Shown here: positions 1 through 32,949 of the stretch, one piece after another
Layout of the letters: the number at the start of each line of letters is the position of its first letter
Position numbering within the stretch: position 1 is the first letter of the stretch
Assembly (NCBI GenBank): GCA_913060565.1
Contig: CAJXRU010000034.1
Location: 1 to 32,949, forward strand
DNA length: 32,949 bases
Direction of reading: 5' to 3'
From: an uncultured Gammaproteobacteria bacterium
GTDB taxonomy: Bacteria > Pseudomonadota > Gammaproteobacteria > Enterobacterales > Psychrobiaceae
Translations under genes and position numbers: made by a program
Notes under the pieces: model-generated
Database searches by the model: none
What the model was told of the DNA's origin: nothing
What the model saw: the letters and a program-made list of their open reading frames with translations, nothing else

Positions 1-51
1 ATACGAGATCATGCCTAGTCTCGTGGGCTCGGAGATGTGTATAAGAGACAG
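1..51. other. Illumina Nextera i7 adapter contamination (not genomic)
   Basis: Bases 1-9 match the end of the P7 oligo, 10-17 (CATGCCTA) match an 8-base Nextera i7 index, 18-32 match the Nextera read-2 primer part, and 33-51 match the 19-base Tn5 mosaic end finishing AGAGACAG. Genome sequence starts at 52. This is library adapter left on a contig end, and it supplies an artificial C-terminus to the adjoining reading frame. Confidence 0.98.
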
Positions 52-1352
52 TGTAGGAAGTGACTTGGACTGATGTTAATGGCTACCTTGAGCTTGTTGT
101 CAGGGTAGAAACTGCTGGCTAAATCATTACATTGCTGACAGGCCATGTGCATGATGTAACGGCCTAGTTTGTCGATGATGCCAATTTCTTCGGCTAACGC
201 GATAAAGTTAGAAGGGTCTACAATGCCATTGATTGGATGGTGCCAACGAAGTAGCGCTTCCATACCAATAAATTTCCCGTCTTTATCAACTTGAGGTTGG
301 TACTGTAAAAATAGTTCTTTGTTAGACAGCGCATCATGGAGTTCTTTAGATTGCTTGAGGCGTGTTTGGGCTTTTTGCTGCATTTCAGGTTGGAAGAATG
401 AGAAAAATCCCTGACCTTTTTCTTTAGCGTTATAGAGTGCAATGTCTGCTTGGCGCAATATGTCTTCTGATGATTGGCTACCGCCGTAGTTAAATACGGT
501 AATGCCGATACAGGCTGACAGGTTGAATTGGTGTTTGTCGACTTTCAGTTGGGCGGCGACTAGTTCGATAAGCGTGGTGGCGTTGTTGTAAGTTTGCAAT
601 GCCGCTGACTGTGGGTCATCGCGATTCATTGACATCACTAGTACGAATTCATCGCCACCTAAACGTCCTAAAAAGTCTTCGCTACGGTGATTAAATGCCA
701 ATCTATTACCAATAGATTTTATTACTTTGTCACCAATGGCGTGCCCTAGCGAATCGTTGACGGCTTTGAATTGATCTAAGTCGATAATGAACATGGCGTA
801 ATGATTTGGGTGTGCGCTGCTTCGCAATCGCTCATGCTCTAAATACTCTAATAATGCATAGCGGTTAGGTAATTCGGTTAGAGGATCGTGAAGCATTTGT
901 TTGTCGAGTTTGTTTTGTGCTTTTTCTCGCTCGGCAATTTCTTGTCGTAGTTGTTGGTTAACTTCGCTTAATTCGCTGGTGCGTTCGTCAACGAGTTTGC
1001 CCAGTTTGCTGTTGAGTTTGTTGATGTTCTTTTTGGCGATGGATAATTCAAATACTGCAGGTAGCCAGCGATGAAAACCAACGGCTAAAAATAATAATCC
1101 AATGAGAGAGCCGAAACCTTTTTCAATGACTGCTTCGGTTGGTGTATCGCCAATAAGTATGTATTGATTTAGTGAGGGGAAGTTATCTGTGATATCAATG
1201 AGAAAGCTAATGAAGAGAAGGATGAAGCCAACAATCAAGAATCGAGAACCAGGCTGTGATTCAACTTTATGCCTCATCATGGAATAATACAGTGTCCATA
1301 ATACGGCGAAAGCCGTTAAGGCGACTAACGATTCTAACAACAGCTCATTCAT
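52..1352 (-). CDS. Membrane-anchored GGDEF-EAL protein, 3' end missing at contig edge
   Basis: Putative c-di-GMP cyclase/phosphodiesterase. Hydrophobic segments lie at about residues 5-25, 38-54 and 79-97, followed by a charged coiled coil at 103-152. The GGDEF domain has an intact active site (G232-F236) and a product-inhibition I-site RxxD (R223-D226) five residues before it. An EAL domain begins near 340 and shows EALLRW (E365) and NISP (N427). The frame then enters adapter: the last 11 residues, CLLYTSPSPRD, and the stop at 15-17 come from Nextera sequence. The real gene therefore continues off the contig, and the rest of EAL (the TE, DDFG, KID and EGVE motifs) is not seen. The ATG at 1350-1352 has an AGGGA ribosome site. 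Synthase activity is likely; phosphodiesterase activity cannot be judged. Confidence 0.93.
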
Positions 1353-1934
1353 AAAGCGTTTCCCTGTGGCGAGTTCGCCGTGATGGGTTCAATTTTTCCA
1401 GTTGGATGAAGTGATTCAAGCACTATTGCTTGTGACTATTGAGATAGCGTAATTTGCTATAAATTGTTTTTAACAAACTCAATACACCCGAGGAACGAAA
1501 CTCATTCTAACGTGAAATTTTGTGAGCTATCAATAGGGTCTGTTGATCTTTGTGGTTCAGTTTTGTTCAATCTAAAAGGGTTTTGGGCACATGTTCATTG
1601 TTCCAGACTGAACATAAGCACCCACATCCCTGTGGGCGAGGCATGAGGATTGATGCTGGGTTTACCCCAGTGAATGACGAATAACGCCGCACAAAATACT
1701 TTTAGGTGAATCCTACGGACAGCATTTGTTTGTTATTTCTACGGCGTTATCGCCTATTCGTGTAGCCAGCTACACCACATAGGCTCTGCCTTGTAGAAAC
1801 CCCAAACAAATTGCTGCAAAAATGGACTTAAAAGTTCAACAGACCCTATGATAATTCGACTAAAACTAGTGTAAATTAGGCGCATGCCATAAAAGTGTCA
1901 TTTAAATATAACAATAACAAAGGTAATACTTTAT
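1353..1934. other. Gene-free stretch between the GGDEF-EAL gene and the acyltransferase gene
   Basis: About 580 bases with no credible gene. The centre (about 1533-1849) is a MITE-like element, listed separately. The left flank (1353-1532) should hold the promoter of the leftward GGDEF-EAL gene, but I cannot fix its boxes. The right flank (1850-1934) leads into the acyltransferase gene with an AAAGG ribosome site at 1919-1923. A 60-residue open frame across 1464-1646 runs into the repeat and has no ribosome site. Confidence 0.6.
1533..1849. mobile_element. MITE-like non-autonomous element with GGGTCTGTTGA terminal inverted repeats
   Basis: The left end at 1533 reads ATAGGGTCTGTTGA; the right end at 1836-1849 is its exact reverse complement. 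Similarity continues imperfectly inwards. Nested inverted repeats lie inside: TAACGCCG at 1682-1689 with CGGCGTTA at 1742-1749, and CAGCATTTGTTTG near 1720 with CAAACAAATTGCTG near 1804. No transposase is encoded. The flanks both show ATCA-like bases just outside the ends, but a target duplication is not certain. The length of about 317 bases fits a miniature element mobilised in trans. The family is not identified. Confidence 0.7.
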
Positions 1935-2495
1935 ATGTTTCAATCTGTTAGTAAATTTATATTGCGTGTACTAGGTTGGAAAATGGTTGGCCAACTGCCA
2001 AATGAGAAGAAATTTATAATCATTATTGGCCCTCATACCAGCAATTGGGATTTTATCTTGGGTATGGTTGTGAGAGGTGCAATGGGTGCAAACGTGAGAT
2101 TTTTGGCGAAGCATCAGTTGTTTAATGCACCCTACGGCTGGTTTTTCCGCTGGTTAGGTGGCAGCCCTGTTTATCGTCATAAGGATAATAACTTGGTTGA
2201 CCAAGTGGTGTCGATGTATGAAAACCACGATGAGTTCATTTTAGGAATTGCACCAGAGGGAACAAGAAGCGAGATTAAGCGATGGAAATCAGGGTTTTAT
2301 CACATTGCTTGTAAAGCGAATGTACCTATTGAAATGATTGGTTTTGATTTTAAATCTAAGGAAGTTCGTTTTCGCGAACCCTTTAGGCCAACCGGTGACA
2401 TCGATGTCGATTTTCCGGTGATATTAGACTATTTTCGCAGTATAGATGGTCGTCATCCAAAGAATATTCCGCATCATTTACCTGCTGAAAAGTAG
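1935..2495 (+). CDS. PlsC-family 1-acyl-glycerol-3-phosphate acyltransferase-like protein
   Basis: Small (186 aa) glycerolipid acyltransferase-fold protein. Acyltransferase motif I (HX4D) is HTSNWD, H34-D39, and the EGTR motif is E108-R111 in PEGTRS, so the catalytic His/Asp and the glycerophosphate-binding block are both present. It lacks a clear N-terminal membrane helix and is shorter than E. coli PlsC, matching the short lysophospholipid acyltransferase-like proteins of many gammaproteobacteria. The exact acceptor is unknown. The ATG has AAAGG about 11 bases upstream. It converges on ilvC, with a shared terminator hairpin after the stop. Confidence 0.88.
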   Translation: MFQSVSKFILRVLGWKMVGQLPNEKKFIIIIGPHTSNWDFILGMVVRGAMGANVRFLAKHQLFNAPYGWFFRWLGGSPVYRHKDNNLVDQVVSMYENHDEFILGIAPEGTRSEIKRWKSGFYHIACKANVPIEMIGFDFKSKEVRFREPFRPTGDIDVDFPVILDYFRSIDGRHPKNIPHHLPAEK

Positions 2496-2504
2496 CGCAA
2501 AATA

Positions 2505-2537
2505 AAAAGGGCTATCAAATGATAGCCCTTTTTTTGT
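2505..2537. terminator. Bidirectional rho-independent terminator between acyltransferase gene and ilvC
   Basis: A perfect 13-bp stem (2505-2517 with 2520-2532, core AAAAGGGCTATCA) has a tiny loop, an A-run on the left and a T-run on the right. It therefore terminates both converging genes. Confidence 0.9.
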
Positions 2538-2550
2538 TTAACGATACCGA

Positions 2551-4026
2551 CTAAACAATTTTCTTCATTGCTGACATATGACCACGTAACGTGTTACCAA
2601 TTTGTTCAACTGGGTGATTACGTAATTCACTGTTGATAGCGATTAATTGCGCGTTGTCTACGCCATTGCTTGTGCTGTCTAAACCACGACCGATAACGTC
2701 GGTGTCGATGCGCGTCATAAAGTCACGTAACATTGGCACACATGCATGGTTGTATAGGTAACAACCGTATTCTGCTGTGTCAGAAATTGTTGCGTTCATT
2801 TCGTAAAGTTTCTTACGCGCAATGGTGTTAGCGATTAACGGCGTTTCATGCAGTGATTCGTAATAAGCTGATTCTTCTTTGATGCCTGCTGCAACCATCG
2901 TTTCGAACGCTAGCTCAACACCGGCGCGAACCATCGCAACCATTAAAATACCGTGGTCAAAGAATTCTTGTTCGCTGATTTCTTGATCGCCTGCAGGCTG
3001 TTTTTCAAAGGCTGTTTCAGCCGTATCTGCACGCCAGCCTAGTAAGTTCTTGTCATCGTTAGCCCAATCTTCCATCATGCCTGATGAGAAAGCACCGCTC
3101 ATAATGTCATCCATGTGCTTGTTGTAAAGCGGACGCATGATTTGCTTAAGTTCTTCTGATAATTCAAACGCTTTTACTTTTGCAGGGTTAGATAGACGAT
3201 CTAACATGTTGGTTACGCCACCGTATTTAAGCGCTTCGGTAACAGTTTCCCAACCGTATTGAAGTAATTTAGAGGCGTAACCTGCGTCGATACCTTTCTC
3301 AACCATCTTTTCAAAACATAAGATTGAACCGGTTTGCAACATGCCACAAAGGATAGTTTGTTCGCCCATTAAGTCTGATTTAACTTCAGCGATAAACGAT
3401 GACATTAGAACACCAGCGCGATGACCACCAGTACCAGCAGCATAGGCTTTAGCGAGTGCCAGACCTTCGCCGCGTGGATCGTTGTCTTCATGAACTGCGA
3501 TAAGTGTTGGTACACCAAAGCCACGTTTGTATTCTTCACGTACTTCAGAGCCAGGACACTTAGGTGCTACCATGATTACAGTTAAATCATCACGAATCTG
3601 CATACCTTCTTCTACCACATTAAAACCGTGTGAGTAGGTTAGACAAGCGCCGTGCTTCATCATTGGCATAACGGCTTCGACAACCGCTGAATGTTGTTTG
3701 TCTGGTGTTAAGTTAAGTACTACGTCTGCATCTGGAATCAGTTCTTCGTAAGTGCCTACGGTAAAGCCGTTTTCAGTGGCGTTTTTCCATGATTGGCGTT
3801 TTTGTTCGATAGCTTCTGCACGTAATGTGTAAGAGATGTCTAAACCACTGTCACGTAGGTTTAAACCTTGGTTAAGACCTTGAGCACCACAACCAATAAT
3901 TACCATCTTTTTACCAACAAGCGCTTGTACGCCGTCGCTAAATTCGCTGATGTCCATAAAGTCACATTTAGCTAGTTGTGCTAACTGATCGCGTAATGAA
4001 AGGGTATTAAAGTAGTTCTGAGCCAT
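2551..4026 (-). CDS. ilvC: Ketol-acid reductoisomerase, class II (long form)
   Basis: Converts acetolactate or acetohydroxybutyrate to dihydroxy acids with NADPH and Mg2+, the second common step of valine and isoleucine synthesis. At 491 aa it is the long E. coli-type class II enzyme with duplicated C-terminal knotted domains. The Rossmann loop GCGAQG is at residues 45-50 in [13 protein letters not shown], and the sequence is collinear with E. coli IlvC throughout. It diverges from ilvY, as in enterics, so induction by IlvY with acetolactate or acetohydroxybutyrate is expected. It ends at the terminator shared with the acyltransferase gene. Confidence 0.98.
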
Positions 4027-4161
4027 GATCGTTCCTGCTATAAATTGTTAGTGGGTCACCAAGTGACGATGGTTCAACATTAGCGCAACTATTCTCTTGC
4101 GTAAAATGATATATACGGGCTACAGTGTTGCAAATAGTGAAACATTACTTGTGGTCATTTG
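4027..4161. promoter_or_regulatory. ilvY-ilvC divergent promoter/operator region
   Basis: The 135-bp gap between divergent ilvC and ilvY. An inverted repeat (GCGCAA at 4083-4088, TTGCGT at 4097-4102) and a TTGCAA palindrome at 4128-4133 are plausible IlvY contacts. Reading leftwards, TTGCAA (4128-4133), a 16-bp spacer and TATCAT (4106-4111) could be the ilvC -35/-10. The regulatory role follows from the conserved ilvYC arrangement; the exact bases are inferred. Confidence 0.6.
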
Positions 4162-5052
4162 ATGGATAATAAACAACTAAAAATGTTCTTAGCACTGGCT
4201 GATAGCTTACACTTTGCTCAAGCGAGTGAGGCGTGTCATGTTAGCCCATCAACGTTAAGTCGTAATATTCAGCAGTTAGAACAACAACTTGGCGTTGTAT
4301 TGTTTGACCGAGACAATAGAACGGTGGCGTTAACGCGAGAGGGAAACCTATTCGTTCAATACGCTAAATCGTCACTGGCACAGTGGGATGTATTTAAACA
4401 ATCACTTGAGGGAGACAGTGAGGAGTTGCTTGGTGAGCTTAGTATTTATTGCTCTGTGACGGCGAGCCATAGTTTTTTGCATCAAATATTAGCCCGTTAT
4501 CGCCAGCAATATCCGAAAGTTGAAATAAAGCTGCGCACCGGTGATGTGGTGCAGTCAATTCCACGGGTGACTAATGAGCAAGAAGACATGGCGATTGCCG
4601 CTAAGCCTGATGTGCTCCCAAGTAATATGGCATTTCAAACCATTGGTGTGTCGCCATTGGTGTTTATTGCACCTGTTGATCGCTGTGAAGTGCAAGCGCA
4701 GGTTGATAGCGGTCAGTTTAAATGGAATAAACTGCCGCTTATTGTTCCTGAGCAGGGCATTGCGAGAAAACGATTAGATAAGTGGTTTAAACGTAAGAAT
4801 ATTAAGCCCAATATTTATTCTGAAGTGGCTGGCAATGAGGCTATTGTGAGCATGGTGAGTTTAGGGTTTGGTGTTGGTTTAGTGCCTAAAATTGTTTTGG
4901 ATAACAGCCCGTTAAAGGATTCAATTCAAATTATGGATGTATCGTCTGCGCTGGAGCCGTTTGAGGTGGTGATTTGTTGTCTTAAGAAACGTTTGAAGCA
5001 GCCATTGAATGAATCATTGTGGAAGTTAGCGAAAGAAGAGATTGAAAAATAA
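4162..5052 (+). CDS. ilvY: LysR-family activator of ilvC
   Basis: HTH-type transcriptional activator of ilvC responding to acetohydroxy acids. The N-terminal winged helix-turn-helix (residues 1-60) contains HVSPSTLSR. The effector domain follows, with family-typical stretches such as SVTASHSFL, EIKLRTGD and VSMVSLGFGVGLVP, clearly related to E. coli IlvY. A TTG at 4159 could add one residue, but ATG 4162 matches the IlvY N-terminus (MDxxxLKxFL). No strong ribosome site is seen. Its divergent position next to ilvC confirms the assignment. Confidence 0.95.
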   Translation: MDNKQLKMFLALADSLHFAQASEACHVSPSTLSRNIQQLEQQLGVVLFDRDNRTVALTREGNLFVQYAKSSLAQWDVFKQSLEGDSEELLGELSIYCSVTASHSFLHQILARYRQQYPKVEIKLRTGDVVQSIPRVTNEQEDMAIAAKPDVLPSNMAFQTIGVSPLVFIAPVDRCEVQAQVDSGQFKWNKLPLIVPEQGIARKRLDKWFKRKNIKPNIYSEVAGNEAIVSMVSLGFGVGLVPKIVLDNSPLKDSIQIMDVSSALEPFEVVICCLKKRLKQPLNESLWKLAKEEIEK

Positions 5053-5107
5053 CAAATTTGGGTTAGTTTAGTAGCTAACAGATTGAAGTGATTAAGGGAA
5101 AGCGCCA

Positions 5108-5368
5108 ATGAAAAAGCATAAGAATGAAGATAAATTACTCAAGCTTGCGATGCAATTGGGTCGGGCGTATGCCACTAAACGCGGTTATGGTGGTTTAGAT
5201 AAAGCAGAATCGAATAAAGATAAAGTAGAAGCAATTTATCGCCTGTTAGTGAACGATAAGTTGATTAGTCCGTTACCTGAAGATAAAGAAGACGGCCCTA
5301 ATTTAAAGCACCGTCTTGTATTATGGATTATTTCACAACTCCCTGAAAATCATGAGTTATTACAGTAA
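5108..5368 (+). CDS. Small conserved protein, DUF5062-like
   Basis: An 86-aa charged, probably helical soluble protein of unknown function, with no signal peptide or membrane segment. It resembles the small DUF5062 proteins of Vibrio and Alteromonadales (pattern GRAYATKRGYGG, then YRLLVNDKLISPLPEDKEDGPN). That family name is from memory and should be treated as probable. AAGGGA lies about 7 bases before the ATG. It follows ilvY by 55 bases on the same strand and overlaps the end of the converging thiolase-like gene by 9 bases. Confidence 0.8.
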   Translation: MKKHKNEDKLLKLAMQLGRAYATKRGYGGLDKAESNKDKVEAIYRLLVNDKLISPLPEDKEDGPNLKHRLVLWIISQLPENHELLQ

Positions 5369-6442
5369 CTCACTCTTTTTAAGAATCGCGACACCTTGGC
5401 GGTAACCCAAACCGCCATTGCCGTGTACTAAGCCATATTCTTTATCGCCTGCTAAGAGCTTTTCAGTCATGGTAATTAGTGCGTTGAGACTTGGTGCATT
5501 CCATGGTGCTCGCGCTAAATTCATGCCGCCAGTAACGGTGATTGAATAATCATTAAGTAATGGTGGAATATCAGCAACTGAGCTGACGATACCGCTACAA
5601 TGTAAAAATGCCATTGGCACGATGGGATAACAGGTGTATACCTCAAGTAGTGCATTTCCCTCTAAGAATTGTCGAGAAAAATTAACCTTTGCTTGATTAG
5701 ACGCTTGCTCGATAGCAGTGCTTAAGTGGTTGTATTGGCATATGGTTTTAAGGTCTTTAACTTCATTGTCAGTTGTGATTTGTTGGCAATTAACACCTGC
5801 AATTTCAATTGTTGATTCAAATGCTAATTGCTCAACGATGTCTTTACTACAAATGAGTAATTTACCCTCGAAGTCGATTAATGGATTGGCGCAATCAACC
5901 CCTCTAAATAATGGCGTTACATTATTAAACCATTGTTCTGACGGCAGTGAGAAATGTGCCTGCCGCTCATCAATATATTGTTGATAGGTCGTTTGGTAGT
6001 TTTCGAACAACGCAGATGCAATTGTTTTGAATTTATTTTCATTAAGCTGATGATTGTCGATGAACTCCATTGCTAAATCATTATAGAGGTCGGCAATTGT
6101 CGTTTCGTCGTTATAAACAGCCATTAGTTGATGACGCTCTTCTCTCGTATAACCTGTTTTAAGAGGTTCATCAGCTTGAATGACAACCGCGTGATTGCCT
6201 TGTTCTATGAGGTGATAAGCATATGCTAGCGCCATGATTGGCGCGCAACCGCTGCGAAAATGATTGTCTTTCTGCTTGCTAGTCCAAGGGGTTGAAAGTG
6301 GATCTATGGTCAGTGTAATTGGCGCGATAGAAATATTACTTAGTTGTTTGATTTTGTTATCTAAATCTTCTTTACCAGCGCTTTTTTTCTGATTGATACT
6401 GGCATAGCTCGCTACGATATGGGGTGAGTTATTATCAGACAT
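5360..6442 (-). CDS. Thiolase-superfamily protein, atypical
   Basis: A 360-aa thiolase-fold protein resembling non-canonical acetyl-CoA acetyltransferases. The putative nucleophile is C66 in SGCAPIMALAYAYHLIEQG, the usual helix after the active-site Cys. The C-terminal half has a GGMNLARAPWNAPSLNALI block followed by GLVHGNGGLGYRQGVAIL. Classical thiolases carry GHPxG and CxGGGxG there, so the usual second catalytic His and Cys are not in canonical form. Substrate is unknown; acyl-CoA binding and lipid-related metabolism are inferred from fold. AAAGGG precedes the ATG. No beta-oxidation partner adjoins it, unlike fadA. Confidence 0.7.
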   Translation of the reverse strand: MSDNNSPHIVASYASINQKKSAGKEDLDNKIKQLSNISIAPITLTIDPLSTPWTSKQKDNHFRSGCAPIMALAYAYHLIEQGNHAVVIQADEPLKTGYTREERHQLMAVYNDETTIADLYNDLAMEFIDNHQLNENKFKTIASALFENYQTTYQQYIDERQAHFSLPSEQWFNNVTPLFRGVDCANPLIDFEGKLLICSKDIVEQLAFESTIEIAGVNCQQITTDNEVKDLKTICQYNHLSTAIEQASNQAKVNFSRQFLEGNALLEVYTCYPIVPMAFLHCSGIVSSVADIPPLLNDYSITVTGGMNLARAPWNAPSLNALITMTEKLLAGDKEYGLVHGNGGLGYRQGVAILKKSELL

Positions 6443-6575
6443 GGTGTTTTCCCTTTGAATTCAAGCGATTTATCGTGCACTTCTTACACAAAAATTAGAT
6501 TTGTAGACTATATTTTAATTTCGGAAAACTCAATAAGTAGTCTAATCCTCATCAGTGAGGAAAGGAGTGACAGGG

Positions 6576-9533
6576 ATGAGCGTAAATATGCCAGCAAAGA
6601 TAGATGACAATCAAATTGTGCAGGATTTTTGTAAGATGCCACGTGAAGAATTTTTTGTTCACGCGTCGTCTTATCTTGCAAAATGCTTTGATGTTGAATG
6701 TGTAGTGATTGCAACCTTCGGCATTGTTTATAAACAGCATGTTAATGTGCAGGCTGCTTTTAGTAATCAAAAGCAGCTTTATGATGCGAATTATTGTATT
6801 GATAATAATACGGTCAACGACCTCTTAACGGGAAGTTCTGTCGATAAACTCTCTGAACCAAACTTGATTACTGTCAATGGGCAACAGTTTAATCATCATT
6901 TCATTATGCCAATTCTTAACGCTCGCCATAAAGTAATCGGCCATCTCGCGTTTATGAATTCAAAGGCAAAGTTTAGCTATGCCGCCCAGAGAACGGCAAT
7001 TAATGCAGCAACATTTAGACTGGCAAACGAGTTAGAGCGAGAGCAGCAGGCCACTAAAATTGACATGCTTAATCTCGGTCTTTCTCTACCAAAAGGTGAG
7101 CTCTATTTTAGTGAGCTTGTTAAGCTCATGACCCGTTATCTCAACGTTGATTATGCATTTATAGGTAGTGTGGTTGATCCTGATTTTGTAAATGTGAATA
7201 TTAAAGCGATGACTGAACGAGAATGTGAGTTATCACTCAATCAATATTGCTTGCCAATTTCTAATGTCCCACCAACGGTTCGCCAACCATATGTTTTGCA
7301 GATGCAACCAACAGAATTGCCATTAAGTGCTAAACAATCACAAATTGTCAGCTGTGTTATTGGTATCTATTTATTCGGAAAAAATAATCAAGTGATTGGT
7401 GTGTTAGGCGTAATGACTAAGACAGAAGTCGATCGCATTCAATCAGTTAAGTCGTTATTGGACAGCTTTTCATTAAGTGCGTCTCGCGAATTAGAGAATC
7501 AAACAACTCAGCGTCAACTTGATTACTACACTGGCATTTTAGAAGGAACGTCTGATTTACTGAGTTTTATTGATAAAAATTATAACTTTTGTGCCGTGAA
7601 TGATGCATATAAAAACAAATTTGGATTGCCAAAGGAGCATGTCATTCAACGACCTGTTGCCTTGTTACATGGTGAAAAGAATTTTGAAACCATTATCAAG
7701 CCAAGTTTAGATAAAGCCTTTGCAGGAATTATTGATAGTGTTGAGTTTGTTAGCCATGATTTACAAGGTAAAGAGATGGTATTGCACGCCAAACATCATC
7801 CTTATTATGATCAACAAGGTGAGATTGTCGGCGCTGTCATGTCTTGTCGTGACATGACTGATATGGAAAAAGGTGCGGTTATTCAACAGCCGAACGAGTC
7901 TTGGTTACAGGTTCTTTACGATCAAACACCTTCTATGTTTTTCACAGTAGATCAATCGTTTAATATAAATTCAGCGAATGCATTTGTGACTAAAAAACTT
8001 GGCTATAAAACGCAAGATTTAGTGAATAGCAAGCTTCATCAATTGTATTGTGAAGATGATAAAGAGCTGGTGGATCATTTTTTATCCGTTTGTTTTTCAC
8101 AGCCTGGTGAGCTTCACGAATGGGAAATGCGCGTAATAACGCAAGATGGTAATGTCATCTGGGTTAAGCAGTCTGCGCAAGTTGTTGAAATTGATAATGG
8201 ACAACCCCGTATTTTATTGGCGTCGGAAGATATTACGGAAAAACATCAGTATTCATTAGAGCTGTCCTATCAGGCGAGTCATGATTCATTAACAGGCTTA
8301 GTTAACCGCGTTGAATTTGAACGGTCGATGCACAAGCTCATTGATTTACCTGAAAGCCATGAACCCACTGAGCATGTCCTCTGTTACCTTGACCTTGATT
8401 TTTTTAAAATAGTTAATGATGAATGTGGTCATCCAGCTGGTGATGAATTATTAAAAAATATCGCCGAGTTATTGAAACTTGGTGTACGCCGAAATGATGT
8501 CATTTGTCGTATTGGTGGTGATGAGTTCACCATTATTATGGCAAACTGTAATCTCGAAAAAGGTGTTGAGATTGCACAAAATATTGCTGAAGCGGTTGCC
8601 GCTTACTCGTTTATCTGGAAAGGCGTTGAATATAAGGTTAGTGCGAGTATTGGCATAACCAAATTTACGCATAACAATCAAACCTATAAAGAAATACTAA
8701 CAGCGGCTGATGACGCTTGTTATTGCGCTAAAAAAGCAGGGCGAAATACGGTTTATCGCTATGACTGTGATTCTCATATGCTCAATGAAAAAGATATAGA
8801 GCTTAACGCGTTAAGAGAGTCTATTAACGAAGAACGATTCGAATTATATGCACAACCAGTGTTTAAGATAGCTGATAGAACCCGTGTTGTTAGTTACGAA
8901 TTTCTATTGCGATTGCGCCATCAAGGTGGGTTAATCACGGCGAGTCAGTTTCTACATTTAGCTCGTCGTTTCGATGCCTTGATGACTATCGACCGCTGGG
9001 TTGTTAGCCGTGCATTTTCATGGATAGCAATGAATCGTCAAACCCTTGAGGGAGTGCGCTGTAATATCAATTTATCGACTATTTCAGTGAGTAATGGTGA
9101 TTTCTTACAGTTTGTGGTGGCAAAATTTAAACAATATGAGATTGATGGCGCCAATATTAGTTTTGAGATAACTGAAATGTCAGCTAACGAAAACTTGCAG
9201 GGGGTAGTGAATTTTATGGCTGAACTCGCCAAATATAATACCCGCTTCACGCTTGATAACTTTGGCGGTGATGCATCTCTGTTAGGGCACATCAAGAGTT
9301 TACCAGTGGATATCGTTAAGATTGACGGTACCTTGGTCAGCTGCTTAGCTGATCAAGCCGTCAATAAAGCAACAGTACGTGCTATTAATGACATCGCCCA
9401 TGTTGTTGATAAGTCTACTGTGGCGACCTTTGTTGAAGACGAAGAGACCCTTAAATGTCTGCAAGAAATTGGCGTTGATTATGTGCAAGGAGACTGGCTT
9501 GGTGCGCCTCAACCTCTCGCCTTGATTCATTAG
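6576..9533 (+). CDS. GAF-GAF-PAS-PAS-GGDEF-EAL sensor protein
   Basis: A cytosolic c-di-GMP signalling protein of 985 aa. Two GAF-like sensory domains (about 15-150 and 165-305) are followed by PAS domains (about 325-435 and 450-560), GGDEF (about 570-735) and EAL (about 750-980). GGDEF is intact (647-651 in RIGGDEFTI) with I-site RRND just before it. The EAL signature is EFL (E775), with N832, E867, K915 and E954 present, but DDFG has become DNFG (D894, N895). Phosphodiesterase activity is therefore uncertain. The start is the ATG at 6576, eight bases after AAAGGAG; a GTG at 6555 lies upstream of that ribosome site and is unlikely. No membrane segment is seen. Confidence 0.9.
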   Translation: MSVNMPAKIDDNQIVQDFCKMPREEFFVHASSYLAKCFDVECVVIATFGIVYKQHVNVQAAFSNQKQLYDANYCIDNNTVNDLLTGSSVDKLSEPNLITVNGQQFNHHFIMPILNARHKVIGHLAFMNSKAKFSYAAQRTAINAATFRLANELEREQQATKIDMLNLGLSLPKGELYFSELVKLMTRYLNVDYAFIGSVVDPDFVNVNIKAMTERECELSLNQYCLPISNVPPTVRQPYVLQMQPTELPLSAKQSQIVSCVIGIYLFGKNNQVIGVLGVMTKTEVDRIQSVKSLLDSFSLSASRELENQTTQRQLDYYTGILEGTSDLLSFIDKNYNFCAVNDAYKNKFGLPKEHVIQRPVALLHGEKNFETIIKPSLDKAFAGIIDSVEFVSHDLQGKEMVLHAKHHPYYDQQGEIVGAVMSCRDMTDMEKGAVIQQPNESWLQVLYDQTPSMFFTVDQSFNINSANAFVTKKLGYKTQDLVNSKLHQLYCEDDKELVDHFLSVCFSQPGELHEWEMRVITQDGNVIWVKQSAQVVEIDNGQPRILLASEDITEKHQYSLELSYQASHDSLTGLVNRVEFERSMHKLIDLPESHEPTEHVLCYLDLDFFKIVNDECGHPAGDELLKNIAELLKLGVRRNDVICRIGGDEFTIIMANCNLEKGVEIAQNIAEAVAAYSFIWKGVEYKVSASIGITKFTHNNQTYKEILTAADDACYCAKKAGRNTVYRYDCDSHMLNEKDIELNALRESINEERFELYAQPVFKIADRTRVVSYEFLLRLRHQGGLITASQFLHLARRFDALMTIDRWVVSRAFSWIAMNRQTLEGVRCNINLSTISVSNGDFLQFVVAKFKQYEIDGANISFEITEMSANENLQGVVNFMAELAKYNTRFTLDNFGGDASLLGHIKSLPVDIVKIDGTLVSCLADQAVNKATVRAINDIAHVVDKSTVATFVEDEETLKCLQEIGVDYVQGDWLGAPQPLALIH

Positions 9534-9589
9534 CACTATTGTTGAGCAACTGTTATATTTCTATGATCTTTCATAGGAATATAACAATA

Positions 9590-11458
9590 ATGAAAAAATC
9601 TATTTTAGCGTTAACCATCATTGCTGCTATTGCTGGCTGCACAACCTCAATACCTTCATCACATCAAGAGTCAGCACCTCAATTATCAACTAAGCAAACG
9701 CTAAGTGCCGCTGCAATTAACTCAATGATTGAAAAGCACACGTTAGCTTATGTGTTGCAACAACCTGCTTTGGCAACATCATTGAATTTAAGTAATGATT
9801 ATGTTGCTCATTATAATCAACAGCTGCCGGATTATTCTCCAATGGGTATGAAGACGTTGCAAAACACCATGAAAAAAGCGGCGGTAGCATTAGAAAATGT
9901 TGAGTTGGCTAGATTACCCGCTGACAGTAAACTGCATTTGCAAGTGAATCAGGTCATCGACAATTACTATGCTGGTTCACAGCAATTCGATGCTGGTTAT
10001 ATTGATACATGGGGTGGCCACCTACCTTATATCGTTAGTCAAATTGCGGGCCCATTGATTGATATTCCTAAAATCCTTGAAAATCAACAGCCAGTGACTA
10101 ATTTAGCACAAGCTAATGACTATATTATTCGTTTAGAAGCACTTGCTGCGATGGTAGAACAGGTGCGCGAGAAAGTGGCTTATGATGCAAATAATGGCGT
10201 TGTTTTACCGAAGAAACTATTTCCGAATACGCTTAAATTTTTAAACGCATTCGTCGCACCACAGGTTGATGAACATTCGTTAATGACTAGCTTTAAACGC
10301 AAACTTGCACAAGCAAGTATTGGCGATGATCGTGCGGTGAAAGCGTTAATGCTACGTGCGCACAATGTGGTAAGCCAACAGATTTATCCAGCTTATCAAG
10401 ATGTTAATGATTTAATGAGTTCGCTAAGAGAAAAAGCGCCAGTTGGTGATGGTATTTGGGCACAGCCCAATGGTAGTGAGTTTTACCAGCATGAAATTAA
10501 ATTCTTAGGAGACTCAGACCTATGTGCCGCGCAAATTCACGAGATTGGTTTAAGTGAAGTCAAACGTATCAGCGATGAGATGGATGCCCTTTTAGGATCA
10601 CAAGGATTAACCACGGGCAGCGTTGGCGAACGCATGGTTGCCTTGGCTGAAGATCCAACACAATTATTTGCTGATTCTGATGAAGGCCGCCAAGAGCTAT
10701 TGGATTATCTTAACCAAGAAATCGATACCATCATGGAAAAGGCGCCGCAGCTTTTTGCGACTATGCCGACTATTGGTGTTGAAGTAAAACGCATTCCCAA
10801 AGTGACTGAAGCAGGTGCTCCGGGTGGATTTTACACGCCGCCAACCCTTGATGGTTCACGTAAAGGTGAGTTTTCTATCAATCTTCGTAATATGAAAGAA
10901 GTGCCTAAATTTAGCTTAAAAACACTGACTTATCATGAAGCGGCGCCAGGTCATCACTTTCAAATTGCTTTAAACATGGAACAAACTGACATTGGTTTGA
11001 TGCGTCAAAATGCCCCTTTTAATGGTTTTGTTGAAGGTTGGGCACTGTATTCTGAGTTGGTTGCCCTTGAAATGGGCATGTACGAAGGCGATGTTTGGGG
11101 CAATTTAGGTCGTTTGCAAGCTGAGCTTTACCGCGCAGTACGTTTAGTTGTAGATACAGGTCTGCATTATAAAAAGTGGACCCGTGAAGAAGCCATTGAT
11201 TATTTCCATACCACTACAGGTACAGGGCTATCTGACGTAACCTCAGAAATAGAGCGTTACATGGCGTGGCCAGGACAAGCGTTAGGTTACAAACTGGGTA
11301 TGTTGAAATTTGTAGAGCTACGTCAAACTGCAGAGCGTGAGCTAGGTGATAAGTTTGATATCAAAGCTTTCCACGATTTAATCTTACTCAAGGGCGCTAG
11401 ACCGATGTCGGTTGTAGAGTCTGATGTAATGACTTGGATCGAATTGATTCAGAAATAA
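9590..11458 (+). CDS. DUF885 family lipoprotein, predicted metallopeptidase
   Basis: A 622-aa DUF885 protein. The N-terminus is a lipoprotein signal with lipobox IAGC, so an outer-membrane or periplasmic lipoprotein is expected. The family motif HEAAPGHH (H449-H456) is a zinc-type HE..GHH site, and the following EGWALYSE supplies a further conserved acidic residue. Family members are mostly uncharacterised or described as dipeptidase-like. The ATG at 9590 is chosen because it places the signal sequence at the N-terminus; AGGA lies about 12 bases upstream. An open frame extends 17 codons further but would spoil the signal peptide. It ends at a hairpin terminator. Confidence 0.9.
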   Translation: MKKSILALTIIAAIAGCTTSIPSSHQESAPQLSTKQTLSAAAINSMIEKHTLAYVLQQPALATSLNLSNDYVAHYNQQLPDYSPMGMKTLQNTMKKAAVALENVELARLPADSKLHLQVNQVIDNYYAGSQQFDAGYIDTWGGHLPYIVSQIAGPLIDIPKILENQQPVTNLAQANDYIIRLEALAAMVEQVREKVAYDANNGVVLPKKLFPNTLKFLNAFVAPQVDEHSLMTSFKRKLAQASIGDDRAVKALMLRAHNVVSQQIYPAYQDVNDLMSSLREKAPVGDGIWAQPNGSEFYQHEIKFLGDSDLCAAQIHEIGLSEVKRISDEMDALLGSQGLTTGSVGERMVALAEDPTQLFADSDEGRQELLDYLNQEIDTIMEKAPQLFATMPTIGVEVKRIPKVTEAGAPGGFYTPPTLDGSRKGEFSINLRNMKEVPKFSLKTLTYHEAAPGHHFQIALNMEQTDIGLMRQNAPFNGFVEGWALYSELVALEMGMYEGDVWGNLGRLQAELYRAVRLVVDTGLHYKKWTREEAIDYFHTTTGTGLSDVTSEIERYMAWPGQALGYKLGMLKFVELRQTAERELGDKFDIKAFHDLILLKGARPMSVVESDVMTWIELIQK

Positions 11459-11465
11459 CAAACTG

Positions 11466-11500
11466 ACACGATATCGCTAGCAGTGGTATCGTGTTCTTTT
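11466..11500 (+). terminator. Rho-independent terminator after the DUF885 gene
   Basis: The stem ACACGATA (11466-11473) pairs with TATCGTGT (11487-11494) and is followed by TCTTTT, just after the DUF885 stop codon. Confidence 0.75.
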
Positions 11501-11549
11501 AAAAAGATAATATTGCTAACTAAATAATAACGGAACAAAGGACTGCGCC

Positions 11550-12629
11550 ATGAAACTATGTATTTACATTTTTGTTATTGCACAATTTTTCACAATTGCC
11601 TACGCCAATAACTCGGTAGAATTGCAACAACAGTTCAAAACTGCCTATCAAAGCTATAAATCATCACTAAACTCCAACGACTTAACACATCAAAAGACTG
11701 CTGCAAAAGAAGCTTATGAACTGGGCAGAAAGTTATATGGTGATACGCATATTAACTCTGCAAAACTAGCTTTAAATTATGTTGTGTCACGTCATAAACT
11801 CAAAGAACTAAGCCAGAACGACGAGTTGGAGTCTTTTATTGCTAGTGTGTATCGCGAAAAATATGGAAATCACAGCAAAGAACTGATTGATTTGTATTAT
11901 TTGTTATCTAAATCAGTGGGTTGGGAGGATAAGGAACAGTATAATGACTATATAAATAAATCACTGAAACTTGCAGCAGAAGCAAAACCTCACGCACCCG
12001 CATTGACGGCGGCAACCCAACTAATTATGGGTAAAGACCTTATTAATACAGGTGACCGAAGAGGAAAAATTATTCTTGAAGCCCTAGAGTATTTTGATAG
12101 TACTTTTCCAAGCAATGATAAGCGCGTAGTAGAAGCCAAATTTTGGGCTGGAAAGTATTATTTATCTTTTGAAAAGCGTAATAATGCTATTGAAGTACTG
12201 ACGTCGAATTTACCCGTGTTTGAAAAAGTAAAAGGCGCGACTCATCCGCTAGAGCTCGCTACTCACGCATTTTTAGTTCAGGCTTATGAAGGCAAGCGAA
12301 TGTCAGATGAGGCGACTAAGCATTGTCAGGCGATTGGTAGTATGACGCCATGGGACGACTCACAAGAAGCGACGCCAATTTATCGTGTGAACCCGAAATA
12401 TCCGATAGACATGGCAAGAAAAGGAAAGAGTGGATATGTTGTATTTGAGTTTACCATTACCGATATCGGCACTATTGATGATATAAAAACGCTTGAATAT
12501 GAGGGTAAAGCCTTTATTAAAGAAGGGAAATTGGCATTAGAGCAGTGGCGTTATGCGCCAAAGTTTGTTGATGGCAAAGCTGTTGCAGCAGAGAAACAAA
12601 CGTTGCGATTAGACTTTACATTGGGATAA
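11550..12629 (+). CDS. Exported protein with TonB C-terminal domain
   Basis: A 359-aa protein with a cleavable-looking signal peptide (cut near AYA-NN, residue 19-20). A helical middle (about 25-265) resembles TPR-type repeats. The TonB-like C-terminal domain (about 274-357) carries YRVNPKYPIDMARKGKSGYV and ends in ALEQWRYAPK. True TonB proteins keep an N-terminal membrane anchor and a Pro-rich linker; neither is seen, so ExbB/ExbD-driven energy transduction is unlikely. Other roles at the periplasmic face of outer-membrane receptors are possible. It stands alone after a terminator and converges on the GNAT gene. Confidence 0.82.
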   Translation: MKLCIYIFVIAQFFTIAYANNSVELQQQFKTAYQSYKSSLNSNDLTHQKTAAKEAYELGRKLYGDTHINSAKLALNYVVSRHKLKELSQNDELESFIASVYREKYGNHSKELIDLYYLLSKSVGWEDKEQYNDYINKSLKLAAEAKPHAPALTAATQLIMGKDLINTGDRRGKIILEALEYFDSTFPSNDKRVVEAKFWAGKYYLSFEKRNNAIEVLTSNLPVFEKVKGATHPLELATHAFLVQAYEGKRMSDEATKHCQAIGSMTPWDDSQEATPIYRVNPKYPIDMARKGKSGYVVFEFTITDIGTIDDIKTLEYEGKAFIKEGKLALEQWRYAPKFVDGKAVAAEKQTLRLDFTLG

Positions 12630-12664
12630 GCTGAAATTAATGAGTAAGCGTCGAATAAAGGCGC

Positions 12665-13108
12665 TTAGTCTGATGGTCGTTGTTTTGTAAATAAAATCTT
12701 ATTTGTTGCAAGGCTGCCATTGTCTTCATAACCGCTTATTTGATAGTTTCCTCCAATGAGCATCTGCATCATGGCAGGAAACTGATTCATAGACTTTACA
12801 TTTACGGTTGTAAACCCTTGCTTAAATGCCCATTGTTCTTGATATTGTCGCAGTTTATTGGCTATTCCTCGGTTTCTAAATTTAGGAACAACACCACCTA
12901 TCCAGCTGTAAAAGTCAGTTGCATTGATTGCAAATCCAACTTTAAATCCGACGAGTTGTTTATCGAATTCAGCGATTAATATTAAATCACTGTTTCCAAA
13001 TAGTTTTTCAGTAATTTCGGTTTTATTAAGTGGCTTATTTAACTCCGAAATTTGTTGATGAACTATAAGCACTTCTTCAATAGTTCCTTTACGAATAATG
13101 GGAGCCAT
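12665..13108 (-). CDS. GNAT-family N-acetyltransferase
   Basis: A 147-aa single-domain Gcn5-related acetyltransferase. Acetyl-CoA-binding motif A is visible as VVPKFRNRGIANKLRQY (R/QxxGxA type). It begins 13 bases after the hutC stop on the same strand, so it is probably co-transcribed with hutC and under HutC autoregulation. Substrate is unknown; a link to histidine or an imidazole derivative is only inferred from context. Confidence 0.85.
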   Translation of the reverse strand: MAPIIRKGTIEEVLIVHQQISELNKPLNKTEITEKLFGNSDLILIAEFDKQLVGFKVGFAINATDFYSWIGGVVPKFRNRGIANKLRQYQEQWAFKQGFTTVNVKSMNQFPAMMQMLIGGNYQISGYEDNGSLATNKILFTKQRPSD

Positions 13109-13121
13109 AAATATCCTCTAC

Positions 13122-13829
13122 TTAGCCATTTACGCTAAAGCGACCACCAATTCTAAAGCGGCTACTTGGGTGAGTTAGCGTTGCAAAACTTACAACGCCT
13201 TTGGAGCTAAAGGTGCGTCGTTTTATTTGAAGGCAAGGTTCAAATTGAGCAAGTTTCAGCTGTTTGGCGATTAAGGATGTGGGCATTATTGCTTCAATAA
13301 TATGTTCTGCCTCAGTTAGTGGGGCGGCCATGCTTAAAAATTCGTGAGGCGTATGTAATGTAAAGTCATTACTCAGATACTCAGGGACTAACCGTGGGTT
13401 TACGTAACGAACTTCAAGTTGTACCGGAACGTTATCTTCTAAATGAACTAAGGTCGAGCAATAAATCGTTGTGTCTTTTTCAACGTCCAATGTTATCGCC
13501 ACATCTTGCGTAGCATTAACTTCTTTTAGGTTAATAACTTCAACACTATAGTCATGGCCACGCTCTCTGATTTCATCACTAATATTTCTAATTTCCATTA
13601 GTGATGTTTGAGATTTTAATGTCGCGACGAAAGTCCCACGTCCTTGGCTACGAACTAATAAACCAGTATCGCATAATTCTGTGATAGCTCGACGTGCTGT
13701 CATTCGGCTACAAACAAATTGCTCTGACAACGCATTTTCAGAGGGTACGCGATCGTGTTCTTTCAAATGACCTAGTTCCACTTGTTGACAGATGTATTGT
13801 TTAATTTGTTCGAATTTTGCAAGGATCAT
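13122..13829 (-). CDS. hutC: Histidine utilization repressor, GntR family
   Basis: Represses the hut genes; urocanate is the usual inducer of the family. The N-terminal GntR winged helix includes VPSENALSEQFVCSRMTARRAI. A UTRA effector domain follows to the C-terminus, with typical YCSTLVHLEDNVPVQLEVRYV-like and RRTFSSKG segments. The ATG at 13829 matches usual HutC length; a TTG at 13844 could add five residues, and neither has a strong ribosome site. The gene is divergent from hutI across a perfect HutC operator and is followed by a GNAT gene. Confidence 0.95.
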   Translation of the reverse strand: MILAKFEQIKQYICQQVELGHLKEHDRVPSENALSEQFVCSRMTARRAITELCDTGLLVRSQGRGTFVATLKSQTSLMEIRNISDEIRERGHDYSVEVINLKEVNATQDVAITLDVEKDTTIYCSTLVHLEDNVPVQLEVRYVNPRLVPEYLSNDFTLHTPHEFLSMAAPLTEAEHIIEAIMPTSLIAKQLKLAQFEPCLQIKRRTFSSKGVVSFATLTHPSSRFRIGGRFSVNG

Positions 13830-13868
13830 TAATATCGTGTCCAAAGTTAGTCAATATAAAATCGCATA

Positions 13869-13902
13869 GCCACTTGTATATACAAGTGGCGCTGGGTATT
13901 AT
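13869..13902 (+). promoter_or_regulatory. HutC operator overlapping the hutI promoter
   Basis: A 22-bp perfect palindrome at 13869-13890 has the core CTTGTATATACAAG, which matches the known HutC site. A plausible sigma-70 hutI promoter runs through it: TTGTAT (13874-13879), 17-bp spacer, TATTAT (13897-13902). Repressor binding would cover the -35. The site also lies just upstream of hutC, so autoregulation is expected. Confidence 0.88.
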
Positions 13903-13954
13903 TTTGTTATTAATTTATACTCCGTCGGTAATGATAACAATTAAGTGAAGCCTT

Positions 13955-15178
13955 ATGTCTCTAAATAATGAATTTGATAGCGTGTGGATTGACGTAAACC
14001 TTGCCACCATTAACGATAAAGATTACGGCATTATTGAAAATGCCGCTATTGCGATTAAAGATGGCAAAATTGCATGGTTAGGTAAACGTGCAGATATTCC
14101 AGCATTTGACGCGTTTTCAACACCGACTTATCAAGGTAAGGGCGGCTGGATCACTCCGGGATTAATCGATTGTCATAGCCATATTGTTTATGGTGGCAAT
14201 CGTGCCAAAGAATTTGAAATGCGCCTTGAAGGCGCGACTTATCAAGAAATCGCTGCTGCTGGTGGCGGTATCGTATCAACAGTAAAAGCGACACGAGAAG
14301 CCGACGAAGAAACGCTATATGTTGCAGCTAAAGATCGTCTTAATGCGTTAATGCAAGAAGGCGTGACAACGGTTGAGATAAAATCAGGTTATGGTCTTGA
14401 TACAGAAACAGAAATTAAGATGCTTCGTATTGCGCGACTACTTGGTGAGCACCACCCTGTCGATGTGAAAACGACATTTTTAGGCGCCCATGCACTGCCG
14501 CCTGAATTTAAAGATAACGCTGATGGTTACATTGATTTAGTGTGCGGTGAAATGCTTGAAGCAGTGGCTCAAGAAAACCTTGCTGATGCGGTCGATGCTT
14601 TTTGTGAATCAGTGGGATTTGATTTACCACAAACCAAACGCGTTTTTGAGGCCGCGAAAAAGCATAATCTGCCTGTGAAATTACACGCTGAGCAAATGTC
14701 GAATCTTGGTGGCAGTGAAATGGCCGCTGGATTTAATGCACTATCGGTAGATCACATTGAATACCTTGACGAAGCAGGCGTTAAAGCCATTAAAGAATCT
14801 GGCACTGTCGCTGTAGTATTGCCAGGTGCTTTCTATTTTCTTCGTGAAACGAAACAACCACCTTTTGATTTATTACGCAAACATCAAGTACCGATGGCGA
14901 TTGCTACCGATGCAAATCCCGGTTCATCTCCGCTGTGTTCATTACAATTGATGTTAAATATGGCATGTACGTTATTTAGAATGACACCGTATGAAGCGCT
15001 ATCTGGAGTAACAATAAATGCTGCTAAAGCATTGGGAATCCAAGATAAAGTAGGCACCTTAGCAGTCGGTAAACAAGCTGATTTAGTCTTGTGGAATATC
15101 GAAAACCCAGCGCAGCTGAGTTATCAGTTTGGCGTGAACCCGTGCGCGCAAGTGATTAAAAATGGGGTAGTTGTTTAA
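13955..15178 (+). CDS. hutI: Imidazolonepropionase
   Basis: Hydrolyses 4-imidazolone-5-propanoate to N-formimino-L-glutamate, the third step of histidine degradation. The amidohydrolase-fold protein is 407 aa, the usual length. Metal and active-site residues are visible: H74 and H76 in [11 protein letters not shown]244 and E247 in HAEQ, H267 in VDHIEY, and D319 in [10 protein letters not shown]. hutH, hutU and hutG are not in the window, so the pathway is split between loci. The gene is transcribed from the HutC-operated divergent promoter. Confidence 0.98.
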
Positions 15179-15190
15179 ATAGTCAGCTTG

Positions 15191-15934
15191 TCACTGCACT
15201 AGCTGTTTACGCATGATGTGTGCATAGGTGCCGTGTTCTTTAACTTTGTTATAGGCGTCTACTAGTTTTTGATGAATCGTGTTGTCAGTTTGCTTGCTGA
15301 CGGCCATATAAAGGCCGGTGGATATTTGGGGAATTGGCAATACAGGTTCAAGTAATTCGCAATTCATGTTGAAAACAGCGCAGCGTTTCTTAAGGCTGGA
15401 TTTATTGATGATGATTAAGTCGACTCGGCCGTTCATAAACATTTTAATGTAAGAGCCTTCATTTGAAACCGCTGATACATTTCCGAAACCGTTTTTCTTC
15501 AAGAAGTTATGGATGGCACCATCTTTGATGGTGCCAATACGAAACCCTTTGGTTTCGGCAAAAGTTGCTGGATTTACAGTGGACTTTCGCTTTAGGCGGA
15601 AAAATTGATAATCCAGCGGTACTACTTCGCCTACCCATTTAAAACGCTTTTCACGCTGCGGTGTTCTCGCCATTGAGTAAATCAAAACGTTGGGTTTAGT
15701 TTGTGCTAATTTATAGGCTCGAGGCCAAGGGTAGATACGAAAATGGCCGCTAATGTCAGCTTGTTTTAAAACTTCTCTTACAAGATCTGTTGCTGGGCCG
15801 GTAATTTTATTATCTTTTGAATATTGTAGTGTGCTTTCTTCAGTGACGACAGATAGCGTGTTAGATAATGCTGAGCTACTAGAGAATACGCTTATCAAGG
15901 CAATAAATATAAGCTGTTTGACGCTGTTTCTCAT
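15191..15934 (-). CDS. Periplasmic solute-binding protein (SBP_bac_3-like), copy B
   Basis: A 247-aa protein with a signal peptide (cut near residue 24) and a two-lobed family-3 solute-binding fold. It shares long identical blocks with the paralogue at 16410-17171, such as LSVVTEE, PNVLIYSMARTPQRE, RVDLIIIN and GTY.HIM. No importer permease or ATPase adjoins it; the nearby ABC genes are of the ABC-2 type. Ligand unknown. It lies 116 bases after the small membrane protein gene on the same strand and may belong to that transcript or have its own promoter. Confidence 0.85.
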   Translation of the reverse strand: MRNSVKQLIFIALISVFSSSSALSNTLSVVTEESTLQYSKDNKITGPATDLVREVLKQADISGHFRIYPWPRAYKLAQTKPNVLIYSMARTPQREKRFKWVGEVVPLDYQFFRLKRKSTVNPATFAETKGFRIGTIKDGAIHNFLKKNGFGNVSAVSNEGSYIKMFMNGRVDLIIINKSSLKKRCAVFNMNCELLEPVLPIPQISTGLYMAVSKQTDNTIHQKLVDAYNKVKEHGTYAHIMRKQLVQ

Positions 15935-16050
15935 GATTTGCTCATCGGTTAAAAATTAAACCAATATTATCGAGTTAGCGCTTGTGATTCAATGCATTAT
16001 TACAGTGTAAATTTATGAAAATTGACCTTGCCAGTAGCATTAGAAGGCAG

Positions 16051-16413
16051 TTACTTTCGGTCATTTAGTGTCGCAACACTATCGTAGTCCTCCATATCAA
16101 TTTGTTTTTCATAGCGTTTGAATTTTTTGACTAAGCTTTTGGGATAGAGGAAATAGCCATCAAATTTACACACTTTTTTGTGTAACACATAGAGTGTTAA
16201 CGCTGAAATATAAATAATCCAGCCTAATGGAATGTACAAATAAAAGGGAACAGCACTTAACAGCAAAAAATAGGAACTGATGCAGGCTACCAAACAAAGT
16301 AATTTGAGTTTAACTTCACCTTCGAAACCGTAAAATTCAAAGTAATCAAACCGATTTAAATACCAATTTCCCTGTTGACCTCCGTTTTGATTGAGGTTCT
16401 TTGGTTCTCTCAT
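16051..16413 (-). CDS. Small two-helix membrane protein, unknown
   Basis: A 120-aa protein I do not recognise. Two adjacent hydrophobic helices (about 38-58 and 60-77) form a tight hairpin, with an N-terminal Asn/Gln/Gly-rich tail and a Lys-rich C-terminal tail (KSLVKKFKRYEK). Its ATG overlaps the stop of the upstream solute-binding gene (ATGA at 16410-16413), so translation is coupled and function is probably linked to that protein. Confidence 0.75.
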   Translation of the reverse strand: MREPKNLNQNGGQQGNWYLNRFDYFEFYGFEGEVKLKLLCLVACISSYFLLLSAVPFYLYIPLGWIIYISALTLYVLHKKVCKFDGYFLYPKSLVKKFKRYEKQIDMEDYDSVATLNDRK

Positions 16414-17171
16414 TGAGCTGTGTCCTTAGTTTGCATGATATGTTGATATGTACCCTGACTTTTGACTGTTTGAAACGCAGTTACCAATTGTTGATGTATA
16501 TAATCACCTGTTTTCAGACTTAATGCCATATATAGACCCTTTGATATCTCATTAATCGACATGACTGGCTCTATTAGGTCGCAATCGATTTTAGTATTTT
16601 GACAAAACTCATCGAGTCGTAAACTATTAATAATAATAAGATCAACACGTTTGTTTAAAAATACGCGTAAATGGGCGCTTGAGTTCGATACAACGGAAAC
16701 GTTGTTAAATCCATGTGAATTTACAAAATGGTGTATGGCGCCTTGATTGATAACACCGACTCTAAATTTCTTTGCCTGTTCAAGAATTTTTGGATTAATT
16801 GAGTTATTAGATTTGAGTCGAAAAAATTTATAGTCGAGAGGGGCAATTTCACCAATCCATTTGAATTTATTTTCTCGTTGTGGCGTTCTAGCCATTGAAT
16901 AAATCAGAACATTAGGCTGAGTTTGCGCGAGATTATAAGCTCTTGTCCATGGATAGATTTGAAAGTCACCTGTTATATTTGCTTGTTCGAGTACAGCCTT
17001 TACAAGCTCTGTTGCAATACCTGTAATTTCATTGCCTTTAGAATATTGCAGGGATCCCTCTTCGGTGACAACTGATAATTGTGCGGCTGATATTGTCATC
17101 GAACAACAATAGAATCCGACTAAAATGGGAAGATGCTTTGTCAGAATTTTAATACTTTGTTGAATTTTCAT
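16410..17171 (-). CDS. Periplasmic solute-binding protein (SBP_bac_3-like), copy A
   Basis: A 253-aa paralogue of the protein at 15191-15934, in tandem on the same strand. It has an N-terminal signal sequence (cut near SAA, about residue 29) and the same family-3 binding fold with YPWTRAYNLAQT and SMARTPQRE. The frame is open 34 codons further up, but the ATG at 17171 has a GGTGGA ribosome site and places the signal peptide at the start. It overlaps the small membrane protein gene by ATGA. Ligand unknown. The pair probably arose by duplication with the membrane gene inserted or retained between. Confidence 0.85.
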   Translation of the reverse strand: MKIQQSIKILTKHLPILVGFYCCSMTISAAQLSVVTEEGSLQYSKGNEITGIATELVKAVLEQANITGDFQIYPWTRAYNLAQTQPNVLIYSMARTPQRENKFKWIGEIAPLDYKFFRLKSNNSINPKILEQAKKFRVGVINQGAIHHFVNSHGFNNVSVVSNSSAHLRVFLNKRVDLIIINSLRLDEFCQNTKIDCDLIEPVMSINEISKGLYMALSLKTGDYIHQQLVTAFQTVKSQGTYQHIMQTKDTAQ

Positions 17172-17250
17172 TGATAATCCACCACGTGAGAGCAAATTAA
17201 GACTAGTTAGTGAATAGCGCATTTGCAATGTGATGGTATTGTAAAATTGA

Positions 17251-17276
17251 AGAGTGGCGAATGACATCACCACTCT
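17251..17276 (-). terminator. Possible weak terminator hairpin after the ABC genes
   Basis: AGAGTGG (17251-17257) and CCACTCT (17270-17276) pair to form a stem past the ABC ATPase stop. In the leftward direction it is followed by TCAATTTTA, a poor T-run, so termination is uncertain. Confidence 0.35.
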
Positions 17277-17284
17277 AGAGAGCG

Positions 17285-18187
17285 CTATGCGAACAGTTGC
17301 TGCTCTAACGATAAGCCTTTAGTTAATTGACGATATTGTAATCCGTGCTGTTGTAACCCTTGAATTAATTCAATATCGAAAGTCGGTGAGTTGAATGCAT
17401 CATATTTCACAATGAACTCCTGTTTGTTTACCATCTCAATACCTTTAACACCTTGGATTGACGTTAATAATTCAGTAGCCGCCAATTCTGTCGGTTCAAG
17501 TAGTAACGTAATACTTTGCTGGTTATTCGCCGCTTGCTGACCGATTTCTTGTTGCGATAAGTTTCCTTGTTCTAACAACAATACGGTTGAACATAAGCGC
17601 TCTAGTTCATCGAGGTTATGTGAGCTAATAATAAAGCTCGCATCACCCGATAAATCCATGACCAATTGACGAATATTACGTGCATTAGCTGGATCTAATC
17701 CTGCGGTAGGCTCATCAAGCATGACTAATTCAGGGCTACCGATGAGTGCTTGTGCTATGGTCACGCGTTTTCGCATACCGTGGCTGAGTGCGGCAGGGCG
17801 CTCATTTAACACATGTGATAATTCAACGCGCTCTAGTACGCGTAAACATTCACTTTGTGCTTCTTTTTTACTAAAGCCTTGGAGTTTAGCGTATAGCTCT
17901 AACTGGTGTTTAATCGCAAATCGAGGGTCGAGTTGAGCATCTTGTGGTAGTGCGCCGACGCGACCGACAAGTGCGGTACTTCCTGGTTTTTTCCCAAAAA
18001 TAGAAACGTCACCAGAGCTTGGTAAATGGTAATTACACAGGATACTAAATAACGTAGTTTTACCCGCGCCATTCGGGCCAACTAATGCCGTTGTTTCACC
18101 CACATTCAGTTCAAAACTCACGTCTTTAAGTGCCTGCTTTGAACCAAAAAACTTATTGACGTTTTGACAACTAATTAATGTACTCAT
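17285..18187 (-). CDS. ABC transporter ATP-binding protein (ABC-2 type)
   Basis: A 300-aa ATPase. Walker A is GPNGAGKTT (K43), the Q-loop is in ALPQDAQ, the signature is LSHGM (134-138) in place of LSGGQ, Walker B is LVMLDEPTAGLDP (D158, E159) and the H-loop is SSH (H190). A C-terminal extension of about 80 residues follows. Its start overlaps the permease stop (ATGA, 18184-18187), so the two form one exporter. Substrate unknown; NosF/CcmA-like export or membrane-protein assembly are possible roles for this family. Confidence 0.93.
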   Translation of the reverse strand: MSTLISCQNVNKFFGSKQALKDVSFELNVGETTALVGPNGAGKTTLFSILCNYHLPSSGDVSIFGKKPGSTALVGRVGALPQDAQLDPRFAIKHQLELYAKLQGFSKKEAQSECLRVLERVELSHVLNERPAALSHGMRKRVTIAQALIGSPELVMLDEPTAGLDPANARNIRQLVMDLSGDASFIISSHNLDELERLCSTVLLLEQGNLSQQEIGQQAANNQQSITLLLEPTELAATELLTSIQGVKGIEMVNKQEFIVKYDAFNSPTFDIELIQGLQQHGLQYRQLTKGLSLEQQLFA

Positions 18188-19023
18188 AGTGCTTTCCTTG
18201 TTAAAACGAATTGCGCTAAGCCAAGGTAGGCAGCGGTTTGAACGAGTGGAATTGTAATTGAAGAATAGTGGAAGCTTGCCATTTGAACGGTATCAGTTAA
18301 TTGAACACCAGGTATTGCCATAAGCAAATGCTCAAGCACCGATATATGACCAGAGAGCCAGCTGATGATCCCTGTGACTATTGGTAACAAGATAATGGTG
18401 AAGACAACACTTAGCTTTGAAGATTGGATCCATGAATTAAACAGTGCCATTAACGCAATAAATGGCAAACAAACGAGTACTAGATTACTGGCGACTAATA
18501 GCAGCTGTGGAATAGCAGTTAGTGCTGAACCAGGCTCTCTCCAAACCCCCATCGCAAAGGCAGCAAACATGGTTAACGCAATTAAGATGCTGATAATAAT
18601 AAGTTGACCAATAAAGCGGCCAAATAGCAATTGATTGCGTGACGTACGTAAAAGCAAGAACCGGATAGTGCCGCGTGTTGCGTCAGACGCCGTTTGATCG
18701 GATGTCATTAACACGGCAATGAATGGAAAAATGAATATTGCAAACAACCAATAAACAGCAACTTCTGAATAGGCCCATTGTAAGAGGTAGTCGAGATTCA
18801 GTTGGCTTGAAAATACAGTGATGTTGTCACCAAAGCTTTCATTGCCAAGAATGCCAACAGAATAAGAAACAGGGTATTTAAGAATTAAAAACCACACGAT
18901 GGCAAAGGCTGCTAATAATACGGCGCCACGTTTGGTTAAAAATAATCGAGTGAGCTCAAATTGGCTAATTAGCCAAACCGAACGCATGGCACCTTGTTGA
19001 GGCAGTGTAGTTGTGGGTTGCAT
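18184..19023 (-). CDS. ABC-2 type transporter permease
   Basis: A 279-aa integral membrane protein with about six hydrophobic segments. The first is near residues 33-52, after a cytoplasmic N-terminus. Typical ABC-2 features include a large extracytoplasmic loop after helix 1 and the DATRGTIRFLLLRTSRNQLL segment, which is the coupling region in this family. It is translationally coupled to the downstream ATPase. Cargo unknown. Confidence 0.9.
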   Translation of the reverse strand: MQPTTTLPQQGAMRSVWLISQFELTRLFLTKRGAVLLAAFAIVWFLILKYPVSYSVGILGNESFGDNITVFSSQLNLDYLLQWAYSEVAVYWLFAIFIFPFIAVLMTSDQTASDATRGTIRFLLLRTSRNQLLFGRFIGQLIIISILIALTMFAAFAMGVWREPGSALTAIPQLLLVASNLVLVCLPFIALMALFNSWIQSSKLSVVFTIILLPIVTGIISWLSGHISVLEHLLMAIPGVQLTDTVQMASFHYSSITIPLVQTAAYLGLAQFVLTRKAL

Positions 19024-19216
19024 GGATAATCCTTATAAACAACTTACAGGTTAATACATTGAATTGTTTTATTAGCAACGATAGTACCACTTATTTATTC
19101 AATTAAATATCAATGAGTTAATTGAGGGTTGATGAGTGATGTTAGTCATTTATACGAATTATTCATTAAATTTACCGTTATTTATTAGCGAGTTATCCAG
19201 CGGCAATTTAATAAAA

Positions 19217-19284
19217 CAATGAATTTTGTTCATTGGATAGTGAAATTAAATCACTATTATTCATTAAACAACTCTCGCTACAAT
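19217..19284 (+). promoter_or_regulatory. Tandem MetR-type boxes and promoter of the TauE/SafE gene
   Basis: The 314-bp gap 19024-19337 is AT-rich and holds this array. A perfect MetR-consensus box TGAA-N5-TTCA lies at 19220-19232, inside the larger palindrome CAATGAA-N5-TTCATTG. A second box, TGAA-N5-ATCA, lies at 19241-19253, ATTCAT at 19259-19264, and a -10-like TACAAT at 19279-19284 with no good -35, as in activator-dependent promoters. The second box overlaps an ATAGTGA/TCACTAT inverted repeat. The same array with the same spacing precedes mesX. Nothing else stands out in the gap. Confidence 0.7.
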
Positions 19285-19337
19285 CTTATGCTTTAATCGC
19301 ATCAATCTTAACTATCAGAAATAGAAGTAATCATTAA

Positions 19338-20168
19338 ATGAATATCATTGAATTTGTATCCAGTAATTTATCGACATTTTTAGCATTAGTTGCAACAGGC
19401 ATCTTCGCTGGCATCCTTGCTGGTTTGTTAGGTGTTGGTGGTGGCATCGTTATTGTTCCGGTGTTGTTTTTCTTGTTTCAAAGTTTTGGGGGGTCACCGG
19501 AGTCAGCCATGTTGGTGGCAACGGCTACATCGTTAGCGACTATAGTGCCGACATCTATTAGTTCGATTCGCTCTCATCATCACAAAGGCAATGTTGATTT
19601 TGAATTATTGAAACGCTGGGCGCTATTTATCTTTATTGGCGTACTGGCGGGGAGTTGGTTAGTTACTCGCGTTGAGGGCACATTACTGACGCTATTATTT
19701 GGCGTTATTGCGACGTTATCGGCATTAAATATGTTGTTAAGAACCAATAAACCTGCTTTATTTCAACAGCTTCCTAATTCAACTGGACAAAGTTTAATGG
19801 CAACGTTAATTGGCTTTTTCAGTGCCATGGTTGGTATTGGTGGTGGTACTATTTCAGTGCCGTTACTGTCGATTTACAATTATCCTACTCACAAAGCGGT
19901 TGGGACGGCAGCGGCGATTGGACTCATTATTTCACTGCCCGGTGCGTTAACAATGTTAGCAATAGGTACAACGCCAGTTGATGCGCCTGTGGGTACATTT
20001 GGCTTGGTTAATGTTATTGCATTTGCGTGCATTGTGCCGTTAACCGTATTGTTTGCACCTGTTGGTGCGACATTAGCCGCTAAGTTAGATGCAGGGAAGT
20101 TAAAGAAGATCTTTGCGGTTGTTTTATTGATAACCGGCGTGCGTATGTTGGGGCAGTTATTCTTATAA
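19338..20168 (+). CDS. TauE/SafE family sulfite/organosulfur permease-like protein
   Basis: A 276-aa membrane protein with about eight hydrophobic segments. The duplicated family motif is seen as GLLGVGGGIVIVP near the N-terminus and AMVGIGGGTISVP in the middle. Family members move sulfite, sulfoacetate, taurine-derived or other small anions. The substrate cannot be read from sequence. It converges on mesD with a strong hairpin between, and its promoter shares MetR-type boxes with mesX, suggesting a sulfur or methionine-related role (inference). Confidence 0.9.
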   Translation: MNIIEFVSSNLSTFLALVATGIFAGILAGLLGVGGGIVIVPVLFFLFQSFGGSPESAMLVATATSLATIVPTSISSIRSHHHKGNVDFELLKRWALFIFIGVLAGSWLVTRVEGTLLTLLFGVIATLSALNMLLRTNKPALFQQLPNSTGQSLMATLIGFFSAMVGIGGGTISVPLLSIYNYPTHKAVGTAAAIGLIISLPGALTMLAIGTTPVDAPVGTFGLVNVIAFACIVPLTVLFAPVGATLAAKLDAGKLKKIFAVVLLITGVRMLGQLFL

Positions 20169-20179
20169 TCGATATATCG

Positions 20180-20209
20180 TGTATGGGTTGTTGCAGTACA
20201 ACCCATACA
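20180..20209. terminator. Hairpin between convergent TauE/SafE and mesD genes
   Basis: A perfect 12-bp inverted repeat (20180-20191 with 20198-20209, core GTATGGGTTGT) with a 6-base loop sits in the 54-bp convergent gap. No T-run follows on either side, so intrinsic termination is likely but not certain. Confidence 0.55.
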
Positions 20210-20222
20210 AATCATTGTCATG

Positions 20223-21251
20223 CTAGTTCGACAGCTCTTGGCGGATGATTTCAGCACCTGCACTTAACGCATTGAGTTTAGCGGTGGCTACTTCTCGTGG
20301 AAGCGGCGCCATACCACAATTGGTACAAGGATAGAGTTTGTCGGCATCAACAAATTCCAGCGCTTTTCTTAACGTGTCAGCAACTTCCTCTGGCGTCTCT
20401 ATAGTATTTGTAGCGACATCAATTGCACCAACCATGACTTTCTTACCACGAATTAACTCAAGTAAATCAATAGGCACATGAGAGTTGTGACACTCTAGTG
20501 AAATAATATCGATACTCGATTGTTGGAGTTTAGGGAAGGCTTCTTCATATTGTCGCCATTCGGTACCTAGCGTTTTCTTCCAATCAGTGTTGGCTTTGAT
20601 GCCGTAGCCATAGCAAATATGAACGGCCGTTTCGCACTTTAGTCCTTCAATGGCTCGTTCGAGTGTTGCTATGCCCCAGTCATTGACCTCATCAAAGAAG
20701 ACGTTAAACGCAGGTTCGTCAAATTGAATAATATCAACACCTGCCGCTTCGAGTTCTTTCGCTTCTTGGTTAAGAATAATCGCGAATTCCCAGGCCAGTT
20801 TTTCACGACTCTTGTAATGGTCATCATACAAGGTATCTATCATGGTCATCGGACCCGGAAGTGCCCATTTAATTGGTTTATCAGTTTGTTGGCGTAAGAA
20901 CTTTGCATCTTCGACAAATACTGACTTTTGGCGGCTAACCGCACCGACAACTGTTGGCACGCTAGCATCGTAGCGATCTCTAATCTTAACTGTTTTTCGT
21001 TGTTCAAAGTCAACACCATTGAGGTGTTCAATAAAAGTCGTCACAAAGTGTTGGCGTGTTTGTTCCCCATCACTGACAATATCAGTGCCGGCTTGTTGTT
21101 GGTCATGTAAAGACAAACGTAATGCGTCTTTTTTGCCATCGATGAGTTCATCGCCTGCTAATTTCCATGGTGACCATAGTGTTTCTGGCTCAGCCAACCA
21201 AGAAGGTTTTGGCAAACTACCTGCTGTTGAGGTCGGTAATAATTTTTTCAT
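20223..21251 (-). CDS. mesD: Core methionine synthase MesD (MetE catalytic-domain homologue)
   Basis: A 342-aa homologue of the C-terminal catalytic domain of MetE without the folate-binding N-terminal half. Zinc ligands expected for the family are present: H211 and C213 (HIC), E253 (SLECHN) and C312 (TNCGM). QFDEP at 176-180 is the usual homocysteine-side acidic motif. It lies 26 bases after a DUF1852 gene. This pairing defines the MesD family, shown in published genetic work to make methionine without 5-methyltetrahydrofolate or cobalamin but requiring DUF1852 (MesX) and oxygen. The methyl donor is unknown. It is transcribed with mesX and probably MetR-controlled. Confidence 0.9.
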   Translation of the reverse strand: MKKLLPTSTAGSLPKPSWLAEPETLWSPWKLAGDELIDGKKDALRLSLHDQQQAGTDIVSDGEQTRQHFVTTFIEHLNGVDFEQRKTVKIRDRYDASVPTVVGAVSRQKSVFVEDAKFLRQQTDKPIKWALPGPMTMIDTLYDDHYKSREKLAWEFAIILNQEAKELEAAGVDIIQFDEPAFNVFFDEVNDWGIATLERAIEGLKCETAVHICYGYGIKANTDWKKTLGTEWRQYEEAFPKLQQSSIDIISLECHNSHVPIDLLELIRGKKVMVGAIDVATNTIETPEEVADTLRKALEFVDADKLYPCTNCGMAPLPREVATAKLNALSAGAEIIRQELSN

Positions 21252-21277
21252 AGTGAATAGTGTCTTATCTTTTAATG

Positions 21278-22252
21278 TTAGGCGAAATTAGCTGACCACT
21301 GTTCCAGCACAGTTTGGTATGGCTTAATAAATTGTTCTTCGGCACGTTTACCTTGTTCAATGGCTAATTGGCTACGTTCTTCTCGGTCATAAACGATTTG
21401 TGTTAATGAATGATCCAAGTTCTTTAAATTGGGCTGATAGCACTTTCCAGCGGTTGCATTGGCGTTATAAATTTCAGGACGATAAATTTTTTGAAAAGTG
21501 CCCATGGTGCTAATAGTGCTGATGAGTTCAAGGTTTGTGTAGTCAGCTAACAGGTCGCCAAAGAAATAGAAAGCAAATGGGGCAACACTATTTGGCGGCA
21601 TGAAATAGCGCACCTGTAATCCCATTTTTTTGAAATACTGTTCAGTTAGTGATGACTCGTTTGGTGAGTATTCCACACCCAATACCGGGTGCTCGTTCTC
21701 TGTGCGGCGATAGATTTTATTGTCGGATACGCTGAGGCATATTACTGGAGGCTTATTGAAATTCTCTTTATAAGTCGAAGAGTTAACAAAATTCTGAAAA
21801 AGCTTTCCATGGAGATCACCAAAATTATTTGGAATGCTAAACGTCGCCTGATCTTTATTGTGATCTAATAGTAAAACACTGAAATCATAATCTCTCACAT
21901 AAGAAGAAAAGTTATTACCAACAATGCCTTCAATATGCTTGTTTGTTTTGTGATCGATGATGTTGGTTTTTAATATTTCAATGGATGGAAACGCTTTGTC
22001 GCCACCCTCAATATCCATTTCAACAGAAATGATATCAAGTTCTACGCAATAGCGATCGCCATTAGGATTATCCCAATGAGCCATTGCATTAAAACTATTG
22101 TTAATCATCTTTAAGGTTTTACGCAGGTTTGCTTGGCGGCTAGTACCACGAGCCAAGTTGGCAAAGTTAGTGGTTATGCGCGTGCTGTCTGATGGTTGAT
22201 AGTTTTCATCGAAACAAATGTTTTTGATGTTAAATGTAAAGTCTTTATTCAT
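21278..22252 (-). CDS. mesX: DUF1852 protein MesX, partner of MesD
   Basis: A 324-aa soluble protein of the DUF1852 family, with no signal peptide or membrane helix. DUF1852 is required with oxygen for MesD-dependent methionine synthesis and has been suggested to generate or transfer the methyl group oxidatively; its chemistry is unproven. Visible features are the RGTSRQANLRKTL segment near the N-terminus, many aromatic residues and a C-terminal EEQFIKPYQTVLEQWSANF tail. The ATG follows AGGA by about 11 bases. It is the first gene of the mesX-mesD transcript, with an upstream leader of about 100 bases from the predicted promoter. Confidence 0.9.
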   Translation of the reverse strand: MNKDFTFNIKNICFDENYQPSDSTRITTNFANLARGTSRQANLRKTLKMINNSFNAMAHWDNPNGDRYCVELDIISVEMDIEGGDKAFPSIEILKTNIIDHKTNKHIEGIVGNNFSSYVRDYDFSVLLLDHNKDQATFSIPNNFGDLHGKLFQNFVNSSTYKENFNKPPVICLSVSDNKIYRRTENEHPVLGVEYSPNESSLTEQYFKKMGLQVRYFMPPNSVAPFAFYFFGDLLADYTNLELISTISTMGTFQKIYRPEIYNANATAGKCYQPNLKNLDHSLTQIVYDREERSQLAIEQGKRAEEQFIKPYQTVLEQWSANFA

Positions 22253-22356
22253 GGTGATCTGATTTCCTGTTTCCGGCGTTATTTGCTGACTTATTCAGTA
22301 AATAACGAGTGCAGCTAGTGGCGGTTAACTGCTGTATTGTTTAGCGTTAATGGTGA

Positions 22357-22422
22357 TTTATACGTGGTTCATTACATGAATAAAATTGATTTTACTTCAT
22401 CGAATCATGAACTTTGTTCATG
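22357..22422 (-). promoter_or_regulatory. MetR-type boxes and promoter of mesX-mesD
   Basis: Reading leftwards: a perfect TGAA-N5-TTCA box at 22408-22420 within CATGAAC-N3-GTTCATG (22406-22422), a second TGAA-N5-ATCA at 22387-22399, ATTCAT at 22376-22381, and TATAAA at 22357-22362 as -10. Box centres are 21 bp apart. TGAA-N5-TTCA is the published E. coli MetR consensus, and MetR activates metE, of which mesD is a functional analogue. The rest of the 22253-22521 gap holds the mesX leader and the start region of the broken GNAT gene. Confidence 0.75.
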
Positions 22423-22566
22423 TAACGGTTGCTGATTACTTTATTTGATTGATTTTGTTTTTTTTAGGCCGTTATACTGCACAGCAATCACCCTGATATA
22501 ACAGAAATGAAAGGAAGCAAGATGATTACAATTCGCGAAACCACAATAGAAGCATTCAGATGCTAT

Positions 22567-22829
22567 ACCCAAGTTACATGAAGATGCTCGATTTCAGCAA
22601 GTCGAGAAGCGCGCCAAATACTAGGCATAAGATGTGTCGTTAAGTCATTCTTAATAAATATCTTATAACGACGTAGTTGGTCGCTTATCGCCTTGCCCGA
22701 AGGGAGTTCGGGTAGAAAACGACTACCGCGTTATGATTCATAATCAGGGAATAACCATTAATTACAAATCATGCCTTGTATTCGATTCCTACCCGAACTC
22801 TGAAACATGCATCTTCAAGTGACTTGGGT
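22567..22829 (+). mobile_element. MITE/structured repeat, family copy 1
   Basis: A 263-bp element with about 21-bp imperfect terminal inverted repeats starting ACCCAAGT (left 22567, right end 22829), flanked by AT on both sides. Inside are a CTCGA/TCGAG hairpin, GTCGTTAAG with CTTATAACGAC, and an exact 12-bp inverted repeat GAGTTCGGGTAG (22704-22715) with CTACCCGAACTC (22789-22800). No coding capacity. It interrupts the GNAT gene. Confidence 0.88.
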
Positions 22830-22990
22830 ATCTTTATAATTTTATTATCGCCATTAGCGAATTTCATAACCAACGTCATCTTGTTGAAACAACACGAGAT
22901 GAAGTGAAGCAGTCAGGTTTTGAAGGTAATTCTAAATTTGGTGTTTTGTTAGCCGAAGTAGATGGTGATATTGCTGGATACTGTACTCAT

Positions 22991-23251
22991 ACCCGTTGCC
23001 AATGAAAGCGCTCGGTTTCAGCAAGACGAGAAGCGCGCCAAATACAAGGCATAGGATATGTTGTTAAGTCATTCTTAACCAAGATCTTATAACGACGTAG
23101 TTGGTCGCTTATCGCCTTGCCCAAAGGGAGCTCGGGTAGAAAACGACTACTGCGTTATGATTATAATCAGGAATAACCATTAATTAGAAATCATGCCTTG
23201 TATTCGATTCCTACCCGAGCTCTGAAACAAGCGTCTTCACTGGTAACGGGT
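22991..23251 (+). mobile_element. MITE/structured repeat, family copy 2
   Basis: A 261-bp element in the same orientation as copy 1 and clearly similar throughout the interior, but its terminal repeats begin ACCCGTT instead of ACCCAAG, changed at both ends together. The inner stem is GAGCTCGGGTAG (23128-23139) with CTACCCGAGCTC (23211-23222), carrying a matched C-G pair in place of the T-A pair of copy 1. It is flanked by AT on both sides. Second insertion in the same GNAT gene. Confidence 0.88.
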
Positions 23252-23511
23252 ATTTACTTGGAACTATTCTATTTGGCGTGGCGTTACTTATATGAATTTA
23301 GATGATTTATTTGTTTGGGATAAATACCGAAGTCAACGCGTTGGTCAGCGGTTAATGTCTAAGCTCAGTGAGGTTTGTGTTGCTGGTGGCGCTAACCGCA
23401 TTCGTTGGGAAGTAGAAAAAGACAACACGCGTGCTATCAATTTCTACCACAAACTGGGCGCCCAAGTGGATATTAAAGGTATGTGCCGTTGGGATGTTTA
23501 GTTAACTCAAT

Positions 23512-25881
23512 CTACCCTTGCCACGCATAGCTAAATTTAGCAAAAAAGGTGCGGCGATCTCGATGCAACGAATTGTCGTCTGCAGGTTGATAACCACCAT
23601 CAGAATAACCAACATAAATTAACGACTGTGGATTTACTTTATAGGTATAAAGCAATTGGGTAGAAAAATTTCGTGTTTTAGCTAGATAATCATTCTCAGT
23701 ATCGTTGTCATGATTCGCTTTGTACAGCAAAGGGTTTCGTTTGATATCTGAGTATTGAACAATGAGTTTTAGCTGATTTTTTTGATCAAACTGATACGCA
23801 AAATTAAGATTGCTTTTGCTAGCACGATATAGCTGACCTGAGGCGATTTTTTTGTTTTTATCGTCAATAACGACATGGGTTTCATCAACATCTAATTGGT
23901 TGAAATAGTTGTTAAAGGTAACGGCAAGGTGCTCGTTATATTGGTAATTAATTGTACTGTGTAAATAAAACTGAGTACCTAGCTGCGCGTTCGCATAATC
24001 GAGCTGTTTACCAATACGGGTAAAAAATTGTAGTTTTAGTGCTGACAGCGGCGTAATGCTTGAATAGCTCACAAACTGAGTGTTGTTGTATATCTCGCCA
24101 CCATTGCGGTTAAATTGATTGTCATGCCGAGTTTCGTTATTCATGAAACCAAAATTTGCGAATGATTGCATTTTACCGTTAGCAAAGCCGCGGATATCTA
24201 TGTTGTGACCAAGTTTTTCACCTGCTTGGTTTTGAGAATACTGGATGTTGCTGAAAAAACCATAGCGATTGACAAAGTCCTCTTTATTATCATCGTTGTA
24301 ATACGTTCTGCCACCGCCCAATTGCAGCTGTTTATAATCAACTTGCCCAATGAAACCTAGATCTGCACGAAAGTCGGTACCGATATCTTGGTAGCCTGCA
24401 TAATAGTTGTAATCCTTTTGCGAATGACTGTAATAGACATCAATGGCATGATCTTTTTGTTGTGTCTCTACGTCGAAGCCTTCCCTGACGATGGCGCTGT
24501 TGTTGCTGTCAGAAAATGCGACCTGATATTGCAGACTACTTTGCTTATTAAACCAATGATTACCATCACCACTAACAACGGTATTGCTATAGCCGTCAGC
24601 TTGTCGACGACTTACAAGTAAGCCTATGTTGTTGCGATTACCCATGTCGTTTTTGTAACGAATAAGGGCGTTTTGGCTGCTTAAATCGCCATTATTTTCA
24701 GTCAAAGTAATATTGCGAGAGCCTTGAGCTGAAGGGAGTAGAAAGTTAGTTTGTTGATCTTTAGCGTTGAGGATACCGTAGGTGTGTTGCCCTAATTGGC
24801 CGGTGAGCTTTACGCCATAGTCTGGCTGATTAATGTTTCGCGTATGTACGAGATTGAGACGACTCGTTTTAAAGTTATCGGCACCGTCGAGGAAAAAAGG
24901 GCGTTTCTCACGCGTATAAAGCGCAAAACTGGTATTGATGTCTAAATCGGTTGAGTCTGCTTCAACTTGTGAGAAATCAGGGTTTAATGTGGCATTTAAT
25001 ACGCTATTTTGCGTGATCCCCCAGCGTAAATCTAATCCTAAATCCTGCTCTGTTTTTCCATTTGACCATGGGTCATTTGAGGTTGGCTTACTATCGCTGC
25101 GCTTAATTGTTGCTGTCGGGGTGACTTGAATATTGTTGCCTGACTTTATGCCCTCAAAGCCATTAAGTTTGTTGTAAAGGCATAAAGAACACGTTGAATC
25201 ACGATTAGATTGATAGCTGCCAAATTGGCGGCGAACTTCGCGTGGTTGATTGCGCCATAAAGTAAAGCCCCATTGTTGAGTGTCTTGATTGTCTTTAAAG
25301 CGTAGTGCTTTAAATGGAATGCTAATTTCAGCTACCCAGCCGTCATCTGTGACTTGTGCGGCGCTATACCAGATGGCATCCCACGCGTCATCTTCACGCC
25401 AACCATTATCGTCATTGATGCGTTCATCTGATTGGGCACCTTTAGGATTAACAAAGAATAAATAGCCACTACGTTCGTCATTAAAGGTATCGAGAATAAT
25501 CCCCATGTTGTCGTCACGCCAAATTTTATCGTGATCTCGCAGTGCGCCTCTAATTTTCTCAGGATATTTATCATAAGCAATCATTGCGATATGTAAGGAT
25601 TCGCCGTCTTGATAGATATATCCTGTCGTTTTAACTTTTGCCGCAACACCGTTGCCTGGTTGATTTTCATAAGCCAATTCAACTTTAGTGGCTAATTTCC
25701 ACATTGGTTCATCGAGTTTTCCGTCTATAGTCGGGGGTGTAGATTGCTTACTTAATTGATAAGACGCAGCGGCCATTACTGTTGTTGGCACAATGAATAA
25801 AAAGGCGATCACTGTTTGCAGTAAGTTGGTTAATCGTTTTCGAAGTAATTCGTTACGGGTGATACTTAATAAATAGTTCAT
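23512..25881 (-). CDS. DUF5916 protein with CBM9-like N-terminal domain, predicted outer-membrane barrel
   Basis: A 789-aa exported protein: N-terminal signal (hydrophobic about residues 20-38, cut near VMAAA). A carbohydrate-binding family 9-like domain (about 45-235) has PTIDGKLDEPMW, GYLFFVNPKGAQ and DDGWVAEISIPFKAL. A long DUF5916 region (about 245-789) is rich in alternating polar/aromatic strands and ends in an aromatic-containing strand (FAKFSYAWQG), as in outer-membrane barrels. Ligand unknown; a carbohydrate or polymer is inferred from the CBM9 match. It is divergent from a membrane-bound winged-helix regulator, its likely controller. It lies 10 bases from the end of the broken GNAT gene, on the opposite strand. 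Confidence 0.88.
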   Translation of the reverse strand: MNYLLSITRNELLRKRLTNLLQTVIAFLFIVPTTVMAAASYQLSKQSTPPTIDGKLDEPMWKLATKVELAYENQPGNGVAAKVKTTGYIYQDGESLHIAMIAYDKYPEKIRGALRDHDKIWRDDNMGIILDTFNDERSGYLFFVNPKGAQSDERINDDNGWREDDAWDAIWYSAAQVTDDGWVAEISIPFKALRFKDNQDTQQWGFTLWRNQPREVRRQFGSYQSNRDSTCSLCLYNKLNGFEGIKSGNNIQVTPTATIKRSDSKPTSNDPWSNGKTEQDLGLDLRWGITQNSVLNATLNPDFSQVEADSTDLDINTSFALYTREKRPFFLDGADNFKTSRLNLVHTRNINQPDYGVKLTGQLGQHTYGILNAKDQQTNFLLPSAQGSRNITLTENNGDLSSQNALIRYKNDMGNRNNIGLLVSRRQADGYSNTVVSGDGNHWFNKQSSLQYQVAFSDSNNSAIVREGFDVETQQKDHAIDVYYSHSQKDYNYYAGYQDIGTDFRADLGFIGQVDYKQLQLGGGRTYYNDDNKEDFVNRYGFFSNIQYSQNQAGEKLGHNIDIRGFANGKMQSFANFGFMNNETRHDNQFNRNGGEIYNNTQFVSYSSITPLSALKLQFFTRIGKQLDYANAQLGTQFYLHSTINYQYNEHLAVTFNNYFNQLDVDETHVVIDDKNKKIASGQLYRASKSNLNFAYQFDQKNQLKLIVQYSDIKRNPLLYKANHDNDTENDYLAKTRNFSTQLLYTYKVNPQSLIYVGYSDGGYQPADDNSLHRDRRTFFAKFSYAWQG

Positions 25882-26021
25882 AGGTGTTCCACGTATTCCT
25901 TGTTTGTCATGGCGTCATTCTTGGCTGGGCGAGGGATAAAGTCGTGGTGAAGCGGTGAAAAAAGGTGAAGAACTTGGGATTTTTGCCAAAATTGAGTGAA
26001 ATTTATCCGTTTGATTAGCTG

Positions 26022-26050
26022 TTGACGGGTTTTTCTTTGCCATGGATAAT
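26022..26050 (+). promoter_or_regulatory. Sigma-70 promoter of the winged-helix regulator gene
   Basis: TTGACG (26022-26027), a 17-bp spacer and GATAAT (26045-26050), each differing from consensus at one position. The predicted start is about 25 bases before the ATG at 26082. The 200-bp gap also has to contain the leftward promoter of the DUF5916 gene, which I could not place. Confidence 0.72.
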
Positions 26051-26081
26051 AAAATCCGTTTTTTAATTAAAAGTTAAATCA

Positions 26082-28133
26082 ATGCGATATATCCATGTTC
26101 AAGACATAGTGGTTGATAGCCAGCTTCCTTTAATTATTATTGAGGGTAATGAGATATCACTTGAACCTAAACAGCATGCGTTGCTGCTGTTATTTATCGA
26201 ACATGCCAATCAAGTTGTCAGCCGTGATCAGATAATTAACGAAGTTAATCAAGGAATTATTGTTAGTGATAATGCCGTTAATAAAATGGTGGCTAATTTA
26301 CGTCAGTTATTAAAAGATAATCCTAAGTCGCCACAGTTTATTAAAACAATACCAAAACAGGGTTACTGCTTTATTGCCTCTTGCGCAAGACAAGAAAGTT
26401 TAGTGACCAGTGGTCAAAAGACAGATAGACCTGCTGCGTCGCCTCTTTCATTAATGGTTATCTCGTTATCTGCGATATTTATTGTTGGGCTAGCTATTTG
26501 GTTGATGTTATCGACAACAAGTGAACCTAAAACATTCTCCAGCATGCAATTACAACCGTTAACTCGTCATTCTGGCGTTGAATTTTCGCCTGTTGTATCA
26601 CCTGATAAACAGTTATTGGCATATACGCGTAATGATCCACATAATGACATTGCTCAGCTTTGGATCCGTCATCTTGATGGTTCAGAAAAAGAAACCTTAG
26701 TGCAAGATATTGTTATTTCGTCTGAAATGACGTGGTCGAGCGACAGCAAGCAGCTAGTTTTTACCGATTATCCTAAACAGACCTGTCAATTATTACGTTT
26801 TACCGTTGGCCACAGCAGTGAGCAAGTTGAATCTATGGGCAAGTGTGACGCGTTGTACGTGTCACACCTGCAATTTGTCGAAGACGATAACGCAATAATT
26901 TACACCGCTAGACAAGTCGGTTTCGATCCTATTCAGATTTATCGATATTCGTTAAGTGATAAAAGCAGGGTGCTAATTAAGCAGCCAGATCCCACCGGCA
27001 GTGGTAATTATGGATTCGATATCTCAAGTGACGGCAATAAAATGTTAATTTTGTCAGCCGATGAAGGAAGCTGCCATACATCAATGTATGTATTAAATTT
27101 GATAACCAATACATTGGAAAATAAAGGCCGCTGGTCACGCTTTATCAATCGCGCTATTTGGCACCATGATGGTGAGAGTGTTATCAATACAACGAATGAA
27201 TATTCCCATGAAATAGTGCAAAGTAGACTCGATGGCACGATGATATCAACAATGGTGAGCACGTCTAATCGCGTGGCAGATAATTTCTCTCGTTTCCCAA
27301 ATGGCCGTGATTATTACTTTACGTCCTTTCAAATGAACAATGATAATGAGCTAATTAATATCGATGATGGCTCAGTGAAACGTACTTTTAACTCCGCGGT
27401 GTATGACAAAATTCCAACCTTTGCACACAAATCTAATCAGTGGTTTTTCTTGTCTAAACGCAATGGGCCATCGCAGATTTTCTTAGGCGATGAAACAACA
27501 AAACAATTGCAACAAATTACGCATTACGAGACGGAGCCGCAAATTAGTGATCTCGACGTATCGCCGGATGGCAAAACGTTGTTGATTGGTGGGCGCAAAC
27601 AAATCGAGTTAATAACGCTAGCAAATAACGCAGTTGAAACGATTAATGTTGAAGAAGGGTTTGCCATATCAACAGGTTGGCTTTCAGATAATCGATTGGC
27701 GGTTTCTATTTTGGTCAATGGTCAGCCACAGTTGCGATATTACCACCTTGACGCTAAATCATTTTCAAAGGCAAATGAGCGCTGGCAAGGTGCCTTTAAT
27801 GACTCAAAAGGCAACCGATTATTTTTTGTCGAACAGGGTACTAAAGAGATTTACCAGTGGTTTGAAGAGGAAGAGGTTGCTCGCACCACAAACGTAAAGC
27901 TTGAATGGGCGTTTGGAAATGGCGTCGATGCTAAAATCGATGGTGATACCTTGATTTATCGCAAGCAGAATGGGGCTGAAAGCGAAATGTTTGCGCGCTC
28001 ACTAACTAGCGGCGAAGAGAGATCACTAGGAAAGTGGTTCTACATCGCCGGATTTGATTTTGCCGATAATCAGCTATTAGTCAGTTTTGAACAAGGTCGC
28101 AGTGGCGATATTTTAAAAACAGACTTTCAGTAA
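26082..28133 (+). CDS. CadC/ToxR-like membrane regulator with periplasmic beta-propeller
   Basis: 683 aa. The N-terminal OmpR-type winged helix (about 10-100) has SRDQIINEV, NAVNKMVANLRQLL and the family-typical IKTIPKQGYCF. A single membrane helix (about 122-143) follows. The remaining 540 residues carry repeated WD40/TolB-like blades, such as FSPVVSPDKQLLAYTRND, MTWSSDSKQLVFTD and LDVSPDGKTLLIGG, predicted to be periplasmic. One-component signalling across the inner membrane is inferred. The ATG lacks a clear ribosome site but has a strong upstream promoter. It probably regulates the divergent DUF5916 gene and itself. Confidence 0.88.
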   Translation: MRYIHVQDIVVDSQLPLIIIEGNEISLEPKQHALLLLFIEHANQVVSRDQIINEVNQGIIVSDNAVNKMVANLRQLLKDNPKSPQFIKTIPKQGYCFIASCARQESLVTSGQKTDRPAASPLSLMVISLSAIFIVGLAIWLMLSTTSEPKTFSSMQLQPLTRHSGVEFSPVVSPDKQLLAYTRNDPHNDIAQLWIRHLDGSEKETLVQDIVISSEMTWSSDSKQLVFTDYPKQTCQLLRFTVGHSSEQVESMGKCDALYVSHLQFVEDDNAIIYTARQVGFDPIQIYRYSLSDKSRVLIKQPDPTGSGNYGFDISSDGNKMLILSADEGSCHTSMYVLNLITNTLENKGRWSRFINRAIWHHDGESVINTTNEYSHEIVQSRLDGTMISTMVSTSNRVADNFSRFPNGRDYYFTSFQMNNDNELINIDDGSVKRTFNSAVYDKIPTFAHKSNQWFFLSKRNGPSQIFLGDETTKQLQQITHYETEPQISDLDVSPDGKTLLIGGRKQIELITLANNAVETINVEEGFAISTGWLSDNRLAVSILVNGQPQLRYYHLDAKSFSKANERWQGAFNDSKGNRLFFVEQGTKEIYQWFEEEEVARTTNVKLEWAFGNGVDAKIDGDTLIYRKQNGAESEMFARSLTSGEERSLGKWFYIAGFDFADNQLLVSFEQGRSGDILKTDFQ

Positions 28134-28202
28134 ACTATTCTTCAACCTAGATTCAGCAGTTGGCGGGAAATAAGAGTGTAGCTATCTGATTTGATTAGCG
28201 TA

Positions 28203-28249
28203 ATGAAAAAATGTGGTGTCGCCTTATTGGTGACGAGTCATTTTTTCAT
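28203..28249. terminator. Bidirectional terminator between the regulator and thioesterase genes
   Basis: The arms ATGAAAAAATG (28203-28213) and CATTTTTTCAT (28239-28249) are exact inverted repeats around a further GTCGCC/GGTGAC stem. The A-run and T-run suit termination from both sides. Confidence 0.78.
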
Positions 28250-28289
28250 ATAGCAAGGCGAATCAAGGATCTGCACTATTATTCGTGTT

Positions 28290-28697
28290 TCAACTGCTGG
28301 ATTTAGGTTCAAGTATGTGCTGCTGTAGTTTTGCTCTTAATTCTTCTGTTAGTGGCACACTCTTCTTGTCGTTATGACAGTAATGGATCATGGCGGCCTT
28401 ACCGCTAGCGGTTTTAATACCGTTTTGCCAACATTCTTGATAGATATCGAAAGAACTATTGCCGATACGTGTAATAAAGGTTTTGATTTCTACATCGCTG
28501 CCAAAATGGGTTTCTGCATGATAGCTGACGCTAATGCCACCGAGCATTAGTTTCCAATTATTGACGTCTAAATCTGGCGTGAAGAACATAAAAATAGGAT
28601 CGCGACCAGACTCAAACCACATCGGAAAAACGGTATTGTTAATATGACCTAGGGCATCAGTTTCTAAAAATCGCGGTGTAATGGTTAATGAAAACAT
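28290..28697 (-). CDS. Acyl-CoA thioesterase, 4HBT hotdog family
   Basis: A 135-aa single hotdog-fold protein. The 4HBT active-site block is RFLETDALGHINNTVF, with D14 as the expected catalytic carboxylate and H18 nearby, then the long hotdog helix (VFPMWFESGRDPIF). Likely hydrolyses acyl-CoAs in the cytoplasm; chain length unknown. AGGA precedes the ATG, and a TAAAC-N4-GTTTA palindrome lies just upstream, a possible PsrA-type operator. It is divergent from tmcA. Confidence 0.87.
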   Translation of the reverse strand: MFSLTITPRFLETDALGHINNTVFPMWFESGRDPIFMFFTPDLDVNNWKLMLGGISVSYHAETHFGSDVEIKTFITRIGNSSFDIYQECWQNGIKTASGKAAMIHYCHNDKKSVPLTEELRAKLQQHILEPKSSS

Positions 28698-28707
28698 AGT
28701 GTCATCC

Positions 28708-28721
28708 TAAACAGTTGTTTA
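28708..28721 (-). promoter_or_regulatory. Candidate PsrA/FadR-like operator before the thioesterase gene
   Basis: TAAAC-AGTT-GTTTA is a perfect 5+4+5 palindrome 11 bases before the ATG. Its AAAC-N4-GTTT core agrees with the Pseudomonas PsrA core GAAAC-N4-GTTTC except at the outermost bases. A similar core precedes the ETF-QO gene. The position would suit repression. Tentative. Confidence 0.4.
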
Positions 28722-28814
28722 AATATAATGGCGCCAATCTATCAAAAATATTCCAGTTATAATACGTTTAACGATAGAATCAATTAATCTAACGAGCCTA
28801 ACAAGAACATCATT

Positions 28815-30932
28815 TTGCCGATATTATCTCAATTGCTAATACAACTCTCTCAAGAATTTGCTACGACTAATGGCCGTCAGTTGGTGGTACTTAGTGGTGA
28901 CGAACGTTGGGGCTGTAAGCTTGTTAATGATGTGGTGAACGACGACAACACGCTGTGGTTGGGCGGGGGCAATGATGATGCGATTGAAATGCAAAAAGCG
29001 CACTTGAGCTTAGGACGTGAATATCAGAGCGTAGTGTTTAATGTTTTTAGTGGCTTTCACCCTGATGCGTTTGGGCAGGCTATTGGGGCGCTAAATGGCG
29101 GCGGCGTGTGTTATCTCGTTGTTCCTCATTGGCAAGAATGGCACGCATTTAATGATCCAGATTACTTACGTTATGTGGCCTCACAGGAAGAGATAACGTC
29201 AGTAAATCACTATTTTGTTGCGCGATTACAGCGGGAAATACTATCGGATAACGACGCCATTATTATTGAGCAACGTAATCCACAACCATTGTCGTGGAGC
29301 ACTCCAACGATTGCTAAAACACAAGATGTGCCGATGCCGCTGGCCACCAATGATCAAGCTGAATGTGTTAATCAAATAATCAATGTCGCTAAAGGTCATC
29401 GCAATCGACCGCTAGTCATTAATGCTGATCGTGGCCGTGGAAAGTCAAGCGCGCTGGGGATTGCCGCAGCCCAACTCTTACAAGACTCGTTAGCACACAT
29501 CATCATTACTGCGCCCAAGGCAGCAGCCCTTGATAGCGTATTTTTCCATGCGATGCGCCTTCTTGATGGTAGCACGAGAATTCAAAATACCCTGCGCTGG
29601 AATGATAAGTCCTTGAGTTTTGTTGCCCCTGATGAACTTGTTCAAACTTTGCCAATAGCCGATTTAGTGATGGTGGATGAGGCAGCCGCGATTCCCGCGC
29701 CAATGCTCAGTAACTTAGCGCGTCATTATTCAAGGCTGGTTTTTTCGACCACCATTCACGGTTATGAAGGCACTGGACGAGGGTTCGTACTTAAGTTCTT
29801 AGCAGAGCTTGCACAAATATCGCCGCAAATGCGTCGTTGTCAGCTTAATCAACCGATACGTTGGCAAGAAAACGACTCTGTCGAGCGGCTAAGTAATCGT
29901 TTATTGGGATTAAATGCCAAAGCTGTGAACTTAAGTTCATATTATGATTTTGATAAAGAAAGCATTAATTACCAATGGCTTACTCAACTTGAGTTATCTC
30001 AAGACAATAACTTGCTAGAGCAATTGTTTGGCTTATTGGTACTTGCGCATTATCAAACGTCACCGTCAGACTTTAGGCAACTATTAGATGCGCCTAATCT
30101 TCACATTTTAGTGGCTAAGTATGATGGTAATGTCGTTGGCGCATCATTGATTTTACGCGAAGGAGAGCTCTGCGATGATCTTGCCACACAAATATCGCTA
30201 GGAAAGCGTCGTCTGCGAGGGCACCTATTACCGCAATCGCTATTAGGGCAGTTAGGTATTGAATCTGCTGGTGGTTATAAATATGGGCGAGTGATGCGAA
30301 TCGCGGTGCATCCGCAGTGGCAACATTCAGGCATTGGGACTCAATTAGATAATCACACGACCAAATGGGCACAGTCTCAAGATCTTGATGTTTTAGGTTC
30401 TAGTTTTGGCGCGACTGCTCAGCTTACTCAGTTTTGGATTCATCAGGGATATACACCTGTTCGTCTTGGTTTTAGTCGAGATAGTGCTAGCGGTACTCAC
30501 TCTTTGATGGTGTTAAAGGCTATTAATCCGCAAGTAATATCGATAATTGATATGGCGAATACACAATTTTCTCAGGCGCTTAGATATGATTTGGCGGATG
30601 CTCATCGCGAGTTATCTAGTCAATTGGTCGTAAAACTGATGGCTACATGTAAAGATTTTGCGACACTTGGTGGATTTGAACGCAAAAATATCGATTATTA
30701 TGTGCGTGGTAATCGACCTGTTGAGCAGGTTAACGCTATGATTGAAAAAGGAATTTGGAGTGAGCCTGCCAAACTTAGTCAGCTAGCTAATAATGAACGA
30801 CAGCTAGTCATAAAACGAATATTACAACGTCATTCATGGTCTCATTTGAGCAAAAGTCTTAAGTTAACTGGTAAAAAAGCAGCTCAGCAGGCATTACGTC
30901 AAGCAATAAGCTCTTGGCATCAGCTTATTTAA
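28815..30932 (+). CDS. tmcA: tRNA(Met) cytidine acetyltransferase
   Basis: Forms N4-acetylcytidine at the wobble position of elongator tRNA-Met, using acetyl-CoA and ATP. 705 aa, slightly longer than E. coli TmcA. The order is an N-terminal DUF1726-type domain (about 1-170), an RNA-helicase module with P-loop DRGRGKSS (K210) and Walker B VDEAAA (D288, E289), a GNAT domain with RIAVHPQWQHSGIGTQL, and a C-terminal tRNA-binding part. The start appears to be TTG at 28815 with only a weak ribosome site; no in-frame ATG lies close. A TATAAT at 28758-28763 is a likely -10. Confidence 0.95.
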   Translation: MPILSQLLIQLSQEFATTNGRQLVVLSGDERWGCKLVNDVVNDDNTLWLGGGNDDAIEMQKAHLSLGREYQSVVFNVFSGFHPDAFGQAIGALNGGGVCYLVVPHWQEWHAFNDPDYLRYVASQEEITSVNHYFVARLQREILSDNDAIIIEQRNPQPLSWSTPTIAKTQDVPMPLATNDQAECVNQIINVAKGHRNRPLVINADRGRGKSSALGIAAAQLLQDSLAHIIITAPKAAALDSVFFHAMRLLDGSTRIQNTLRWNDKSLSFVAPDELVQTLPIADLVMVDEAAAIPAPMLSNLARHYSRLVFSTTIHGYEGTGRGFVLKFLAELAQISPQMRRCQLNQPIRWQENDSVERLSNRLLGLNAKAVNLSSYYDFDKESINYQWLTQLELSQDNNLLEQLFGLLVLAHYQTSPSDFRQLLDAPNLHILVAKYDGNVVGASLILREGELCDDLATQISLGKRRLRGHLLPQSLLGQLGIESAGGYKYGRVMRIAVHPQWQHSGIGTQLDNHTTKWAQSQDLDVLGSSFGATAQLTQFWIHQGYTPVRLGFSRDSASGTHSLMVLKAINPQVISIIDMANTQFSQALRYDLADAHRELSSQLVVKLMATCKDFATLGGFERKNIDYYVRGNRPVEQVNAMIEKGIWSEPAKLSQLANNERQLVIKRILQRHSWSHLSKSLKLTGKKAAQQALRQAISSWHQLI

Positions 30933-30988
30933 AAACAACCACTTGCTAATCTTCTTCATCAAATCACAAATATAACTTGCACTAAGTT

Positions 30989-31004
30989 TCAAACGGTTGT
31001 TTAA
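30989..31004 (+). promoter_or_regulatory. Candidate PsrA-type operator before the ETF-QO gene
   Basis: TCAAAC-GGTT-GTTTAA is a near-perfect inverted repeat (one mismatch) with AAAC-N4-GTTT at its centre. PsrA is a known regulator of fatty-acid oxidation and ETF genes in gammaproteobacteria. It lies about 190 bases before the ETF-QO start, in the 264-bp gap after tmcA; the remaining bases of that gap show no clear hairpin or gene. Confidence 0.5.
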
Positions 31005-31196
31005 TTCTCTTCAGGTTAAAGAATCTAACGTATAGTTGACGTACACGTAAACTTTCTGGCAGACTCATAGCTAATAAACAATCAATCTTCGACTGAGCAA
31101 GCGAAGTATTGTCTCGATAATCGACCGTCAAAGTAACGGTGGTTACACAGAAAAATTAAAGCAATAGTAAAAGAATAATAGCGATAGGAGCAGAGT

Positions 31197-32846
31197 ATGG
31201 AACGTGAATCGATGGAGTTTGACGTCGTCATCGTTGGTGGTGGTCCCGCAGGACTATCAGCCGCGTGTCGTCTAATGCAAGCAGCAAAAGAGAAAGAACA
31301 AGAAATTACTGTTTGTGTTGTAGAAAAAGGCTCAGAAGTTGGCGCTCATATTCTCTCTGGCGCGGTATTTGAACCCAAAGCACTCAATGAGTTATTCCCA
31401 AATTGGAAAGAGTTAGGCGCACCACTTAATACTGAAGTGGTTGGCGATGACATCTTTATGTTTGGTAGTGAAACCAAAGCGACTAAAGTACCTAACATGT
31501 TTGTGCCTAAAACGATGCACAACGAAGGCAACTACATTATAAGCTTGGGTAACTTGTGTCGCTGGTTAGGTGAGCAAGCTGAACAGCTTGGTGTTGAGAT
31601 CTTCCCAGGCTTTGCTGCTGCTGAAACTGTTTATAATGACGATGGGTCAGTTAAAGGTATTTTAATTGGCGACATGGGCATTAGCGAAAGTGGCGAGCAA
31701 AAAGATTCGTATATGCCGGGCATGGAACTACACGCTAAATACACTTTGTTTGCTGAAGGTTGTCGTGGACACCTAGGAAAAGAGCTACAAGAGCGCTTTG
31801 ATCTTAATGAAGGCCGTAGTCCACAACATTATGGACTAGGCATTAAAGAGCTTTGGACGATTCCTAGCGATCAACACCAACAAGGTAAAGTGGTTCATAC
31901 CGCAGGCTGGCCGTTAGACAATGGCGCGACAGGTGGCGGCTTTTTGTATCACATTGAAGATAACCAAGTTGTTTGTGGTTTGATTGTTGATTTGAATTAC
32001 TCGAACCCTTATTTAAGCCCATTTGATGAATTCCAACGCTATAAACATCATCCTGAAATTGCTAAATACCTAGATGGTGGTACGCGTGTTTCTTATGGTG
32101 CACGTGCTATCGCAAAAGGCGGCTTAAACTCGTTATCTAAAATGAGCTTCCCAGGTGGCTTATTAATTGGTTGTGACGCTGGTACGCTAAACTTTGCGAA
32201 AATTAAAGGCTCTCACACGGCAATGAAATCAGGCATGATTGCTGCCGATGTGATTGTAGAAGAGTTAGCAAAAGGTGAAGAAGCGGCTTGTGAATTGTCT
32301 CAATATGCCGCTGCATTTGAATCATCGTGGTTATACGAAGAATTATTTAGCTCACGTAACTTTGGTGCTGCTATGCATAAATTCGGTACTACCTTGGGTG
32401 GTGCTTACAACATGGTTGACCAAAACATCTTCGGCGGTAAACTGCCATTTAACATCAAAGATGAAAGCTTGGATCACGCACAGCTTAAGCTGGCGAGTGA
32501 GTCTCAAGAGATTAACTATCCAAAACCGGATGGCAAACTGAGCTTTGATAAGTTGTCTTCGGTGTTCTTATCAAACACTAATCATGAAGAAGATCAACGT
32601 TGTCACTTAACGCTAAAAGACGCTTCAATTCCTCTAACCGTTAATATGGAAAAATGGGCTGAGCCAGCTCAACGTTATTGTCCTGCTGGCGTTTATGAAA
32701 TCATTGAAGATAATGGTGAACAACGCTTCCAAATCAATGGTCAAAACTGTGTTCACTGTAAAACCTGTGATATTAAAGATCCGAGCCAAAATATCACTTG
32801 GGTTACGCCTGAAGGCGCTGGTGGTCCCAACTATCCAAACATGTAG
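31197..32846 (+). CDS. Electron transfer flavoprotein-ubiquinone oxidoreductase
   Basis: Passes electrons from reduced ETF, loaded by acyl-CoA and other dehydrogenases, to ubiquinone at the inner membrane. 549 aa, the normal length. The FAD-binding GGGPAG is near residues 14-19 in VVIVGGGPAGLSAA. Central ETF-QO blocks include SGAVFEPKALNELFP, and the C-terminal 4Fe-4S cysteines are C495, C518, C521 and C524 (CPAG and CVHCKTCD). The ATG has TAGGAG eight bases upstream. etfA/etfB are not in the window. Induction by fatty acids via the upstream PsrA-like site is a suggestion. Confidence 0.97.
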   Translation: MERESMEFDVVIVGGGPAGLSAACRLMQAAKEKEQEITVCVVEKGSEVGAHILSGAVFEPKALNELFPNWKELGAPLNTEVVGDDIFMFGSETKATKVPNMFVPKTMHNEGNYIISLGNLCRWLGEQAEQLGVEIFPGFAAAETVYNDDGSVKGILIGDMGISESGEQKDSYMPGMELHAKYTLFAEGCRGHLGKELQERFDLNEGRSPQHYGLGIKELWTIPSDQHQQGKVVHTAGWPLDNGATGGGFLYHIEDNQVVCGLIVDLNYSNPYLSPFDEFQRYKHHPEIAKYLDGGTRVSYGARAIAKGGLNSLSKMSFPGGLLIGCDAGTLNFAKIKGSHTAMKSGMIAADVIVEELAKGEEAACELSQYAAAFESSWLYEELFSSRNFGAAMHKFGTTLGGAYNMVDQNIFGGKLPFNIKDESLDHAQLKLASESQEINYPKPDGKLSFDKLSSVFLSNTNHEEDQRCHLTLKDASIPLTVNMEKWAEPAQRYCPAGVYEIIEDNGEQRFQINGQNCVHCKTCDIKDPSQNITWVTPEGAGGPNYPNM

Positions 32847-32872
32847 TTATTATTAACTTATTGGTGATGTAT

Positions 32873-32949
32873 ACCCAAGCCACTTGAAGATGCCTGTTTC
32901 AGAGTTCGGGTAGGAATCGAATACAAGGCATGATTTGTAATTAATGGTT
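32873..32949 (-). mobile_element. MITE/structured repeat, family copy 3, cut by window end
   Basis: The 77 visible bases match the reverse complement of the right end of copy 1 with two mismatches, including ACCCAAG and GAGTTCGGGTAG. It is the copy 1 subtype in opposite orientation, 26 bases after the ETF-QO stop. The contig very probably ends here because the assembler could not cross the multicopy repeat. Confidence 0.9.

Follow-up and report, generated by a model that had tools for sequence, protein, structure and literature searches.

The window (the whole 32,949-nucleotide stretch of DNA analyzed, a contig from an uncultured gammaproteobacterium) carries genes for a TauE/SafE-family permease, the methionine synthase MesD, and the putative oxygenase MesX (Table 1). 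A PF08908 gene (mesX) adjoining a gene for a short MetE-like catalytic protein (mesD) identifies the MesD/MesX system, an oxygen-dependent methionine-making enzyme pair. As described by Price et al. (2021; PMC7857596), this system synthesizes methionine without methyl-folate or B12, and its methyl donor is not known. The same two genes are present here. That paper also reported a flavin reductase close to them; the words "permease" and "transporter" do not occur in its main text. The permease had no solved relative at E values up to 1.

Paired promoter arrays of the permease gene and mesX

A 45-bp composite array (TGAA-N5-TTCA, 8 bp, TGAA-N5-ATCA, 5 bp, ATTCAT) precedes both the permease gene and mesX. 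The same order and orientation relative to the gene had been described in an earlier note on this DNA, and the window indeed contains two exact copies. The -10-like hexamer, which the note had placed 19 or 20 bp past the start of ATTCAT, was measured at 20 bp for the permease (TACAAT) and 19 bp for mesX (TATAAA). The interval from 19217 to 22422 contains all three genes, and each array takes up only 45 bp close to one of its ends.

Table 1. Features of the permease-mesD-mesX locus (positions in the window)
Feature	Position	Strand	Basis
Composite array of TauE/SafE permease	19220..19264	+	exact pattern match; orthologous permease promoters
Permease array, site 1, TGAATTTTGTTCA	19220-19232	+	
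Permease array, site 2, TGAAATTAAATCA	19241-19253	+	
Permease array, ATTCAT	19259-19264	+	
-10-like TACAAT, permease promoter	19279..19284	+	sequence only
TauE/SafE-family permease, 276 aa	19338..20168	+	PF01925, 177.8 bits vs cut-off 32.6
mesD, core methionine synthase, 342 aa	20223..21251	-	NF006589, 708.9 bits vs 392; PF01717
mesX (PF08908), putative oxygenase, 324 aa	21278..22252	-	608.6 bits vs 25
-10-like TATAAA, mesX promoter	22357..22362	-	sequence only
Composite array of mesX	22376..22420	-	exact pattern match; orthologous mesX promoters
mesX array, ATTCAT	22376-22381	-	
mesX array, site 2, TGAAGTAAAATCA	22387-22399	-	
mesX array, site 1, TGAACAAAGTTCA	22408-22420	-	

Allowing 3 mismatches revealed no third copy in the window. 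In the whole 4.35-Mb genome, the first 34 bp of the composite had exactly 2 matches, both at these arrays, and the backward-read version had none; about 3e-6 exact full composites would be expected per genome from the base composition of the window. The palindrome TGAAN5TTCA by itself occurs at 176 places (versus 116 for the backward-read pattern) and is therefore too common to serve as the sole search pattern. The composite provides a specific, far sharper one for the regulon.

Chance similarity of the two promoters was ruled out by 100 dinucleotide shuffles, none of which gave a composite match. Recent duplication of one promoter, which the earlier note had also denied, was rejected because the arrays mostly differ outside their specified bases: these are identical at 22/22 positions, versus 8/23 for the spacers and 13/60 for the flanks (both sides). 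With the arrays also conserved across genomes, the probability of either explanation is negligible.

Conservation and specificity of the array

A relaxed scan for the composite in 197 genomes of the order returned 26 places, 24 of which stand upstream of mesX (16), a permease of this type (5), or metE (3); the other 2 lie elsewhere. Scores of at least 18/22 were obtained for 30 of 45 mesX promoters. Of the 565 ORFs that served as controls (150 aa or longer, taken from these loci, 5' end set at the first start codon), 4 scored as high; Fisher values were calculated without regard to kinship. One of these 4 ORFs is the flavin-reductase-like gene of the cassette described below (L189), two are divergent from the regulator gene (L223) or from mesX (L212), and one (L183) is without explanation. 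Among the named loci, 13 of 16 mesX promoters reached at least 18, and the mesX promoters of G187, G087, and G058 scored only 14 to 15.

Eight of 12 mesD-adjacent permeases have their own array (at least 20/22), and two more (G030 and G112) share one operon with mesX-mesD, downstream of these genes. The earlier note had named loss of the array from orthologous promoters as evidence against its reading; the array is kept by the 30 mesX promoters and 8 permeases. A clear array is missing from the permeases of G006 and G108, neither of which lies downstream of mesXD, and this speaks against a strict rule. Both promoters of the window have two features of MetR regulon promoters: an upstream palindrome resembling ATGAA-N5-TTCAT and its conservation in orthologous promoters.

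The earlier note had also proposed checking whether the composite marks metE, metH, metF, metR, mesX, and this permease in related genomes. It marks mesX, the permease, and metE, to which the flavin-reductase-like gene can be added. For metH of this genome, a search that tolerated one mismatch gave no MetR-like site; the gene has MetJ-like boxes instead and was rejected as a co-target. Upstream of E. coli metE, metR, metH, glyA, hmp, and metF, no strict composite was found (best scores, 11 to 13 of 22). The glyA and metF upstream regions contain imperfect site pairs, 20 to 22 bp apart.

A MetR-type regulator and its predicted mode of action

The genome encodes a single MetR-type LysR regulator, which is located on another contig (C18, 11674-12564) and is unlinked in this genome. 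Its best model is the NCBIfam MetR equivalog NF011950, at 213.6 bits; because this is below the cut-off of 382, we call it MetR-type, not MetR. In a tree of E. coli MetR and 48 fetched genes, the latter covering part of the 114 genomes with matches, the regulator belongs to a clade that is sister to, and separate from, that of E. coli MetR (100/100 support). Orthologues in relatives adjoin mesX, the permease gene, or metE: among the 28 clade members in the fetched order set, 9 adjoin mesX or the permease gene, 11 adjoin metE divergently, and 8 are unlinked. The metE arrangement is not found in the genome studied here, where the metE N-domain had no match.

Because the array is conserved and specific, a MetR-type gene is present, and its orthologues are linked to the array-bearing genes, shared control by a MetR-like regulator, as put forward in the earlier note, is well supported as a prediction. 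The permease and mesX arrays are thus very probably promoters of one MetR-type LysR regulator. LysR sites resemble each other, and E. coli MetR has 32 matches in the genome, all but one weak, so a different LysR-type regulator might read both arrays. We consider this improbable, however, since the half-sites of the arrays are those of the MetR consensus (ATGAA-N5-TTCAT; PMC4239095) and the orthologues linked to mesX, the permease gene, and metE are those of the MetR-type gene.

Control of mesXD ("PF08908-metE2") by MetR has already been predicted for Proteobacteria (Leyn et al. 2014; PMC4239095), with the same palindrome and with mesXD and metE among the targets. The present case differs from that regulon in its fixed two-site composite and in a regulator that falls outside the E. 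coli MetR clade. The terms "TauE" and "COG0730" are absent from the main text of that paper, and a literature search for MetR with TauE and methionine yielded nothing relevant among the matches listed (title and start of abstract). What appears to be new is the permease as a member of a MetR-type regulon, together with a travelling cassette.

If transcription starts 7 bp past the -10-like box, the two sites are centered at -65/-64 and -44/-43. In LysR-type promoters, a high-affinity recognition site around -65 is followed by activation subsites that bind more weakly (PMC4730206). On the assumed start sites, the two sites plus ATTCAT would match the recognition and activation contacts of a single LysR-type tetramer; in contrast to those promoters, the putative activation site here is a clear, conserved palindrome. 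The tetramer, presumably formed by the MetR-type protein of C18, would hold site 1 as its recognition site (center near -65), and its second pair of DNA-binding domains would occupy site 2 and the ATTCAT end as activation subsites that extend to the -35 region. Homocysteine may activate this regulator in the manner of MetR; the regulator would then switch on mesXD and, through the matching promoter, the permease gene. With one promoter type at both, we propose that enzyme and transporter rise together as homocysteine accumulates.

The permease, its cassette, and its possible cargo

The regulator gene, in some cases followed by a flavin-reductase-like gene, then mesX, mesD, and the permease gene make up a cassette that was also found on contigs labelled Verrucomicrobiota and appears to be a travelling unit; the genome sample includes MAG contigs, for which misbinning is possible. 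The occurrence of the transporter and the flavin-reductase-like gene with the mesXD promoter type in several lineages makes them concrete candidate partners of MesD/MesX.

In some relatives (G014, G001, L269, and L277), the regulator and permease genes are transcribed divergently, and the permease array may therefore once have served the regulator gene, surviving as a relic or bystander next to a permease without a role in methionine metabolism. This reading is very improbable: the array points toward the permease, it is retained where the regulator gene lies elsewhere (G000, G002, G008, G193, G020, and G044), and the permease follows mesX-mesD on the same strand in G030, G112, and 12 of 16 named loci. 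That relatives retain the array together with these genes hints that the permease serves MesX chemistry.

Outside the mesXD set, the nearest relatives of the permease (in a quick tree with SH-aLRT support only and a midpoint root) are found in purine-degradation operons that also encode a ureidoglycine-glyoxylate aminotransferase along with an HpxW-like enzyme (converting oxamate to oxalate). Unlike most mesXD-linked loci, these operons lack the array. It was present in 0 of 9 such permease relatives in the order set, and the upstream regions checked in 12 named loci (amidase, GGT-like, and permease) likewise all scored at most 14.

These operons suggest that the cargo is a C2 acid, perhaps a by-product of MesX. 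A fuller scenario, speculative and on balance unlikely, is that the permease was recruited from a purine-degradation operon and carries a small C2 acid of the sort handled there (oxalate, glyoxylate, or oxamate), which MesX would release. In this scheme, the co-regulated reductase would supply reduced flavin to MesX, an oxygenase that would pass the methyl group of a C3 metabolite (e.g., pyruvate) to MesD and leave oxalate or glyoxylate for export. The MetR-type regulon would then disclose the methyl source of folate-independent methionine synthesis, and, should the transporter indeed carry such an acid, the MesX reaction could be measured from its product side.

It is a serious possibility, though short of an even chance, that the proposed regulation is correct and the permease nevertheless has no part in MesX chemistry: it would export homocysteine or a different thiol, or else sulfite or sulfonate, and so ease sulfur-metabolite stress. 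The family name TauE/SafE (PF01925) is consistent with such a cargo, and MetR regulons are thought to clear excess homocysteine (PMC4239095). However, no sulfur gene was seen in the purine-degradation operons of the closest relatives, and array-bearing metE genes in the order set have no such permease adjacent among the genes searched for. A search for TauE, oxalate, permease, and allantoin gave nothing relevant among the matches listed (title and start of abstract). Among those listed for MesX/DUF1852, only Price et al. (2021) treats the chemistry of the system; PMC13059711 deals with MesD and N2O.

Twin composite arrays and their conservation

The composite array consists of TGAA-N5-TTCA (site 1), 8 bp, TGAA-N5-ATCA (site 2), 5 bp, and ATTCAT (45 bp, with 22 specified bases). 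Exact copies precede both mesX and the TauE/SafE-family permease gene, at the positions and in the pattern claimed by the earlier note. No further copy was found in the window, even with 3 mismatches allowed, and 100 shuffles of the window gave 0 matches. The first 34 bp of the composite occur exactly twice in the whole 4.35-Mb genome, both times at these promoters (reversed control, 0). The two copies share all 22 specified bases, whereas only 8 of 23 spacer positions and 13 of 60 flanking bases on either side agree. Because spacers and flanks mostly differ, the likeness is attributed to constraint and not to recent copying, as had been argued.

Features of the window and of fetched loci (L numbers)
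Feature	Location	Strand	Remarks
Composite array before permease	19220-19264	+	exact pattern match
TauE/SafE-family permease	19338-20168	+	PF01925
mesD	20223-21251	-	NF006589 above cutoff; faces permease
mesX	21278-22252	-	PF08908; faces permease, paired with mesD
Composite array before mesX	22376-22420	-	exact pattern match
Flavin-reductase-like genes	L189:4291-5088, L271:2781-3566, L276:153-935, L279:2714-3487, L281:2852-3643, L304:2670-3458		divergent from MetR-type gene
Second TauE-type permease loci	L034, L038, L181, L182, L187, L191		divergent from mesX
Purine-degradation operon loci with permease relatives	L213-L220, L240, and 42 of L269-L348 (best 80 of 481)

A relaxed composite (at most 1 mismatch) was detected at 26 places in 23 of the 197 genomes of the order set (Enterobacterales); a backward control was positive in 1 genome. 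The downstream genes were mesX (16 places), this permease (5), and metE (3, confirmed by comparison with Escherichia coli MetE). One remaining place precedes an ORF that by eye resembles an M24 peptidase, and the other lacks any ORF of 60 amino acids. In a class-wide draw of 369 genomes, ten places matched, and five of these fell outside the order; as labeled by eye, four of the five precede MetE-like ORFs (three with a divergent LysR-type ORF) and one lies inside an ORF. The array marks mesX, this permease, and metE, but not the metH gene of this genome, upstream of which no MetR-like site was found within one mismatch.

For each of the 45 mesX genes detected in the order set, the 350 bp upstream was scored, the central gap being allowed to span 7, 8, or 9 bp. 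At least 18 of the 22 specified bases were matched in 30 of 45 promoters, versus 4 of 565 control ORFs, and at least 17 in 40 of 45, versus 11 of 565. The weakest belonged to G187 and G087 (15) and G058 (14), and some families had a central gap of 9 or 7 in place of 8. Permeases at least 76% identical to that of the window occur in 12 genomes of the set; mesD adjoins all 12 (in two it is cut by the contig end), and mesX was detectable in 11 (Fisher's exact test for the link, 3e-7, kinship ignored). Conservation of the array in orthologous promoters holds for most mesX genes and for 8 of these 12 permeases, which have their own array (20 to 22 of 22), but not for those of G006 (13) and G108 (15), which lack a clear one. 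In G030 and G112, the permease follows mesX-mesD on the same strand, and the mesX-mesD promoters there score 17 and 20. Ten more distant copies (56 to 73% identity) were found in the order set; apart from one with an internal stop (G113), which was left out, all nine fetched copies sit in another kind of operon and score at most 14.

Immediately upstream of mesX, an acetyltransferase-like ORF is split by a MITE-like insert (22561-22835, about 270 bp) that has 23-nt inverted repeats (22565-22587/22809-22831); by eye, a similar second insert seems to follow at about 23006-23246.

A MetR-type regulator and methionine synthesis

The genome encodes one clear relative of E. coli MetR (contig C18, 11674-12552), with 38% identity (E 1e-60); the LysR match that ranks after it has 29% (E 2e-13). 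The NCBIfam MetR model fits this relative best, with 213.6 bits (below the cutoff of 382). In a tree of 49 rows, the protein falls into a clade of 28, split with 100/100 support from 21 rows that include E. coli MetR. Six genomes have one row in each clade, and identities suggest a seventh (G196). Within the 28-row clade, 9 members adjoin mesX or the permease, 11 adjoin metE divergently, and 8, including that of the window's genome, have none of the searched genes nearby. MetR-type matches (E 1e-55) occur in 21 of the 23 array-bearing genomes; the two others, G058 and G132, are also the two in which no expected gene follows the array. Five genomes (G020, G044, G081, G140, and G152) have arrays but only an E. 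coli-clade regulator, and therefore both clades probably read the array. On the basis of array conservation, the MetR-type gene, and linkage of its orthologues in relatives to mesX, the permease, or metE, shared control of mesX and the permease, as proposed in the earlier note, is a well-supported prediction. That MetR controls mesXD had been predicted before. Added here, and not found in the literature searched, are the permease, the two-site composite with its fixed layout, the distinct clade of regulators, and the traveling cassette.

With a transcription start assumed 7 bp downstream of the -10-like box, the center of site 1 falls at -65 (permease) or -64 (mesX) and that of site 2 at -44 or -43, with ATTCAT near -29. 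LysR-type tetramers are described as occupying one high-affinity site, near -65, plus two activation subsites of weaker binding, and they are thought to move between these upon activation (PMC4730206). Ten base pairs further on, a weak third 13-mer is formed by the end of site 2 together with ATTCAT (TCAATTTTATTCA at mesX); it may serve as the second activation subsite. Homocysteine sensing has been described for MetR (PMC4239095), and by analogy we assume the same effector for the C18 regulator.

A MetH domain is matched in this genome and the MetE N-terminal domain is not; MesXD should therefore be its B12-free methionine synthase. Tandem MetJ-like boxes lie upstream of metH (L122), so the two methionine synthases appear to be under different regulators. 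Elsewhere in the window (2551-5052), an IlvC-like ORF is divergent from an IlvY regulator (NF008722 above cutoff), an ordinary layout.

The mesXD cassette and the possible origin of its permease

Relatives of the permease were collected by an alignment scan with one genome per species, and the best 80 of 481 confirmed relatives were considered. Sixteen of these 80 are accompanied by mesX and mesD, 11 of them also by a MetR-type gene. Among the matches listed, titles of such loci include Colwellia, Pseudoalteromonas, Psychromonas, Thalassotalea, Methylophaga, Balneatrix, and Rheinheimera, as well as metagenome-assembled contigs labeled Akkermansiaceae, Opitutales, and Micavibrio. The mesX promoter reaches 18 of 22 in 13 of the 16 loci; L283 and L304 score 16 and 14, and the upstream sequence of L282 was too short to score.

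ORF clustering of 63 mesXD or permease loci recovered mesX, mesD, TauE-type permeases, and the MetR-type gene. It also revealed a flavin-reductase-like gene, present in six loci and divergent from the MetR-type gene in each; an array-like stretch (16 to 19 of 22, with TTAA for TTCA in site 1) precedes all six. For the one of the six compared with profiles, the best model is NAD(P)H-flavin reductase (149 bits, below the cutoff of 230). Near mesXD, Price et al. noted a putative flavin reductase, and they predicted MesX to be oxygen dependent and flavin using, with an unknown substrate (PMC7857596); the gene is a candidate partner of MesX. A different TauE-type permease (34 to 36% identical) accompanies mesX in six genomes (G051, G028, G116, G070, G082, and G142) and is a second link of mesX to this transporter family, without a good array of its own (14 to 16 of 22).

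Beside the permease, a gene with at least 65% identity to a class V aminotransferase occurs in 42 of the best 80 of 481 relatives, and nearly all of these loci also carry genes for a GGT-like Ntn hydrolase and an allantoate-amidohydrolase-like protein. Another 8 of the 80 have the GGT-like gene alone, and 14 have neither, barring one 25% match. In L213, the aminotransferase matches the solved ureidoglycine-glyoxylate aminotransferase 3nnk (5.6e-181), and the hydrolase that follows is above an allantoate amidohydrolase cutoff. The best solved match of the GGT-like protein is 5hft, which we take to be Klebsiella HpxW. A review describes HpxW as converting oxamate to oxalate and ammonium (PMC5270733). 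A single group (SH-aLRT 92, below the program's mark of 95) unites 27 of the 28 mesXD-linked rows of the permease tree; midpoint rooting places it within the purine-linked rows, and L304 stays outside on a long branch. The plain reading of this topology is that the permease was recruited from a purine operon into the mesXD cassette. It is possible that the permease exports a thiol or sulfite; the most economical cargo common to both groups would be a C2 acid. Glyoxylate formation from pyruvate by MesX was given by Price et al. as a purely illustrative reaction (PMC7857596).

At the contig start, positions 1-51 resemble a leftover Illumina Nextera adapter with index, and the ORF at 15-1352 (-) terminates in adapter-derived residues.
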